DNA of 64,000 nt, taken from contig NZ_AP018560.1 of the NCBI RefSeq assembly GCF_003967035.1, positions 1,387,001-1,451,000 on the forward strand. Direction: 5' to 3'. Position numbers and translations under genes: made by a program. Origin of the DNA: Aerosticca soli (GTDB taxonomy: Bacteria; Pseudomonadota; Gammaproteobacteria; Xanthomonadales; Rhodanobacteraceae). Position 1 is the first letter of the stretch, and every line of letters begins with the position of its first letter. Under the pieces are notes generated by a model. The model searched no databases. It was not told where the DNA came from and was given only the letters and a program-made list of their open reading frames with translations. Positions 1 through 64,000 of the stretch are shown here, piece after piece.

Positions 1-669
1 ACCCAGCGGTACGCCGACCGATCCTTCCACGGCGTTCTGGTCGCCGTCGCCACGATCCATGCCGCCGGCGCTTGCGGTTATGTCGTTGCTGCCCGAGGCC
101 GCGCCCTTTTTCAGCACGATGTTGATCACCCCGGCGATCGCATCCGAACCGTACTGCGCCGAGGCGCCGTCGCGCAGGACCTCGACATGGTCGATCGCGG
201 ACATCGGGATCGAGCCGAGGTCTACCGGCGCCGAACCGCGCCCCACGGCGGGGTTGTAGTTGATCAGGGCGGTGGTGTGGTAGCGCTTGCCATCGAGGAG
301 TACCAGCACGTCATCCGGTGAAAGGCCGCGCAGGGTAGCCGGTCGCAGCGCGTCGTTGCCGTCGTTGATCGCCGGGCGCGGGAAATCCAGCGAAGGCAGC
401 AGCCGGCTGAGTGCCGTGGGCAGATCGCTGGCGCCGGTGGCGGCGAGATCCTTCGGCGTGATGACGTCGATCGGTGCTAGCGATTCGGCCACCGTGCGCG
501 TGGTGGTACGGGTGCCGGTGACCACGACCTGTTGCAGTTGCTTGACTTCCGCAGGCTTGGATTGATCGGCATCGTCGGCATGAACGGGGACGGCCCCGAT
601 CGAGGTCAATCCTGCCACCCACAGGCCCAAGAGTTGGGCCGGCCGACGGCAAGCAAAGTCATTGCTCAT
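1..669 (-). CDS. TonB-dependent receptor, N-terminal part (runs off the left edge)
   Basis: The 223 visible codons give a signal peptide (about residues 1-32, ending near PVHADD), a QQVVVTGTR segment typical of the start of the plug, and a plug domain. The plug includes LRGLSPDDVLVLLDGKR and VEVLRDGASAQYGSDAIAGVINIVLK, which are hallmark TonB-receptor plug motifs. The protein would be an outer-membrane beta-barrel importing siderophores, cobalamin, oligosaccharides or similar ligands; the substrate cannot be read from this part. The ATG is preceded by a strong AAGGGGGGA ribosome binding site. The barrel and C-terminus lie outside the window. Confidence 0.9.
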   Translation of the reverse strand, partial: MSNDFACRRPAQLLGLWVAGLTSIGAVPVHADDADQSKPAEVKQLQQVVVTGTRTTTRTVAESLAPIDVITPKDLAATGASDLPTALSRLLPSLDFPRPAINDGNDALRPATLRGLSPDDVLVLLDGKRYHTTALINYNPAVGRGSAPVDLGSIPMSAIDHVEVLRDGASAQYGSDAIAGVINIVLKKGAASGSNDITASAGGMDRGDGDQNAVEGSVGVPLG

Positions 670-732
670 GAGAATCCCCCCTTGCTGCGCTGCTGGCTTG
701 GGCGGCCGCCGCAACGCGACCGCATTGCATAA

Positions 733-762
733 ATTAATGTCCGCCCAGTCCTGCGCAGTCAA
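733..762 (-). promoter_or_regulatory. Candidate promoter of the TonB receptor gene
   Basis: Read on the minus strand, TTGACT (757-762; 5/6 to the -35 consensus) and ATTAAT (733-738; 4/6 to the -10) are 18 bases apart. They lie about 65 bases upstream of the receptor ATG. No Fur box was recognised. The call rests on motif match only. Confidence 0.35.
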
Positions 763-875
763 TCCATGTCGGAGAGGCGGCACGGATGGCCGTGACGGGC
801 CGCGCAATTTTCAGTGTGGCGACAAGGGTTTCTTGCGGCGCTGCAGGAAAGGCACCGGCAAGGCAGACACATGAC

Positions 876-903
876 AAAAAGCCCCCGGGAAGGGGGCTTT
901 TTG
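876..903 (-). terminator. Rho-independent terminator of the RND operon
   Basis: A GCCCCC...GGGGGC stem with a short loop is flanked by A5 and T5, so it can work in both directions. It lies just after the stop codon of the minus-strand RND transporter gene. The only gene to its left is divergent, so its role is to end the efflux operon. Confidence 0.85.
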
Positions 904-927
904 CAAAACGCCATGACGCGGGCTTTT

Positions 928-3900
928 TTAGTGCTGGGGCGCCGGTGCAGGCGGTTTGTCGCCCGCGCCCTGGCCGGATTGACCGCCTTCACCGTCGAGC
1001 TTGTCGCCGAGCAGGCGTCGCACCACCACGTAAAAGACGGGAATCAGCAGCACGCCGAGAAAGGTGGCAAAGAGCATGCCGCCGATCACACCGGTGCCGA
1101 TGGCGTGGCGCGCGTTGGCGCCGGCGCCGGTGGACAGGGCCAGCGGCAGCACGCCCAGGATGAATGCCAGCGAGGTCATCAGGATCGGGCGCAGACGCAA
1201 CCGCGCGGCCTCGACCACGCCCTGACGCAGACTCTTGCCCTCGGCTTGCTGTTCGATGGCGAACTCCACGATCAGGATCGCGTTCTTGGCGGCGAGGCCG
1301 ATCACCGTGATCAGGCCGATCTTGAAGAAGATGTCATTGGGCAGGTGCCGCAACAGCGAGAACACCACCGCACCAAGCAGGCCCAGCGGCACCACCAGCA
1401 GCACCGACACCGGCACCGACCAGCTCTCGTACAGCGCGGCCAGGGCCAGGAACACGATCACGATCGACAACACCATCAGCATCGTCGCCGCGTTGCCGGA
1501 GAGGATTTCCTGATAGGACATACCGCTCCAGTCGAAGCCGAAGCCCTTGGGCAGATCGTTCTGCACGATCTTTTCCATCTCGTTCATCGCCTGGCCGGAG
1601 GCGTAGCCCGGCGCGGGCGAGCCGTTGATCTCGACCGCCGCGTAGCCGTTGTAGCGATAGAGCGAGGGCGAGGCCATCTGCCAGTTCGAATTGACCACCG
1701 CACTCAGCGGAATCATCTGCGGCAGGCCGTTCTCGGTGGCGATCGAGCTTGGCGTGTAGAAGTTCTGTAGCGCCTCCGGCGACATGCGGTAGGGCGCGTC
1801 GGCCTGCACGGTGACGCGCTTGACGCGGCCACCGTAGACGAAGTCGTTGATGTAGACCGGCGCCAGCATGAGGCTGATGGCGTTGTAGACGTCGCTGACC
1901 GACAGCCCCATCGACTGCGCCTGGACGCGATCGACGGTGAGCTTGAGCTGTGGCGCATCCTCGAGCGTGTTCGGCCGCACGGCGGTCAGCACCGGATTGG
2001 CATTGGCCTTGCCAAGCAACGTGTTGCGCGCGTCGGTGAGGGCGCTGCGGCCCATGCCCGCGCGGTCCTGCAGGAACATGTCGAAGCCGCCGAACTGGCC
2101 CAGGCCCTGCACCGTCGGCAGGTTGACGACGAAAATCGTGGCGCCGTTGATCGAGGCCATGGCCCGGTTCATGCGACCGATGAATTCCTCGGCGGTCACG
2201 CCCGGATCGACCTTCTCGGCCTTGCCCTGTTTGACCAGGGCCTCATGCCGCTGGCGCGCCTGTTCCTGGCCCGGACCGAAGTCACGCTCTCCCCAGGGCT
2301 TCAAGCGGATGAAGTTCATGCCGACGTTTTCGCCGAGGCCGAGAAAGCTGAACCCCGAGATCTGGAACACACCATCCACGGCCGGGTCCTGGTTAAGGAC
2401 GTCGCGCATTTGTGCCATCACGCCCTTGGTGCGCTGGATGGTGGAGCCGGGCGGCAGCTGCACGATGCCGAGTGCATAGCCCTGGTCTTCCTCGGGCAGG
2501 AAGCTGGTCGGCAGCTTGGTGTAGAGGAAGCCACCCAGCGCAGCCAGCACCACGAACAGCACCATCCAGCGCGGCGCGTGACGCACGGCACTGTCGACGC
2601 GGCCGGTGTAGGCGTGGGTCACGCGGTCGAATGCGCGGTTGAACCAGCGGAACAAGAAGTTCTGCTTGCCGTGATGGGTCGGCGTCAGCATGGTGGCGCA
2701 CAGCGCCGGCGTGAACGAAAGCGCCAGGAAGGCCGAGAAGCCCATCGAGGTGGCGATGGTCAGCGCGAACTGCTTGTAGATGAGGCCCGAGGCACCCGGC
2801 TGCAGCGCCGAGGGCACGAACACCGCCGCCAGCACCACGGTGATCGCCACCACCGCGCCGGTAATCTGGCCCATCGCCTTGCGCGTGGCTTCCTTGGGCG
2901 AAAGCTTCTCCTCGGTCATGATGCGCTCGACGTTCTCGATCACCACGATCGCGTCGTCGACCACGATGCCGATGGCCAGCACCATGCCGAACAGGGTGAG
3001 CTGGTTGATGGTGAAGCCCAGGGGCGCCATGCCGAGGAAGGTGCCGAGCAGGGCAACCGGAATGACCAGGGTGGGAATGATGGTGGCGCGGAAGTTCTGC
3101 AGGAACACCAACATCACCAGGAACACCAGCACGATGGCCTCGACCAGCGTGTGCACCACTTCCTCGATCGAGATGTTCACGAAGGTGGTGGTGTCGTAGG
3201 GGATGAACCAAGACACGCCCGGCGGGAAGGTCTTGGACAGGTCCTCCATCTTCGCGCGCACGGCGTCCATCACGTCCAGTGCATTGGCGCCCGGCAGCAG
3301 CTGCACGCCGAAGGCACCGGTCGGCTGTCCGTTCCACTCGGTGTCGAAGCCATAGCTGTCCGGTCCGAACGAGACGCGGCCGACATCCTTGAGCTTGACC
3401 GTGGTGCCGTCGGGTTCGGCACGCAGGATGATGTTCTCGAACTGCTCGGGCGAGGTGAAGCGGCCTTCGGCGGCGACCGTGGCGGTGAAACCCTGGCCGG
3501 GCACGGCCGGGTCCGAACCGATGGAACCGGCGGCGAACTGCACGTTCTGCGTGCCGATCGCATTGGATACGTCGCTGGCCGAGAGGTGGTAACCCTGCAT
3601 CTTGCGCGGGTCCAGCCAGATGCGCATCGAGTATTCCGAACCGAACTGCTGCGTGCTGCCCACGCCCTGGATACGCGCGATCTGGTCGAGCACCTGCGAG
3701 GCGAGGATGTCGTTTAGCCGGTTGCGGTCGATCGCGGGATTCTCCGAGCGGATCGCGATCAACCCCAGGAAGCCGGCGCTGGCCTTGGCCACCACGATGC
3801 CCTGCTGGGTCACCTGGCTCGGCAGACGCGGCTGCGCCAGCGAGACCTTGTTCTGCACCTGTACCTGGGCGATGTCCGGATCGGTACCGGTCTCGAAGGT

Positions 3901-4176
3901 CAGGGTGATCTGCACGCGGCCGTTGGAGCTGCTCTGCGAGCTGAAGTAGATCAGGTGGTCGATGCCGGTCAGCTGCTGCTCGATCACCTGGGTGACCGAG
4001 GTCTCGGCGGTCGTGGCGTCCGCGCCGGGGTAGTTGGCGGTCACGGTGACCTGCGGCGGCGCCACATTGGGATAGGACTCGACGCCCAGATTGAGCAGCG
4101 CAAGCACGCCGCCCAGCGAAATCAGGATGGCCACCACCCAGGCGAAGACCGGGCGGTCGATGAAGAAACTCGGCAT
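928..4176 (-). CDS. RND efflux transporter, inner-membrane AcrB/MexB-type subunit (HAE1)
   Basis: This 1082-residue protein starts MPSFFIDRPVFAWVVAI, the classical HAE1 opening, and has normal length for AcrB-type pumps. The first transmembrane helix is followed by a long porter loop (VESYPNVAPPQVTVTANYPG). It continues with the central transmembrane bundle containing VDDAIVVIENVERI, where the paired acidic residues form the proton relay, then a second periplasmic loop and a C-terminal bundle. It would export drugs or other amphiphiles using the proton gradient. The upstream gene (15 bases away) is its membrane fusion partner. No outer-membrane TolC/OprM gene follows before the terminator, so the pump must borrow one encoded elsewhere. 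The substrate range is unknown. Confidence 0.96.
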   Translation of the reverse strand: MPSFFIDRPVFAWVVAILISLGGVLALLNLGVESYPNVAPPQVTVTANYPGADATTAETSVTQVIEQQLTGIDHLIYFSSQSSSNGRVQITLTFETGTDPDIAQVQVQNKVSLAQPRLPSQVTQQGIVVAKASAGFLGLIAIRSENPAIDRNRLNDILASQVLDQIARIQGVGSTQQFGSEYSMRIWLDPRKMQGYHLSASDVSNAIGTQNVQFAAGSIGSDPAVPGQGFTATVAAEGRFTSPEQFENIILRAEPDGTTVKLKDVGRVSFGPDSYGFDTEWNGQPTGAFGVQLLPGANALDVMDAVRAKMEDLSKTFPPGVSWFIPYDTTTFVNISIEEVVHTLVEAIVLVFLVMLVFLQNFRATIIPTLVIPVALLGTFLGMAPLGFTINQLTLFGMVLAIGIVVDDAIVVIENVERIMTEEKLSPKEATRKAMGQITGAVVAITVVLAAVFVPSALQPGASGLIYKQFALTIATSMGFSAFLALSFTPALCATMLTPTHHGKQNFLFRWFNRAFDRVTHAYTGRVDSAVRHAPRWMVLFVVLAALGGFLYTKLPTSFLPEEDQGYALGIVQLPPGSTIQRTKGVMAQMRDVLNQDPAVDGVFQISGFSFLGLGENVGMNFIRLKPWGERDFGPGQEQARQRHEALVKQGKAEKVDPGVTAEEFIGRMNRAMASINGATIFVVNLPTVQGLGQFGGFDMFLQDRAGMGRSALTDARNTLLGKANANPVLTAVRPNTLEDAPQLKLTVDRVQAQSMGLSVSDVYNAISLMLAPVYINDFVYGGRVKRVTVQADAPYRMSPEALQNFYTPSSIATENGLPQMIPLSAVVNSNWQMASPSLYRYNGYAAVEINGSPAPGYASGQAMNEMEKIVQNDLPKGFGFDWSGMSYQEILSGNAATMLMVLSIVIVFLALAALYESWSVPVSVLLVVPLGLLGAVVFSLLRHLPNDIFFKIGLITVIGLAAKNAILIVEFAIEQQAEGKSLRQGVVEAARLRLRPILMTSLAFILGVLPLALSTGAGANARHAIGTGVIGGMLFATFLGVLLIPVFYVVVRRLLGDKLDGEGGQSGQGAGDKPPAPAPQH

Positions 4177-4191
4177 GGGATACGGCTCCGG

Positions 4192-5400
4192 TTACCTGCT
4201 GCTGGCTGCGGCCGGGTTCTGCCCTGCCGGTTGTTGCGGCGCACCCGCATTCGGTGTGCCCTGCGCCTTGGCGTCGGGCTGCCAGGGCGTGGCCTTGGCC
4301 GGGTTGCCGGGCTTGGCTTTCTGCACACCGGAAACGATGACCTGATCCCCGGCGTTCAAGCCGCCCATGACGATCCAGTCGTTGCCGTGGGTGTCGCCGA
4401 GGTCGACGTCCTTGCGCACGACCTTGCCGTCGCCGCCCACGGTCAGCACATAGGCGCCGCCGGGATCACGCTGCACGGCCGGCTGCGGCAGCAGGTAGAC
4501 GCCGTGACGCTGACCGAGGTCGGCCTGCAGGGTCACGTACATGCCCGGCAGCAGCACGCGGTCGGGATTGGCCACCTTGGCGCGCAGATTCACCGCACCC
4601 GTGGCCGGATTGACGGTGAGGTCGGAGAAGTCGATGACGCCCGGCTGCGGATACGGCTTGCCGGTGGGCAGCAGCACCTTCACCGTCGCCTGGTCCGGGT
4701 TGGCCAGGGTGACGTTGCCCTCGCGCGCGGCGCTGCGCATCTGCTCGAGTTCGGTCGCGCTCAGGGTGAAGTTCACATAGACCGGATCGAGCTGGTCCAC
4801 GCGGGTCAGCAAGGTCGCCTCGCCCTGGCCGACCAGCGCGCCCTCGGTCACCTGCTGCTCGCCGGCGCGGCCGTCGATGGGCGAAGTGACGTGGGTATAG
4901 CCCAGATTGATCTGCGCCGACTGTACGTTCGCGCGCATCTGCTCCACCGTGGCGGCCGTGGAACGTTCGGTGGCCTCGGCATTGTCGAGGTCCGACTGCG
5001 ACACGTAGCCCTTCGGCGCCAGCTGACGCGCACGTTCGGCGTTGACGTGCGCGTTCGCGTAGCTGGCCTGGGCCTGCGCGAGCGCAGCCTTGGCAGCGGC
5101 CAATTCGGCCTCGTAGGGGGCCGGATCGATGATGAACAGCGTGTCGCCCTGATGGACGTCGCTGCCTTCGACATAGGTGCGCTTGAGCAGCACCCCGGCC
5201 ACCCGCGCCCGCACGTCGGCGGTGCGGAAGGAGGACAGCCGGCCCACCAGCGACCGCGACAGTGGCACCGTCTGCGGCTTGGCTTCGACCACGCCGACTT
5301 CCGGCGGCGGCGCCTGTGGTGGCGGTGCCTTGCCGCCGCAGGCGGCCAGAAGGGCCAGGCCCAGGCACAGTGCGACGGGGCGCAGTGTCGAGGTCTTCAT
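4192..5400 (-). CDS. RND efflux membrane fusion protein (AcrA/MexA-type lipoprotein)
   Basis: The 402-residue periplasmic adaptor bridges the inner-membrane pump to an outer-membrane channel. It opens with a lipoprotein signal (LALLAACGG; lipidated Cys at about residue 20). The order is then lipoyl half-motif, alpha-helical hairpin rich in Ala/Gln (around AALAQAQASYANAHVN), second lipoyl half and beta-barrel (PIDGRAGEQQVTEGALVGQ). The start at MKTSTLRP was chosen because it begins the signal peptide; the reading frame stays open 41 codons further upstream without one. It is first in the operon with the RND transporter. Confidence 0.95.
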   Translation of the reverse strand: MKTSTLRPVALCLGLALLAACGGKAPPPQAPPPEVGVVEAKPQTVPLSRSLVGRLSSFRTADVRARVAGVLLKRTYVEGSDVHQGDTLFIIDPAPYEAELAAAKAALAQAQASYANAHVNAERARQLAPKGYVSQSDLDNAEATERSTAATVEQMRANVQSAQINLGYTHVTSPIDGRAGEQQVTEGALVGQGEATLLTRVDQLDPVYVNFTLSATELEQMRSAAREGNVTLANPDQATVKVLLPTGKPYPQPGVIDFSDLTVNPATGAVNLRAKVANPDRVLLPGMYVTLQADLGQRHGVYLLPQPAVQRDPGGAYVLTVGGDGKVVRKDVDLGDTHGNDWIVMGGLNAGDQVIVSGVQKAKPGNPAKATPWQPDAKAQGTPNAGAPQQPAGQNPAAASSR

Positions 5401-5533
5401 GCTGACTCCAGATTTTTCAGGGCGTTGTTGGGCGATGGATGTGGACGACGGCACGAGCGCTGGCAAGGACCACGGCCTCGCGGTCGAGAGCCTTGCCATG
5501 CAGGAAACCGGGGACGGCGTCACAAAGAAAGCA

Positions 5534-5562
5534 ACTATACCGACCGGTACATATTTTGAGAA
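5534..5562 (-). promoter_or_regulatory. Efflux operon promoter with candidate TetR-type operator in the spacer
   Basis: On the minus strand, TTCTCA (5557-5562; 4/6) and TATAGT (5534-5539; 5/6) are exactly 17 bases apart, about 135 bases upstream of the fusion-protein ATG. The spacer holds the palindromic core ACCGGT (5543-5548) inside ATACCGACCGGTACAT (5537-5552), which resembles operators of TetR/AcrR-family repressors. A repressor here would block polymerase directly. No tetR-type gene is in the window, so the regulator is an inference. Confidence 0.4.
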
Positions 5563-5668
5563 CGCCCCCCGTGGAGAAGACGCGACGACGTGCGGACGGG
5601 TCGAGCATTTCGCGTCGACTTAACATCGGCCGGCCGAGCATCCGCGCAGCCGCAGTCCCAAAACGGAG

Positions 5669-6262
5669 ATGCACGCAGTGAATGACGGAACGCCAGCACG
5701 GCCAGCCGCGACGGAAAGCCAGCCGGCGCACCCGGGCTTTCCCGTGGTGCTGGTCCTGATGGGCGTCTCCGGCTGCGGCAAGACCACCATTGCGCAGTTG
5801 CTCGCGCAGCGCCTGGGCTGGCCCTGGCAGGAGGGCGACGCCCTGCATCCGCCGGCCAACGTCGCCAAGATGGCGGCGGGACATCCGCTGACCGACGAGG
5901 ACCGCTGGCCCTGGCTCGAACGGATCGCCGCATGGATCGAGCGCTGCCTCGACGAAGGCCGCAGCGGCATCGTGACCTGCTCGGCGCTCAAGCGTGCCTA
6001 TCGCGATCGGCTCAACCGGCGCGGCAAGGGCGTGCTGTTCGTCTATCTGGCCGGGGCGAAGGAACTCATCGCCCGGCGACTGACCCGGCGGCACGACCAT
6101 TTCATGCCCGCCAGCCTGCTCGACAGCCAGTTCGCGACGCTGGAGGAACCCTCGCCCGACGAGCCGGTGCTGCGCGTCGACATCGGCGCGCCGGCCGAGG
6201 TGATCGCCGACACCATCATCGGCCGGCTGGGGCTGGGCGCACTTGCCCGGGACGCGCGATGA
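5669..6262 (+). CDS. gntK: Gluconokinase
   Basis: It phosphorylates D-gluconate with ATP to 6-phosphogluconate, feeding the Entner-Doudoroff or pentose phosphate route. The 197-residue protein has a P-loop GVSGCGKTT (residues 32-40), the GDALHPPANVAKMAAG substrate region and the CSALKRAYRDRLNR segment, all characteristic of GntK. The first ~25 residues form an extra Pro/Ala-rich tail. Its TGA overlaps the ATG of the permease gene (ATGA), so the two are translationally coupled. Confidence 0.95.
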   Translation: MHAVNDGTPARPAATESQPAHPGFPVVLVLMGVSGCGKTTIAQLLAQRLGWPWQEGDALHPPANVAKMAAGHPLTDEDRWPWLERIAAWIERCLDEGRSGIVTCSALKRAYRDRLNRRGKGVLFVYLAGAKELIARRLTRRHDHFMPASLLDSQFATLEEPSPDEPVLRVDIGAPAEVIADTIIGRLGLGALARDAR

Positions 6263-7632
6263 ATCTCCAGCTGTCTGCGCACGACGTCCAGGCCTTGATC
6301 GCGGCCATCGCCGGCATCGCGCTGCTGATCGTGCTGGTGGTGGCGCTCAAGCTGCACGCCTTTCTGGCCCTGAGCCTGGGTGCGCTGCTGGTGGGCGTCG
6401 TGTCCGGCATGCCGCTGGACAAGGTGCCTGCGACTTACGAGAAGGGCGTGGGCGACGTGCTCGGCTATGTCGGCGTGCTGATCACGCTCGGCGCCATGCT
6501 CGGCCGGCTGCTGGCCGATTCCGGCGGCGCCGACCAGGTGGTCGACAAGATCCTGCGCGGCCGGCCGGCGAGCCTGCCGTGGAAGATGGCGCTGGTGGCC
6601 GGCATCCTCGGCATCCCGATGTTCTTCGAGATCGGGCTGGTACTGCTGATGCCGGTGGTGATGCTGGCCGTGCGGCGTGCGCGGCAGCCGGCCATGCGCC
6701 TGGGCCTGCCCGCGCTGGCCGGTTTGTCGGCCTTGCACGGCTTCATCCCGCCGCATCCCGGCCCGATCGCGGCGATTGCGGTGCTGCACGCCAACGTCGG
6801 CCTGACCTTGGCCCTGGGCCTGCTGGTGGCGGCACCCACTGTGGCGATCGGCGGGCCGCTGCTCGCGCCATGGGTGGCGCGCTGGGTGCCGGTCGGTGCG
6901 GACGAAGGCCGCGGCCAAGCGGCGGAACATGGCGAGGGCGAGGCCGGCACGCCGGGCCGCACGCGCAGCCCGGCCTTCGCGGCCACCTTGCTGACCCTGC
7001 TACTGCCGACCGGTCTCATGCTGTTCAAGGCCGGCGCCGACCTCGTACTGGACAAGGGCGAGCCGCTCCGCCGGCTGGTCGATTTCCTGGGCGATCCGGT
7101 CTTCGCGCTGCTCGCGGCGGTGTTGCTGGCGATGGTCACTTTCGGCACCGCGGTGGGCTTTTCGCTCGACGAACTCGGCCGTCGCCTCGGCGACAGCCTG
7201 AAACCGGTGGTGGGCATCATGCTGATCGTCGGCGCCGGTGGCGGTTTCAAGCAGGCGCTGGTCGACGGCGGCGCCGGCACCGCCATCGCCAAGCTCGCCC
7301 TGCTGGCCGGCTGGCCGCCGCTGGTGCTGGGCTGGCTGGTGGCGGTGCTGATCCGGCTGGCGACCGGTTCGGCCACGGTCGCCACCGTCACCGCCGCCGG
7401 CATGGTGGCGCCGCTCGCCGCGCATCTGCCGCCCGCGCAGCTCGCGTTGGTCGTGCTCTCCATCGGCGCCGGCTCGCTGTTCTTCTCGCACGTCAACGAC
7501 GCCGGCTTCTGGCTGGTGAAGGAATATTTCGGCCTGAGCGTGGGGCAGACGATCAAATCGTGGTCGCTGATGGAAACCGTGCTGGCGCTGACCGGGCTGG
7601 TGCTGACCTACGCGCTGTCGCTCGTCGTCTGA
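6259..7632 (+). CDS. gntP: Gluconate:H+ symporter, GntP family
   Basis: This 457-residue, very hydrophobic protein has about 12-14 predicted membrane segments. GntP-family segments include LGAMLGRLLADSGGADQV, FIPPHPGPIAAI, VGAGGGFKQALVDGG and SHVNDAGFWLVKEYF. It would import gluconate across the inner membrane for the kinase encoded immediately upstream (4-base overlap). The start is the ATG coupled to the gntK stop; the frame is open upstream but that stretch is only a shadow of gntK. No GntR regulator gene is adjacent. Confidence 0.93.
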   Translation: MNLQLSAHDVQALIAAIAGIALLIVLVVALKLHAFLALSLGALLVGVVSGMPLDKVPATYEKGVGDVLGYVGVLITLGAMLGRLLADSGGADQVVDKILRGRPASLPWKMALVAGILGIPMFFEIGLVLLMPVVMLAVRRARQPAMRLGLPALAGLSALHGFIPPHPGPIAAIAVLHANVGLTLALGLLVAAPTVAIGGPLLAPWVARWVPVGADEGRGQAAEHGEGEAGTPGRTRSPAFAATLLTLLLPTGLMLFKAGADLVLDKGEPLRRLVDFLGDPVFALLAAVLLAMVTFGTAVGFSLDELGRRLGDSLKPVVGIMLIVGAGGGFKQALVDGGAGTAIAKLALLAGWPPLVLGWLVAVLIRLATGSATVATVTAAGMVAPLAAHLPPAQLALVVLSIGAGSLFFSHVNDAGFWLVKEYFGLSVGQTIKSWSLMETVLALTGLVLTYALSLVV

Positions 7633-7671
7633 AAGCGCCCGGCGCGGGCAAACGGCCGCTACCATGGCGCG

Positions 7672-8475
7672 ATGGACTGCCTGTTTCTCGCCGCCAGAGG
7701 CTGTCTCGAGGCGACCGATCCCAAAGAGAAGTGCCGGCTGACGCATGCCGCCTGGCACGCCTTGCGTTCCGGACGCGCAGGCATCGAACCCGACGCGCCG
7801 CCACCCGGGCCCATCGGCATGCCCGGGCGTCCCGCGCGGCCGCGGTTGGTGCCGCCTTCGGCCGTGCCGGCACGCGGGCTTGGCACGGCCGAAGGCCGGG
7901 CGGCACTGGTCCACGCCATCGCCCACATCGAGCTCAATGCGATCGACCTCGCCTGGGACGCGGTGTACCGCTTTCGGGGTCTACCCGAGGAGTATTACCT
8001 CGACTGGGCGCGCTGCGCGGACGACGAGGCCCGCCATTTCGCCATGCTCGACGCGCGGCTCGGCGAGCTCGGCCATCGCTACGGCGACTTCGACGCCCAC
8101 AACGGCCTGTGGGAAATGGCCGAGCAGACCGCGGATGACTTGATCGCACGCATGGCGCTGGTGCCCCGCGTGCTCGAGGCGCGCGGACTGGACGTGACGC
8201 CGGGCATGATCGCCCGGCTGGAAGCGGCGGGCGATCGGCGCACCGCGGCGATACTCCGGGTCATCCTGCGCGAGGAGGTGGCGCACGTGGCGGCCGGCAC
8301 GCGCTGGTTCCGCTGGTGCTGCGCACGCGATGGCCGCGAGCCGGTCGCCACCTTTTTCGAACTGTTGCGCAGCCGCATGCGTGGCACGCCGCGCGGACCG
8401 TTCAATCTGCCTGCGCGGCGCGAGGCCGGCTTCGCGGAGGCGGAACTGATCGGGCTGGGCATGCCGGTCGATTGA
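7672..8475 (+). CDS. DUF455 family ferritin-like protein
   Basis: This 267-residue protein belongs to the DUF455 family, whose members have a ferritin-like four-helix fold related to tRNA hydroxylase MiaE. The expected Glu/His metal-ligand pattern is visible: HAIAHIELNAID, CADDEARHFAMLDARLGELGH and REEVAHVAAGTRWF. These fit a di-iron site. The N-terminal part has GMPGRPARPRLVPP, typical of the family. The exact reaction is not established. It follows gntP by 39 bases and is closed by a terminator. Confidence 0.85.
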   Translation: MDCLFLAARGCLEATDPKEKCRLTHAAWHALRSGRAGIEPDAPPPGPIGMPGRPARPRLVPPSAVPARGLGTAEGRAALVHAIAHIELNAIDLAWDAVYRFRGLPEEYYLDWARCADDEARHFAMLDARLGELGHRYGDFDAHNGLWEMAEQTADDLIARMALVPRVLEARGLDVTPGMIARLEAAGDRRTAAILRVILREEVAHVAAGTRWFRWCCARDGREPVATFFELLRSRMRGTPRGPFNLPARREAGFAEAELIGLGMPVD

Positions 8476-8497
8476 ACGAGGGCTGCTTTCCGCAACG

Positions 8498-8525
8498 AAA
8501 AAGCCGGCACGAGGCCGGCTTTTTC
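8498..8525 (+). terminator. Rho-independent terminator after the DUF455 gene
   Basis: The stem AGCCGG...CCGGCT is flanked by A5 and T5, about 22 bases after the stop codon. The A-run on the left means it could also stop minus-strand transcripts, including those running out of the tRNA-Pro gene. Confidence 0.85.
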
Positions 8526-8535
8526 GTCTGTGTCA

Positions 8536-8612
8536 TGGTCGGGGTGACATGATTCGAACATGCGACTTCTACGTCCCGAACGTAGCGCTCTACCAGGCTG
8601 AGCTACACCCCG
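8536..8612 (-). tRNA. tRNA-Pro (anticodon CGG), 77 bases including encoded CCA
   Basis: The minus strand folds into a full cloverleaf. The acceptor CGGGGTG/CACCCCG is followed by discriminator A and an encoded CCA. The D arm is GCTC..GAGC. The anticodon stem CTACG/CGTAG has loop TTCGGGA, which places CGG at positions 34-36. The T loop reads TTCGAAT. It decodes CCG, a heavily used proline codon here. Confidence 0.96.
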
Positions 8613-8785
8613 TGAGCCGCGCATTCTAGGCGAGCCGGGTCGGCCTTGGCAACACGACGCCGGCCTTGCCAGGGGCCGGCGATGCCGCGCCTGTCGGCGG
8701 TGACGAATGCCGTGGCCCGCGAAGCGGCGGGGCGGGGCTGCTAGGCTATGCGGCTTGCCGTTTTCGCGTTTGCCACGAGGAATCC

Positions 8786-10159
8786 ATGGCGCTTACCCCG
8801 GCCCGCACCATGCCCGGCGTGCTCGAGCTTCTGCCGCTGGACCAGATCGCCTTTCAGCGCATGCTCGACACCATCCGTCGCAACTACGAGCGCTTCGGTT
8901 TCCTGCCGATCGAGACGCCGGCGATCGAATACGCGGATGTGTTGCTGACCAAGACCGGCGGCGAGACCGAGCGCCAGGTCTACTTCGTGCAGTCCACCGG
9001 CGCGCTGGAGCAGGGCGAGAAGCCCGAGCTCGCCCTGCGCTTCGACCTCACCGTGCCGCTGGCGCGTTACGTCGCCCAGCACGAACACGAGCTCACCTTT
9101 CCGTTCCGGCGTTACCAGATGCAGCGCGTGTACCGCGGCGAGCGCGCCCAGCGCGGGCGCTTCCGCGAGTTCTACCAGTGCGACATCGACGTCATCGGCA
9201 AGGACACGCTGTCGATCCGCTACGACGCCGAGATGCCGGCGGTGATCCACAGCGTGTTCCGCGAGCTCGACATCGGGCCGTTCACCATCCAGCTCAACAA
9301 CCGCAAGCTGATGCGCGGCTACTTCGAAAGCCTGGGCATCGCCGACGGCGAACGGCAGATGCTGGTGCTGCGCGAGGTCGACAAGCTCGACAAGCGCGGT
9401 GCCGACTACGTGCGCGCGACGCTCACCGGCGAGCCGTTCGGCCTGTCCGCCGCGGTGACGGAAAAGATCCTCGCTTTCGTGCAGACGCGCTCGACCTCGC
9501 TCGCCGACGCCTTCGAAAAACTCGATGCGCTGGGTGCTGGCCCGGCGGCGATGGAGCAGGGGCGCGCCGAACTCAAGGAAGTGCTCGCCCTGGTACGCGA
9601 TTTCGGCGTGCCCGAATCGCATTTCGCGCTCAATCTGTCGATCGCGCGTGGCCTGGACTACTACACCGGCACGGTCTACGAGACCACGCTCAACGAACAT
9701 CCGCAGATCGGCTCGATCTGTTCCGGCGGGCGCTATGACAACCTCGCCAGCCAGTACACCGCTTCGAAGCTTCCGGGCGTGGGTATCTCCATCGGCCTGA
9801 CCCGCCTGTACTGGCAGCTGCGCGAGGCCGGGCTCGTGGACCGCGCACGCAGCACTGTGGACGTGCTGGTGACGCAGATGGACGAGTCCCAGTTGCCGCG
9901 TTATCTCGCCCTCGCCGGCGAGCTGCGCGCCGGCGGCATCGCCACCGAGGTGGTGCTCGAAGGCGGCAAGCTCGGCAAGCAGTTCAAGTACGCCGACCGT
10001 GCCGGCATCCGTTTCGTGGTCGTGCTCGGCGAGGACGAGATCGCCCGCGGCGTGGTGACGGTCAAGGACCTGCGCCGCGGCGACCAGTTCGAGGTGCCGC
10101 GCGCGGAGCTGGTCAAGACGCTACGGGTGGAGCTGGAGCAGGCGGCGGCGATGGGCTGA
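8786..10159 (+). CDS. hisS: Histidyl-tRNA synthetase
   Basis: This class II synthetase charges tRNA-His. The 457-residue protein shows motif 2 ([21 protein letters not shown]), the histidine-specific [14 protein letters not shown] segment and motif 3 ([11 protein letters not shown]), with a C-terminal anticodon-binding domain ([11 protein letters not shown] onward). The start at [16 protein letters not shown] follows a CGAGGA ribosome binding site; the upstream in-frame extension has no family similarity. It stands alone, with the tRNA-Pro gene divergent on its left. Confidence 0.96.
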
Positions 10160-10210
10160 GCCCGCCTTGGGGTCTCCTCCCACGCCATCGAAACCACGCA
10201 GGAGTCTTTC

Positions 10211-12106
10211 GTGAGCCAGACCATCCTTCTGGACGGCCAAACGCTGACCCGTGCCGGCTTGCTGGCGGTGGCGCGTGGCGCGCCGGTGGCGCTCGACCCG
10301 GCGCAGCTCGGCAAGGTCCGGCACGCGGCCGATTTCCTCGCCGCACAGGTGCGCCGCGGCGAACCGATCTATGGCGTCACCACCGGTTTCGGCAGCAATG
10401 CCGACAAGCTGCTGGGCGCGCATCGCCTACGCGACGAGCTTCCCGGCGCGGTGCCGCAGGCGGAGGCGAGCCTGCCCGAGGAACTGCAGCGCAACCTGAT
10501 CCTGAGCCATGCCGTGTGTGTCGGCCGCCCGCTCGCGCCCGAGGTCGTGCGGGCCATGCTCGCCATCCGCATCAATACACTGATGCGCGGCCATTCCGGC
10601 ATCCGCGTGGAGACGCTCGAAGCGCTGGTCGCGATGCTCAATGCCGGCGTGGTGCCGGTGGTGCCGGAGAAGGGCTCGGTCGGCGCGAGCGGCGATCTGG
10701 CGCCGCTGTCGCATCTGGCCATCGTGCTGCTGGGCGGCGGCGAGGCGTGCTATCGCGGCGAGCGCCTGCCCGGCGCCGAGGCGCTGGCCCGCGCGGGGCT
10801 TTCGCCGGTGCGGCTGTCGTTCAAGGAAGGCCTGGCGCTCAACAACGGCACCGCGCAGATGCTGGCCACCGCTGTGCTGGCGCTGGATACGCTGCAATAC
10901 CTGCTGGATCTGGCCGACCTGGCCGCGGCGATGACGCTCGATGCCTTCGCCGGCCGCAGCGGCGCCTTGAGCGCCGAGGTGCATGCGCTGCGCCCGCATC
11001 CGGGCCAGGTGGCGGTGGCCGGGCACGTGCGCGATCTGCTGGCCGGTTCCACGCTGCTCGACATTCCCTATCACCTGGTGCCGCGCTTTCGTCCCTGGAC
11101 TGCCGAAGCGTGGCGCGTGCCGGAGGACCAGGCGCTGGCTTTCGACATCGGCTGGGACTGGGTGCCGGTCAACCAGCGTCACGGCCGCGAGGCGTTCTAC
11201 AGCCGCTTCCTGCCGTTCAAGGGCGGCAAGAAGCACCAACCGCAGGACGCCTATTGCCTGCGCTGCATGCCGCAGGTGCACGGGGCGGTGCGCGATGCCT
11301 GGGCGCAGGCCTGCCGCGTGGTCGACATCGAATTGAACGCGGTCACCGACAATCCGCTGATCTTCCCCGACCACGTCGATGCGCGTTTCATCGAGGAGCA
11401 GGTGATCTCGGCCGGCCATTTCCACGGCATGCCGCTCGCCTTGGCGATGAGTTACCTCAAGGCGGCGATTCCGGTGCTGGCCTCGATCGCCGAGCGGCGC
11501 ATCGCCAAGCTGGTCGATCCGGCGACCAACGATGGCCTGCCGGCCTTCCTCACCGGCAACGAGGACGGCACCGATTCGGGCTTGATGATTGTGCAGTACA
11601 CCGCCGCGGCGCTGGTCAACGATCTCGCCACGCGCGCGCATCCGGCCAGCGTGTATTCGGTGCCGACCAGCGCCAATGCCGAGGACCACGTGTCGATGGG
11701 CACCAACGAGGCGCGTCACGTGCTGGAGATGACCGAGGATCTCGGCCACGTGCTGGCGCTCGAGCTCTACGTCGCGGGCCAGGCGCTCGACTACCGCCAG
11801 GAGATGCTCAATGCCGCGCGTCGGCTGGCCATGCGCGGCGATTGGCAGGCACTGGCCGGCAAAATCGCTAACGCCCCGCGCGAGGATCACCCACAGCATC
11901 CGGTGTTCGTCGCCGAGGTGCGCGCATTGACGGAGGCACTGGCCGCCGCCGGCGATTTCCATGCCGGTGCCGCGGTGCGTCGCGCACATGCGCTGCTGCG
12001 CGGGCAGGTCTCCTTCCTGCATCGCGACCGCTCGCTGGACGGCGACGTGCGCCGCGTGGTCAAACTCGTCCGCCAGCGCCGTTTCGAACCTGCCGCCACG
12101 TCTTGA
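10211..12106 (+). CDS. HAL/PAL-family aromatic amino acid ammonia-lyase, enlarged (histidine ammonia-lyase-like)
   Basis: The family eliminates ammonia from His, Phe or Tyr using an MIO cofactor self-formed from Ala-Ser-Gly. The MIO triad lies in GSVGASGDLAPLSHLA, and GVTTGFGSNADKL and NLILSHAVCVG are also present; the Ser-His pair in the latter is typical of histidine-specific members. At 631 residues it is about 120 longer than ordinary HutH. About 50 extra residues sit between RPHPGQ (261) and QDAYCLRC (345). The C-terminal region is also expanded (KIANAPREDHPQHP). It starts with GTG after AGGAG. No other hut genes are nearby, so a role in histidine breakdown is not assured. Confidence 0.8.
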   Translation: MSQTILLDGQTLTRAGLLAVARGAPVALDPAQLGKVRHAADFLAAQVRRGEPIYGVTTGFGSNADKLLGAHRLRDELPGAVPQAEASLPEELQRNLILSHAVCVGRPLAPEVVRAMLAIRINTLMRGHSGIRVETLEALVAMLNAGVVPVVPEKGSVGASGDLAPLSHLAIVLLGGGEACYRGERLPGAEALARAGLSPVRLSFKEGLALNNGTAQMLATAVLALDTLQYLLDLADLAAAMTLDAFAGRSGALSAEVHALRPHPGQVAVAGHVRDLLAGSTLLDIPYHLVPRFRPWTAEAWRVPEDQALAFDIGWDWVPVNQRHGREAFYSRFLPFKGGKKHQPQDAYCLRCMPQVHGAVRDAWAQACRVVDIELNAVTDNPLIFPDHVDARFIEEQVISAGHFHGMPLALAMSYLKAAIPVLASIAERRIAKLVDPATNDGLPAFLTGNEDGTDSGLMIVQYTAAALVNDLATRAHPASVYSVPTSANAEDHVSMGTNEARHVLEMTEDLGHVLALELYVAGQALDYRQEMLNAARRLAMRGDWQALAGKIANAPREDHPQHPVFVAEVRALTEALAAAGDFHAGAAVRRAHALLRGQVSFLHRDRSLDGDVRRVVKLVRQRRFEPAATS

Positions 12107-12122
12107 TGAGGAGTCCCAAACG

Positions 12123-12515
12123 ATGAACGCGATCCTGGTGCCGGTGTCCTACGGCGAATTGATCGACAAGATCACCATCCTCGAGATCAAGGCCGAACGC
12201 ATCGGCGATGAGGCCAAGCGGGCCAACGTCCGTGCCGAACTCGAAGCGCTCGAACGCGCCTGGGCCGGCCATCCGGCCGCTGCCGTCGACATCGCCGCCG
12301 AGCGCGCCCGGCTGCGTGTGGTCAACGAGGCGCTGTGGGACATCGAGGACCGCATCCGCCTGAAGGAGAAGGCCAAGACCTTCGACCAGGCATTCATCGA
12401 GCTGGCTCGCGCGGTCTACCTGCGCAACGACGAGCGCGCGGCGATCAAGCGCGAGATCAACCTGAAGCTGGGCTCGCCGCTGATCGAGGAAAAGTCCTAC
12501 CAGGACTATGCCTGA
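12123..12515 (+). CDS. DUF6165 family protein
   Basis: This 130-residue, highly charged and mostly helical protein begins MNAILVPVSYGELIDKITILEIK, matching the DUF6165 opening as I remember it. It has no signal peptide, membrane segment or Cys. It lies 16 bases after the ammonia-lyase gene and has its own GAGGAG ribosome binding site, so the two are probably co-transcribed. Function is unknown. Confidence 0.7.
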   Translation: MNAILVPVSYGELIDKITILEIKAERIGDEAKRANVRAELEALERAWAGHPAAAVDIAAERARLRVVNEALWDIEDRIRLKEKAKTFDQAFIELARAVYLRNDERAAIKREINLKLGSPLIEEKSYQDYA

Positions 12516-12586
12516 AGGCGAGGCGGGAACCTGCCACGCCTGTGCCGGTCCCAAACTGCAATGCTTGCGAATGACGACATCGACCG

Positions 12587-13438
12587 ATGAAAAAAACCGA
12601 CATGCGCCGCACCGGATCCTCCTCCAGCCGTAAGTTCGGCATCGGGCTGCTCGTCGTGCTCGTGCTCGGTGCAGGCGGCTGGTTCGGCTGGCAGCGGATG
12701 CATGCGCCCAGGTCCGCGCCCCCGGCGCCGGATCACGCCGTCACGGTGGATCACGCCATCACGGTGCCGGCGCCTGCCTCGGCACGCACGGTCGCCGCCG
12801 CGCCGGCCCCGGCACCGGCTTCCACCGCCGTGCTGCCGGCGCTCGAGGCGAGTGACGAAGACACGCTCGCCTCCCTGCTGACGCTGTTCGGCGAGGGCCT
12901 GCGCGGTCTGGTCGTTCCCGATGAACTCATCCGCCGCATCGTCGCCACTGTCGATGCCTTGCCGCGGACGGCCTTGCCGGTGCGCCTGCTGCCGCTGCGC
13001 ACCCCGCCCGGCGCCTTCCGCGTGAACCGCAACGCCGACGGCACGCTGACCGTCGCCGCCGACAATGCCCAGCGCTACGCCCCCTACGTGCAGCTTGCCG
13101 AGCGCGCCGACCCGCAGGCCGTCGCCGCCTGGTACACGCGGCATTACCCGCTGTTTCAGCAGGCCTATCGTGAACTCGGCTATCCGCACGGCGAGTTCCA
13201 CCAGCGTCTGTTGACCGCCATCGACGACCTGCTCGCGGCCCCCGAACCCCGGCAGCCGCCGACCCTGGTGCAACCCAAGGTCTACTACGCCTATGCCGAC
13301 CCTGCACTGGAATCGCTGTCGGCGGGGCAGAAGCTGATGATCCGCATGGGCCCGGACAACGAAGCCAGGCTGAAGGCGAAGCTGCGCGCCCTGCGTGCGG
13401 CGCTCGTCCAGGACGCGGGCACGCCGGCCGGCCACTGA
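12587..13438 (+). CDS. DUF3014 domain membrane-anchored protein
   Basis: This 283-residue protein has one N-terminal membrane segment (about residues 17-37, FGIGLLVVLVLGAGGWFGW). A Pro/Ala-rich linker leads to a periplasmic domain resembling DUF3014 (LIRRIVATVDALPR, RYAPYVQLAERADPQAVAAWYTRHYPLFQQAYRELGYP). The topology suggests an inner-membrane anchor facing the periplasm. Function is unknown. It follows the DUF6165 gene by 71 bases and converges with the YoaK-family gene. Confidence 0.75.
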   Translation: MKKTDMRRTGSSSSRKFGIGLLVVLVLGAGGWFGWQRMHAPRSAPPAPDHAVTVDHAITVPAPASARTVAAAPAPAPASTAVLPALEASDEDTLASLLTLFGEGLRGLVVPDELIRRIVATVDALPRTALPVRLLPLRTPPGAFRVNRNADGTLTVAADNAQRYAPYVQLAERADPQAVAAWYTRHYPLFQQAYRELGYPHGEFHQRLLTAIDDLLAAPEPRQPPTLVQPKVYYAYADPALESLSAGQKLMIRMGPDNEARLKAKLRALRAALVQDAGTPAGH

Positions 13439-13448
13439 GGCGGCGGCC

Positions 13449-14126
13449 TCAAGCCTCTGCCTGGCGGCGCAGGGCCTGGTGGCGATAGATCGCATAGCCC
13501 AGACCGATCAACCCGGTCAGGCCCGCCGGCACCAGCAGCACGCGCTCGGCCATCCAGGCATAACCCAGTGCGCCGGCGGTGGCGCCGAGAATGAAATGCG
13601 AGGCGATCAGCACGCACACGTGGATGCGCAGCGTATCCACGGCGAGGCCGCGCAGGCGCTGGCCCAGATAGATGCCAAGATCGGTGAAGATGCCGGAAAG
13701 GTGCGTCGTGCGCAGGGTCGCGCCGCTGTAGGTGCTGACCATCGCGTTCTGCAGTCCGCAGGCGGCGGTGGCGAGATAGATGCCCAGATCATGCCCGCCG
13801 TGGATCAGCGGAGTGGCCGCAAACAGCAGCAGCGATTCCATCATCAGCACCACGCCGTAACGGCGGCCGAGCTTGAGGGTGTGCTGCTGCACGATGAAGC
13901 CGCTCGCCACCGCGCCGAGCAGGAAGGCGAGGATGGCCATGCCCCAATGGGCGAATTCACGCGCATCGCCGCGTGCCAGGGCGATGCCGAGTTCCGTGCT
14001 GGTGCCGGTCAAATGGGTGATCGGCTGATGCCGGAAGCACAGGTAGCCGACCGCATTGATGCTGCCGGCGATGAAAGCCAGCAGCCCGCCACCGATCCAG
14101 GCCCAGCGTGGCAGTTGACGCAGCAT
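13449..14126 (-). CDS. YoaK/DUF1275 family membrane protein
   Basis: This 225-residue integral membrane protein has about six hydrophobic segments. The family motif region FIAGSINAVGYLCF....THLTGTSTELGIALARGD and the later CGLQNAMVSTYSGATLRTTHLSGIFTDLGI are the repeated-half signatures of DUF1275. Family members are six-helix inner-membrane proteins without an established transport substrate. The gene is monocistronic and convergent with the DUF3014 gene, with a 10-base gap. Confidence 0.85.
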   Translation of the reverse strand: MLRQLPRWAWIGGGLLAFIAGSINAVGYLCFRHQPITHLTGTSTELGIALARGDAREFAHWGMAILAFLLGAVASGFIVQQHTLKLGRRYGVVLMMESLLLFAATPLIHGGHDLGIYLATAACGLQNAMVSTYSGATLRTTHLSGIFTDLGIYLGQRLRGLAVDTLRIHVCVLIASHFILGATAGALGYAWMAERVLLVPAGLTGLIGLGYAIYRHQALRRQAEA

Positions 14127-14330
14127 CGTCGCTCAATGCCTCCGGAGGCGGGACTGCCGCGCAAGCACGGGCACGGGTTCCGCGGTCGTCGCGTCGAACG
14201 CTCCAGATCCGGCCCGGCCGGGCCGGAGACCGACGATGTTCCAGGCAAGGCGAAGAAGCGGCATCGAGGGCAGGTCCCGCATGACTGTCCGCAGCGTACA
14301 CGTTCGCGCGGCATGCGGGACCATTAGGCT

Positions 14331-14948
14331 ATGGCCGACACGATGGGAAATCACCGCATGAAGGGTACGCAGCGCGAAATCTGGTTGATCCGGCATGGCG
14401 AGACGGCCTGGAGCCGGTTGGGCAAACACACGGGCCGCACCGACGTGCCGCTCACCGAGCATGGCCGCGAGCAGGCGCGGGCCTTGCAACCGCTCCTTGC
14501 CGGGCAGCATTTCGACCTGGTGCTCAGCAGTCCATTGCAGCGCGCGGTGGAGACTTGCCGTCTGGCCGGACTCGGTGAGCGCATGCAGCCCGAGCCGCTG
14601 CTGCTGGAATGGGACTACGGCCTCTACGAGGGCCGCACGAGCGCAGAGATGCGCGCCGAGATGCCGGGCTGGACGATCTGGGACGCGCCGATGCCGCAGG
14701 GCGAGACCCTGGAGGCGCTGCAGCAGCGCGTGGAGCGGCTGATCGAGCGCCTCGAGAAGGAAACCGGCCGTATCGCGCTCTTCGCGCACGGCCATGTCCT
14801 GCGCGTACTGGCCGGCGTATGGATGGCCGGCCAGGCCCGGCTCGGCGCGCATCTGCTGCTCGATACCGCCGCGGTCGGCGTGCTGGGCTACGAGCACGAG
14901 CAGCGTGCCATCGCGCGCTGGAACCTGCGCCCGGAGCCCGGTCTCTAG
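14331..14948 (+). CDS. Histidine phosphatase family protein (phosphoglycerate mutase-like)
   Basis: This 205-residue protein has the catalytic RHG motif in IWLIRHGETAW, the second-half Glu in LLLEWDYGLYEGRT, and the second catalytic His in ALFAHGHVLRVLAG. These are the residues of acid phosphatases and cofactor-dependent mutases; the short length favours a phosphatase. The substrate is unknown. The start may instead be the internal ATG at 14358 (MKGTQREIW). Its TAG stop overlaps the folC stop on the other strand in a CTAG palindrome. Confidence 0.85.
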   Translation: MADTMGNHRMKGTQREIWLIRHGETAWSRLGKHTGRTDVPLTEHGREQARALQPLLAGQHFDLVLSSPLQRAVETCRLAGLGERMQPEPLLLEWDYGLYEGRTSAEMRAEMPGWTIWDAPMPQGETLEALQQRVERLIERLEKETGRIALFAHGHVLRVLAGVWMAGQARLGAHLLLDTAAVGVLGYEHEQRAIARWNLRPEPGL

Positions 14949-16237
14949 CGCGCCGCGCCGGAGCACGCCTCGAGCACCGCCGCGGCGACGAAGAAAGACC
15001 CGAAGGCGAGCACGCGTCCGCCGCTGCCCGCGGCGGCGATGGCCGCGCCCAGCGCCTGCGCCACGTTCGCGTGTACGGAGCCGGACGCCGCCGGCAAGGC
15101 GCTCGCCAGCGCCTCACGCAGGTCGCTGGCGGTCCGCCCGCGCGGAGTGTCAGCGTCCAGTCCGGCCAGATGCCAATGCGCCACGCGCGCGCCGAGTGCG
15201 GCGAACACGCCGGCGACGTCCTTGTCGTCCAGCGCGCCGTAGACGGCTTGGACGGGCGGTCCCGGTTCGGCGTCGAGCCAGTCTGCGAGCGCGCGGGCGG
15301 CCTGCGGGTTGTGGCCGACGTCGACGATCACCGGCGGCCGTCCGGGCAGGATCTGCAGACGCGCCGGCAGCGTGGCCTGCGCCAGCCCGGCCGCCGCCCG
15401 TGCGAGCAGGCCCGGCCAGGGTTGTCCGGGAAGGCGTTCCAATGCATGCAGCGCCGCCAGCGCGGCGGCCGCATTGGCGTATTGCACCGGCGCGGCGAGC
15501 GCCAGCGCGGGCAGCTCGAGCGCGGTGCCATCCCGATGCGTCCAACGCCAGCCCGCGGCACGACGGACGATCTCGAACGCCACGCCGGCGCGCTCGCTGC
15601 ATGCTCCGCAAGCCTCCAGTGCCTGCAGCAAGCCTGCCGGCGGTTGTGCTTCGCCGATCACCACCGGGCGTCCGGGCCGGGCGATGCCGGCCTTTTCGCG
15701 GCCGATGGCGTCGCGATCCTCGCCGAGCCAGGACTGGTGGTCGAGATCCACGGTGGTGATCACCGCAACGTCGGCGTCGATGAGATTCACCGCATCCAGC
15801 CTGCCGCCCAGACCGACCTCCAGCACGGCGACGTCCAGACCGGCGCGGGCGAAAAGATCGAGCGCGGCCAGGGTGCCGAATTCGAAATAGGTCAGCGGCG
15901 TCGCCTCCCGTGCAGCCTCGACGCGGGCAAAGGCCTCGATCAGCGCGGCATCGTCCACCGCCATGCCCCCGAGACTGACCCGCTCGTTGTAGCGGTGCAG
16001 GTGCGGCGAGGTATAGCTGCCCACGCGCAAACCCGCGTGACGCAGCATGGCGGTCAGCATGGCGACGGTCGAACCCTTGCCGTTGGTGCCGCCGACGGTG
16101 ATCACGTACCGCGCCGGTGCCGGCGCGCCAAGCCGGCGCCACACCTCGACGGCGCGCTCCAAACCCAAGGCGATGCCCTGCGGGTGCAGGCGCAGCTGAT
16201 GGGCCAGCCAGTCGTCGAGGGTACGCGGGGTGCTCAA
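14945..16237 (-). CDS. folC: Dihydrofolate synthase / folylpolyglutamate synthase
   Basis: It ligates glutamate to dihydropteroate and extends the polyglutamate tail of folates. The 430-residue protein has the P-loop VGGTNGKGSTVAM, SPHLHRYNERVSLGG and LEVGLGGRLDAVN, all FolC/Mur-ligase features. It ends with the C-terminal domain (VDVGHNPQAA). The start is a TTG (MSTPRTLDDWLAHQ) whose TTGA overlaps the stop of the upstream hydrolase gene. The longer frame to 16297 is only a shadow of that gene. No accD neighbour is present; instead it ends a four-gene overlapping run. Confidence 0.93.
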   Translation of the reverse strand: MSTPRTLDDWLAHQLRLHPQGIALGLERAVEVWRRLGAPAPARYVITVGGTNGKGSTVAMLTAMLRHAGLRVGSYTSPHLHRYNERVSLGGMAVDDAALIEAFARVEAAREATPLTYFEFGTLAALDLFARAGLDVAVLEVGLGGRLDAVNLIDADVAVITTVDLDHQSWLGEDRDAIGREKAGIARPGRPVVIGEAQPPAGLLQALEACGACSERAGVAFEIVRRAAGWRWTHRDGTALELPALALAAPVQYANAAAALAALHALERLPGQPWPGLLARAAAGLAQATLPARLQILPGRPPVIVDVGHNPQAARALADWLDAEPGPPVQAVYGALDDKDVAGVFAALGARVAHWHLAGLDADTPRGRTASDLREALASALPAASGSVHANVAQALGAAIAAAGSGGRVLAFGSFFVAAAVLEACSGAAR

Positions 16238-17130
16238 GGTTGCTGCCAGGCCGCCAGCCGGGCACGTTGGACGCCGGGCGCGAGCTGGCCGTCCCAATCG
16301 GCGGCGACGCCGACCTGACCCTCGGCACGCGCGGCGCGCACGGCAGCGGGATCCACGGTGACCATCAGCCAGGCGTGCCCGGTCTCGCCACAGGCGGCCA
16401 GGACGCCCTCTTCAGGCAGGCCGCGATCGGGCTGCACATAGACCGCGGCATGGCCGGTATTGACGTCCAGTACCGGGCTCCAGTCACTCGTGCCGGCGGT
16501 CACCGCGCACAGCACCGGCAACTGGTTTTCCAGCGCGCGGGCCTGGCAGCCGATGCGCACGCGGGTGGCGCCGGCCGGGGTATCGGTGCAGCTGGGCACC
16601 AGGATCAGTTCGGCGCCAGCCTCATACTGCGCACGGGCGAAGAGCGGAAACTCGATGTCGTAGCAGATCGCGATGCCGAGCCGGCCGAGTTCGGTATCGA
16701 ACACGTGCAGCGCATCGCCCGGAACGATGCAGCCGGCCGTTTTCTCGTAGGCGGTGAGGCGCAGCTTGTCCTGCCAGGCGTGGCGGCCCGTCGGGCCGAA
16801 CAGCATCGCCCGGTTGCGAAAATCCGCACCGACGCGGCGCAGGAAAGTGCCGGCGAGGAGATACAGCGCATGACGCCGGGCCAGGCTGGCGAAGAGATCG
16901 ACCCAGGCGGCATGGCAGCCGTCCACGGCTTCGAGGGAGCGGTGAAGATCGCCGTACACTTTGGCGCCGAAGCCGTGCGCGAGCTCGAGCGCAAGGTATT
17001 CGGGCAGCAGCACCAGTTGCGCCCCGCGCGCGGCCACCGCCGCCACCTCGCGTTCGATGCGGGCGGCGAAGTCATCGAAGTGCGCGGGAGCGCCGATCTG
17101 CCATTGGGCGATGGCCACGGTCACGGGCAT
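16234..17130 (-). CDS. Carbon-nitrogen hydrolase (nitrilase superfamily amidase)
   Basis: This 298-residue cytoplasmic protein carries the Glu-Lys-Cys catalytic triad of the superfamily: Glu in VLLPEYLALE, Lys in WQDKLRLTAYE and Cys in IAICYDIEFPLF. The substrate (an amide or nitrile) cannot be told from sequence. Its first 10 bases overlap the end of the GNAT gene and its stop overlaps the folC start, so it is translationally coupled on both sides. GNAT and nitrilase domains fused or adjacent are a recurring combination. Confidence 0.88.
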   Translation of the reverse strand: MPVTVAIAQWQIGAPAHFDDFAARIEREVAAVAARGAQLVLLPEYLALELAHGFGAKVYGDLHRSLEAVDGCHAAWVDLFASLARRHALYLLAGTFLRRVGADFRNRAMLFGPTGRHAWQDKLRLTAYEKTAGCIVPGDALHVFDTELGRLGIAICYDIEFPLFARAQYEAGAELILVPSCTDTPAGATRVRIGCQARALENQLPVLCAVTAGTSDWSPVLDVNTGHAAVYVQPDRGLPEEGVLAACGETGHAWLMVTVDPAAVRAARAEGQVGVAADWDGQLAPGVQRARLAAWQQP

Positions 17131-17744
17131 GGGGCGGTCATCCTCGGGGCGTCCAGGGGACGCAACCAGAACCTGAGCCGGTGCGGCACCGGCGCCGTCG
17201 CGCCGACCTCGCGCCAGGCAAGCTCGCAGAAGAGATCGTCCTGCGGGACATAGCCGCGCTTGCGCCAGAAGGCGTCGTTCGGCCGGTAGTCGGCCGGCCG
17301 GCGCGGATCGTCCGCGGCACGCTCGACCGCGCAGAAGGCGGTCAGTGCAAAGCCGCCCAGGGCACGCGCGTGGGCCTCGCGCTCGTCGAAGAAGCGATGA
17401 CCGATGCCGCGGCCGCGATAGGCCGGCAACAGCACCGACTCGCCGAAATAGAACACCGTTTCGATCGCATCGCCGCGGGCGCGGAAAGGCGCCTGGAACG
17501 CCGCCTGGTCATCGCCGAGCGGTATGCCGGTGGAGGCGCCGACCACCCGTTCGCCGTCCAGCGCCAGCACGAACACGCTGCGCGGGGAGCGCGCATAGGC
17601 TTCGAGATAGTCGCGTTCGTAGGCGGCATCGCCCTCGTAGAGATAGGGCCAGTCGCGAAACACCGCCAGGCGCAGTCGCGCCAGATCGTCCAGGTGCGGC
17701 GCCACCGCAGGGCCGGTGCAGGTGATGACGCGCAGTGCGTTCAT
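17121..17744 (-). CDS. GNAT family N-acetyltransferase
   Basis: The 207-residue protein has the acetyl-CoA binding motif A region FYFGESVLLPAYRGRGIGHRFFDEREAHAR, in which RGRGIG forms the pyrophosphate loop, and a preceding VFVLALDGERVVGASTG strand. The acceptor substrate is unknown. It overlaps the NTF2-like gene by four bases (ATGA) and the carbon-nitrogen hydrolase gene by ten, so the three are probably made from one message and may act on the same metabolite. Confidence 0.85.
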   Translation of the reverse strand: MNALRVITCTGPAVAPHLDDLARLRLAVFRDWPYLYEGDAAYERDYLEAYARSPRSVFVLALDGERVVGASTGIPLGDDQAAFQAPFRARGDAIETVFYFGESVLLPAYRGRGIGHRFFDEREAHARALGGFALTAFCAVERAADDPRRPADYRPNDAFWRKRGYVPQDDLFCELAWREVGATAPVPHRLRFWLRPLDAPRMTAPCP

Positions 17745-18145
17745 CGGCCGACCTGGGCGAGCCAGTCCTCGAGGTTGTAGTAATTGGTGACGCGGGCGAT
17801 GCGGCCGTCGCGCAGGGCGAAAAACGCGCCGCCCGGCAGCACATAGCGCTGGCCGTGTGCCGGCGGCAGGCCCTCGTCGTCGGCCAGGTACTCGCCGTGG
17901 ACCACGTATTCGGCGGCGGCGCGGTCGCCCTCGGCGTTGCTCATCACCACGATGTCGCGCAGGGTTTCGCGATAACAGCGGCGCATGCGGGCAAGAAAGG
18001 CGCGAAACGCCTCGCGGCCGGTTTCGCGGCCACCCTGGTTGATGTCGTGCACGACGTCCGCGGTGAGGCAGGCCAGCATGGCCTCCCAGTCACCGGCATT
18101 GAAGGCATCGTAGTAACGCTGGATGAGTCGCTGGGCTTCGGACAT
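17741..18145 (-). CDS. NTF2-like / SnoaL-like protein (ketosteroid-isomerase-related)
   Basis: This 134-residue single-domain protein has the cone-shaped NTF2 fold signature: an N-terminal helix LIQRYYDAFNAGDWEAMLACLTADVVHDIN, GREAFRAFLARM, and a C-terminal sheet ending FFALRDGRIARVTNYYNLEDWL. Related proteins are isomerases, dehydratases or small-ligand binders; its own activity is unknown. It heads the run NTF2-like, GNAT, hydrolase, folC. Confidence 0.82.
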   Translation of the reverse strand: MSEAQRLIQRYYDAFNAGDWEAMLACLTADVVHDINQGGRETGREAFRAFLARMRRCYRETLRDIVVMSNAEGDRAAAEYVVHGEYLADDEGLPPAHGQRYVLPGGAFFALRDGRIARVTNYYNLEDWLAQVGR

Positions 18146-18206
18146 GACGGCGGATGCAGCGTGAAACGCGACATTTTAAGCGATCGCGCAAGCTACGCGA
18201 CGCGCA

Positions 18207-18551
18207 TCAGCGCTCGGCGATGAGCCTTTCGATCTTGGCCGCACAGATGAAGTCGTTGAGCGAGAGGGCGCCGACGTCGTGGGTCGAAAAAGCAAGGCGG
18301 CAGTGACCGTATCCGGCCGCGATGTCCGGATGGTGATCCTGCTGGTTGGCGATGAAGGCGACCGCATTGAGAAAACCCATGGTGCGGTGGAAGTCGGCGA
18401 AGCGGTAAGACTTGGCGATGGCCTTGCCGTCCGCCTCGCGCTGCCAGCCTGGCAGCTGTGCCAGCAGCTGGGTCACGGCGGCCTCGTCGAGCGCATGTTC
18501 GGCGCCCTTGCGCGGCACGCAATGTTGGCGGGCAAGTTCCTGCAGGGTCAT
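18207..18551 (-). CDS. phhB: Pterin-4a-carbinolamine dehydratase
   Basis: It dehydrates 4a-hydroxytetrahydrobiopterin, regenerating the pterin cofactor of phenylalanine hydroxylase. The 114-residue protein has the PCD signature FIANQQDHHPDIAAGYGHCRLAFSTHDVGALSLND, containing the paired active-site His and a third His. The start at MTLQELARQH was preferred over an upstream in-frame ATG that adds an unrelated 19-residue stretch. No phhA is in the window. Confidence 0.92.
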   Translation of the reverse strand: MTLQELARQHCVPRKGAEHALDEAAVTQLLAQLPGWQREADGKAIAKSYRFADFHRTMGFLNAVAFIANQQDHHPDIAAGYGHCRLAFSTHDVGALSLNDFICAAKIERLIAER

Positions 18552-18655
18552 CGCGCGGGACTCTCTGGACGGGCCGACAAGGATACGCAACGTCGCCCCG
18601 GGGACCAATAGGGACTAGAATGGTCCTGATTGAACACCCACCCTGAAGACTTCCG

Positions 18656-19264
18656 ATGCTGACGATCTCCCCGCGTGCCCTCGAACATTTCCGCCGCCTG
18701 CTCGACCGGCAGGGCGGCACGGATACCGGCATCCGCCTGCACGTCCTCGATGCCGGCACGCCGGCCGCCCGCTGCGAGCTCGAGTTCTGCGAACCGGGTG
18801 AGCTTTCCGGCCGCGAGCACCGGCTCGATCTCGATACGCTCGACTTCTATCTCGACGCCGATGCGGCGCCCTGGCTCGAGGATGCGACCATCGACTTCGA
18901 GCCCGACGCCACCGGCGGTCAGCTCAACATCCGTGCGCCGCGCATCAAGGGCGGCGTGCCCGGGCCGGAAGCGGCGCTCGCCGATCGCGTGCGCTACGTG
19001 CTCGAGGCCGAGATCAATCCGCGTCTGGCCGCGCATGGCGGCCGGGTCAGCCTGGTCGGCGTGGACGCCGCGGGCGTGGTGACGCTGCGCTTCGGTGGCG
19101 GCTGTCACGGCTGCGGCATGGTCGACGTCACCCTGCGCCAGGGGGTGGAAAAGACCCTGCGCGAGCGCGTGCCGGAAATCACCGCGGTCGAGGACGGCAC
19201 CGACCACGGCTCGGCCGAACAGCCCTACTACCGCGGCCAGCAGGGTCGCTCGGCGATCGGCTGA
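18656..19264 (+). CDS. nfuA: Fe-S biogenesis protein NfuA
   Basis: It carries and delivers [4Fe-4S] clusters to apo-proteins. The 202-residue protein has an N-terminal degenerate A-type domain (about 1-95) and a C-terminal Nfu domain. The cluster-binding pair lies in GGGCHGCGMVDVTLRQGVE (C-x-x-C). The gene stands alone and is followed by a hairpin shared with the convergent cytochrome genes. Confidence 0.95.
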   Translation: MLTISPRALEHFRRLLDRQGGTDTGIRLHVLDAGTPAARCELEFCEPGELSGREHRLDLDTLDFYLDADAAPWLEDATIDFEPDATGGQLNIRAPRIKGGVPGPEAALADRVRYVLEAEINPRLAAHGGRVSLVGVDAAGVVTLRFGGGCHGCGMVDVTLRQGVEKTLRERVPEITAVEDGTDHGSAEQPYYRGQQGRSAIG

Positions 19265-19271
19265 CGCCGAC

Positions 19272-19306
19272 GAAAAAAGCACGCCGGCGAGGGACCGGCG
19301 TGCTTA
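19272..19306 (-). terminator. Terminator between nfuA and the cytochrome c genes
   Basis: The 11-bp stem AAGCACGCCGG/CCGGCGTGCTT (arms 19277-19287 and 19295-19305) has a 7-base loop. On the minus strand it is followed by six U (A-run at 19273-19278), making a strong terminator for the cytochrome genes. On the plus strand the U-tail is short, so its effect on nfuA is weaker. Confidence 0.8.
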
Positions 19307-19327
19307 TCGACAAGGCCGAGGGGGAGG

Positions 19328-19684
19328 TTACTTGCCGTCGCCCTGGATATGACCTTGCAAGGTGGCGAGCTTGCCGGGCAGGCTGGAGAAATAGGCGGCG
19401 ACGTCCGCGATGTCCTGCTCGGACAGGGTGGCGGCGAAGCCCTTCATGATCGCGTTGTTGCGTTGGCCGTTTTTGTATTCGTGCAGGGCCTGCTGCAGGT
19501 ACAGGTTGTACTGGCCGGCGAGCCGCGGATACTGCGGATCGACCGCATTGCCGTCGGCGCCATGGCAGGCGAAGCAGGTGGCCGCTTTGGTCTTGCCCTG
19601 CTCGATGCTGCCGGCGGCGGACGCGGCGGCGCTGGAAAAGGCCAGGACCAGGCCGAGGGACAGCAACATGGATGCGCGCTTCAT
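19328..19684 (-). CDS. Small periplasmic c-type cytochrome
   Basis: The 118-residue protein has a signal peptide (about 1-23, ending ASAAG) and one heme-binding CFACH motif. The sixth heme ligand Met is likely in NAIMKGF. It would carry electrons in the periplasm to a terminal oxidase or similar partner. It lies 17 bases after a second, related cytochrome gene and looks like the product of a duplication: both share the QYNLYLQQALHEYKNGQR / QNEQYLINALHGYRDGER pattern. Confidence 0.9.
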   Translation of the reverse strand: MKRASMLLSLGLVLAFSSAAASAAGSIEQGKTKAATCFACHGADGNAVDPQYPRLAGQYNLYLQQALHEYKNGQRNNAIMKGFAATLSEQDIADVAAYFSSLPGKLATLQGHIQGDGK

Positions 19685-19701
19685 GCAGGATTCCCCGGGG
19701 C

Positions 19702-20022
19702 TCATTGGGCGAGGCTGGACAGGTAGGCGGCAATGTCCGCGATTTCCTGCTCGGAGAGGCTCTGCGCCTGCGCACTCATGGTCGGATGCGTGCGCTCGCC
19801 GTCGCGGTATCCGTGCAGGGCGTTGATGAGATATTGCTCGTTCTGCCCGGCGATCTTGGGGACCGGATAGCGCGGATAGGCGTTCTCGTAACCGGGGATG
19901 CCGTGGCAGCCGTGGCAGGTGTAGACCAGTTTGCGCCCCGCAGCCTTGTCGCCGGTCGCATGCGCGCCTGCGGCGAAAAGCATCAGGGCCGCGATCGGGA
20001 CGAACAGTGGCAGTCGAGTCAT
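19702..20022 (-). CDS. Small periplasmic c-type cytochrome
   Basis: The 106-residue protein has a signal peptide (about 1-22, ending GAHATG) and one CHGCH heme-binding motif. A candidate axial Met is in HPTMSAQAQS. Length and motifs fit a monoheme class I cytochrome such as the halves of cytochrome c4. It is the first gene of a two-gene cytochrome operon. Confidence 0.9.
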   Translation of the reverse strand: MTRLPLFVPIAALMLFAAGAHATGDKAAGRKLVYTCHGCHGIPGYENAYPRYPVPKIAGQNEQYLINALHGYRDGERTHPTMSAQAQSLSEQEIADIAAYLSSLAQ

Positions 20023-20112
20023 CGGCAGGCTTCCCCTGGCTACGAAAGTTCACGATTGGAACCGCGAAAGTATAGACGTGGCACGCCATCGTGGACAACC
20101 GAAAAGACGCGC

Positions 20113-21351
20113 TCAGAACAGGCTTTTCAGGATGCGGATGCCGGCCAGGTATTCCCCGGCGATGGTGCCCAGGCTGACCAGCAGAAAATTGAGCAGCACG
20201 CGCGCCACCCGGTTGCGCCACCAGCCGCGCCAGTGGGTGACGTCCGCGCGCAGCGCGTGGAAATCGGCCACCCGCGGTTTGCGGCGCCAGGCCTCGACCA
20301 TCGCGCTGAGGCCGCCGGCGGGGACGCCGGGGCGAAACGGCTTGAGCGGCGCGGCGATCATCGCGACCAGCAGGCTGAGCGGATGCGCGCCGGCGACGAG
20401 CGCACCCAGCCCCGCCCCGGCCGCGGTGCACAACACCCAGTCACGCAGGGCCAGGAGGCCCAGGTCCGCATCGCGGCGGAAGGCCAGCGCGATGGCGAGG
20501 AAGATCATCAGGACCAGTCCGACCGCCAGCCCTTTCGGCCAGCGCGACGCGGGCGGCGACGCAGCCAGGCCGGCGAGCAGGGTGGCCGGATCCTCGCGCT
20601 GCGTGCGCAGGTGCTCGCAAAGGCCTTTCAGGTGCCCGGCGCCGACCACCACCAGGACGCGCCGCGACCCACGGCGCGCGGCTTCCTCGCGCAGGCGCGC
20701 GGCCATGTACGCGTCGCGCTCGGCGATCAATGCCCGGTAGAGCGGCGGCGAGCCGGTGGCGAACTCGCTGAAGGCGCTTTCGAGCAGGTCGCCCTGTTTG
20801 AGTTTTTCGATCTGCGCCTCCTCGACATGGTTGCGTTCGAACACGCTGGCCAACAGGCCGCCCAGAAGGCCCAGCCGCTGCCAGAAGCCGACGCCGCGCC
20901 AGGCGCGACGCAGGGTGATGCCGACCTCGCGATCGATCAGCAGGAACGGCACGCCGAGGCGATCGGCGCCGTCCATCGCCGCCTGCATCTCGGCGCCGGG
21001 GCGGATGCCGTATTGCGCGGCCAGGCGTTCCTGGAAGGCCGCCAGCACCAGGCTCGCCGCGAGCATGCCGACCTTGCCCTGCCGGATCACCTGGAACAGG
21101 TCCATATGCGCGAACTGATCCGGATCACGCATGGCCCGGGCACGGCTGGGGCACAGTTCCACCGCGACGGCGTCGAACGACTCGCGTTCGAGCAGGGCGC
21201 GCACCGCCGCCACCGAGCGCGGCGATACGTGCGCGGTGCCGAGCAGGACGTATTCGACGCCGTCGCGGACGACGCGCTCGATCGGCTGCCCGGCGAGCGG
21301 ATCCTCGTCCGTCGCGAGGGTGGTCGCAGGTGGCGCGGTCGGCTTAGTCAC
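20113..21351 (-). CDS. TraB/PrgY-family membrane protein
   Basis: The 412-residue protein has an N-terminal TraB domain with VLLGTAHVSPRSV and AVAVELCPSRARAM, the latter carrying the conserved Glu. GAGHLKG follows, and there are two or three C-terminal membrane segments (GLAVGLVLMIFLAIALAF onward). The fold is related to TIKI/GumN proteases, so a membrane-bound metal protease or peptide-inactivating role is possible but unproven. It starts with GTG inside the end of the aguB gene (8-base overlap), implying co-expression with the putrescine genes. Confidence 0.82.
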   Translation of the reverse strand: MTKPTAPPATTLATDEDPLAGQPIERVVRDGVEYVLLGTAHVSPRSVAAVRALLERESFDAVAVELCPSRARAMRDPDQFAHMDLFQVIRQGKVGMLAASLVLAAFQERLAAQYGIRPGAEMQAAMDGADRLGVPFLLIDREVGITLRRAWRGVGFWQRLGLLGGLLASVFERNHVEEAQIEKLKQGDLLESAFSEFATGSPPLYRALIAERDAYMAARLREEAARRGSRRVLVVVGAGHLKGLCEHLRTQREDPATLLAGLAASPPASRWPKGLAVGLVLMIFLAIALAFRRDADLGLLALRDWVLCTAAGAGLGALVAGAHPLSLLVAMIAAPLKPFRPGVPAGGLSAMVEAWRRKPRVADFHALRADVTHWRGWWRNRVARVLLNFLLVSLGTIAGEYLAGIRILKSLF

Positions 21352-22240
21352 GGAAGCGCTTCAGCAGGTCGCCGTAGGCGTCGATGCGGCGGTCGCGCAG
21401 GAACGGCCAGATCCGCCGCACGTGCTCGCTGCGCGCGAGGTCGATTTCGGCGATCAGCAGTTCGCGGCCGTCGGTGCCGGCGCGGGCGAGGAACTCACCC
21501 TGCGGCCCGGCGACGAAGCTCGAGCCCCAGAAGCGGATGCCGGCGCCGACGCCGGACGGATCGGCTTCGAAGCCGGTGCGGTTGCAGGCCATGAGCGGCA
21601 GGCCGTTGGCGATCGCGTGGCCGCGCTGCACGGTGATCCAGGCCTCGCGCTGGCGTTCGCGTTCGTCCTCGGTGTCGTTCGGATCCCAGCCGATCGCGGT
21701 CGGGTAGAGCAGCAGCTCGGCGCCGGCCAGCGCCATCAGCCGCGCCGCCTCCGGATACCACTGGTCCCAGCACACCAGCACGCCGAGCCGGCCGACCGAG
21801 GTGTCGATCGGCTCGAAGCCCAGATCGCCGGGCGTGAAGTAGAACTTCTCGTAGAACGCCGGGTCGTCCGGGATGTGCATCTTGCGGTACTTGCCGGCGA
21901 TCGCCGCGGAACGGTCGAACACCACCGCGGTGTTGTGATAGAGCCCGGCGGCGCGGCGCTCGAACAGCGAGGCGACCACGACTAGCTTCAATGCTTCGGC
22001 CAGCTTGCCGAGGCGAGTGGTGCCGGGGCCGGGAATCGTCTCGGCGAGCTCGAACGCGTCCACCGATTCGTGCTGGCAGAAATACGGGCCGTTGTGCAGC
22101 TCCTGCAGCAGCACCAGCTCGGCGCCGGCCGCGGCGGCTTCGCGCAATCCCGCCTCGATGGCGTCGAGATTGGCTTCGCGGCTGCCGCGATGGGTTTCCT
22201 GCAACAGGGCGACTTTGAGGCGCTTGCCGGTCATGGGCAT
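21344..22240 (-). CDS. aguB: N-carbamoylputrescine amidase
   Basis: It hydrolyses N-carbamoylputrescine to putrescine, CO2 and ammonia, the last step of the agmatine route. The 298-residue nitrilase-superfamily enzyme has the catalytic Glu (LVLLQELHNGPYFCQ), Lys (GKYRKMHIPDDP) and Cys (GVLVCWDQWYPEAARL). The sequence around the last two is diagnostic for AguB. The start may be two codons downstream (MTGKRLKVAL). It is 36 bases after aguA. Confidence 0.95.
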   Translation of the reverse strand: MPMTGKRLKVALLQETHRGSREANLDAIEAGLREAAAAGAELVLLQELHNGPYFCQHESVDAFELAETIPGPGTTRLGKLAEALKLVVVASLFERRAAGLYHNTAVVFDRSAAIAGKYRKMHIPDDPAFYEKFYFTPGDLGFEPIDTSVGRLGVLVCWDQWYPEAARLMALAGAELLLYPTAIGWDPNDTEDERERQREAWITVQRGHAIANGLPLMACNRTGFEADPSGVGAGIRFWGSSFVAGPQGEFLARAGTDGRELLIAEIDLARSEHVRRIWPFLRDRRIDAYGDLLKRFRD

Positions 22241-22276
22241 GGGGAGATCGGTATCAACGAGGGATGGATGAATCTT

Positions 22277-23311
22277 TCAGACCAGGCCCGCCGGCAGTTG
22301 CATGGTGATGCAATGCAGGCTGCCGTTCTGCCAGATCAGGGGGCGACAGGGAATCGGCACCACGGTGCGATCCGGATGCGCGGCGGCGATGATGCGCGCG
22401 GCGGCCTCGTCGGCGGCGTCGCCATAGGCCGGCACGAGCACCGCGCCGTTGACGATCAGGTAATTGGCGTACGAGGCGGCCAGGCGCCGGCCCTCGTCGA
22501 GGATCGGCCGCGGCCAGGGCAGGGCGTGCAGGGTGTAGGGCCGGCCGTCGAAAGTGCGCAGCGCGGCCAGTTCCTCGGCCATGCGCGCAAGTTCCGCGTG
22601 GTGCGGGTCGGCATCATCCTCGCAGGACTGGAACACGATGGCGTCGCCGGGGGCGAAGCGGGCGAGGGTGTCGATGTGCGCGTCGGTGTCGTCGCCTTCC
22701 AGATAGCCGTGTTCCAGCCACAGCACGTGCCGGGCGTGCAGGCTTTCGCGCAGCATCGTTTCGATCTCGCTGCGCGCGGACTGCGGATGGCGCTGGTGCA
22801 GGCAACGCCAGGTGGTGAGCACGCTGCCGCGGCCGTCGCTCTCGATCGCGCCGCCTTCCAGCGCCCAGTCGATGCGCCGGTGACGGGCCTGGCCGAAGAT
22901 GCCGGCGCGCACCAGTCCATCGACCAGCGCATCGTCGCGTTCGGCGCCGAATTTGCCGCCCCAGCCGGTGAAGCGGAAATCGAGCAGCTCGCAGCGGCCG
23001 TCGCTGCCCAGCAGGGTGATCGGTCCGGAATCGCGCAGCCAGGTGTCGTCGTAGGGCAGCTGGACGAAACGCAGGCGCGTCTCCTCCGCGCCGGCCGCGC
23101 GCAGCAGCGCTTGGGCGCGGGCACGCACGGCCGCGTCGGCCGTCACCACCAGCAGCGGTTCGAAGCGCGTCACCGCGGCGGCCAGCGCGGCGTAGGTGGA
23201 TTCGACCTCGGCCAGGCGGCTGTGCCAGTCGGTGCCGGCGTGCGGCCAGGCGATCAGCACGGCCGATTGCGGCTCCCACTCGGCCGGCAGGCGCCAAGAA
23301 GCGTCGCTCAT
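22277..23311 (-). CDS. aguA: Agmatine deiminase
   Basis: It converts agmatine to N-carbamoylputrescine and ammonia. The 344-residue protein of the peptidyl-arginine deiminase fold has the N-terminal LPAEWEPQSAVLIAWPH, YDDTWLRDSGPITLL, GWGGKFGAERDDAL and the catalytic Cys in NGSLHCITMQLP near the C-terminus. The start at MSDASWRLPAEWEP is the usual AguA start; 14 upstream codons are shadow. With aguB it makes putrescine independently of ornithine decarboxylase. Confidence 0.95.
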   Translation of the reverse strand: MSDASWRLPAEWEPQSAVLIAWPHAGTDWHSRLAEVESTYAALAAAVTRFEPLLVVTADAAVRARAQALLRAAGAEETRLRFVQLPYDDTWLRDSGPITLLGSDGRCELLDFRFTGWGGKFGAERDDALVDGLVRAGIFGQARHRRIDWALEGGAIESDGRGSVLTTWRCLHQRHPQSARSEIETMLRESLHARHVLWLEHGYLEGDDTDAHIDTLARFAPGDAIVFQSCEDDADPHHAELARMAEELAALRTFDGRPYTLHALPWPRPILDEGRRLAASYANYLIVNGAVLVPAYGDAADEAAARIIAAAHPDRTVVPIPCRPLIWQNGSLHCITMQLPAGLV

Positions 23312-23403
23312 TCGTGGTGTCCATCGTATGCCCGGCGGCGCGCCGGACTGCACAGTTTACGACGAACGCGGGAGCATCCCGACGGGCATGCGTGAGCAGG
23401 CGT

Positions 23404-23733
23404 CTATGGGGCGGCCCTGGCGTGCGCGTCGGCCACCGGGGTGTCGAGCACGCTGTGGATCACGCGGTCGCGTTCGAAATAGACGATGTAGCCGTCGTAC
23501 TGCCAGCGCTGGATCAGCGGGTGCTTGGGACTGTCGCCGCCGCGCGGATCGAGCTTGCGCACGGGCGGACCATAGCGGCGCTCGACTTCCGCCATGCGCA
23601 TGCCGCGAGGCGGCAGCTGCAGGGACTGTTCCTGCTGCACGCGGCGCAGCAGGAGCTCATCCGCGCGCGCCGGCCAGCCTGCCGCGAGGGCGAGCGCGAA
23701 CAACGCCATGCCTGGCAAGCGGTGATTGCGCAT
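23404..23733 (-). CDS. Small exported protein of unknown function
   Basis: The 109-residue product has a signal peptide (about 1-24, ending WPARAD). A compact domain contains GMRMAEVERRYGPPVRKLDPRGGDSPKHPLIQRWQYDGYIVYFERDRVIHSVL. The pattern 'M..VE..YG.P.....V...P....W.Y....VYFE...V.HSV' resembles SmpA/OmlA-like periplasmic domains, but I cannot assign a function. The start at MRNHRLPG was chosen because it opens the signal sequence. The gene stands alone. Confidence 0.65.
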   Translation of the reverse strand: MRNHRLPGMALFALALAAGWPARADELLLRRVQQEQSLQLPPRGMRMAEVERRYGPPVRKLDPRGGDSPKHPLIQRWQYDGYIVYFERDRVIHSVLDTPVADAHARAAP

Positions 23734-23877
23734 CCGGATCCCCTCCCTTACGTGGCCGCGCCGTTGTAGCAGAAGCCGGCTTTTGCCGCCATCGGCCCAT
23801 GCAGCAAGTTGCCAAGCACTGGGCATTTGCCGTGCCGGTTATCATGCGCGGCTGCTTGCAGTGGTAGATGGAGCCGA

Positions 23878-25815
23878 ATGATCAGTTTTCGCCATTTTGC
23901 CCTGCGCCGCGGCGCAAGGCTGCTGCTCACCGACGTCGACCTGACCATCCAGTCCGGCTGGCGGCTGGGCGTGGTCGGCCGCAACGGCTGCGGCAAGTCC
24001 AGCCTGTTCGCCGCCCTGCAGGGCACGCTCGAGGCCGACGCCGGCGAGCTGGAGCTGCCGGCGAAACTGCGCATGGCCGCGGTGGCGCAGGAAACCCCGG
24101 CGCTGGCCGAGGCCGCGCTCGACTACGTGCTGGGCGGCGACGCGGAACTTTCCGCGGCCCTGCGCGAGGAGGCCGCGGCGCAGGCGCGCGGCGATGCCGA
24201 GGCGATGGCCAAGGCGCATCACCGCATCGAGGCACTGCACGGCTACGACGCGCGTGCCCGCGCCGGGCGGCTGCTGCACGGGCTCGGTTTCGCGGCGGAA
24301 ACCCACGAGCGCGCCGTGCGCGAGTTTTCCGGCGGCTGGCGCGCGCGACTCAATCTCGCCCGCGCGCTGATGGCGCCGTCCGATCTGCTGCTGCTCGACG
24401 AGCCGACCAATCATCTGGACCTCGACGCCGTGCTGTGGCTGGAGGAATGGCTGCGCCGCTATGACGGCACGCTGCTGGTGATCTCGCACGACCGCGATTT
24501 CCTCGATGCGGTGTGCACGCACACGCTGCATCTGGATGCGGGCCGTGCGCGGTTGTACGTCGGCGGCTACAGCGCCTTCGAGCGCCAGCGCGCCGAGCAG
24601 TTGCGCCAGCAGCAGCTTGTGCACGAGCGTGAGCAGGCCGAGCGCGCACACCTGCAATCCTTCATCGACCGCTTCAAGGCCAAGGCCAGCAAGGCCAAGC
24701 AGGCGCAGTCGCGCATGAAGCGGCTGGAAAAGCTAGCCGGCACCGAGGCGGTGCGCGCCGAACGGCCGTTCCGCTTCCAGTTCGCCGCGCCCGCGCGCGT
24801 GCCCGAGGCCATGCTGCAGCTCGAGGGCGTGGCGGCGGGCTACCCGGCCGGTTCGCGCGAGGAGGGCGAGGATCATCTGCCCGGCCACGAGGCGCCGCTG
24901 CGCGAGCCGGCGGTGATCCTGCACGACGTGCGTTTCCGCCTCGAGGCGGGCGAGCGCATCGGCCTGCTCGGTCCCAACGGCGAGGGCAAGTCGACCCTGG
25001 TCAAGACCCTGATCGGCGAATTGCCGACCCTGGCCGGCGAGCGCAAGGTGCACAAGGACGTCCGCTTCGGCTACTTCGCCCAGCACACGGTGGAGAGCCT
25101 GCGCGCCGGGGCGACACCGTTCGAGCACCTGCAGGAGAAGGCACCCGATGCGCCCGCGCAGGTGCTGCGCGACTTCCTTGGCGGCTGGAACTTCGCCGGC
25201 GAGCGCGCGTTCGAGCCGGTGGAGGGTTTTTCCGGCGGCGAGCGCGCGCGACTCGCGCTGGCGCTGATCGCCTGGGACAAACCCAACCTGCTGCTGCTCG
25301 ATGAACCGACCAACCATCTCGACCTCGACATGCGCGAGGCGCTGGCCGACGCCCTGGCCGATTTCGACGGCGCGCTGGTGCTGGTCGCGCACGATCGCCA
25401 CCTGCTCGGCATGGTCTGCGACGGCTTCTGGCGCGTGGCCGACGGCCGCGTCGAACCGTTCGACGGCGACCTCGACGATTACGCGCGCTGGCTGCGTTCG
25501 CGCGGCAGCGGCGCGCGCAAGGATGCGCAAACCGATGCCGCGCCTGCGCCATCGGCCGCCGATCGCCGCCGCGAAGCCGCCGCCCGGCGCGAGAGCGACA
25601 AGTCCGCACGCGCGCGGGTGAAAAAGATCGAGGCGCGCATGGCAGTCATCGACACCGAACTCGCCGCCATCGAAGCCAGTCTGGCCGACCCTGGCATCTA
25701 CCAGGGGCCGACCGCGGCACTGCTGGAACTCGGCCAGCGCCAGGGCGCATTGAGGCAGGAAAAAACGGTCCTCGAGCACGAGTGGCTGGCGCTCTACGAA
25801 ACGCTGGAGGCCTGA
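23878..25815 (+). CDS. yheS: ABC-F ATPase, YheS type
   Basis: This 645-residue protein has two ATP-binding cassettes and no membrane domain, so it belongs to the ABC-F group that acts on ribosomes. Walker A motifs are GRNGCGKSS and GPNGEGKST. Signatures are FSGGWRARLNLARAL and FSGGERARLALAL, each followed by LLLLDEPTNHLDLD. The inter-domain linker (AHLQSFIDRFKAKASKAKQAQSRMKRLEKL) and a C-terminal coiled coil match E. coli YheS closely. The ATG at 23878 starts the first cassette. It is coupled by a one-base overlap to the rpfE-like gene. Confidence 0.93.
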   Translation: MISFRHFALRRGARLLLTDVDLTIQSGWRLGVVGRNGCGKSSLFAALQGTLEADAGELELPAKLRMAAVAQETPALAEAALDYVLGGDAELSAALREEAAAQARGDAEAMAKAHHRIEALHGYDARARAGRLLHGLGFAAETHERAVREFSGGWRARLNLARALMAPSDLLLLDEPTNHLDLDAVLWLEEWLRRYDGTLLVISHDRDFLDAVCTHTLHLDAGRARLYVGGYSAFERQRAEQLRQQQLVHEREQAERAHLQSFIDRFKAKASKAKQAQSRMKRLEKLAGTEAVRAERPFRFQFAAPARVPEAMLQLEGVAAGYPAGSREEGEDHLPGHEAPLREPAVILHDVRFRLEAGERIGLLGPNGEGKSTLVKTLIGELPTLAGERKVHKDVRFGYFAQHTVESLRAGATPFEHLQEKAPDAPAQVLRDFLGGWNFAGERAFEPVEGFSGGERARLALALIAWDKPNLLLLDEPTNHLDLDMREALADALADFDGALVLVAHDRHLLGMVCDGFWRVADGRVEPFDGDLDDYARWLRSRGSGARKDAQTDAAPAPSAADRRREAAARRESDKSARARVKKIEARMAVIDTELAAIEASLADPGIYQGPTAALLELGQRQGALRQEKTVLEHEWLALYETLEA

Positions 25816-26720
25816 TGTCCGACTCGCCATCGGTGCTGTGGCTGCCCGCGCTCACGCGCTTCGCCGCCGCTTCGCCGCTGCGCCGAATGTTTGCGCGCGC
25901 CGATCGACTCGCCGACGGCGCGGCCGGCCACCTCGACGCTCTGGCCGGCTATTTCGCGACCGGCGCGACACCCGTGCCCGTCGCCGCGCTGACCCGCGAG
26001 CTCGCCCGCGGCGATGCCGGCGACGCCACGTGGCTGTGCGCCGATCCGGCCTGGATCGAGCCCGAGCTCACCGGTGCGCGCCTCCTGGCCTGCGGGCGAC
26101 TCGCGCTCGAACCCGACGAGGTCGCGGCCTTGGCCGAGGCGCTGCAGCCGCTTTTTCTCGAACAGGGCATGACGCTCGAAACCACCACGCCCGAGCGCTG
26201 GCACCTGCGCGTGCCGGCCGGGTTGCCGCTGCCGGACTTTCCCGCCCCCGAACAGGCGCTCGGCGCGCAGCTCATCGGCCATCTGCCGGAAGGTCCGGCT
26301 GCGCGACGCTGGCGCGTGCTGCTCACCGACATCCAGGTCACCTTGCATCAGCATCCCTTGAATGCCGCGCGGCGCCGGCGTGGCCTGCCGCCGGTCAACA
26401 GTCTGTGGCTGTGGGGCGGTGGCGTGCTGCCGGCGCGCGTGACCAGCACACTGGCCGGCGCATGCAGCGACGATGCGCTGGTGCGCGCGCTCGCCGCGCG
26501 GGCGGGCATGCCCTGGCGAGCGCGCGATCCGGATAGTGCGCTGCCTGCCGGCTGGCTGCTCGATCTCACCGACCTCGATGCCGATGCTATCGACGGCACC
26601 TGGTGGCCGCACGTCGAGCGATGGGCGTGCCGTCAGCCGCTGCTGCTGCATCTGGCCGATGGCCAGCGCCGACGCTGGCGGCCGTGGCACCGGCTGCGTG
26701 TCTGGCGGGACCGGCGATGA
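25815..26720 (+). CDS. RpfE-like protein
   Basis: The 301-residue soluble protein is rich in Ala, Leu, Arg and Trp. C-terminal motifs include LLTDIQVTLHQHPLNAARRRRGLPPVNSLWLWGGG, seen in the RpfE family and often annotated as phosphoglycerate mutase-like. Its place directly before recJ matches the recJ-rpfE neighbourhood of the Xanthomonas rpf region. The mechanism is unknown. Start and stop overlap both neighbours (TGATG with yheS, ATGA with recJ), so the three are one translational unit. Confidence 0.75.
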   Translation: MSDSPSVLWLPALTRFAAASPLRRMFARADRLADGAAGHLDALAGYFATGATPVPVAALTRELARGDAGDATWLCADPAWIEPELTGARLLACGRLALEPDEVAALAEALQPLFLEQGMTLETTTPERWHLRVPAGLPLPDFPAPEQALGAQLIGHLPEGPAARRWRVLLTDIQVTLHQHPLNAARRRRGLPPVNSLWLWGGGVLPARVTSTLAGACSDDALVRALAARAGMPWRARDPDSALPAGWLLDLTDLDADAIDGTWWPHVERWACRQPLLLHLADGQRRRWRPWHRLRVWRDRR

Positions 26721-28471
26721 GCCTGCAGTGGCGTCGACGGCCGTTGCTCGGCACGCCCGTCGGCTGGAGCGATGCCGTGCATCCGGTCCTGCGCAATGTC
26801 TATGCCGCCCGCGGCGTCTTGACGCCGGCCGACGCCGAACACCGGCTGCAGCGGCTGTTGCGTCCGGACGGGCTCGGCGGGCTCGAGGCCGCGGTCGCGC
26901 TGCTGGCCGAAGCCATCCGCACCGACGCGGCGATCGTCGTCGCCGGCGACTATGACTGCGACGGCGCCACCGGCACGGCGCTCGCCGTGCGCGGCCTGCG
27001 CATGCTCGGCGCGCGGCGCGTGGATTACGCCATTCCCAACCGCTTCCTCCACGGCTACGGTCTGAGCGCCGCGCTGGTCGACACCCTGCAGCCGGCGCCG
27101 CAGCTGATCGTCACCGTGGACAACGGCGTGGCCAGCGTGGAGGGCGTGGCCGCGGCCCGGGCGCGCGGCATCCGCGTGATCGTCACCGACCATCACCTGC
27201 CCGGCGAACGGTTGCCGGCGGCCGACGCCATCGTCAATCCCAATCTGCCGGGCGACGGTTTCCCGAGCAAGCACCTGGCCGGCGTCGGGGTGATGTTCTA
27301 TCTGCTCCTCGCCCTGCGTGCGCAGCTGTTTCCGCAAGGGGAATCCGCCGGTCGCGCTGCGCGGGAGACGGACCCTGCCGACCGCACGCCGCCGGGAGGT
27401 CGCCCCGATCTTTCCGCGCTGCTCGATCTGGTCGCGCTCGGCACCGTGGCTGATCTCGTGCCGCTCGACTTCAACAATCGCGTGCTGGTCGAGGCCGGTC
27501 TGCGGCGTATCCGTGCCGGCCGGGCCTGTCCGGGCATCGGTGCCCTGCTCGAGCTTTCGCGGCGCGAGCCGGCCCTGCTGAGCGCGGCCGATCTCGGCTT
27601 TGCGGTCGCCCCGCGCATCAATGCCGCCGGCCGCCTGCAGGACATGCGCCTGGGCGTGGCCTGCCTGCTCGCCGAGGATGCCGCCACCGCCCGTCGGCAT
27701 GCCGAACGCCTGGATGCCATCAACCAGGAGCGCCGCGCGCTGCAGGCATCGATGGTCGAGGAGGCGCGGGTGCGAGTGAGCGCCGATGACCTCGCGGGCG
27801 ATGCGGTCGGCGTGGCGCTGTACGAACGCAGCTGGCATGCCGGCGTGGTGGGTCTGGTGGCCTCGCAGCTCAAGGAGCGGCTGCATCGGCCGGTGATCGC
27901 CTTCGCGCCGGTGGACGGCGGCGAAACGAGCGAACTGCGCGGCTCTGGGCGTTCCATCGCCGGTTTTCATCTGCGCGATGCGCTGGCGCTCATCGACGCC
28001 CGGCAACCCGGGCTCATCGTCCGCTTCGGCGGTCACGCGATGGCCGCCGGCCTCACGCTGCGGCGCGAGGATTTCCCCCGTTTCGCCCATGCCTTCGACG
28101 CGGTGGCACGCGAGCGCCTGCCGGAGGAGGCCTTGCACGCGGTGCTGCACACCGACGGCGAGCTGCCGCCCGGCGCCTTTGGCGTGGACCTCGCGCGCCA
28201 GCTCCAGGCCGGCGGGCCGTGGGGGCAGGGCTTTCCCGAGCCGTTGTTCGACAACGTCTTCGACTGCCGGCGCTGGCGGCTGCTGGGCGACAGACACTGG
28301 CAACTGGAGCTGCACGATCCCCGCGACGGCGTCCGCTACGACGCGGTACTGTTCAACCCGCAGGAGGCGGAACCGCCGCCGCGCCTGCGGGCCGCCTACG
28401 AACTCGTGCTCGACACCTGGCAGGGACGCGAGCGGCTGCGCCTGCGGTTGCGGCACATCGCGCCGGCTTGA
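26717..28471 (+). CDS. recJ: Single-strand DNA exonuclease RecJ
   Basis: RecJ degrades single-stranded DNA 5' to 3' in recombination and mismatch repair. The 584-residue protein has the DHH-phosphoesterase motifs: GDYDCDGATGT (metal-binding Asp at about 78, 80 and 82), VTVDNGVAS, VTDHHLPG (DHH at 158-160) and a DHHA1 region with RFGGHAMAAGLTL. The start at MSLQWRRRPL overlaps the stop of the rpfE-like gene; upstream codons in the same frame are shadow. Confidence 0.96.
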   Translation: MSLQWRRRPLLGTPVGWSDAVHPVLRNVYAARGVLTPADAEHRLQRLLRPDGLGGLEAAVALLAEAIRTDAAIVVAGDYDCDGATGTALAVRGLRMLGARRVDYAIPNRFLHGYGLSAALVDTLQPAPQLIVTVDNGVASVEGVAAARARGIRVIVTDHHLPGERLPAADAIVNPNLPGDGFPSKHLAGVGVMFYLLLALRAQLFPQGESAGRAARETDPADRTPPGGRPDLSALLDLVALGTVADLVPLDFNNRVLVEAGLRRIRAGRACPGIGALLELSRREPALLSAADLGFAVAPRINAAGRLQDMRLGVACLLAEDAATARRHAERLDAINQERRALQASMVEEARVRVSADDLAGDAVGVALYERSWHAGVVGLVASQLKERLHRPVIAFAPVDGGETSELRGSGRSIAGFHLRDALALIDARQPGLIVRFGGHAMAAGLTLRREDFPRFAHAFDAVARERLPEEALHAVLHTDGELPPGAFGVDLARQLQAGGPWGQGFPEPLFDNVFDCRRWRLLGDRHWQLELHDPRDGVRYDAVLFNPQEAEPPPRLRAAYELVLDTWQGRERLRLRLRHIAPA

Positions 28472-28665
28472 AGACGCAGCCGAACGAGGCGGTTTCATCC
28501 GGGACGGTTCGCATCGCGCAGCGATGGCATGAGCCGTCGTCACGGCACCGTGCATGTGCCGCGCGGCGGGGATGGGAACGGTTTGGCCGCTTTCCCCGCG
28601 GCGCTTGCTTTTGCACGGCCGCTCCGTTTGGATGGGCGACTTACCTCTCCCACGGAACCATCGTC

Positions 28666-29034
28666 ATGATCGAACAGATGAGCGACCTGCCGGCCGGCGC
28701 GCTCGGTTTCCGCGCCCACGGCCAGGTCACCGCCGACGACTTCAAGAACGTCATCATGCCCGACATCGAGGCGGCCTTTGCGCTCTATCCCAAGCTGCGC
28801 GTCCTGTTCGAACTCGGCCCGGACTTCACCGGCTTCGACCCGGGGGCGGTATGGGACGAGATCAACCTGCGCGTACGCCACATCAGCGGACTGGAACGAC
28901 TGGCCGTGGTCACCGACATCGGCTGGCTGCGGCCGGTGGCGCGCCTGATCGACCTGGCGCTGCCCGGCGAGGTGCGCGTCTTTCCCCATGCCGAGCTCGA
29001 CCAGGCCCGCCGCTGGGTCTGCGAGGGTCTTTGA
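28666..29034 (+). CDS. SpoIIAA-like / STAS-related protein
   Basis: This 122-residue single-domain protein begins MIEQMSDLPAGALGFRAHGQVTADDF. It contains LRVLFELGPDFTGFDPGAVWDEI and LERLAVVTDIGWLRPVARLI, typical of the SpoIIAA-like family (PF11964), whose fold resembles anti-sigma factor antagonists and Sec14 domains. A role in membrane or protein-partner binding is possible; none is established. The start was taken at the ATG following the GGAACC stretch. The 194 bases upstream hold no gene I can support. Confidence 0.8.
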   Translation: MIEQMSDLPAGALGFRAHGQVTADDFKNVIMPDIEAAFALYPKLRVLFELGPDFTGFDPGAVWDEINLRVRHISGLERLAVVTDIGWLRPVARLIDLALPGEVRVFPHAELDQARRWVCEGL

Positions 29035-29081
29035 AAAATCACGCTTGCATCGACGCGGCGATTCTGCTTTAGTCCAAAGCC

Positions 29082-29198
29082 ATGTCCCCATCCGTTGCCC
29101 GCCTTACTCATCTCGCCGTCGTCGACGGCGGCGTGCGCGTGCGCAATGGCAACAACGGCCTCAATAACGGCAATCGCCGAAGGCGGGCCTGCGCGTAG
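29082..29198 (+). CDS. Asn-rich leader peptide upstream of asnB
   Basis: A 38-codon frame (ATG 29082, TAG 29196) lies between the SpoIIAA-like gene and asnB. Codons 22-31 read N-G-N-N-G-L-N-N-G-N: six Asn in ten codons, three of them AAT although the genome favours AAC. The next codons encode RRRRACA and overlap a segment that can pair with the downstream hairpin. This is the layout of a ribosome-stalling leader sensing charged tRNA-Asn. There is no clear Shine-Dalgarno sequence before the ATG. It is too short to be found by ordinary gene callers. Translation is inferred, not shown. Confidence 0.7.
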   Translation: MSPSVARLTHLAVVDGGVRVRNGNNGLNNGNRRRRACA

Positions 29199-29245
29199 AC
29201 ATCATCGGCAAACTGCAACCTGATGAATCTTCCGAAGGCCCGCCT
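29181..29245 (+). promoter_or_regulatory. Predicted antiterminator pairing of the asnB attenuator
   Basis: AGGCGGGCCT (29181-29190), inside the last codons of the leader frame, is the exact complement of AGGCCCGCCT (29236-29245), the 5' arm of the downstream terminator hairpin. The first segment nearly copies the terminator's 3' arm. A ribosome stalled on the Asn codons would leave 29181-29190 free to capture the 5' arm and prevent termination. A ribosome reaching the leader stop at 29196 would cover it. A small self-hairpin CGCC-GAA-GGCG (29175-29185) may compete. Confidence 0.65.
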
Positions 29246-29271
29246 CGAACCCGAGGCGGGCCTTCGCGTTT
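29233..29271 (+). terminator. Attenuator terminator hairpin before asnB
   Basis: A perfect 15-bp stem (CGAAGGCCCGCCTCG at 29233-29247 with its complement at 29252-29266) closes a four-base loop AACC, followed by CGTTT. The U-run is short, so release may be inefficient or pause-dependent. It lies between the leader frame and the asnB start (40 bases further on), so it can only act as a conditional stop for asnB or an end point for upstream transcripts. Confidence 0.75.
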
Positions 29272-29311
29272 CCAGCACCCTCTACTTAACTCACCGGCAG
29301 GCAAATCTTCC

Positions 29312-30994
29312 ATGTGTTCGATCCTGGGCATCTTCGACCTCGCCCCTGGCGATGATCTTTCCGCCCTGCGCCGGCTGGCGCTGGAGCTCTCGCAGCGTCA
29401 GCGTCATCGCGGCCCGGACTGGAGCGGCGTCTACGTCGACGATGGCGCCATCCTGGTCCATGAGCGCCTGGCCATCGTCGATCCGGCCAGCGGCGCGCAA
29501 CCCTTGCTGTCGCGCGACGGCACGCTCGCGCTGGCGGTGAATGGCGAGATCTACAACCACCGTGAGCTGCGCGCGGCCAGCGCCTACGACTTCACCACCG
29601 GCTCGGACTGCGAGGTGATCAACGCGCTCTATCGCGAGCTCGGCCCGGAACGCTTCGCTGCCGAGGGCGTCGGTCGGCTCAACGGCATCTTCGCCTTCGC
29701 GCTGTGGGATGCCGCCACGCGGCGCTACCTGATCGCGCGCGACCCGATCGGCGTGTGTCCGCTGTACTGGGGCCACGACAGCGTGGGCCGGCTGTGCGTG
29801 GCTTCGGAAATGAAGTCGCTGGTCGGGGTGTGCGCGGACGTGGCGCCGTTCCCGCCCGGCCACGTCTACGACAGCGCCAGCGGCACGCTGCATCGTTATT
29901 ACGACAAGCCCTGGCGCGACTACGCCGCCACCCGCGGCAGGCAGGTCGCGCCCGCCGAGCTGCGCCGGGCCTTCGAGCAGGCGGTGCATCGCCAGTTGAT
30001 GACCGACGTGCCCTACGGCGTGTTGCTCTCCGGCGGGCTGGATTCCTCGCTGGTCGCCGCCTGCGCGGCCAAGTTCGCCCGCGAACGGGTCGAGGACGAC
30101 GATCGCAGCGAAGCGTGGTGGCCGCGCCTGCATTCCTTCGCCATCGGCCTGGAAGGCTCGCCCGACCTCGCCGCCGCGCAGGTGGCCGCCGACGCGCTCG
30201 GCACCGTGCACCACGGCTTCGTCTACACCTTCGCCGAAGGGCTGGACGCGCTGCCGGAGGTGATCCGTCACATCGAAAGCTACGACGTCACCACCGTGCG
30301 CGCCTCCACGCCGATGTACCTGCTCGCACGGCGCATCAAGGCGATGGGCGTGAAGATGGTGCTCTCGGGCGAGGGTTCTGATGAGATCTTCGGCGGCTAC
30401 CTCTACTTCCACAAGGCGCCGTCGCCGGAAGCCTTCCACGAGGAAACCGTGCGCAAGCTCGATGCGCTGCACAGCTATGACTGCCTGCGCGCCAACAAGG
30501 CGATGATGGCCTGGGGCGTGGAGGCGCGCGTGCCGTTCCTCGACCTCGACTTCCTCGACGTGGCGATGGGCATGGACGCACGCTACAAGATGGCCGGCAA
30601 CGGACGCATCGAGAAGGCCGTGCTGCGCGAAGCCTTCGACGGCGCGTTGCCGGATACGATCCTGTGGCGGCAGAAGGAACAGTTCAGCGACGGCGTCGGC
30701 TACGGCTGGATCGACGGGCTCAAGGCGCACGCCGAAGCCGCCGTGAGCGACCGCGAGTTCGCCGCCGCTGCGGCGCGCTTTCCGTACAACACGCCGGCCA
30801 CCAAAGAGGCGTACCTGTACCGCGCGATCTTCGAGCGCTTCTTCCCCGGCGAGGCCTGCGCGGCCACGGTGCCGGGCGGCAAGTCGATCGCCTGCTCCTC
30901 GCCCGCGGCGCTGGCCTGGGATCCGGCCTTCGCCGCCATGGCCGATCCGTCCGGGCGCGCCGTGCGTGGCGTGCATGCGCAGGCGCTGGCCTGA
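29312..30994 (+). CDS. asnB: Asparagine synthetase (glutamine-hydrolysing)
   Basis: It makes asparagine from aspartate, glutamine and ATP. The 560-residue protein begins MCSILGIFD, with Cys2 as the glutaminase nucleophile after Met removal. RHRGPDWSG, LAVNGEIYNHRELR and the ATP-pyrophosphatase motif SGGLDSS (240-246) follow, with SGEGSDEIFGGYLYF in the synthetase domain. Length matches E. coli AsnB. It is preceded by a leader frame and hairpin that suggest control by asparaginyl-tRNA supply. Confidence 0.96.
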   Translation: MCSILGIFDLAPGDDLSALRRLALELSQRQRHRGPDWSGVYVDDGAILVHERLAIVDPASGAQPLLSRDGTLALAVNGEIYNHRELRAASAYDFTTGSDCEVINALYRELGPERFAAEGVGRLNGIFAFALWDAATRRYLIARDPIGVCPLYWGHDSVGRLCVASEMKSLVGVCADVAPFPPGHVYDSASGTLHRYYDKPWRDYAATRGRQVAPAELRRAFEQAVHRQLMTDVPYGVLLSGGLDSSLVAACAAKFARERVEDDDRSEAWWPRLHSFAIGLEGSPDLAAAQVAADALGTVHHGFVYTFAEGLDALPEVIRHIESYDVTTVRASTPMYLLARRIKAMGVKMVLSGEGSDEIFGGYLYFHKAPSPEAFHEETVRKLDALHSYDCLRANKAMMAWGVEARVPFLDLDFLDVAMGMDARYKMAGNGRIEKAVLREAFDGALPDTILWRQKEQFSDGVGYGWIDGLKAHAEAAVSDREFAAAAARFPYNTPATKEAYLYRAIFERFFPGEACAATVPGGKSIACSSPAALAWDPAFAAMADPSGRAVRGVHAQALA

Positions 30995-31016
30995 GCGTCC
31001 TGGCCGCAGCACCCCT

Positions 31017-31051
31017 ATCCGGCCTTGTCCAAGATGGCGCCAAGGCCGGAT
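31017..31051 (+). terminator. Hairpin after asnB, possible terminator
   Basis: A perfect 11-bp stem ATCCGGCCTTG/CAAGGCCGGAT (31017-31027 and 31041-31051) with a 13-base loop lies 22 bases past the asnB stop. There is no U-run (GCTTGTG follows), so it may stabilise the 3' end or act with Rho rather than terminate by itself. Confidence 0.4.
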
Positions 31052-31138
31052 GCTTGTGCGGCGACGGTGGCATGGGAGACGGCGACGACCAGCCGCTCTG
31101 CTAACATGCATAGTTCTTTTTCCCAATGTTCGACATCC

Positions 31139-32264
31139 ATGATCGAGACCAATCCGATCCTTGCGCAGATCGCGGACCTCAAGGCCCGCGTCGAGTCGCT
31201 TAGGGGGTATCTTTGACTATCCGGCCCGACGCGAACGGCTGGAAGAAGTAACCCGCGAGCTGGAAAACCCCGCCGTCTGGGACGATCCCAAGCGTGCCCA
31301 GGAACTGGGCCGCGAACGCGCCAGACTCGAGCACATCGTCGGCGGCATCGACCGCATCAGCGCCGGGCTGGCCGATGCCGGCGAGCTGCTCGAGCTGGCC
31401 GCCGATGAAGGGGATGAATCCTCGCTCAAGTCCATCGCCGACGACGTCGCCCGGCTCTCCGGCGAGGTCGAGCGGCTGGAATTCAACCGCATGTTCTCGG
31501 GCCCGATGGACGCGGCCAACGCCTTCGTCGACATCCAGGCCGGCGCCGGCGGTACCGAGGCGCAGGACTGGGCCGAGATGCTGCTGCGCATGTACCTGCG
31601 CTGGTGCGAATCGCGCGGTTGGAAGACCGAGCTCATGGAAGTGAGTCCGGGCGAGGTGGCCGGAATCAAGTCGGCCACGTTCCGCGTCGAGGGCGATCAT
31701 GCCTACGGCTGGCTCAAGACCGAGACCGGCGTGCACCGGCTGGTGCGCAAGAGTCCCTTCGATTCGGACAACCGCCGCCACACCAGCTTCAGCAGCGTGT
31801 TCGTCTCGCCGGAAGTGGACGACGACATCGACATCGAGATCAACCCGGCCGACCTCAAGACCGATGTCTACCGCTCCTCCGGCGCGGGTGGCCAGCACGT
31901 CAACAAGACCGAGTCGGCGGTGCGCATCACCCACGTGCCGAGCGGCATCGTGGTCGCCTGCCAGACCGAGCGTTCCCAGCACGCCAACCGCGACCGGGCG
32001 ATGAAAATGCTCAAGGCGCGGCTCTATGAGCTCGAGCTGCAGAAGCGCAACGCCGAGAAGGCGGCGCTGGAGGCTTCCAAGTCCGACATCGGCTGGGGCA
32101 GCCAGATCCGCAACTACGTACTCGACCAGAGCCGCATCAAGGACCTGCGCACCGGCATCGAACGCACCGATACGCAAAAGGTGCTCGACGGTGACCTCGA
32201 TGCCTTCGTCGAAGCCAGCCTGAAGTCCGGACTCGACGCCGGCGCCAAGCGCGCCGACGCCTGA
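31139..32264 (+). CDS. prfB: Peptide chain release factor 2, with programmed +1 frameshift
   Basis: RF2 recognises UAA and UGA stop codons and releases the nascent chain. The coding sequence is joined from 31139-31213 and 31215-32264, skipping one T, to give 374 residues. The 25-codon first part ([14 protein letters not shown]...RGYL) ends at an in-frame TGA. The second part carries the SPF tripeptide ([12 protein letters not shown]) for stop-codon recognition and the GGQ motif at residues 250-252, the same position as in E. coli RF2. It lies upstream of lysS, as in many proteobacteria. Confidence 0.95.
31202..31217 (+). promoter_or_regulatory. RF2 autoregulatory frameshift site
   Basis: The sequence AGGGGGTATCTTTGAC is the canonical prfB recoding signal. 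A Shine-Dalgarno-like AGGGGG (31202-31207) is spaced by TAT from the slippery CTT (31211-31213) and the in-frame TGA stop with a following C (31214-31217). When RF2 is scarce the ribosome slips +1 and completes the protein. Confidence 0.95.
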
Positions 32265-32394
32265 CCTCGGGAACGCCTGCCGTGAACTTGGCTGGAAGGA
32301 AACGGCAACGGCCGCGCCAGGGTCTGCAGGACGAGATCCGCGCCACCCGCACGCCACTTTTGGTCTTTGCAAGACAACATCATCGGAAACCCGC

Positions 32395-33939
<1,545 letters not shown>

Positions 33940-33964
33940 AGGAGGCCCGTGCGCCGCGCAGGGT

Positions 33965-34450
33965 TCAGCGGCCGTGCGCGGCGGCGGCCAGTCGCGCGGT
34001 GTCCACGCGCACGAACACCGAGTCGCCGCGCGCGGTCAGCACCTCGCCGGCGCGCACCTCGCAGAGCACCCGGCTCTTGCGTTCGACCGGCCCCTCGACC
34101 CAGGCCTTGAGCGAGAGCGGCACGCCCATCGGCGTGGGCTTCAGATATTCGACGCCGAGCCGGCCGGTGACGCAGTCGATGCGCGGCAGGCTGCCCGGCT
34201 CGCGCCCCTCGGCGCGGTAGTGGTAGGCCATCGCCGTCCAGTTGGAATGGCAGTCGACCAGCATGGCGATGAGCCCGCCGTACACCAATCCCGGCCAGCC
34301 GGTGAACTGCGGGTCCGGAGTATGCGTGGCGACGACGTGCACGCCATCCTCGTGCCAGTAGCTTTTGATGTGCAGGCCGTGCGGATGGGCGCTGCCGCAG
34401 CCGTAGCAGATGCCGTCCGGCGCGGCGAGGTCTTGCAGGGCGGTGGCCAA
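33965..34450 (-). CDS. PaaI-type hotdog-fold thioesterase
   Basis: The 161-residue protein has CYGCGSAHPHGLHIKSYW followed by FTGWPGLVYGGLIAMLVDCHSNWTAMAY, the acyl-CoA thioesterase core in which the GG..A...D pattern lines the active site. The substrate is unknown. I place the start at a TTG (MATALQDLAAPDG) because AAAGAGGA stands eight bases before it. An ATG at 34492 would add 14 residues but has no ribosome binding site. It is convergent with lysS. Confidence 0.8.
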   Translation of the reverse strand: MATALQDLAAPDGICYGCGSAHPHGLHIKSYWHEDGVHVVATHTPDPQFTGWPGLVYGGLIAMLVDCHSNWTAMAYHYRAEGREPGSLPRIDCVTGRLGVEYLKPTPMGVPLSLKAWVEGPVERKSRVLCEVRAGEVLTARGDSVFVRVDTARLAAAAHGR

Positions 34451-34571
34451 GGTGTTCGTCCTCTTTGAAAAAGCTCGAAAACACGCCGCCATTATGGCAC
34501 CTGGGGCCATCTCGGTTCGCGGCATGGCGGCCGGCTATAATGATTATTCCTTTCCATTGCGAGCACGCGCC

Positions 34572-34871
34572 ATGTGGTTTGCGATCATCGCCACGGAGCA
34601 CCCGGATTCCCTCGCGGCCCGGCAGGCCGCGCGCCCTGCCCATATCGCCCGTGTGAAGGAGCTGCTCGATCAGGGGCGCTTGCTGCTGGGCGGCCCGTTC
34701 CCCGCGATCGAGGCGGAGGACCCCGGTCCGGCGGGCTTCACCGGCAGCCTGATCGTGGCCGAATTCCCGAGCCTGGCCGAGGCCGAGCGCTGGGCCGCGG
34801 AGGATCCCTTCGTCGCCGCCGGCGTGTACGCGAACATCACGGTCAAGCCGTTCCGCAAGACGCTGCCATGA
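34572..34871 (+). CDS. yciI: YciI family protein
   Basis: This 99-residue protein has the YciI/YCII fold: MWFAIIATEHPDSLAARQAARPAHIARVKEL, GRLLLGGPFPAIE and EAERWAAEDPFVAAGVYANITVKPFRKTL. The conserved His and Asp suggest a small-molecule enzyme, but the physiological reaction is unknown. Its TGA overlaps the ATG of the bolA-like gene, so the two are coupled. Confidence 0.9.
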   Translation: MWFAIIATEHPDSLAARQAARPAHIARVKELLDQGRLLLGGPFPAIEAEDPGPAGFTGSLIVAEFPSLAEAERWAAEDPFVAAGVYANITVKPFRKTLP

Positions 34872-35128
34872 GCGAGGCGGTGGCCGGCGAGATCCGCCGG
34901 CGTCTGGCCGTGGCGCTGACGCCGCAGACGCTCGAGGTGGTCGACGAAGGCCATCTGCATGCCGGACACGCGCATGCCGGCAAGGGGCACTACCGGGTCC
35001 GCATCGTCAGCGCCGCCTTTGCCGGCGTGCCGCCCCTGCGTCGCCACCGCATGGTCTATGCCGCGCTGGATGATCTGCTGGAGCAGGGCATCCATGCCTT
35101 GAGCATCGAGGCCCATCCGCCTGTCTAG
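34868..35128 (+). CDS. BolA family protein
   Basis: The 86-residue protein fits the BolA fold: IRRRLAVALTPQTLEVVDEGHLHAGHAHAGKGHYRVRIVSAAFAGVPPLRRHRMVYAAL. The conserved RHR.VY helix and a His-rich loop (GHLHAGHAHAG) are visible. BolA proteins bind [2Fe-2S] clusters with monothiol glutaredoxins and influence envelope shape and Fe-S trafficking. It overlaps yciI by four bases; smc follows after 105 bases. Confidence 0.9.
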   Translation: MSEAVAGEIRRRLAVALTPQTLEVVDEGHLHAGHAHAGKGHYRVRIVSAAFAGVPPLRRHRMVYAALDDLLEQGIHALSIEAHPPV

Positions 35129-35233
35129 CGATGCGGTTCGCATCGGGTGGCGGCCGCGCAGCGCGCCGCCGCCGTCGCCCTCTGACACAGGTTTTCCACG
35201 CCGCTTGCCGGGCCCCATGAGTCCCTTCCTGCC

Positions 35234-38200
35234 ATGCGCCTGACCACGATCAAGCTCGCCGGTTTCAAGTCCTTCGTCGACCCGACCACACTGCACCTGC
35301 CGACCAACATGACCGGCGTGGTCGGGCCCAACGGTTGCGGCAAGTCCAACATCATCGACGCGATCCGCTGGGTGATGGGCGAGAGCGCGGCCAGCCGTCT
35401 GCGCGGCGACGCACTCACCGACGTCATCTTTTCAGGTTCCAGCGCGCGCAAGCCGGTGGGGCAGGCGACGGTGGAACTCATCTTCGACAATGCCGACGGC
35501 GCGATCCAGGGCGAATACGCCAAATACGCCGAAATCTCGGTCAAGCGTCAGGTCAGCCGCGACGGCCAGTCGGCGTATTTCTTGAACGGCACGCGCTGCC
35601 GCCGTCGCGACATCACCGACCTCTTTCTCGGCACGGGCCTCGGGCCGCGCAGCTATTCGATCATCGAGCAGGGCATGATCAGCCAGATCATCGAAGCCCA
35701 CCCGGAGGAGTTGCGCACGCATCTGGAAGAAGCCGCCGGCATCTCCAAATACAAGGAGCGGCGCAAGGAGACGGAAAGCCGGATCAAGGCCACGCGCGAG
35801 AATCTCGAACGCGTCAAGGACGTGCGCGACGAGGTCGACAAGCAGCTGGAACACCTGAACCGCCAGGCGCGCGCGGCCGAGCGCTGGAAAGCGCTCAAGG
35901 AAGAACAATTGCGCAAGGAGGCGGAACTGCGCGCGCTGGAATACCGCGTCCTGCAGCGTCAACACGAAGCGGCGACGCAGGGCCTGACGGCGGCCGAGCT
36001 TCGCATCGAAGAACGCGTGGCCGCCCAGCGGCAGGTGGAGGCGGAACTCGAGGCGATGCGCGAACGCCACGTGCAGGCGAGCGATCAGCTCAACGCCGCG
36101 CAGGCCGAGGTCTACAAGGTCGGCGCCGAACTCGCCCGGATCGAGCAGCAGGCGCGTCACCATCGCGAGACCGCGGAGCGGCTGGAACGTGCCCAGGCCG
36201 AGGCCGAGCGCGAGCGGGCCGGGCTCCTCGCGCACATCGCGGACGACGAGGCGCGGCTGGAGAGCCTGCGCCGCGAACTGGCCGAGGGCGAGCCGCGGCT
36301 GGAAGCCCTCGCGCAACGCGAGGACGACACCGCGCAGGCCCAGCGCGAAGCCGAGGCGCGGCTCGCCGACTGGCAACAGCGCTGGGAAGCCCATACCCGC
36401 GCCGCCGGCGAGGCCAGCCGCGCCGCCGAGGTCGAGCGCACGCGGCTGGATTATCTGGACCGCCAGCTGCTGGATCTTTCCCGCCGTCGCGAGTCGTTGG
36501 CCGCCGAGCAGGAGGCCATCGATCTCGCCGCGCTGGATCAGGCCGCCGGACAGCTGCTCGAGGAACACGACGCCCAGCGCGCACGGGTCGAGCTCCTGGC
36601 CGAGCGGCTCGAGGCACACAAGCACGAGCTTGCCGGCGTGCAGGAGGCGGCGCGGGAGTGTCAGACGCGTCTTGACGAGGCGCGCCGGCAACTGGAAACC
36701 GCGAGCGGCCGGCTGGCTTCGCTCGAGGCCCTGCAGCACGCGGCCCTGGGCCAGGACGAAGGGGCGGCCAGCGCCTGGCTCGCCGCGCATGGTCTGGCGC
36801 ATGCGCGGCGGCTCGGCGCGGCGCTCACCGTCGATGCCGAGTGGGAACGGGCGGTCGAGACCGTGCTGGCCGGCCTGCTCGACGGTGTGCTGGTCGATGA
36901 TCTGGCCGGCCTGCTTGCCCCCTTGGCCGGACTGGACCAGGCCGACGTCAGCCTGTTTGCGGCGGCGCACGCCGCCACGTCCGCCCCGCCGGACACGCTT
37001 GCCGCCCACGTGCGCGGCCCGGCGGCGGCCATGGCCTTGCTCGCGCATGTCTTCACCGCGCCCGATCTGGCGCAGGCGCAGCAGCGTGCCAGCGCGCTTG
37101 CGCCCGGCCAGTCGGTGATCACCCCGGCCGGCGAATGGCTGGGGTACGGCTGGGCGCGGGTCCGGCGTGCCCAGGGCAATCGGCTCGGCGTGCTGGCCCG
37201 CGAGCGCGAGATCCGCGCCCTGCAGGCGCAGGTCGAGCAATGGCATGCCTTGATCGAGGATGCCGGCAGCCGGCTGGATGCCTTGCGCGTGCAGGCGGCG
37301 CAGGTCGAGCGGGCGCGCGACGAGGTCCAGCGCGAGCTCTACCAGGCCCATCGCCGCCAGTCCGAGCTGGCCGGCCAATGGCAGGGACAGCGCGGCAAGG
37401 TCGAGACCGCACGCGCGCGCGCCGCCCGCATCGCCGAGGAACTTTCCACCCTGCAGACGCAGGCCGAGGACTGGCAGGCCCAGGCGCGCGAGGCGCGCGC
37501 CCGGCTGGACACCTTCATCCAGCGCATGGGCGATCTCGAGGACGAGCGGCGCGAACTCGAAAACGAGCGCCGCCAACTACTCGAGATCCGCGAAGAGGCG
37601 CGCATGAACGCCCGCGAGGTCGCCGACCAGGCCCGTGCCCTGGCCCTGACGCTGGAGTCGCGCCGCACCGCGCTCGCCGCGCTGACGCAGTCGCTCGAAC
37701 GCATGCAGGCGCAGCTGCGTCAGCTGGATGCCCGTCGCCAGGACTATGCCGAGCAACTCGCCGCCGGCACCGACCCGCTCGCCGAGCTGGACGCCCAGCG
37801 GCAGGCCTGTCTCGACCAGCGGCTGCTGGTCGATCGCCAGCTGGTCGAGGCCAGGCAGGCGCTCGAGACCTGCGATCAGGCCTTGCGCCGGCTCGAACAG
37901 CAACGCCATGCCGGTGAACAGGAACTCACCGCGCTGCGCGAGGGGCTGGCCGAGCAGCGGCTCGCGGCGCAGGCGCTGGCCATGCGCGCCGGCCAGCTCG
38001 CCGAGGCGATCCATGCCGCCGGTCTCGAGCCGCAGGCGCTGCTCGCCGACCTCGACGAAGACAGCGATCCGGCCCTCTGGCGCAGCCAGCTAGCCGAGCT
38101 GGCGCAGAAGATCGCCCGGCTCGAGCCGGTCAACCTGGCGGCGATCCAGGAGCATGCCGAGCAAAGCGAGCGCAAGACCTACCTCGATCATCAACTCGCC

Positions 38201-38737
38201 GACCTGGCCAGCGCGATGGAAACGCTGGAGGAGGCCATCCGCAAGATCGACCGCGAGACGCGCCAGCGCTTCAAGGAGACCTTCGACAAGGTCAACGCCG
38301 GCATCCAGGCACTCTTCCCGCGCCTGTTCGGCGGCGGCCACGCCTATCTCGAACTCACCGGTGACGACCTGCTCGATACTGGCGTGTCGATCATGGCGCG
38401 TCCGCCGGGCAAGCGGCCGTCCAATATCTCCCTGCTGTCCGGCGGCGAGAAGGCGCTCACCGCGGTGGCGCTGGTGTTTGCCATCTTCCAGCTCAACCCG
38501 GCGCCGTTCTGCCTGCTCGACGAGGTCGACGCACCGCTGGACGAGGCCAACGTCGGCCGCTTCTCGGCGATGGTGCGGGAGATGAGCGAAAAGGTGCAGT
38601 TCATCTTCGTCACCCACAACAAGGCCACCATGGAGGCCGCCAGCCAGCTCTGCGGCGTTACCATGCGCGAACCGGGCGTCTCGCGCCTGGTGCAGGTCGA
38701 TCTCGCCGAAGCGGCCAAACTGGCCGGCGCCGCCTGA
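35234..38737 (+). CDS. smc: Chromosome segregation protein SMC
   Basis: This condensin ATPase organises and segregates the chromosome. The 1167-residue protein has the N-terminal head with Walker A GPNGCGKSN (31-39) and a long coiled coil (about 170-490). The hinge follows (around EGAASAWLAAHGLAHARRLG to LGYGWARVRRAQGN), then a return coiled coil and the C-terminal head with signature LLSGGEKALTAVAL (around 1070) and Walker B FCLLDEVDAPLDEANV. It is nine bases before zipA. No scpA or scpB is in the window. Confidence 0.97.
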   Translation: MRLTTIKLAGFKSFVDPTTLHLPTNMTGVVGPNGCGKSNIIDAIRWVMGESAASRLRGDALTDVIFSGSSARKPVGQATVELIFDNADGAIQGEYAKYAEISVKRQVSRDGQSAYFLNGTRCRRRDITDLFLGTGLGPRSYSIIEQGMISQIIEAHPEELRTHLEEAAGISKYKERRKETESRIKATRENLERVKDVRDEVDKQLEHLNRQARAAERWKALKEEQLRKEAELRALEYRVLQRQHEAATQGLTAAELRIEERVAAQRQVEAELEAMRERHVQASDQLNAAQAEVYKVGAELARIEQQARHHRETAERLERAQAEAERERAGLLAHIADDEARLESLRRELAEGEPRLEALAQREDDTAQAQREAEARLADWQQRWEAHTRAAGEASRAAEVERTRLDYLDRQLLDLSRRRESLAAEQEAIDLAALDQAAGQLLEEHDAQRARVELLAERLEAHKHELAGVQEAARECQTRLDEARRQLETASGRLASLEALQHAALGQDEGAASAWLAAHGLAHARRLGAALTVDAEWERAVETVLAGLLDGVLVDDLAGLLAPLAGLDQADVSLFAAAHAATSAPPDTLAAHVRGPAAAMALLAHVFTAPDLAQAQQRASALAPGQSVITPAGEWLGYGWARVRRAQGNRLGVLAREREIRALQAQVEQWHALIEDAGSRLDALRVQAAQVERARDEVQRELYQAHRRQSELAGQWQGQRGKVETARARAARIAEELSTLQTQAEDWQAQAREARARLDTFIQRMGDLEDERRELENERRQLLEIREEARMNAREVADQARALALTLESRRTALAALTQSLERMQAQLRQLDARRQDYAEQLAAGTDPLAELDAQRQACLDQRLLVDRQLVEARQALETCDQALRRLEQQRHAGEQELTALREGLAEQRLAAQALAMRAGQLAEAIHAAGLEPQALLADLDEDSDPALWRSQLAELAQKIARLEPVNLAAIQEHAEQSERKTYLDHQLADLASAMETLEEAIRKIDRETRQRFKETFDKVNAGIQALFPRLFGGGHAYLELTGDDLLDTGVSIMARPPGKRPSNISLLSGGEKALTAVALVFAIFQLNPAPFCLLDEVDAPLDEANVGRFSAMVREMSEKVQFIFVTHNKATMEAASQLCGVTMREPGVSRLVQVDLAEAAKLAGAA

Positions 38738-38746
38738 AGGACACCC

Positions 38747-39715
38747 ATGACCGTCATGTCCCCGCTTGCCCTCGCCTGGAACCCCGCCGTCGGCGTGCCC
38801 ATGCTCGTCGCCGGCATCATCGTGCTGGTGTTGATCTGGCTCTTCGGCCAGCCGCGCAACGCGCAAGGCCGCCGCCGCGTCCAGAACGACACGCCCGGCG
38901 AGCGTCGCGAGCCGAGCCTGGGCGGCAGCCTCGCCGACGATCCGGTGTTCGAGGATCTCGACCGCGATCGCGCGCCCACGGCCTCCGCCGCCGCACGCGA
39001 TGCCGGCGGCGCCGGCCTGCGCGAGGAGCTGGAAAAACTCGGCGCCTCGCTCGCCGGACAGCGCACACCATCCCTGCTCGAACCGAGCAGCCAGGCCATC
39101 GTCGACGCCCTGCGTGCGCCGGCCGTCGCGCCACAGCCTGCTGCGGCGCCGTCGTCGCCATCACCGGCGCCGCAGGAAACGCCGACCCCGCCCGCCGCCG
39201 CCCGGCCCGCCCCGGCGCCCGAGCGTCCGCCCGCACGCTCGAGCGTGGGCCGGCGGCCGAGCGAATGGCCGGTCGAGCGCATCGTCACCCTGTTCGTGAT
39301 GGCCCGCGACGGCCAGCGCTTCCAGGGCGCCGACCTGATCGTCGCGGCGGAAAAGGCCGGGCTCGAATTCGGCGACATGGCGATTTTCCATCGTCTGGTC
39401 GACGGCAAGCGCGAGCAGGGGCCGTTGTTCAGCGTGGCCAACATGCTCAAGCCGGGCAGCTTCGACCTGACCCGTCTGGAGAGCCTGAGCACGCCGGGGC
39501 TGAGCTTCTTCATGACCTTGCCGGGGCCGCTGCCGGCGCTGGACGCATGGGACGCCATGTTGCCCACCGCGCAGCGCATGGCCGAATTGCTCGACGGTCA
39601 GGTGCTGGACGACGAGCGCAATGCGCTTGGGCGCCAGCGCATCGCCCACATCCGCGACGAGCTTCGACTGTGGGACCGACACCACGAAGGACTGCCGATC
39701 ACTTTCGGCCGTTGA
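38747..39715 (+). CDS. zipA: Cell division protein ZipA
   Basis: ZipA anchors and stabilises the FtsZ ring at the inner membrane. The 322-residue protein has one N-terminal membrane segment (about 17-33, VPMLVAGIIVLVLIWLFG), a Pro/Ala-rich linker and a C-terminal FtsZ-binding domain (IVTLFVMARDGQRFQGADLIVAAEKAGLEFGDMAIFHR to the end). It follows smc as in other Xanthomonadales, but ligA, the usual next gene, is absent here; a convergent PRPP-synthetase-like gene ends six bases away. Confidence 0.93.
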   Translation: MTVMSPLALAWNPAVGVPMLVAGIIVLVLIWLFGQPRNAQGRRRVQNDTPGERREPSLGGSLADDPVFEDLDRDRAPTASAAARDAGGAGLREELEKLGASLAGQRTPSLLEPSSQAIVDALRAPAVAPQPAAAPSSPSPAPQETPTPPAAARPAPAPERPPARSSVGRRPSEWPVERIVTLFVMARDGQRFQGADLIVAAEKAGLEFGDMAIFHRLVDGKREQGPLFSVANMLKPGSFDLTRLESLSTPGLSFFMTLPGPLPALDAWDAMLPTAQRMAELLDGQVLDDERNALGRQRIAHIRDELRLWDRHHEGLPITFGR

Positions 39716-39721
39716 CGCCGG

Positions 39722-40600
39722 TCAGGCATCGAGCGCGGTGGCCAGCGCGCCGGCCAGCCGGATGCGGGCCGTGTGCTGGGCGATGCTGTCGGTGGTGACT
39801 ACCCTCGCCACGTCGGCCGATCGCAGCAGATCGAGCGCGCCTTCGGCCAGCACGCCGTGCACGGCCACGCATATCGGCGTCGGCCAGCCGGCGGCACGCA
39901 GGGCGCGCGCCGCCTCGGCCATGGTGTGCCCGCTGGCGATGATGTCGTCCAGCAGCACCGGCGTGCGTCCGCGCCAGGCGGAGAGATCGGGCAGGGTGAC
40001 CGTCACCGCGCGGTCGCCATGCCGGACCTTGCTGGCGACCGCCCCGGGCGCGTCGATCCGTGCGGCCACTTCATGCACCCACTGCGCGCTTTCGGCATCC
40101 GGTCCGAGGATGAGCGGGTGGGCGACGTGGGCCGCGATCCATGCCGCGAGGTCGGCGGCGACATGCACCACGCGCCCGCGCGACAACCCCGCCTCGGCCA
40201 GCGTGCGCAGACGATGCAAATGCGGGTCGACCGTCAGCACGGCATCGAAAAGGCCGTCGAGCAGGCGACCGAAGATCCCCGCGGCGACCGCCTCGCCGGG
40301 ATGGAAACGCGCATCCTGCCGCAGATAGGCCAGATAGGGCGCGACGAGCACCACCCGTGCCGCGCCCAGCTCGCGCAGCGTCCCCGCGGCCAGCAGCAGG
40401 GGCAGCAGCTTTGGATCCGGCCGGTCCAGGGTGCAGACCAGCACGGCTTCCTCGCCCTTCTCGGGCGGCGTCACGGTGACGAGGCTTTCTTCGTCCGGGA
40501 AGCGGCGCACCTGGACCGTCGTCCACGGCCAGCCGCCGTGTCTGGCGAGGTCTTCGGCAAGCGCTTGGTTGCCGGGCAGGGCATGGATGCGCCGTTTCAT
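39722..40600 (-). CDS. Ribose-phosphate pyrophosphokinase-like protein
   Basis: The 292-residue protein has the PRPP synthetase two-domain pattern: MKRRIHALPGNQALAEDLA, VQVRRFPDEESLV, YLAYLRQDARFHPGEAVAAGIFGRLLDG, TVDPHLHRL and the PRPP loop VLLDDIIASGHTM. It is shorter and more diverged than housekeeping Prs (about 315 residues), so it is probably a paralog with a different substrate or setting. It sits 43 bases after an alcohol dehydrogenase gene. The start at MKRRIHALPG excludes a shadow stretch over the dehydrogenase end. Confidence 0.85.
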   Translation of the reverse strand: MKRRIHALPGNQALAEDLARHGGWPWTTVQVRRFPDEESLVTVTPPEKGEEAVLVCTLDRPDPKLLPLLLAAGTLRELGAARVVLVAPYLAYLRQDARFHPGEAVAAGIFGRLLDGLFDAVLTVDPHLHRLRTLAEAGLSRGRVVHVAADLAAWIAAHVAHPLILGPDAESAQWVHEVAARIDAPGAVASKVRHGDRAVTVTLPDLSAWRGRTPVLLDDIIASGHTMAEAARALRAAGWPTPICVAVHGVLAEGALDLLRSADVARVVTTDSIAQHTARIRLAGALATALDA

Positions 40601-40643
40601 GCCGTCGAACCCGGCACGCCCGGACGGGCACCGCGGACACGCA

Positions 40644-41633
40644 TCAGGGCACCAGCACCGCCGCGCCTTCCAGCCGGCCGTGGCGCAGGTCGTCCAGTGC
40701 CTGATTGGCTTTTTCCAGCCGGTAACGCCGCACATGGGTGACCACGTGCGCCTGTGCGGCGAGCTGGAGGAAGGCATGGCCATCGGCGCGGGTCAGGTTG
40801 GCGACCGAGCGCAGTTGGCGTTCCTCCCACAGCCAGCGGTACGGAAACGACGGGATGTCGGACATGTGGATGCCGCCGCACACCACCTTGCCGCCCTTGC
40901 GTACCGCGCGCAGCGCCTGCGGCACCAGCGCGCCGACCGGCGCGAAGATCAGTGCCGCATCCAGCGGCTCGGGTGGCAGCACGGTCGAATCGCCAGCCCA
41001 GACCGCGCCCAGCGAGCGTGCGAAGGCCTGTGCCTCGACGTCACCGGGGCTGGTAAAGGCAAACACCCACCGACCCTGGTGCACGAGTACCTGGGCCAGG
41101 ATGTGCGCCGCGGCGCCGAAGCCATACAGGCCGATGTTCCGGCCGTCGCCGGCCATGCTCAGCGTGCGGCCGCCGATCAGCCCCGCACACAGGAGCGGCG
41201 CGGCGGCGACGGCATCCGGATAAGGCTCGCGGGGCAGTGGCAGACAGAACGCGGCACGCGCCACCGCATGCGTGGCAAAGCCGCCATCGCGCGTGCAGCC
41301 GGTGAAGTCGGGCGCGTCGCAGAGATTTTCCTCGCCGCGACGGCAGTACTCGCACACCCCGCAGGCGCCGCCCAGCCAGGGAATGCCGACCCGATCGCCC
41401 AGCGCCGGCGAGCGCACGCCGTCACCCAGCGCATCGACCACCCCCACCACCTCATGCCCCGGCACCACCGGAAGCCGCGCCTGCGGCAACTCGCCGTCGA
41501 CCAGATGCAGGTCGGTACGGCAGACACCGCAGGCCTCGACCCGGATGCGGATCTCGCCGGGACCGGGCTGTGGATCGGGGCGCTCATCCAGGACCAGGGG
41601 GCGGCCTGGGGCCTTCAACACCATCGCGCGCAT
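40644..41633 (-). CDS. Zinc-dependent alcohol dehydrogenase family protein
   Basis: The 329-residue medium-chain dehydrogenase has the catalytic-zinc region EACGVCRTDLHLVDGE....PGHEVVGVV and the structural-zinc cluster CGVCEYCRRGEENLC. A NAD(P)-binding segment IGLYGFGAAAHI replaces the classical GxGxxG. The physiological alcohol is unknown. It is the first gene of an operon with the PRPP-synthetase-like gene and is divergent from dnaB. Confidence 0.9.
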   Translation of the reverse strand: MRAMVLKAPGRPLVLDERPDPQPGPGEIRIRVEACGVCRTDLHLVDGELPQARLPVVPGHEVVGVVDALGDGVRSPALGDRVGIPWLGGACGVCEYCRRGEENLCDAPDFTGCTRDGGFATHAVARAAFCLPLPREPYPDAVAAAPLLCAGLIGGRTLSMAGDGRNIGLYGFGAAAHILAQVLVHQGRWVFAFTSPGDVEAQAFARSLGAVWAGDSTVLPPEPLDAALIFAPVGALVPQALRAVRKGGKVVCGGIHMSDIPSFPYRWLWEERQLRSVANLTRADGHAFLQLAAQAHVVTHVRRYRLEKANQALDDLRHGRLEGAAVLVP

Positions 41634-41705
41634 GATCGTCGTTCCGGGCATCGCCACCGCCGGGCGGCGGGCGCTCGTCAAAGATGAAAAAGCAATATAC
41701 ACCGC

Positions 41706-41714
41706 TTATCCACA
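41706..41714 (+). promoter_or_regulatory. Perfect DnaA box upstream of dnaB
   Basis: TTATCCACA is the exact high-affinity DnaA-binding consensus. It lies 23 bases before the putative -35 of dnaB, in the divergent region shared with the alcohol dehydrogenase gene. A weaker, degenerate copy (TATTCCCCA) follows directly. Confidence 0.55.
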
Positions 41715-41736
41715 GCTATTCCCCAGAGTTGTTGTC

Positions 41737-41765
41737 TTAACCCCTGCGACTGGCCTGCGTATGCT
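41737..41765 (+). promoter_or_regulatory. Candidate dnaB promoter
   Basis: TTAACC (41737-41742; 4/6) and TATGCT (41760-41765; 4/6) are 17 bases apart, about 50 bases upstream of the dnaB ATG and downstream of a DnaA box. Motif match only. Confidence 0.35.
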
Positions 41766-41817
41766 GGCGTGACCGGCCGCGCGGCGGCGGGATGGTTTTT
41801 TTCGAAGGTCAAAGCCG

Positions 41818-43215
41818 ATGGCACTGGTTCCGGAACGCAAGGGCGGCCATAACGCCCAGATCGAGGCGCTGCGTGTGCCGCCGCACTCGATCGAAGCCGA
41901 GCAGGCGGTGCTCGGCGGCCTGATGCTGGCGCCTGACGCGCTGGACAAGGTCGCCGACCGGCTCACCGAGCACGATTTCTATCGTCGCGATCACCGCATG
42001 ATCTGGCGCGCGATCAACGAGCTTGCCAACAAGGGCATGCCGTGCGATGCGGTGACGCTCGGCGACTGGTTCGAGGCCAACGACCTGGCCGAGCTGGTCG
42101 GCGGCGCCGGCTACCTGATCGAGCTGGCCAACGCGACGCCGAGTGCGGCCAACATCGGCGCCTATGCCGACATCGTGCGCGAGAAATCGGTGCTGCGGCA
42201 GTTGATCGATGCCGGCGTCGCGATCGCCGAGGACGGCTACCGCCCTGAAGGCCGCGAAGTGCAGGAGGTGCTGGAGGCGGCCGAGCAGCGCGTGTTCCAG
42301 ATCGCCGAATCGGGCGCCCGCGGCCGCAAGGACGTGGTTTCGGTACGCGACGCGGTCAAGGACGCCTTCCGCATCCTCTCCGAGCGTTACGAGAACAAGG
42401 GCCAGCTCACCGGCATTTCCACCGGGTTTGCCGACCTCGACGAACTCACCTCGGGCCTGCAGCCTTCCGATCTCATCATCGTCGCGGCACGTCCGTCGAT
42501 GGGCAAGACCGCGTTTTCGCTCAACATCGCCGAGACCGCGGCGCTGCGCGGCAAGAAGGCGGTGGTGGTGTTCTCCATGGAGATGTCCGCCTCGCAGCTC
42601 GCCTTTCGGCTGATCTCCTCGATCGGGCGCATCCATCAGCAGCGCCTGCGCAACGGCGACCTGGCCGAGGAGGACTGGCCGCGCGTCACCAATGCGATCG
42701 CCATCCTTTCCGAAGCCAAGATCTTCATCGACGACACGCCCGGACTTTCACCGGCGGAGCTGCGCTCGCGCGCGCGGCGCCTGCACCGCGAACACGGCGG
42801 GCTCGGACTGATCGTGATCGACTACCTGCAACTGATGCAGGTGCCCGGCAACAAGGAAAACCGCGCCACCGAGATCTCGGAGATCTCGCGTTCGCTTAAA
42901 GGGCTGGCCAAGGAACTCAACGTGCCGGTGATCGCCCTTTCCCAGCTCAACCGTTCACTGGAACAGCGCGCGGACAAGCGGCCGATGATGTCGGACCTGC
43001 GCGAATCGGGCGCGATCGAGCAGGACGCCGACGTGATCATGTTCATCTACCGCGACGAGTACTACAACAAGGATTCGCCGGACAAGGGCCTGGCCGAGAT
43101 CATCGTCGGCAAGCAGCGCAACGGGCCTACCGACACCGTCAAGCTGACCTTCCTCGGCCATTACACCAAGTTCGAGAACTATGCGCCCGATTCCTTCGTG
43201 GGCGCCTTCGAATAG
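41818..43215 (+). CDS. dnaB: Replicative DNA helicase DnaB
   Basis: The hexameric 5'-3' helicase of the replication fork. The 465-residue protein has the N-terminal DnaG/DnaC-interacting domain (VPPHSIEAEQAVLGGLM), Walker A ARPSMGKTAF (224-233), Walker B LIVIDYLQLM and the RecA-like motif SQLNRSLEQRADKRPMMSDLRESGAIEQDAD. No intein is present. In many proteobacteria rplI precedes dnaB; here it does not. Confidence 0.97.
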   Translation: MALVPERKGGHNAQIEALRVPPHSIEAEQAVLGGLMLAPDALDKVADRLTEHDFYRRDHRMIWRAINELANKGMPCDAVTLGDWFEANDLAELVGGAGYLIELANATPSAANIGAYADIVREKSVLRQLIDAGVAIAEDGYRPEGREVQEVLEAAEQRVFQIAESGARGRKDVVSVRDAVKDAFRILSERYENKGQLTGISTGFADLDELTSGLQPSDLIIVAARPSMGKTAFSLNIAETAALRGKKAVVVFSMEMSASQLAFRLISSIGRIHQQRLRNGDLAEEDWPRVTNAIAILSEAKIFIDDTPGLSPAELRSRARRLHREHGGLGLIVIDYLQLMQVPGNKENRATEISEISRSLKGLAKELNVPVIALSQLNRSLEQRADKRPMMSDLRESGAIEQDADVIMFIYRDEYYNKDSPDKGLAEIIVGKQRNGPTDTVKLTFLGHYTKFENYAPDSFVGAFE

Positions 43216-43303
43216 CACGCCTTGCCAGTGCGTGCACGAAGACCACTCCGCGCCTTCACGATGACCTCCGCAGACTCGCGCCACTCGACACGAGGCGATG
43301 GGC

Positions 43304-43456
43304 ATGAGCCTGCTCGTTCTGCTGGTGCTACTGGTGATACTGATTGGCGTGCTGCCGACCTGGCCTTATAGCCGCGGCTGGGGCTATTACCCGAGCGGGG
43401 GGCTTGGCTTGGTGTTGGTGATCGTGTTGGTGCTGCTGCTGTTGGGCGTGCTGTAG
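43304..43456 (+). CDS. DUF3309 family small membrane protein
   Basis: This 50-residue protein consists of two hydrophobic stretches around a polar centre: MSLLVLLVLLVILIGVLPTW, then PYSRGWGYYPSGG, then a Leu/Val tail ending LLLLGVL. This is the DUF3309 pattern, with the conserved PTWP.S..WGY.PSGG segment. It is probably an inner-membrane peptide; function is unknown. It lies 88 bases after dnaB. Confidence 0.8.
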   Translation: MSLLVLLVLLVILIGVLPTWPYSRGWGYYPSGGLGLVLVIVLVLLLLGVL

Positions 43457-43554
43457 CCGACATGTGGCAGCGGCACGCGGCTTGCGGCGGCGTCCGGGCA
43501 AGCCCTGTGGTTTCGCGGCGAGCGAGAAAGCGCGGGGTATGCAGCCCCGTATGC

Positions 43555-44280
43555 CTACGCCCGCAGCGTGCGCAGGTCGACGCCGTCGGCGTCCAAGGCG
43601 AGCAGCGAGCCCTGTTCGTACCAGTCACCGAGCACGATGCGCTCGGCCGGACGGCCGTCCAGCGCGAAGTGATGGATCGCCGGACGATGGGTATGGCCGT
43701 GGATCAGCCGCTCGACACCCGCCTGGCGCATGGCCGCCGCCACGGCCTCGGCGTTGACGTCCATCAGGCTTTCCTGGGTGCTGCCGGTGTGGGCGCGGCT
43801 GTCCTCGCGCGCCCGGGCGGCGAACGCGCGCCGGGCGTCGAGGGGCATGGCGAGCACCTGTGCCTTCCATGCCGGCGTGCGTACGTTCCGGCGTACCGCC
43901 TGGTAGGCGACATCGTCGGTGCATAGCGCATCGCCGTGCATCAGCAGGGTGGGTCGGCCCTGGATCGTGTGCACGGTGGCGTCTTCCAGCAGCTCGAAAC
44001 CGGCGCGTTGCGCATAGGCCTCGCCGAGCAGGAAGTCGCGGTTGCCGTGAATGAAGTAGATCGGCACGCCCGACTCGCGCAGCGCACGCGTGGCACGGGC
44101 GACACGCGCGGGCAGTTCGGCATCGTCGTCGTCGCCGATCCAGGCCTCGAAGAGGTCGCCCAGGATGTACAGCGCCTCGGCATGGCGCGCCTCCGGCCCG
44201 GCCAGAAAACGCTCGAACAGCGCGGTGATCTGCGGCCGGGCGGCATCCAGATGTAGGTCGGCGACGAACAGCGTGCTCAT
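43555..44280 (-). CDS. lpxH: UDP-2,3-diacylglucosamine hydrolase
   Basis: It cleaves UDP-2,3-diacylglucosamine to lipid X and UMP in lipid A synthesis, peripherally at the inner membrane. The 241-residue metallophosphoesterase has FVADLHLD, LGDLFEAWIGDD, IHGNRDFLLG, LMHGDALCTDD and IHGHTHRPAIH, the full set of metal ligands. Its start overlaps the cyclophilin stop by four bases, the same gene pair as in E. coli (ppiB-lpxH). Confidence 0.96.
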   Translation of the reverse strand: MSTLFVADLHLDAARPQITALFERFLAGPEARHAEALYILGDLFEAWIGDDDDAELPARVARATRALRESGVPIYFIHGNRDFLLGEAYAQRAGFELLEDATVHTIQGRPTLLMHGDALCTDDVAYQAVRRNVRTPAWKAQVLAMPLDARRAFAARAREDSRAHTGSTQESLMDVNAEAVAAAMRQAGVERLIHGHTHRPAIHHFALDGRPAERIVLGDWYEQGSLLALDADGVDLRTLRA

Positions 44281-44969
44281 GGGTGCCGGGCACGCGCTGC
44301 GGGCGCCGCCGTCTTGGGCGTCGTCGGCGCGGCGGCGACGGAGCTCGCCGGCGCGGGTGCGGTTTCACCGACCACGCTGGCGCTTTCGATCACCACCAGC
44401 GGATCGGGCACGTCGTTGACGAAGGGGCCGAGACCGCGGGTGGGCAGCGCGGCGATCTTGTCGACCACGTCCATGCCCTTGACCACCCGGCCGAACACGG
44501 CATAGCCCCAGGTCAGGCTGCTCTGGTTGCCGGCGTAGTCCAGGCGGCGGTTGTCGACCAGATTGATGAAGAACTGCGCGGTGCCGGAATTGGGGTCGCT
44601 GCCGCGTGCCACCGCCACCGTGCCGCGCAGGTTGGAAAGCCCGTTGTCGGCCTCGTTCGGTACCGGGGAACGCGTGCGCTTGGGCTGCAGTTCGCGCGTG
44701 TACAGCCCGCCCTGCACCAGGTAGCCCGGAATGACGCGGTGAAACACGGTGCCGTTGTAGAAACCGCTGCGCACGTACTGCAGGAAGTTGGCCACGCTCT
44801 TGGGCGCCTTGTCCGGATAGAGCTCCAGCGTGATGTCGCCCATGCTGGTGCGCAAAAGCACCTGCGGATGCGCCGGCGCCGACGCGCCCGGCGCGGTCTG
44901 GGCGGCCGACGCGAAGGGCAGGGTCAGCGCGAACAGGAGCGGCAGAAGACGGTGCAGGAAGGCTTTCAT
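44277..44969 (-). CDS. Exported peptidyl-prolyl cis-trans isomerase (cyclophilin)
   Basis: The 230-residue protein has a signal peptide (about 1-22, LLFALTLPFASAAQ), so unlike PpiB it acts in the periplasm. The cyclophilin domain shows GDITLELYPDKAPKSVANFLQYV, YNGTVFHRVIPGYLVQGG, SGTAQFFINLVDN and YAVFGRVVKGMDVVDKI. An Ala/Pro/Thr-rich tail of about 40 residues follows. It is upstream of and coupled to lpxH. Confidence 0.93.
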   Translation of the reverse strand: MKAFLHRLLPLLFALTLPFASAAQTAPGASAPAHPQVLLRTSMGDITLELYPDKAPKSVANFLQYVRSGFYNGTVFHRVIPGYLVQGGLYTRELQPKRTRSPVPNEADNGLSNLRGTVAVARGSDPNSGTAQFFINLVDNRRLDYAGNQSSLTWGYAVFGRVVKGMDVVDKIAALPTRGLGPFVNDVPDPLVVIESASVVGETAPAPASSVAAAPTTPKTAAPAARARHP

Positions 44970-45023
44970 GGCATGACGCCCGTTAAGCGGCAGCGCAAGA
45001 TGATACGCGCTGACGCACGGCTT

Positions 45024-46541
45024 TCAGGTGCGCTGCACGTCGAGAGTCAGGCCGAGTTCGGCCATCGGCGCGTGTTCCTGTTCGAGATCGGCCTCGGTGA
45101 GCGGATGCTGCTCCAGCCAGCTGCGCGGCAGGCTCAGGCGCAGGCGCCGGCTGGTGGCGGTCAGCTTGAGCGGCGGCAGCGATTCGGCGCGCCGGCCGCG
45201 GCGGAACAGCACCGCCAGCCGCAACAGCGCGGTGATGTGGCGTGCCAGCCGGCGGTAGCGCTGGGGCAGGGCGGTGAACACGGCCTTGTCCGGCTTGCGG
45301 CGATGGGATTCCACGATCGCGGCGAGCAGCTGCTGCTCCTGGCGCGAGAAGCCGGCGAGGTCGGCGTGGCGCAGGATGTAGGCGCCGTGGTGGTGGTGCT
45401 GGCTGTGGGCGATGGCAAGTCCGATCTCGTGCACGCGGGCGGCCCAGGACAGCCATTCGCGCGCTTCGCCGTCCAGCTGCCAGGCGCGTGCCACCTGGTC
45501 GAACAGCTGCAGGGCGGTCGACTCGACCCGGCGCGCCTGCGCGCGATCGACGCCATAGCGGCTGGCCAGCGCGTCGATGCTGGCCGTGCGCGGATCGCTG
45601 CCGCCGGCGCGGCCGAGCAGGTCCCACAGCAAACCCTCGCGCATCGAGCTCTCGCACACGCGCATGTGGGTGATGCCGAGCACCTCGAAGGCGCTCTCGA
45701 AGATCGCCACTGCACCGGCGATCACCGGCGCGCGTTCCTCGGCAAGGCCAGGAAGACGCAGGGACGCGATCTGACCCTGTGCGAGCAGGGCCTCGCGCAC
45801 GGCCGCCAGCGCGGCGGGGGTGATGCCGTCGTCCGACAGCCCCATCGCCTCGACCACCGCGCCGATCGCCTTGGCGCTGCCGGAGGAGCCGTAGGCTTCC
45901 TGCCAGCCGGCTTCGCGGTAATCCTCGGCGAACTGCTGCAGCAGCACGCCCAGCTCCATCCGCGCGCGCTGCCAGCGCTTGCGGGTCAGCTTGCCGCCGG
46001 GAAAGAAGTGCAGCGTGGAGGCGATGCAGCCGGCCTGCACGCTTTCGGTGTGCAGGGGCGCAAGGCCGCGACCGATGATGAACTCGGTGCTGCCGCCGCC
46101 GACGTCGATGACCAGCCGCGGTTCGCGCGAGGCGGGCAGGCCGTGGGCGACGCCGAGAAAGATGAGCCGGCCTTCCTCGCGCCCGGAAACCACCTCCACC
46201 GGATGCCCGAGCGCGGCTTCGGCGGCGCTCAGGAAGGTCTGCGGCGAGGCCAGCCGGCGCACCGTGTTGGTGGCCACGGCACGCACCCTGGCGGAAGGTA
46301 TCCCGGCGATACGCTGGCCAAAACGGGCCAGACAGGTCATCGCCCGGGCGCGATGGGCGGCGTCCAGGCTGCCGTCGGCGCGCAGGCCGGCCGCAAGGCG
46401 CACGCTGTCGCGCAGGCGGTCGATCACCCGTGGCTCGCCGTGTTCGACCCGGGCCACCACCAGATGGAAACTGTTGGAACCCAAGTCCACCGCGGCGATC
46501 AGCTCACCTTCGCGGATCGGCGACTGGTCGGCGAGATTCAC
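45024..46541 (-). CDS. ppx: Exopolyphosphatase (Ppx/GppA)
   Basis: It removes phosphate processively from the ends of polyphosphate. The 505-residue protein has the sugar-kinase-fold phosphate loops AAVDLGSNSFHLVVARV and LVIDVGGGSTEFIIG, the catalytic VSGREEGRLIFLGV region and a C-terminal HD-like domain (VHEIGLAIAHSQHHHHGAYIL). The start is GTG preceded by GAGGAG. It lies 75 bases after ppk1, so synthesis and breakdown of polyphosphate are encoded together. Confidence 0.95.
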   Translation of the reverse strand: MNLADQSPIREGELIAAVDLGSNSFHLVVARVEHGEPRVIDRLRDSVRLAAGLRADGSLDAAHRARAMTCLARFGQRIAGIPSARVRAVATNTVRRLASPQTFLSAAEAALGHPVEVVSGREEGRLIFLGVAHGLPASREPRLVIDVGGGSTEFIIGRGLAPLHTESVQAGCIASTLHFFPGGKLTRKRWQRARMELGVLLQQFAEDYREAGWQEAYGSSGSAKAIGAVVEAMGLSDDGITPAALAAVREALLAQGQIASLRLPGLAEERAPVIAGAVAIFESAFEVLGITHMRVCESSMREGLLWDLLGRAGGSDPRTASIDALASRYGVDRAQARRVESTALQLFDQVARAWQLDGEAREWLSWAARVHEIGLAIAHSQHHHHGAYILRHADLAGFSRQEQQLLAAIVESHRRKPDKAVFTALPQRYRRLARHITALLRLAVLFRRGRRAESLPPLKLTATSRRLRLSLPRSWLEQHPLTEADLEQEHAPMAELGLTLDVQRT

Positions 46542-46616
46542 CTGTCCGGCTCCTCAAAGAAGGCATGGTGGCGGAAGCGGCCCATTCTCGCATGCCCTCG
46601 CGGCCGGCCTTGGCCG

Positions 46617-48698
46617 CTAGCCGCACAGGCGATCGAGCAAGGCCTGCTGGGCGCTGTAGGGCGGCGCCTCGCCGGGCGTGGCGCGCACGTAGCGGCCGTC
46701 GCTGCCGAGCAGCCAGGCCTGCGTGTTGTCGGCCAGGGAATTGGCCAGCGTCTCGTCGAACACGCGTCCGGCGAGAGCCGGATCAAGGATCGGAAAGGCC
46801 ACCTCGATGCGCCGCTTGAGGTTGCGCTCCATCCAGTCGGCACTGCTGCAGAAAATCTCGCTAGCGCCGTCGTTGAGGAAGAAATACACCCGGCTGTGCT
46901 CGAGAAAGCGGCCGACGATGGAACGCACGCGGATGCGCTCGGAAACCCCGGGCAGCCCCGGACGCAGGATGCAGGCGCCGCGCACGATGAGGTCGATCTC
47001 CACGCCGGCCTGGGACGCCCGGTAGAGCGCCTGCACCACGTGCGGCTCGTCCAGCGCGTTGAGCTTGGCGATGATCCGCGCCGGCCGGCCGGCGCGGGCA
47101 TGCTCGGCCTCGCGCTCGATCCTGGCCAGGACCCCGGGATAGAGCGTGAACGGCGAATGCAGCAGGCGTTCGAGGCGGATCACCTGGCCCAGGCCCGAGA
47201 GCTGCTGGAACACCTTGTGCAGGTCCTCGGTGATCTGCGGCTGCGCGGTCATCAGCCCGATGTCGGTGTAGGTGCGGCTGTTGATCGAGTGATAGTTGCC
47301 GGTGGAAAGGTGTGCATAGCGGCGCAGGGTCGCGCCTTCCCGACGCACGATCAGCATCATCTTGGCGTGCGTCTTGTAGCCGACCACGCCATAGACCACC
47401 TGCACGCCGGCTTCCTGCAGGCGCGTGGCGAGCCGGATGTTGGCCTCCTCGTCGAAACGCGCGCGCAGCTCCACCACCACGGTGACGTCCTTGCCGGCGC
47501 GGGCGGCGGCGATCAGGGGTTCCACCAGCGGCGAATCCTCGCCGGCGCGGTAGAGCGTCTGCTTGATCGCCAGCACCTCGGGATCGACGCTGGCCTGACG
47601 CAGCAGCTCGACCACCGCGGCGAAACTCTCGTAGGGGTGATGCAGCAGCACGTCGTGGCGCGCGATGGTCTCGAACAGGTCGCGCCCGTTGACCAGCGCC
47701 GGCGGCTGGCGTGGCACGAAGCGGGGAAACTTCAGTTCCGGGCGGTCCAGCTGCTCGTAGACCTGGCCGACCCGCAGGATGTTGACCGGACCGTCGCAAC
47801 GGTAGACGTCGGCATCCTCCAGTCCGAAATTGTCCGCCAGCATGCGCACGATGGCCTGCGGGCAGTCCGCGGCCACTTCCAGCCGCACCGGACGCGCATA
47901 GCCGCGGCCGATGAGTTCCTCGCTGAGCGCGCGTGCCAGATTCTCGACCTCGGCCTCCTCGATCATCAGCTCGCTGTTGCGGGTGACGCGGAACGGATAG
48001 GCGCCGCCCACCTTGAAGCCGGGAAACATCGCATCGGCAAAGGCCTGCAGCAGCTCGCCCAGAAAGACGAAATCGTCGCCGCCGCCATCGACCATGGCCG
48101 GGATGCGCACGATCCGCGGCAGCGAACGCGGCGCGCGCACCAGCGCGGTGTGGCCTTCATGCCCGAAGGCGTCGCGGCCCTTGAGCACCACCACCACGTT
48201 GAGCGTCTTGTTGAGGATGCGTGGAAACGGGTGGGCCGGGTCCAGCCCGAGCGGCGAGAGCACCGGCAGTACCTCGTGCTCGAAATAGCCGCGCAGCCAG
48301 CGACGCTGGCGTGGGCTCCATTGTTCGCGGGTCAGGAAGCGGATGCCCTGGGCGGCGAGCTGCGGCCTGAGCTCGCGCTGCCAGAGCGCATAGAGATCGT
48401 TCACCAGCTCGAGCACGCGCGCGCGGATGCGTGTGAGCAGCTCCCCGGAAGGGATGCCATCGGGTCCCGGTGCGGCCGAACCGAACGCGTGATGATGCTT
48501 GAGCATCGCCACCCGCACCTCGAAATATTCATCGAGATTGCCCGCGGTGATGGCGAGATAGCGCAACCGTTCCAGCAAGGGCACCGCCGGATCGCGGGCC
48601 ATGGCGAGCACGCGGCCATGAAACTCCAGCGCGGCGAGCTCGCGGTTGAGGTAAAGCTCCGGGGCGGTGAGATCGGGTGTGGTGGTCCTGTGTTTCAT
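46617..48698 (-). CDS. ppk1: Polyphosphate kinase 1
   Basis: It polymerises the gamma-phosphate of ATP into polyphosphate and can run in reverse. The 693-residue protein has YLNRELAALEFHGRVLAMA at the N-terminus and DIARHDVLLHHPYESFAAVVELLRQA. The autophosphorylated His is expected in VGYKTHAKMMLIVRREG. VRGACILRPGLPG lies near the end. The start at MKHRTTTPDL was chosen because it opens the family domain; the longer frame runs into the phoR shadow. Downstream of phoR. Confidence 0.96.
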   Translation of the reverse strand: MKHRTTTPDLTAPELYLNRELAALEFHGRVLAMARDPAVPLLERLRYLAITAGNLDEYFEVRVAMLKHHHAFGSAAPGPDGIPSGELLTRIRARVLELVNDLYALWQRELRPQLAAQGIRFLTREQWSPRQRRWLRGYFEHEVLPVLSPLGLDPAHPFPRILNKTLNVVVVLKGRDAFGHEGHTALVRAPRSLPRIVRIPAMVDGGGDDFVFLGELLQAFADAMFPGFKVGGAYPFRVTRNSELMIEEAEVENLARALSEELIGRGYARPVRLEVAADCPQAIVRMLADNFGLEDADVYRCDGPVNILRVGQVYEQLDRPELKFPRFVPRQPPALVNGRDLFETIARHDVLLHHPYESFAAVVELLRQASVDPEVLAIKQTLYRAGEDSPLVEPLIAAARAGKDVTVVVELRARFDEEANIRLATRLQEAGVQVVYGVVGYKTHAKMMLIVRREGATLRRYAHLSTGNYHSINSRTYTDIGLMTAQPQITEDLHKVFQQLSGLGQVIRLERLLHSPFTLYPGVLARIEREAEHARAGRPARIIAKLNALDEPHVVQALYRASQAGVEIDLIVRGACILRPGLPGVSERIRVRSIVGRFLEHSRVYFFLNDGASEIFCSSADWMERNLKRRIEVAFPILDPALAGRVFDETLANSLADNTQAWLLGSDGRYVRATPGEAPPYSAQQALLDRLCG

Positions 48699-48756
48699 GC
48701 GTGCGATTCTGGCCGAAGGCCGCGGCGGCGACATGCCGCGCTGCCGCGCGGGCACG

Positions 48757-50016
<1,260 letters not shown>

Positions 50017-50193
50017 CGGGGGCTTGGGTGGGTGAGCGGTCGAGCATCGGCAATCACTAGCCGTTCGGCAAGCGCCGGCAAGTGGCCGAGGCTTCGCTGG
50101 CCTCGCGGCACCGGGTTCTGGCCTCGCAAGGCGTCACGGCCTGACTTTTTGTGTCGCGACGCGCCAAGCCTGCCTGTCCCGCGGGCCGGCGAC

Positions 50194-50883
50194 TCAAGGG
50201 CTGGCGGAGAACCGGTAACCCGAGCCGCGCACGGTCTGCACCATGCGGTCGAGCTGCCATGGCTCGAGGGTCTTGCGCAGGCGCCGGATGTGCACGTCCA
50301 CGGTGCGCTCCTCCACGTACACGCTGCCACCCCAGACATGGTCGAGCAGTTGCGCGCGGGTGTAGACGCGCTCGGGATGGGTCATGAAGAAATACAGCAG
50401 GCGGTATTCGGTCGGACCGATCGGCACCGCATCCGTGCCGGCGAACACGCGGTGCGCCGGACCGTCGATGCGCAGGCCGTTGATCTCGACGTTCCCCGAG
50501 CCGTCGTCGCCCTTGCTGCGGCGCAGGACGGCCTTGATCCGCGCCAGCAGCTCGCGGGTGGAAAACGGCTTGACCACGTAATCGTCGACGCCGGCCTCGA
50601 GGCCGTTGACGCGGTCCATCTCCTCGCCGCGGGCGGTCAGCATGATGATGGGGATTTCCCGGCCGGGATCTTCCTTGCGCAGGCGGCGCGCGAGCTCCAG
50701 GCCGCTGGTGCCGGGCAGCATCCAGTCGAGCAGGATGAGATCGGGCACCTGCTCGGCGATGGCCAGCTGCGCGGCACGCGCATCGGCGGCCGGGATCGCC
50801 TCCATGCCGGCCTTGCGCAGCGCGAAGGCCACCATGTCGCGGATCGAGGCTTCGTCTTCGACGATCAGGATGCGTTTTTGCAC
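50194..50883 (-). CDS. phoB: Phosphate regulon response regulator PhoB
   Basis: This OmpR-type activator binds Pho boxes. The 229-residue protein has the receiver domain with Asp10 and the phosphorylated Asp53 ([10 protein letters not shown]), Thr in [10 protein letters not shown] and Lys in [10 protein letters not shown] winged-helix domain ends with [33 protein letters not shown]. It starts with GTG. It precedes phoR, ppk1 and ppx, so the locus joins phosphate sensing with polyphosphate storage. Confidence 0.95.
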
Positions 50884-50957
50884 GCTCGGGATCCCGCGCT
50901 GTGATGACGATCGTATTGCAGCGAGGCCATGTTACGCGGCGATGACAGCGGTGGTGG

Positions 50958-52619
50958 TCAACGTACGCGCACGCAATCCCCGGTGTCGCAGCCGGCCGCG
51001 CGCAGCTGTGGCGGCGGGCTGCCGGCGTCGGGGTTGTCCTCGGTCGGGATCTTGCGCTTGCGCAGCTCCATCACCAGCGGCGTGAGCTGGGCGATACGAC
51101 CCTGGATGCGGGCACGGGCGTAGTAGTCGAGGTCGTCCCGCCGCAGCAGGCGCTTCAGCTGTTCGAGCGCGTCGAACGGCCGTCCCGACAGATAGCTCGC
51201 ATCCGCATAGGCCTCGCCGGCGCGCACGCTGTCGCCGGCGCGCTCGCTGGCACGGGCATAGGTGCGATACATGTCCGGCTCGTCACTGTCATCCAGCAGC
51301 GGCCGCAGCAGGGCTGCCGCGCTGGCGGCCTGCTCGCGGCTGCCGCCTTCGCTCAACGCCTTGGCGTAGGCCAGCGCGACGGCGTGATTACGCGGCGAGC
51401 GCGCGTTGAGCTCGGCATAGCGGGTGAGCGCCTCGGCCCGATGGCCGGCCTGCAGCATGGCCTCGGCTTGGGCCAGCTGCAGCAGCAGGCTGTCCGGATG
51501 GCCGGCCAGGAGCGGGGCCAGCTGCGTCAGCGCCTGCTCGCCGCGGTTGCTCAAGGTGAGAGCCAGCGCATAGCCATAGCGGTTGGCCGGGGTGTCGAAC
51601 GCCGCGTGCTCGGCCAGGTTGCGCGCGTAATAGTCGGCCAGCCGCGCCGGATCGCCGGACAGCACCCGCACGCGCTCGCGGATCAGCGCATAGGTGTCCA
51701 GCCCGTCGTGATCATGGCGCGGCAGCAGGGCGCTCGGGTCCTTGAGATAGGCGACCGGCGCGGTGGCTTTCTCCCACTGCTCGCGGCTCAAGGTGGAGCC
51801 GGTCGGGCGCAGCTTTTGCCGCGCGGCCAGGGCATCGGCACGCGCATTGGCGTCGCTGATGCGGGCCGGGAAGACCGGGTGGTCCTGCAACAGGGAGGGC
51901 AGGTCGTCGCCCATGCCCACGCGCAGGGTGTCCTGCATGTGGTCGAAGAACGAGGCCATCGCATGCGGATCGAAACCGGCATTAGCCAAGGTCTGGATGC
52001 CCACCCGGTCGGCCTCGATTTCATCCTTGCGGGTGAAGTTGATCTCGCGCTGCATCAGGAGCCCCTGACCGCCCATCAGCACCGCCGCCGAGGAGTCGCC
52101 GGAGTGGGCGCCGCTGCCGGCGGCGATGGCGCCCAGCAGGATGAGCGCCATCAAGGGCGCGCTCTTTTTCGAGTCCTCGAAGGCGCGCTGCAGGTGATTC
52201 TGCGTGATGTGGCCGATTTCGTGCGCGATCACGCCGGCAAGTTCGTCCTCGTTGCGGGTCAGCACGATGAGGCCGGAATTGACCGCGATGTAGCCGCCGG
52301 GCGCGGCGAAGGCGTTGATGACGTCATCCTTGGCGACGAAGAAGGAGAAATGCTCGCGCGGCCGCTCGCTGGCGGCTACCAGCCGGTAGCCCAGATCGTT
52401 GATGTAGTCGTTGACCAGCGGATCGTCCAGCACCAGACCCAGCGAGCGCATCTGCCGCAACATGGCCGCGCCGTAATCCTGTGCGTCCTGCGGCGAGATC
52501 AGCGCATCGGCGGAGCTGCCAAGATCGGGCAGGCGCACCCCTTCCTGGGCGTTCAGGCCACAGGCCATCAGCGCCGCCGCGAGCGTCGCCAGACGCGGAA
52601 ACCAGACTCGTTTTGCCAT
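50958..52619 (-). CDS. M48 family periplasmic metalloprotease with TPR repeats (BepA/YfgC-like)
   Basis: The family monitors assembly of outer-membrane proteins and degrades misfolded ones. The 553-residue protein has a signal peptide (about 1-24, ending LNAQEG). The peptidase M48 domain has the zinc motif HEIGH at residues 133-137 (AGVIAHEIGHITQNHLQRAF), the third ligand in NFTRKDEIEADRVGIQTLANAGFDP, and C-terminal TPR helices from about residue 300. The start at MAKRVWFPRL opens the signal peptide. It lies 74 bases upstream of phoB in the same orientation. Confidence 0.93.
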   Translation of the reverse strand: MAKRVWFPRLATLAAALMACGLNAQEGVRLPDLGSSADALISPQDAQDYGAAMLRQMRSLGLVLDDPLVNDYINDLGYRLVAASERPREHFSFFVAKDDVINAFAAPGGYIAVNSGLIVLTRNEDELAGVIAHEIGHITQNHLQRAFEDSKKSAPLMALILLGAIAAGSGAHSGDSSAAVLMGGQGLLMQREINFTRKDEIEADRVGIQTLANAGFDPHAMASFFDHMQDTLRVGMGDDLPSLLQDHPVFPARISDANARADALAARQKLRPTGSTLSREQWEKATAPVAYLKDPSALLPRHDHDGLDTYALIRERVRVLSGDPARLADYYARNLAEHAAFDTPANRYGYALALTLSNRGEQALTQLAPLLAGHPDSLLLQLAQAEAMLQAGHRAEALTRYAELNARSPRNHAVALAYAKALSEGGSREQAASAAALLRPLLDDSDEPDMYRTYARASERAGDSVRAGEAYADASYLSGRPFDALEQLKRLLRRDDLDYYARARIQGRIAQLTPLVMELRKRKIPTEDNPDAGSPPPQLRAAGCDTGDCVRVR

Positions 52620-52743
52620 GACCATAGACGTCAGACGATACCATTGCAGACCGCGCCCAAGGCGCCCGGTTCCCCGACTTGCGGGCGGACTCCGCCGCCC
52701 CGATGTCACCCGTTCATAGCTTTCCTTTGCCAAGGAGCCCGCG

Positions 52744-53007
52744 ATGCCCCGCATCGAGATTTTTTCCACCGCCACCTGTCCCTACTGCACCGCCGCCAAG
52801 AATCTCCTGAAGGCCAAGGGGCTGAGCTGGGAGGAGGTGCGCATCGACACCGATCCGGCCCAGCGCGAGCGCATGCTCGAGCGCAGCGGCGGCCGCCGCA
52901 CCGTGCCGCAGATCTTCATCAACGACCAGCACGTCGGCGGTTATGACGACCTCGTCGCCGCCGATCGCAGCGGCAAACTCAAGACCTTGCTGGAGAGCGC
53001 GACATGA
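52744..53007 (+). CDS. grxC: Glutaredoxin 3
   Basis: This 87-residue thiol-disulfide oxidoreductase has the CPYC active site (residues 12-15), the cis-Pro region RTVPQIFINDQHVGG and the DDLVAADRSGKL tail. It reduces protein and small-molecule disulfides with glutathione. It overlaps the next gene by four bases (ATGA) and has an AAGGAG ribosome binding site. Confidence 0.95.
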   Translation: MPRIEIFSTATCPYCTAAKNLLKAKGLSWEEVRIDTDPAQRERMLERSGGRRTVPQIFINDQHVGGYDDLVAADRSGKLKTLLESAT

Positions 53008-53399
53008 GTGGGCAGGATGGGGGCGACCGGGTCGCCGAGTTCACCGCGTTCCGGCAGCGCATGAATGAACGCATCCTGGCCGAGGACAACCAGGTGGTGC
53101 GGCGTTTCTTCGCCCTGGACGGCCAGGCCTATCGGCCCGGCGCGCTGGACGTGAAGACCAAGGAGCTGCTTGGCCTGGTGGCTTCCCTGGTCCTGCGTTG
53201 CGACGACTGCATCAGCTACCACGTCGCGCAGTGCCGCGCGGCCGGCGTCGGGCGCGATGAATTTTTCGAGGCGTTCGGTGTCGGCCTGGTCGTCGGTGGA
53301 TCGATCGTGATCCCACACCTGCGTCGTGCCGTGGACTTCCTCGACCGGCTCGAGGCCGCCGACGGGGCTGGCGCGTCAGCCTGCGAAGAACACCGCTGA
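53004..53399 (+). CDS. Carboxymuconolactone decarboxylase / AhpD-like protein
   Basis: The 131-residue protein has the AhpD-type redox motif in LVLRCDDCISYHVAQCRAAGVGRDEFFEA (C-x-x-C with a following His). This fits a peroxidase-associated disulfide reductase rather than a true decarboxylase. It is translationally coupled to glutaredoxin, which makes a thiol-based peroxide or disulfide function plausible. Confidence 0.88.
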   Translation: MSGQDGGDRVAEFTAFRQRMNERILAEDNQVVRRFFALDGQAYRPGALDVKTKELLGLVASLVLRCDDCISYHVAQCRAAGVGRDEFFEAFGVGLVVGGSIVIPHLRRAVDFLDRLEAADGAGASACEEHR

Positions 53400-53547
53400 C
53401 ACGAAACTGCCCGCCGTCGCGTCGGCGCGATGGCATGAGCTGGCTGCCGCATGCGGGTGCCTTGGGGGATAATGGGCGGTCACCCGGCGCGCTCTGGCCG
53501 TGCGGGTGCCTCCCTTTCCCCACAGGCCTTTCTTTCGAGGAGTTCCC

Positions 53548-54567
53548 ATGAGCAAGACCATCGCCGTGATTCCGGGAGACGGCATCGGGCCGGAAATCAT
53601 GGCCGCCACACTGGAGGTGCTCGATGCCCTCGACTGCGGGCTCGTCTATGCCACCGTCGAGGCCGGCATGGTGGCGCTGGAAAAGCATGGCGATTTGTTG
53701 CCCAAGGCCACGCTGGATGCCATCGCCCGGCATCAGGTCGCGCTCAAGGGGCCGCTGACCACGCCGATCGGCGGCGGGTTCACGTCGATCAACGTCACCC
53801 TGCGCCGGCATTTCGATCTCTACGCCAACGTGCGCCCGGCGATCAGCTTTCCGGGCACCAAGGCGCGCTATCAGAACATCGACATCATCACCGTGCGCGA
53901 GAACACCGAGGGCGCGTACCTGGCCGAGGGACAGACGATCTCCGAGGACGGCGAGGTGGCGCAGTCGATCATCCGCAACACGCGCAAGGGCAGTACGCGG
54001 ATCGTGCGCTACGCCTTCGAGATGGCGGTGAAAAAGGGACGCAAGAAGGTCACCGCCGTGCACAAGGCCAACATCATGAAGACCAGCTCCGGGCTGTTCC
54101 TCAGCGTGGCCCGCGAGGTGGCGAAGGAATATCCACAGATCGAGTTCAACGAGATGATCGTGGACAACGCCTGCATGCAGCTGGTGATGCGGCCGGAGCA
54201 GTTCGACGTCATCGTCACCACCAACTTGTTCGGCGACATCCTTTCCGATCTCTGCGCCGGCCTGGTCGGCGGCCTGGGGCTGGCGCCCGGCGACAACATC
54301 GGCGAGCACGCGGCGATCTTCGAGGCGGTGCACGGCTCGGCGCCGGACATCGCCGGCAAGGGCATCGCCAATCCCTGTGCCTTGCTGCTCGCCGCCGCCG
54401 ACATGCTCGATCACCTGGGCATGGTGGCCAAGGGCACGGCGATCCGGCAGGCGATTCGCGACACCCTGGCGCACGAGCACGATGCGGCCACGCCGGACCT
54501 GGGCGGCAAGGGCAGCACCCGCAGTTTTGCCGCGGCCATAGCCCGGCGCGTCCGTCAGGCCGCCTGA
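53548..54567 (+). CDS. icd: Isocitrate/isopropylmalate dehydrogenase family, probable NAD-dependent isocitrate dehydrogenase
   Basis: It oxidatively decarboxylates isocitrate to 2-oxoglutarate. The 339-residue protein has IPGDGIGPEIM, the substrate loop (GGGFTSINVTLRRHFDLYANVRP), ITVRENTEGAYLAEGQ, HKANIMKTSSGLFL and the metal-binding NLFGDILSDLCAGLVGGLG. It is clearly of the short NAD-type branch; distinction from homoisocitrate or tartrate dehydrogenases relies on overall similarity. Start by AGGAG ribosome binding site. Confidence 0.88.
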   Translation: MSKTIAVIPGDGIGPEIMAATLEVLDALDCGLVYATVEAGMVALEKHGDLLPKATLDAIARHQVALKGPLTTPIGGGFTSINVTLRRHFDLYANVRPAISFPGTKARYQNIDIITVRENTEGAYLAEGQTISEDGEVAQSIIRNTRKGSTRIVRYAFEMAVKKGRKKVTAVHKANIMKTSSGLFLSVAREVAKEYPQIEFNEMIVDNACMQLVMRPEQFDVIVTTNLFGDILSDLCAGLVGGLGLAPGDNIGEHAAIFEAVHGSAPDIAGKGIANPCALLLAAADMLDHLGMVAKGTAIRQAIRDTLAHEHDAATPDLGGKGSTRSFAAAIARRVRQAA

Positions 54568-54572
54568 AAAAC

Positions 54573-54611
54573 ATTACCGCCGGCCGGGATCGCCCGGCCG
54601 GCGGTGATTCT
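54573..54611 (+). terminator. Terminator after icd
   Basis: A long GC-rich stem (ACCGCCGGCCGGG with its complement; arms 54576-54588 and 54593-54605) closes a four-base loop ATCG and is followed by GATTCTTT. It separates icd from the convergent lpxO gene. Confidence 0.75.
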
Positions 54612-54643
54612 TTGCTGAAAGCGAGAAAGGCGCGGGTCTGCGA

Positions 54644-55588
54644 TCAGCGCAGCAGCGGCCAGGGCGCCAGAAACACCAGCCACAGGAACAGCACGATGCC
54701 GATGTATTTGATCGTGCGGAAGAGCCTGGGATGCTTCTTCTTGAACTTGCGCATCCGTTCGCGGTTGCGCTGGTTGAGCGCATACAGGCGATTGACGAAA
54801 CCGACCTTTTCCTGCGGCGACTCGATGTTCGGCGAGGCGGTGATCCGGCCCATGAAGGCACCGACACGGCGATTGATCGCCTGCATCCAGCGCGTCCGCA
54901 AGGGACGCTCCACGTCGGCGAACAGGATCACCCGGGTCTGGTCGGTGTCATTCTCCACCCAGTGCACGTAGGTTTCGTCGAACACCACGTCCTTGCCATC
55001 GCCCCAGGCGTGCGGCTCGCCGTCGACCAGGATGCGGCACTTGTCCGAATTGGGCGTGATGAGCCCTAGGTGATAGCGCAAGGAACCTGCGAACGGATCG
55101 CGGTGCGCATTCAGTTTGGAATGCGGCGGCAGCACCGCGAACATCGCCGCCTTGATGTCGGGAATCGCATTCAGCAGCGCCACCGTCTTCGGACACAGCG
55201 CTTCGGCCGAAGGCAGCGGTTTGCCATACCACTTGAGGTAGAAACGCTTCCAGCCCTGCTTGAAGAAGCTGTCGAAGCTGGCGTCGTTGTGTTTTTCCGC
55301 CGCGCGGATGCGGCCCTGATCGAGCAGTCCCAGCGCCTCGTCGCGGATCACCTGCCAGTTCTGCTGCAAGAGATCCAGCTGCGGGAAGTCGCGGCGGTCC
55401 AGGATCGGCCGTGCCGGCACCGCGGAAAACGCATACATCAGCAGGTTGTAGGGGATGAAGACGGCCGAGTGGTCGACCAGCTGGCGGTCGAAACGCAGCC
55501 GCGCCCGCCCACGCAGGTGCACCAGCAGCACGCACAAGACGAACAGGACGAAAACGACCAGCAATACCAGACGCGGGGTGAGAACCAT
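54644..55588 (-). CDS. lpxO: Aspartyl/asparaginyl beta-hydroxylase-type lipid A hydroxylase
   Basis: LpxO adds a 2-hydroxyl to the secondary acyl chain of lipid A, using iron and 2-oxoglutarate. The 314-residue protein has an N-terminal membrane helix (about 7-25). The oxygenase core has the iron ligands in LNAHRDPFAGSLRYHLGL and the second His in DETYVHWVENDTDQTRVILFADVERP. A C-terminal hydrophobic helix (IKYIGIVLFLWLVFLAP) follows. Both membrane helices match LpxO rather than soluble AspH. Confidence 0.9.
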   Translation of the reverse strand: MVLTPRLVLLVVFVLFVLCVLLVHLRGRARLRFDRQLVDHSAVFIPYNLLMYAFSAVPARPILDRRDFPQLDLLQQNWQVIRDEALGLLDQGRIRAAEKHNDASFDSFFKQGWKRFYLKWYGKPLPSAEALCPKTVALLNAIPDIKAAMFAVLPPHSKLNAHRDPFAGSLRYHLGLITPNSDKCRILVDGEPHAWGDGKDVVFDETYVHWVENDTDQTRVILFADVERPLRTRWMQAINRRVGAFMGRITASPNIESPQEKVGFVNRLYALNQRNRERMRKFKKKHPRLFRTIKYIGIVLFLWLVFLAPWPLLR

Positions 55589-55660
55589 GGCGACCAGGAA
55601 CGATGAGAAAAGGCCGTTAGGATTCTACTCCGCCGCCGATGGTGCCTCCTTCGCTGCGGC

Positions 55661-56446
55661 TCAATGCCCCAGCACGAGCACCGCGCCGCCGCCGGGTCGA
55701 TAGCCGCGTGCCAAGGCGCGATGCACGTAGGCGATCGCGCGGCGCACGGCCGTGCGCATCGGCCGCCCCTTGGCCAGCTCGGCGGCGATGGCCGCAGCCA
55801 GCGTGCAACCGGTGCCGTGGGCCTCGAAGGCCAGTCGTGGATGCCGGATTTCGATCAGGCCACGCTCGTCGCAGTAGCGGTCGACGACGGTACGGCCGCG
55901 GGCGTGCCCGCCCTTGAGCAGCACGGCGCGCGGACCGAGCGTGCGCAGTTCGCGGCAGGCGCGTTCGGCCTCGGCGGCGGTGCGGATCGGCCGATCGAGC
56001 AGCACCTCGGCTTCCGGCAGGTTGGGCGTGAGAATGTCGGCCAGCGGAAGGAGGCGCGCGATCAGTACCGCGACCGCCTCGGCATCGAGCAGGCGCGCGC
56101 CGCTGGTGGCGATCATCACCGGGTCGACCACGAGCGCGGGTGGTTTGCGCCTCGCCAGTTCCCCGGCCACCGTGCGCACCACCGCCGCCCCGCCGAGCAT
56201 GCCGGTCTTGACCGACCGGATGGGGAAATCCTTGAAGACCGCATCGATCTGACTGCGGATGTGCGCTTGCGGCAGCGCGTGCACGGCGGTGACCGCACGG
56301 GTGTTTTGCGAGGTCACCGCCGTGATCACCGAGAGCCCATGCACGCCGAGCGCATGGAAGGTCTTGAGGTCGGCCTGGATGCCGGCACCGCCGCCCGAAT
56401 CGGAACCGGCGATGGTCAGTGCGCTGGGCGGCGGCGTACGGAGCAT
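55661..56446 (-). CDS. thiD: Hydroxymethylpyrimidine/phosphomethylpyrimidine kinase
   Basis: It phosphorylates HMP and then HMP-P in thiamine synthesis. The 261-residue protein has [22 protein letters not shown] at its start, [43 protein letters not shown] and the anion-hole/catalytic [17 protein letters not shown] chose [14 protein letters not shown]; an ATG 16 codons upstream (56494) is also possible. It is the last gene of a phoH-thiD pair; no TPP riboswitch was recognised. Confidence 0.92.
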
Positions 56447-56512
56447 CGGCTTGGCCTGCCGGAGCGGATGAGGACGATGCGCGCTGGATGCCATCGCTGC
56501 GGCACGCGTGTC

Positions 56513-57892
56513 CTACAGCGCCTCGGAGGCGAAGTCCGCCAGCCGCGAGCGCTCGCCGCGGCGCAGGGTGATGTGCGCGGAATGCTCCCAGTCCTTGAAG
56601 CGGTCTATGGCATAGGTGAGGCCCGAGGTGGTCTCGGTGAGGTAGGGCGTGTCGATCTGCTCGACGTTGCCCAGACACACGATCTTGGTGCCGGGACCGG
56701 CCCGGGTGATCAGCGTCTTCATCTGCTTGGAGGTGAGGTTCTGCGCCTCGTCGATGATGAGATAGCGGCTCAGAAACGTGCGTCCGCGCATGAAGTTGAG
56801 CGAACGGATCTTGATCCGCGAGGCCAGCAGGTCATTGGTCGCCGCGCGGGCCCAGCTGCCGCCTTCCTCCGGATGGGCCAGCACCTCGAGGTTGTCGGTG
56901 AGCGCGCCCATCCACGGCGTCATCTTTTCTTCCTCGGTGCCGGGCAGGAAGCCGATGTCCTCGCCGACCGAAACCGTCGCGCGGGTCATGATGATCTCGC
57001 GGTAGCGCTGCATGTCCATCACCTGCGCCAGTCCGGCGGCGAGCGCGAGCAGGGTCTTGCCGGTGCCGGCTGTGCCGAGCAGGGTGACGAAATCGACGTC
57101 CGGGTCCATCAGCACGTTGAGCGCGAAATTCTGCTCGCGATTGCGCGCGGTGATGCCCCAGACGGCATGGTTGGCATGGCTGTGGTCGTCCAGCAGGACC
57201 AGCGTGGCGTGCGTCGCGTCCAGTGCGAGCACGCGCAGTTCCACGGCGTTTTCGCCCGGCAGGAACAGGCATTGGTTGGGGTGCCAGTCCTCGCCCGCGT
57301 GGCGCTCCAGGCGATAGAAGGTGCGGCCGCGCTCACTCCATGATTCGACTTCCGGGTGGCGGTCCCAGAAATCCTCCGGCAGCTCGGTCGAGCCGGTGTA
57401 GAGCAGGGCGAAGTCATCCAGCGCGCGGTCGTTCTCGTAGTCCTCGGCATGGATGCCGTAGATCTTCGCCTTGATGCGCAGGTTGATGTCCTTGGTGACC
57501 AGGATGACCGCGCATTCGGGATGCTCGTCGCGCAGCTCGATCACCGCCGCGAGGATCTGATTGTCCGCCTTGCCCTGGCCGTTTCCGGTGCGTTCCTGGA
57601 AGTACAACCGGCCGACATCGGCGCGGCGCTTCAGATTGAGGCCCTGCGGGCTCACCAGCGCCAGCCCCTGCTCGATGCCCTGGCCGTTGCCGCGCTCGAT
57701 CAGTTCATTGAGGAAACGGCTCACCTGACGGCCGTTGCGGGAGACTTCCGAGCCACCCTTTTTCTTCTCGTCCAACTCCTCGAGCACGGTCATCGGGATG
57801 AAGATGTCGTGTTCCTCGAAGCGGAACAGCGCGGTGGGGTCGTGCAGCAGCACGTTGGTGTCGAGGGCATAGATGCGCTTGCTTGCGGTCAT
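56513..57892 (-). CDS. PhoH2-type protein: PIN domain fused to PhoH ATPase
   Basis: The 459-residue protein has an N-terminal PIN nuclease domain (YALDTNVLLHDPTALFRF, VTKDINLRIKAKI with acidic residues for metal) and a C-terminal PhoH helicase-like ATPase (Walker A LLGTAGTGKTLLALAAG, Walker B YLIIDEAQNLT, then MKTLITRAGPGTKIVCLGN). Family members unwind and cleave RNA in vitro; some belong to toxin-antitoxin loci, but no antitoxin-like gene is adjacent here. Confidence 0.92.
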   Translation of the reverse strand: MTASKRIYALDTNVLLHDPTALFRFEEHDIFIPMTVLEELDEKKKGGSEVSRNGRQVSRFLNELIERGNGQGIEQGLALVSPQGLNLKRRADVGRLYFQERTGNGQGKADNQILAAVIELRDEHPECAVILVTKDINLRIKAKIYGIHAEDYENDRALDDFALLYTGSTELPEDFWDRHPEVESWSERGRTFYRLERHAGEDWHPNQCLFLPGENAVELRVLALDATHATLVLLDDHSHANHAVWGITARNREQNFALNVLMDPDVDFVTLLGTAGTGKTLLALAAGLAQVMDMQRYREIIMTRATVSVGEDIGFLPGTEEEKMTPWMGALTDNLEVLAHPEEGGSWARAATNDLLASRIKIRSLNFMRGRTFLSRYLIIDEAQNLTSKQMKTLITRAGPGTKIVCLGNVEQIDTPYLTETTSGLTYAIDRFKDWEHSAHITLRRGERSRLADFASEAL

Positions 57893-57944
57893 GCGCGGCG
57901 GTCTCGTGGGGAGGGCGGTGGTCGGTGTGCGCGGCGGCCTGCAT

Positions 57945-58406
57945 TCATTGCGCCGGAATGGCCTCGAGGACGGCCTGCGCGTGCCCGGGCACCTTGACGT
58001 TGCGCCACTCGCGCACCAGATGGCCTTCCGGGTCGATGAGGAAGGTGCTGCGCACGACGCCGAGATGGCGCTTGCCGTACAGCACCTTCTCGTGCAGGAC
58101 GTCGAAGGTGCGGCACCAGCGCTCGTCGGTGTCGGCGATCAGGGTGAAGGGCAGTGCTTGCTTGGCGGCGAAACGGGCGTGCGAGTGCACGCTGTCGCGC
58201 GATACGCCGATGATCTCGGCGCCGCGCCGGCGAAACTCGGGATAAAGATCGCGAAACGATTGCGCCTCGAGGGTGCATCCGCTGGTGGCATCCTTCGGAT
58301 AGAAATAAACCACCAGCCAACGGCCCTTGAAATCCGACAGCCGCACCGTTTCACCGGCGGCATTCACGCCTTCGAGGTCTTCCACTTTCGTGCCGATTTC
58401 AGGCAT
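57945..58406 (-). CDS. bcp: Thioredoxin-dependent peroxiredoxin Bcp/PrxQ
   Basis: It reduces hydroperoxides. The 153-residue protein has the peroxidatic Cys44 in FYPKDATSGCTLEAQSFRD and the PrxQ core IGVSRDSVHSHARFAAKQALPFTLIADTD. The usual second Cys five residues after the first is replaced by Gln49. It has a strong AGGGAA ribosome binding site. The gene follows the gcvR-like gene in the same direction. Confidence 0.92.
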   Translation of the reverse strand: MPEIGTKVEDLEGVNAAGETVRLSDFKGRWLVVYFYPKDATSGCTLEAQSFRDLYPEFRRRGAEIIGVSRDSVHSHARFAAKQALPFTLIADTDERWCRTFDVLHEKVLYGKRHLGVVRSTFLIDPEGHLVREWRNVKVPGHAQAVLEAIPAQ

Positions 58407-58439
58407 CGCGATTCCCTAATGTGGCCAAGTGAGCGACGG

Positions 58440-58464
58440 GTGGGCATCCCTATGGGACGCCCAC
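58440..58464 (-). terminator. Imperfect hairpin between the gcvR-like and bcp genes
   Basis: GTGGGCATCCC / GGGACGCCCAC can fold with one mismatch and a three-base loop. It lies 57 bases past the end of the gcvR-like gene and has no U-run. Possible pause or processing site. Confidence 0.25.
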
Positions 58465-58520
58465 AAAGGCATGGTGCGATTGGATCGTGCGGGTTGGCAA
58501 GTCGCCCGCCGTCGCGCCGG

Positions 58521-59096
58521 TCAGAACTTGATCGGATCCAGCACGGCATCGAGATTGAGGCCGTCGCACAGCTCGAAGAAATCGTCGCGCAGGGCCGCCA
58601 GGTGCAGCTCGGCCGGAATACCGATGCTGATCTGCGCCTGGAACATGTCCGCGCCGGTCTGCATGGCCTGGTAGCGCATCGAGTTCATCTGCTCGATGCG
58701 GATGCCGTGATGGTTGAAGAACTCGATGAGCCGAACCAGGATGCCAGGGCGGTCCGCGGCAACCACCTCGACGAGATAGGGCAGCAGCGGGGCGCCCGGC
58801 TCGCGTGGCTGGGTCCGGTAGTACGTCAGATGCAATTCCTGGTCCCGGGCCAGCTTGCCCAGGGCGCTTTCCAGCTTGGCCACCGCGTCCCACGAGCCGA
58901 CGGCCAGCAGCATGATCGAGGCGTCGCCGCCGATGGTGGCCACGCGTGCGTCGGCCAGGTGACAGCCGGTCTCCACGATGCGTCTGGCCAGTCCCTGCAA
59001 CGCCGAGCGCGCTGCCGGTGTGAGCGCGTGCACCAACAACTGATGGTCGTTGCCGCTGCGCGTCTGGAGTCGATTCAAGAAAGTTCTGCCTGGCAA
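58521..59096 (-). CDS. gcvR: Glycine cleavage system repressor-like protein with two ACT domains
   Basis: The 191-residue protein has two tandem ACT domains: QLLVHALTPAARSALQGLARRIVETGCHLADARVATIGG and PYLVEVVAADRPGILVRLIEFFNHHGIRIEQMNS. This is the GcvR architecture; GcvR binds glycine and restrains GcvA. Whether that role holds here is unknown, as no gcvA is in the window. There is no ATG at the start; a TTG at 59096 or 59078 must be used. Divergent from dapA, the same arrangement as gcvR-dapA in E. coli. Confidence 0.85.
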   Translation of the reverse strand: MPGRTFLNRLQTRSGNDHQLLVHALTPAARSALQGLARRIVETGCHLADARVATIGGDASIMLLAVGSWDAVAKLESALGKLARDQELHLTYYRTQPREPGAPLLPYLVEVVAADRPGILVRLIEFFNHHGIRIEQMNSMRYQAMQTGADMFQAQISIGIPAELHLAALRDDFFELCDGLNLDAVLDPIKF

Positions 59097-59205
59097 TGCT
59101 CGAAAGATCCGCGCCGCGGGACTGCGGCGGGCTGCGCGAGCTTACTTGCCCGCCGCGCGAGGCCGCAAGTAACATGCTGGGCTCGAATTCGCTCGGGAAA
59201 CCCGC

Positions 59206-60099
59206 TTGGACATTCGCGGCAGTATCTGCGCACTGGCGACGCCTTTCGCAGCCGATGGTGCACTCGATCTGGATGCCTTCGGACGGCTGATCGACTATCA
59301 GCTCGCCCATGGCACCCAGGCCCTGGTCGTCGCCGGGTCCACCGGTGAGGCGCACATGCTCGAGCCGGACGAGTTCGACCGTCTGCTTGGTTTCGCGCTC
59401 GAACGGGCGGCCGGGCGTGTCCCGGTCATCGCCGGCACCGGCGAGGCCGGCACCGCCGGCACCGTCGCGCAGACCCGGCGTGCCGCCGCCCTCGGTGCCG
59501 ATGCGGCGCTGGTGGTGACTCCCTATTACGTGCGGCCCACGCAGGAGGGGCTGCGCCGCCATTTTCTGGAAGTGGCCGAGCGCGGCGGTCTGCCGATCAT
59601 TCTCTACAACGTGCCGACGCGGACGGCGTGCGATCTGCAGCCGGCCACCGTCGCCGCATTGCGCGAGCATCCGCGGATCATCGGCATCAAGGAGGCCGTG
59701 CCGGACGCCTCCCGCGTCCGCGCCATCGCCGCCCTGGTCCGCGAGGACTTCAGCTATCTTTCCGGCGACGACGGCAGTGCCGGCGAGGCCATGCTGGCTG
59801 GCGCCGCCGGTACCATCTCGGTGGTCGCCAACCTGGTGCCGGCGGCATTCCGTGCGCTCTGCGACGCTGCACTGGCCGGAGATCAACCCCAGGTCGCGCG
59901 GCATTACGAGCGGCTCGGGCCGCTGCTGGAGGCCATCGCCGTCGCACCCAACCCGATCCCGGTCAAGGCCGGTCTTGCCCTCCTTGGGCTGGGTACCGGG
60001 GCGCTTCGCTTGCCCTTGGTGGCCTTGCAGGATCCATCCGCGCACGCCCGCCTGCGCGAGGCCATGGGCAGGCTCGCTACGCTGGCGCAGGTCGCCTGA
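59206..60099 (+). CDS. dapA: 4-hydroxy-tetrahydrodipicolinate synthase
   Basis: It condenses pyruvate with aspartate semialdehyde in lysine and peptidoglycan synthesis. The 297-residue (beta/alpha)8 aldolase has ICALATPFAADGALDLDAFGRLIDY, AGSTGEAHML, TPYYVRPTQEGLRRHF with the catalytic Tyr, and the Schiff-base Lys162 in IIGIKEAV. The start is TTG (MDIRGSICAL). It is upstream of bamC. Confidence 0.95.
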   Translation: MDIRGSICALATPFAADGALDLDAFGRLIDYQLAHGTQALVVAGSTGEAHMLEPDEFDRLLGFALERAAGRVPVIAGTGEAGTAGTVAQTRRAAALGADAALVVTPYYVRPTQEGLRRHFLEVAERGGLPIILYNVPTRTACDLQPATVAALREHPRIIGIKEAVPDASRVRAIAALVREDFSYLSGDDGSAGEAMLAGAAGTISVVANLVPAAFRALCDAALAGDQPQVARHYERLGPLLEAIAVAPNPIPVKAGLALLGLGTGALRLPLVALQDPSAHARLREAMGRLATLAQVA

Positions 60100-60145
60100 C
60101 GGCCTTCCTTATCCAACCTTTGCCCAATCCCGGGATCTCGATCTG

Positions 60146-60748
60146 ATGAAGAAAAACGCGTACGTCCTCCTCGCGACCAGCGTGCTCATGGGCTTCGCGC
60201 TCACGGGCTGCGGTATGTTCCGTTCGCAGAAAAGCTGGGAGACCGCCAAGCAGGAAGCGCCGCTCGAAATCCCGCCCGATCTGGACACGCCTTCGGCCAG
60301 CGATGCGCTGGTCATTCCACCGCCGGGCGCCAATCAGCCCACCGCCAACGGCGCGACTTCGCGCTTCGGCAAGAATGGCGGCATCATCACCGACGGTTTC
60401 GTGCTGAAAGACAGCGTGGACGATGCGTATCGGCGGGTCGGCGAGGCCTTGCAGAGCGGTTCGTTCGGGCGTCTGCTCGCGCACGACGACGCGGCGCACA
60501 CCTTCAGTGTCGAGGTGGTGGCCAGCGAGGCACCGACGCGCAAGCCGGGCCTCTTCGGTCGCCTGCTCGGTCGCGGCAAGTCCGATAACGATACGCAGGC
60601 TCCCGGCGCTGCCGCCCATCAGGTGCAGGTGACCGTCACCGGCAGCGGTACGGACGCCAGCCAGGTCCGCGCGCAGGGCAACGCCGCCGCGGTGGCCAAG
60701 CTGGTGGATGGCCTGCGTGATCGCCTCGGGGTCGCCGAAGCCAAGTGA
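60146..60748 (+). CDS. bamC: Outer-membrane assembly lipoprotein BamC-like
   Basis: The 200-residue protein has a lipoprotein signal with lipidated Cys in FALTGCGMFRSQ (about residue 22). A proline-rich unstructured segment (LEIPPDLDTP....VIPPPGANQP) like the BamC N-terminus is followed by one folded domain (VDDAYRRVGEALQ). It is shorter than E. coli BamC (about 344 residues) and lacks the second helix-grip domain. The dapA-bamC order is the same as in E. coli (dapA-nlpB). Confidence 0.82.
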   Translation: MKKNAYVLLATSVLMGFALTGCGMFRSQKSWETAKQEAPLEIPPDLDTPSASDALVIPPPGANQPTANGATSRFGKNGGIITDGFVLKDSVDDAYRRVGEALQSGSFGRLLAHDDAAHTFSVEVVASEAPTRKPGLFGRLLGRGKSDNDTQAPGAAAHQVQVTVTGSGTDASQVRAQGNAAAVAKLVDGLRDRLGVAEAK

Positions 60749-60760
60749 AAAGTTATCGAT

Positions 60761-60786
60761 TGCGCCGGCAGGGCAGGGCCGGCGCA
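60761..60786. terminator. Hairpin between the convergent bamC and fdxA genes
   Basis: A 9-bp perfect stem TGCGCCGGC/GCCGGCGCA with an 8-base loop fills the 48-base gap between the two converging genes. U-tails are short on both strands, so termination strength is uncertain. Confidence 0.4.
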
Positions 60787-60796
60787 TCCGGAGCGA

Positions 60797-61120
60797 TCAG
60801 CGTTCCAGCAGCTTGAGCTTGCCGGGTTTGCCTTCCCATGCCTTGGCGTCCGGCAGCGGGTCCTTGCGCTCGGTAATGACAGGCCAGGACTTGGCCAACT
60901 CGGCATTGAGCGCGATAAAGACCTCCTGCCCGGCCGGCACGTCGTCTTCCGGATAGATCGCGTTGATCGGACACTCCGGTTCGCACAGCGTGCAGTCGAT
61001 GCACTCGTCCGGATTGATCACCAGGAAGTTCGGGCCTTCATGAAAGGCGTCGACGGGGCAAACCTCCACGCAATCGGTGTATTTGCACTTGATGCAGTTT
61101 TCGGTGACGACGAAGGTCAT
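60797..61120 (-). CDS. fdxA: 7-Fe ferredoxin FdxA
   Basis: The 107-residue electron carrier has one [3Fe-4S] and one [4Fe-4S] cluster. The N-terminal motif [20 protein letters not shown] is followed by [24 protein letters not shown]. The C-terminal extension ([22 protein letters not shown]) is typical of this type. The start at [14 protein letters not shown] was preferred over an upstream in-frame extension without similarity. Confidence 0.95.
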
Positions 61121-61428
61121 GGGCGGGTTGTCGGCTGGCGCTCTAAAGCCGACTAGTATGCGCGCGGCGACAGCACCTTGAGAAGGGCGCTTGGGCCATG
61201 GCGGGGACGGCATGGCGTCGCAGTGCGGCGATTGCTCAGGTCACCTGAACGATGGCTCACCGAGTGGCCGGCGCGGGGCTTCCGGATATTCATTCCTTAA
61301 CGGTTTTGCTACACTTCCCGGCGTTCAGGCAGGAACTTGACGACGACGGATCGGCAGGGTCCGCACAGGATCCGATGCGCATGGGCTCTCGACGCGCATA
61401 AATACGAATAACTGAAGGAGACACCGAG
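61121..61428. other. 308-base intergenic region between divergent fdxA and ompA
   Basis: It must contain the promoters of both divergent genes. The only clear signal is a strong GAAGGAGA ribosome binding site before ompA (about 61414-61421). A TACACT -10-like element lies near 61309-61314, which would give a leader of over 100 bases, but no convincing -35 goes with it. No coding frame, repeat or known riboswitch was recognised. Confidence 0.5.
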
Positions 61429-62571
61429 ATGAAGCGAAAGGGTATGTATATCTTGATGGCCATGGCCCTGGGTGGTGCCGGGGTGGTGCAGGCGCAGGAT
61501 GCGGCGCCGGCGTCGGCGGGCAGCAGTGCGGGCGTGGCGATGGATGCGGCCAGCTATGACGATCGTTGGTACATTGCGCCGACGGTGGGTGGTTACTACA
61601 ACGACACGGACCGCAACACGAGCAGTCGTCAGGTGTATTACGGGTTGGCGGTGGGTCGGTATATATCGCCGCATGCCTCGATCGACATTTTTGCCGACCG
61701 CACCAAGCGTGATCGTGACCGCCGTGCGGGTGGTGGCAACTGGTCGAACAACAGTGTGGGTGTGGCGGCGCGTTTTTACGCGGGCGACTGGAACGCGTGG
61801 CGTCCGTATCTGTTGGCTGGCGTGATGGGCAGTTATCACAACAACCGGAATGACGATGGTTGGTCGCCGGCGGCGGAGTTGGGTGCGGGCTTGTCCAAGA
61901 CGATCACGGACAGTTCGGATTTCCGTGTCGAGGCGGGTTATCGTTATGACTGGGATGACAAGTCGCAGCGCAAGGAAGACGGTTATGGCGACTGGTTCCT
62001 GGGTTTCAGCATCGTGTCGCGATTTGGCGAGCCGCCGGCCAAGCCGGTACCGGCTGCCGCGCCTGCGCCGGTGAATGATTGTTCGACCAAGGACAGTGAT
62101 GGCGATGGCGTGAACGATTGCGACGACAAGTGCCCGGGTACACCGGCGGGCACGATGGTGGGTCCGGACGGTTGTGCGCAGAAGGTAGTGATCGATCTTC
62201 GGGGCGTGAACTTCAAGTTCGACTATCCGAAGAAGGGTCACGTGAAGGCGGCGGAGATTGCCAAGGCCTTGGCCGAGCCGACCAGCGAGTCGTTGGCGAT
62301 CCTGGATCAGGCGGTGGACACGCTCAAGCGTTATCCGGACGTCAAGGTGACGGTGGCCGGTTACACCGATTCGGTGGGTACGGACGAGTACAACCAGGCC
62401 TTGTCGGAGCGTCGTGCGCAGATCGTGTATGACTATCTGACCAGTCACGGGATCGATCCGAGTCGTCTGCAGGGTCCGATTGGGCATGGCGAGAACGATC
62501 CGATCGACACCAACGACACGCCCGAGGGTCGTGCGCGCAACCGTCGCACGGAGCTTCAGGTGCAGCAGTAA
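61429..62571 (+). CDS. ompA: OmpA family outer-membrane protein
   Basis: The 380-residue protein has a signal peptide (about 1-23, ending VVQAQD), an N-terminal eight-stranded barrel (about 35-205) and a short calcium-binding thrombospondin-type linker (DSDGDGVNDCDDKCPGTPAG). A C-terminal peptidoglycan-binding OmpA domain follows (VAGYTDSVGTDEYNQALSERRAQ.., ending GRARNRRTELQVQQ). It ties the outer membrane to the cell wall. Codon choice favours GGT and GTG over the GGC common elsewhere here, as often seen in very abundant proteins. Confidence 0.95.
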   Translation: MKRKGMYILMAMALGGAGVVQAQDAAPASAGSSAGVAMDAASYDDRWYIAPTVGGYYNDTDRNTSSRQVYYGLAVGRYISPHASIDIFADRTKRDRDRRAGGGNWSNNSVGVAARFYAGDWNAWRPYLLAGVMGSYHNNRNDDGWSPAAELGAGLSKTITDSSDFRVEAGYRYDWDDKSQRKEDGYGDWFLGFSIVSRFGEPPAKPVPAAAPAPVNDCSTKDSDGDGVNDCDDKCPGTPAGTMVGPDGCAQKVVIDLRGVNFKFDYPKKGHVKAAEIAKALAEPTSESLAILDQAVDTLKRYPDVKVTVAGYTDSVGTDEYNQALSERRAQIVYDYLTSHGIDPSRLQGPIGHGENDPIDTNDTPEGRARNRRTELQVQQ

Positions 62572-62630
62572 GCCCGGGAGGGGTGCCGTGCCGGGTGGTC
62601 TTTGGCCCGGCATCCGCAACGGGTCACTTC

Positions 62631-62667
62631 GAATGCCCGCATCGGATCGATGCGGGCATTCGTGTTT
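62631..62667 (+). terminator. Terminator after ompA
   Basis: A perfect 13-bp stem GAATGCCCGCATC/GATGCGGGCATTC (62631-62643 and 62649-62661) with a five-base loop is followed by GTGTTT. It ends the chromosomal ompA transcript just before the prophage edge. Confidence 0.85.
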
Positions 62668-62701
62668 ACAGCCACGGGAAGAGAATGCGTTTCTTGCTTT
62701 A

Positions 62702-62729
62702 ATTTTACATAATAAACATTTTCTCAACC
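62702..62729 (-). other. dif-like XerC/XerD attachment site at the prophage edge
   Basis: On the minus strand a XerC-side arm GGTTGAGAAAA (62719-62729), a six-base centre TGTTTA (62713-62718) and a XerD-side arm TTATGTAAAAT (62702-62712) form a 28-base dif-like site. The XerD arm matches the gammaproteobacterial dif arm TTATGTTAAAT at 10 of 11 bases. The XerC arm is degenerate (6 of 11 to GGTGCGCATAA), as is common in phage-derived arms. Filamentous phages of Xanthomonas and Vibrio integrate at dif through the host Xer recombinases. The site overlaps the 3' end of the repressor gene. Confidence 0.7.
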
Positions 62730-63055
62730 GAAACCTTCACGGCGTGAGCCGACGGGGCAGGGTTGATGCCGATGGCTAGCGCCATTGCCGCAGCCATTTG
62801 AGCAAGTCGAAGCCAGACCTTTCGAGCTTCCGGGCTGCGTGCACGTTCCGCCTCGATCAGCGGCAACCACTTCGCCAGAGGTTCGCCGGTGACTTCGCAC
62901 ATCCGGGCAACGCTTTCGGCATCTGGATGCGATTTGCCGTGCCGCCATCCGCTGATTGTTGCTCGCGTGATGTTTAGGGATTCTGCTGCTGCGTTGTCGG
63001 CGCCTATGTTCAGAGCTTTTTTGTAGCGGTCTAGCAGTACGAGCGAAGCGTTCAT
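62705..63055 (-). CDS. Phage repressor with helix-turn-helix, DUF3693-like
   Basis: The 116-residue protein has an N-terminal Cro/C1-type helix-turn-helix (NAAAESLNITRATISGWRHGKSHPDAESVARMCEVTG). A hydrophobic C-terminal part (LAQMAAAMALAIGINPAPSAHA) resembles DUF3693 proteins common in Xanthomonas inoviruses. It is divergent from the replication gene, the position of RstR-type repressors. A strong AAGAGG ribosome binding site precedes its ATG. Its last codons and TAA stop lie inside the attachment site. Confidence 0.78.
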   Translation of the reverse strand: MNASLVLLDRYKKALNIGADNAAAESLNITRATISGWRHGKSHPDAESVARMCEVTGEPLAKWLPLIEAERARSPEARKVWLRLAQMAAAMALAIGINPAPSAHAVKVSVEKMFIM

Positions 63056-63067
63056 GTAAGAAACCTC

Positions 63068-63096
63068 TTGACACTGATGTCAGAGGGTACTATACA
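63068..63096 (+). promoter_or_regulatory. Phage replication promoter
   Basis: A perfect -35 TTGACA (63068-63073) and TATACA (63091-63096; 4/6 to the -10) are 17 bases apart and point toward the replication gene. A minus-strand TATAGT (5/6) overlaps the same -10, so a divergent promoter for the repressor may share the site. Confidence 0.65.
63069..63082. promoter_or_regulatory. Operator-like inverted repeat 1
   Basis: TGACA-CTGA-TGTCA is a perfect inverted repeat covering the -35 of the replication promoter. A protein bound here would block polymerase. It shares half-site TGTCAGA with a second repeat 22 bases downstream. Confidence 0.55.
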
Positions 63097-63104
63097 TCGC
63101 CCCG

Positions 63105-63123
63105 TGTCAGACCATCTCTGACA
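63105..63123. promoter_or_regulatory. Operator-like inverted repeat 2
   Basis: TGTCAGA-CCATC-TCTGACA is a perfect 7-bp inverted repeat located just downstream of the expected transcription start. The same half-site occurs in repeat 1, which suggests binding by one dimeric protein, most simply the adjacent repressor. Confidence 0.55.
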
Positions 63124-63254
63124 GCAGGGGCCAGCTTGATGCACGCGCTATCCGCTTTGCCTTTCCTCGTAAGCGCCGCTTGGGCGCTTCGCGTCTTCTT
63201 CTCGCTACGTCGTCTCGTCGCCCGTCAGCGCGCGACGCTTGAAGGAGTGCGTGC

Positions 63255-64000
63255 ATGAAGCGCGGCCTTCCAGGGGTCCCGGCGGCTAACAGGGGACCTA
63301 CCAACCTTAACAGCCGGCTTCCGATGATCGCGGACTTTCTGCGTTTCACGGTGGCTGAGCGGCATGTGTTGGGCGATGCCTACGATGCCGACGCCCAGGC
63401 GCGCCGGGTCTACGAGTTCTTGCAGGAGTTCTTCCCTGGTAGCGGTATCGTCATGGAAGCGGAGCGGCGCGGTGGTCGGCGCGGCTATACCTATCACTTC
63501 GAGTTGCTCACGCCGGACGGTCAGCCGTGCGGCGACGTCTCTTTCGGCGGCGACCGTCAGCGGGGCACCGCGTCCATTGAGTTGACCGGCGCAGGATGCG
63601 CCCGCGTTACGGCGGCGCGACCCTTCGCGGAAGCGTGGGGTCACGTCCGCCGCCTGTTGGACGCGGTGGGCGCTAGGATCACCGAGTACCATGCCGCGCA
63701 CGACGACTATGCCGGCACGCGCAATCTGGCGACCGCCCTTGAGATGTACGAGGCCGGCCAGTTCGACGGTGCTTTCAAGCGGCCCGCCATCCAGCGCCTG
63801 GGCTGGAACGATGGCAGCGGCTTCACCCTGTACATAGGCAAGAAGACGGCCACCCGTCAGCTCGTCGTGTACGAGAAGGGCAGGGAGCAGGGCTTGCGTG
63901 ACGGTGACGAGGGTGTGAACTGGGTTCGGTGGGAGGCCCGGTTCTACGCCCGCAATCGGCCGATCCCGACTGCTGTTCTCGAGGCGCCATGGGAATTCGT
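63255..64000 (+). CDS. Phage replication initiation protein (Rep_trans / RstA-like), truncated by the window edge
   Basis: The 248 visible codons include DFLRFTVAERH, ITEYHAAHDDYAGTRN, FTLYIGKKTATRQLVVYEKGREQG and VRWEARFYARNRPIP. This pattern belongs to the replication initiation factor family (PF02486), which nicks the phage plus strand to start rolling-circle replication. A GAAGGAG ribosome binding site lies seven bases before the ATG. The C-terminus is outside the window. Confidence 0.85.
   Translation, partial: MKRGLPGVPAANRGPTNLNSRLPMIADFLRFTVAERHVLGDAYDADAQARRVYEFLQEFFPGSGIVMEAERRGGRRGYTYHFELLTPDGQPCGDVSFGGDRQRGTASIELTGAGCARVTAARPFAEAWGHVRRLLDAVGARITEYHAAHDDYAGTRNLATALEMYEAGQFDGAFKRPAIQRLGWNDGSGFTLYIGKKTATRQLVVYEKGREQGLRDGDEGVNWVRWEARFYARNRPIPTAVLEAPWEF

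Follow-up and report, generated by a model that had tools for sequence, protein, structure and literature searches.

Upstream of asnB we find an element that carries, at the level of sequence, the hallmarks of a ribosome-mediated transcription attenuator with asparagine (Asn) as the sensed amino acid. In all likelihood it senses Asn through charged tRNA-Asn and controls asnB by this route, very probably switching the gene on under asparagine shortage. Ribosome-mediated attenuation controls the his, trp, thr, ilv, leu and phe operons in proteobacteria, and we know of no described Asn attenuator controlling asnB. Searches of Rfam and of open-access papers turned up no such attenuator; an earlier mention in the subscription literature is possible. 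The window, i.e., the whole 64-kb stretch of DNA that was analysed (positions 1387001–1451000 of contig 1 of a 2.87-Mb genome), holds the following parts.

29045–29050, plus strand: -35 element TTGCAT of the leader promoter, read from the sequence, with a 17-nt spacer
29065–29073, plus strand: extended -10 element TGcTTTAGT, read from the sequence, ending 8 nt before the leader ATG
29082–29198, plus strand: leader ORF for a predicted leaderless leader peptide (38 codons and TAG), from sequence and relatives
29145–29174, plus strand: Asn-codon cluster, the predicted sensing segment (six of the ten codons 22–31), with Asn kept in relatives and AAC/AAT varying
29181–29190, plus strand: antiterminator segment AGGCGGGCCT, overlapping the last leader codons and pairing with 29236–29245
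29233–29266, plus strand: predicted intrinsic terminator, a 15-bp hairpin with loop AACC and the weak T tract CGTTTCC behind it
29312–30994, plus strand: asnB, glutamine-hydrolysing asparagine synthase B, the putative controlled gene, over the cut-offs of NF006949 and TIGR01536

We propose that transcription would begin at or beside the leader AUG, and that a ribosome would load on this 5' AUG and trail the RNA polymerase. With Asn-tRNA plentiful, the ribosome would get to the UAG at 29196 and cover the antiterminator (29181–29190), so that the hairpin at 29233–29266 could form and transcription would end before asnB. With Asn-tRNA scarce, it would stall in the Asn run (29145–29174) and leave the antiterminator free to capture the hairpin's 5' arm while its 3' arm has yet to be made, resulting in read-through into asnB. 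The transcription start, leader translation, stalling, termination and the response to Asn are what we infer in this scheme; its parts, their conservation, the exclusive pairings, the spacing, the promoter-to-ATG distance and the presence of an asparaginyl-tRNA synthetase (AsnRS) come from sequence and comparison.

The leader ORF encodes MSPSVARLTHLAVVDGGVRVRNGNNGLNNGNRRRRACA, with Asn at codons 22, 24, 25, 28, 29 and 31, which confirms the preliminary description of a 38-codon frame with six Asn in codons 22–31. Nothing comparable was seen in the background: among ca. 110,000 ten-residue windows taken from six-frame open stretches in the rest of the 64 kb, none had more than four Asn and a single one had exactly four. 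AsnB was searched in 119 relatives and the regions upstream of asnB were then compared; with named genomes included, 92 distinct leader loci were analysed. A short ORF clustering codons of one amino acid, with at least four Asn per ten codons, is present in 86 of them, although such counts are somewhat inflated, the leaders having been chosen by their Asn content. Over all 92 leaders, Asn is encoded by 311 AAC and 288 AAT codons, and given this variation it is the amino acid, and not the DNA, that is kept. The AAT share of Asn codons is 48% in the leaders vs 12.6% in asnB, an excess that may keep the run unstructured or favour stalling. The whole leader folds at z = -5.5 relative to dinucleotide shuffles.

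An Asn-rich ORF of this kind could also encode a small functional peptide, or its terminated leader RNA could act in trans as an sRNA, with cis attenuation playing a minor part. This has a precedent in Sinorhizobium meliloti, where the leaderless trpL attenuator releases two products that act in trans, the RNA rnTrpL and the peptide peTrpL (PMC7298713). We judge it very unlikely as the main explanation here: the peptides (20–45 aa in the 92 loci) vary in sequence and are poorly conserved outside the Asn cluster, yet the spacing and the terminator pairing are kept, and the S. meliloti case itself demonstrates that cis and trans roles can coexist.

The metabolic setting is consistent with Asn sensing. 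The downstream gene scores 852 bits against the asparagine synthase B equivalog NF006949 (cut-off 499), bearing out its earlier identification as asnB. AsnRS (TIGR00457) is found over the curated cut-off in this genome and in 116 of the 119 relatives, and so tRNA-Asn is charged from free Asn, the product of AsnB. At 31025–32264 of the window, prfB (release factor 2) is seemingly split into a short upstream frame and a main frame, which resembles its usual programmed +1 frameshift.

Within Xanthomonadales, an Asn-rich leader precedes the orthologous asnB in all 58 sampled loci, 48 of them in the same family and seven and three in two further families of the order. The leader-bearing genera include Rhodanobacter, Dyella, Fulvimonas and Frateuria among Rhodanobacteraceae, and Xanthomonas, Stenotrophomonas, Pseudoxanthomonas, Lysobacter, Luteimonas, Thermomonas and Arenimonas among Xanthomonadaceae/Lysobacteraceae. 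Both the Asn cluster and the alternative pairing are kept through Rhodanobacteraceae and Xanthomonadaceae, the result that the preliminary description had hoped for from an alignment of relatives; their absence there would, by its own terms, have refuted the attenuator. The leader of L034 (G020) lies farther upstream, outside the parsed stretch, and was found by a covariance model. This model, built on the Rhodanobacteraceae element, gave one strong match per genome, coinciding with the asnB leaders; the six weaker full-length matches that were read as candidate additional copies proved to be gene-end terminators or the like, with no Asn leader. The leader is absent from all 24 more distant asnB genes of the order (ca. 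71% identity or less) and from the asnB orthologs of Vibrio, Shewanella, Aeromonas, Rheinheimera, Colwellia and others examined. Asn-rich frames do occur before asnB in AT-rich gammaproteobacteria (e.g., L154, L241 and L262), and we take them as chance because no terminator lies between frame and gene. As attenuator controls, the hisG and aspartokinase loci of this same genome presented no obvious leader peptide at the ends examined, and we draw no conclusion from them.

Some loci have features of their own. In five Rhodanobacteraceae (L007, L008, L009, L027 and L034) the palindromic repeats CGGCCATCCATGGCCG and GCGCGGATCCATCCGCGC lie between terminator and asnB, and in L034 this stretch is a repeated array of such units. 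The asnB genes of Rhodococcus sp. RD6.2 (L098), a Holophagales MAG (L104) and a Deltaproteobacteria MAG (L120) nest in the Xanthomonadales clade and have no leader; they may reflect horizontal transfer without the attenuator, or contamination and mis-binned contigs.

The proposed switch would depend on two pairings that exclude each other. The hairpin has perfectly complementary 15-bp arms (29233–29247 and 29252–29266), and AGGCGGGCCT is the exact reverse complement of 29236–29245 within its 5' arm, so the free segment and the perfect 15-bp hairpin of the preliminary description are both confirmed by their coordinates. Following the hairpin, the T tract is weak in the window, and the matching hairpins of relatives mostly have longer ones; GC-rich hairpins lie between leader ORF and asnB throughout the 92 loci, mostly with T tracts. 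The antiterminator helix of the window comprises 10 Watson-Crick pairs and recurred by chance in two of 5000 segment shuffles. In nearly all loci the last part of the leader ORF holds a segment complementary to the terminator 5' arm, with a pairing score of 21.8 for the locus's own segments vs 14.0 (sd 2.8) for shuffled ones, and over 50 Rhodanobacteraceae loci 96.5% of the antiterminator alignment cells are paired vs 31–58% when the alignment is slid. Between lineages the antiterminator and terminator sequences differ, and inside each they match: GCGGGCC with GGCCCGC in Rhodanobacteraceae, GATGCGGG with CCCGCATC in Xanthomonas and Stenotrophomonas, and CGCGGGC with GCCCGCG in several Lysobacter relatives. 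In Lysobacter ruishenii the pair is GCAGGCC with GGCCTGC, and its terminator 3' arm keeps a G and hence a G-U pair. The helix, the pairing frequency and these co-changes together back the mutually exclusive pairings that had been proposed. Compensatory changes, the other sign that had been hoped for, are seen between lineages but not inside the family: no covariation above shuffles was detected in the antiterminator core of the 50 Rhodanobacteraceae loci, and because this core is almost invariant there, such support is poor within the family and rests on the between-lineage differences.

Rhodanobacteraceae loci also have a second short helix joining the stop region to the bases 5' of the terminator; its strands are GCGCGT and ACGCG in one group of loci and GCGTGT and ACACGC in another, and the window copy does not have it. 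In four Frateuria-like loci (L032, L036, L038 and L096) the best antiterminator is short or placed differently. Upstream of asnB in L041 the usual antiterminator core is lost, and a GATCT/AGATC complementarity is found close to the stop and ahead of the terminator. Applied to 51 full leaders, RNAalifold mainly recovered the terminator.

Folding was modelled on the RNA as it stands before the terminator 3' arm is made, with the ribosome either stalled or at the stop. The predicted median probability of the antiterminator is 0.93 with the ribosome at the first Asn and 0.97 at the middle Asn. A ribosome at the leader stop would cover the antiterminator (median overlap 100% in the folding geometry across loci), and in a Stenotrophomonas-type locus (L102), where the stop lies farther on, the overlap is 38%. 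Even with no ribosome the antiterminator is predicted in many loci (mean 0.59, median 0.79), and for this reason a classical protector (1:2) hairpin appears weak or absent. A small hairpin between the Asn codons and the antiterminator occurs in two registers with few compensatory changes. The ORF-internal hairpin is slightly more stable than codon shuffles (mean z -0.5), and we do not claim it as an RNA-polymerase pause site.

The promoter is strongly conserved. A TTGnnn motif lies 17–19 nt from the -10 in 89 of the 92 loci (17 nt in 74), and the TG extension of the -10 is present in Rhodanobacteraceae at 94% (T) and 98% (G). The distance from the end of the -10 to the leader ATG is 5–9 nt (6–7 nt in 84/92 loci), which places the predicted transcription start on or next to the AUG, in the window at about 29080–29082. 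A Shine-Dalgarno-like 4-mer is found before 10 of the 92 leader starts vs 87 of the 92 asnB starts, and so, with a promoter this close and no Shine-Dalgarno, the Xanthomonadales leader ORF appears to be leaderless. This promoter also bears on another possibility, that the hairpin constitutively terminates the upstream gene (whose ORF ends at 29034) or simply acts as a brake on transcription, and that the Asn-rich ORF is there by chance. A strong hairpin ca. 200 nt past the end of a same-strand gene would fit such a role, and these genomes commonly contain terminators that resemble it in sequence, as the weak covariance-model matches indicate. However, the conserved promoter sits between that gene and the hairpin, and Asn codons, frame and antiterminator are kept in 92 loci with no comparable Asn cluster in the window background; we therefore hold a constitutive terminator or brake to be very unlikely.

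Least probable of all, in our view, is that control is exerted not by ribosome stalling but by an RNA that binds Asn or tRNA, such as a T-box or riboswitch, or by attenuation of translation at the start of asnB. T-boxes often control amino-acid genes in Firmicutes and Actinobacteria, but an Rfam search of 28500–29700 yielded no family over its gathering score (the best was Thr_leader at 21 bits, cut-off 55) and no T-box covariance match. Between the end of the hairpin and the asnB ATG at 29312 lie 45 bases (the preliminary description had put this at 41), which leaves the start uncovered, and either mechanism would leave the selection on Asn codons unexplained. The comparison supports the attenuation first suggested for this element, and we consider ribosome-mediated transcription attenuation with a new amino-acid specificity the best reading of the sequences.

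A second Asn leader, antiterminator and terminator, in a layout unlike that of Xanthomonadales, precedes asnB in Rubricoccaceae (Rhodothermota), i.e., in L138, a Rubrivirga-type MAG, and in five related genomes of its order (L206–L209 and L216). The leaders (e.g., MTRILNNANRNPVSWRRRECRRALV) are followed by a GC-rich terminator and a T tract. With the 3' arm left out of the fold, an antiterminator is predicted at each of the six loci, lineage-specific in sequence (e.g., GGAGG.GGC, GAGGGGTTGC). The starts (TTG, GTG or ATG, uncertain) lie roughly 20–25 nt after the -10, so none of these ORFs is leaderless. The element is missing from five further asnB genes in the same order (L210–L214). In a maximum-likelihood AsnB tree the leader genes of Xanthomonadales and Rubricoccaceae form two separate, fully supported groups with leader-less genes standing between them, which favours two origins and suggests that the Rubricoccaceae leader arose independently, the less likely alternative being loss in the intervening lineages. 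On balance we incline to regard Asn-specific attenuation of asnB as a hitherto unrecognised kind of regulation with at least two origins, one giving the leaderless form of Xanthomonadales and the other the Rubricoccaceae form with its short 5' UTR, and absent from Xanthomonadales-type asnB in other phyla.

If so, asparagine joins the few amino acids that are sensed when ribosomes stall at leader codons, and asnB gains a directly testable control in the order to which Xanthomonas, Stenotrophomonas and Lysobacter belong. With its apparently leaderless start, the element could help to show how attenuation proceeds if the first ribosome has to load on a bare 5' AUG. Its occurrence in a second phylum suggests that such switches evolve readily.

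Like the his, trp, thr, ilv, leu and phe attenuators, the element has a leader run of the regulated amino acid, an intrinsic terminator, an exclusive antiterminator and a stop beside the antiterminator. It departs from them in the predicted sensing of Asn and control of asnB, in its apparently leaderless leader and in having no clear conserved protector hairpin. The Firmicutes have Asn-specific T-boxes that sense tRNA-Asn charging and control asparagine genes; there the RNA binds the tRNA directly with no translated leader, and what is shared is the sensing of tRNA-Asn charging. Polycysteine leaderless short ORFs of mycobacteria reportedly act as attenuators, in work by Canestrari et al. from 2020 that is cited in PMC13236596, and judging by its title they too combine a leaderless short ORF, a run of a single amino acid and an attenuator, the amino acid being Cys and the bacteria Actinobacteria. 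The apparently leaderless start is shared with trpL/rnTrpL of the proteobacterium S. meliloti, whose leader ORF begins at the 5' end of the transcript (PMC7298713). It differs in class and gene, and in sensing Trp where the present element would sense Asn, and a trans function is known for trpL.
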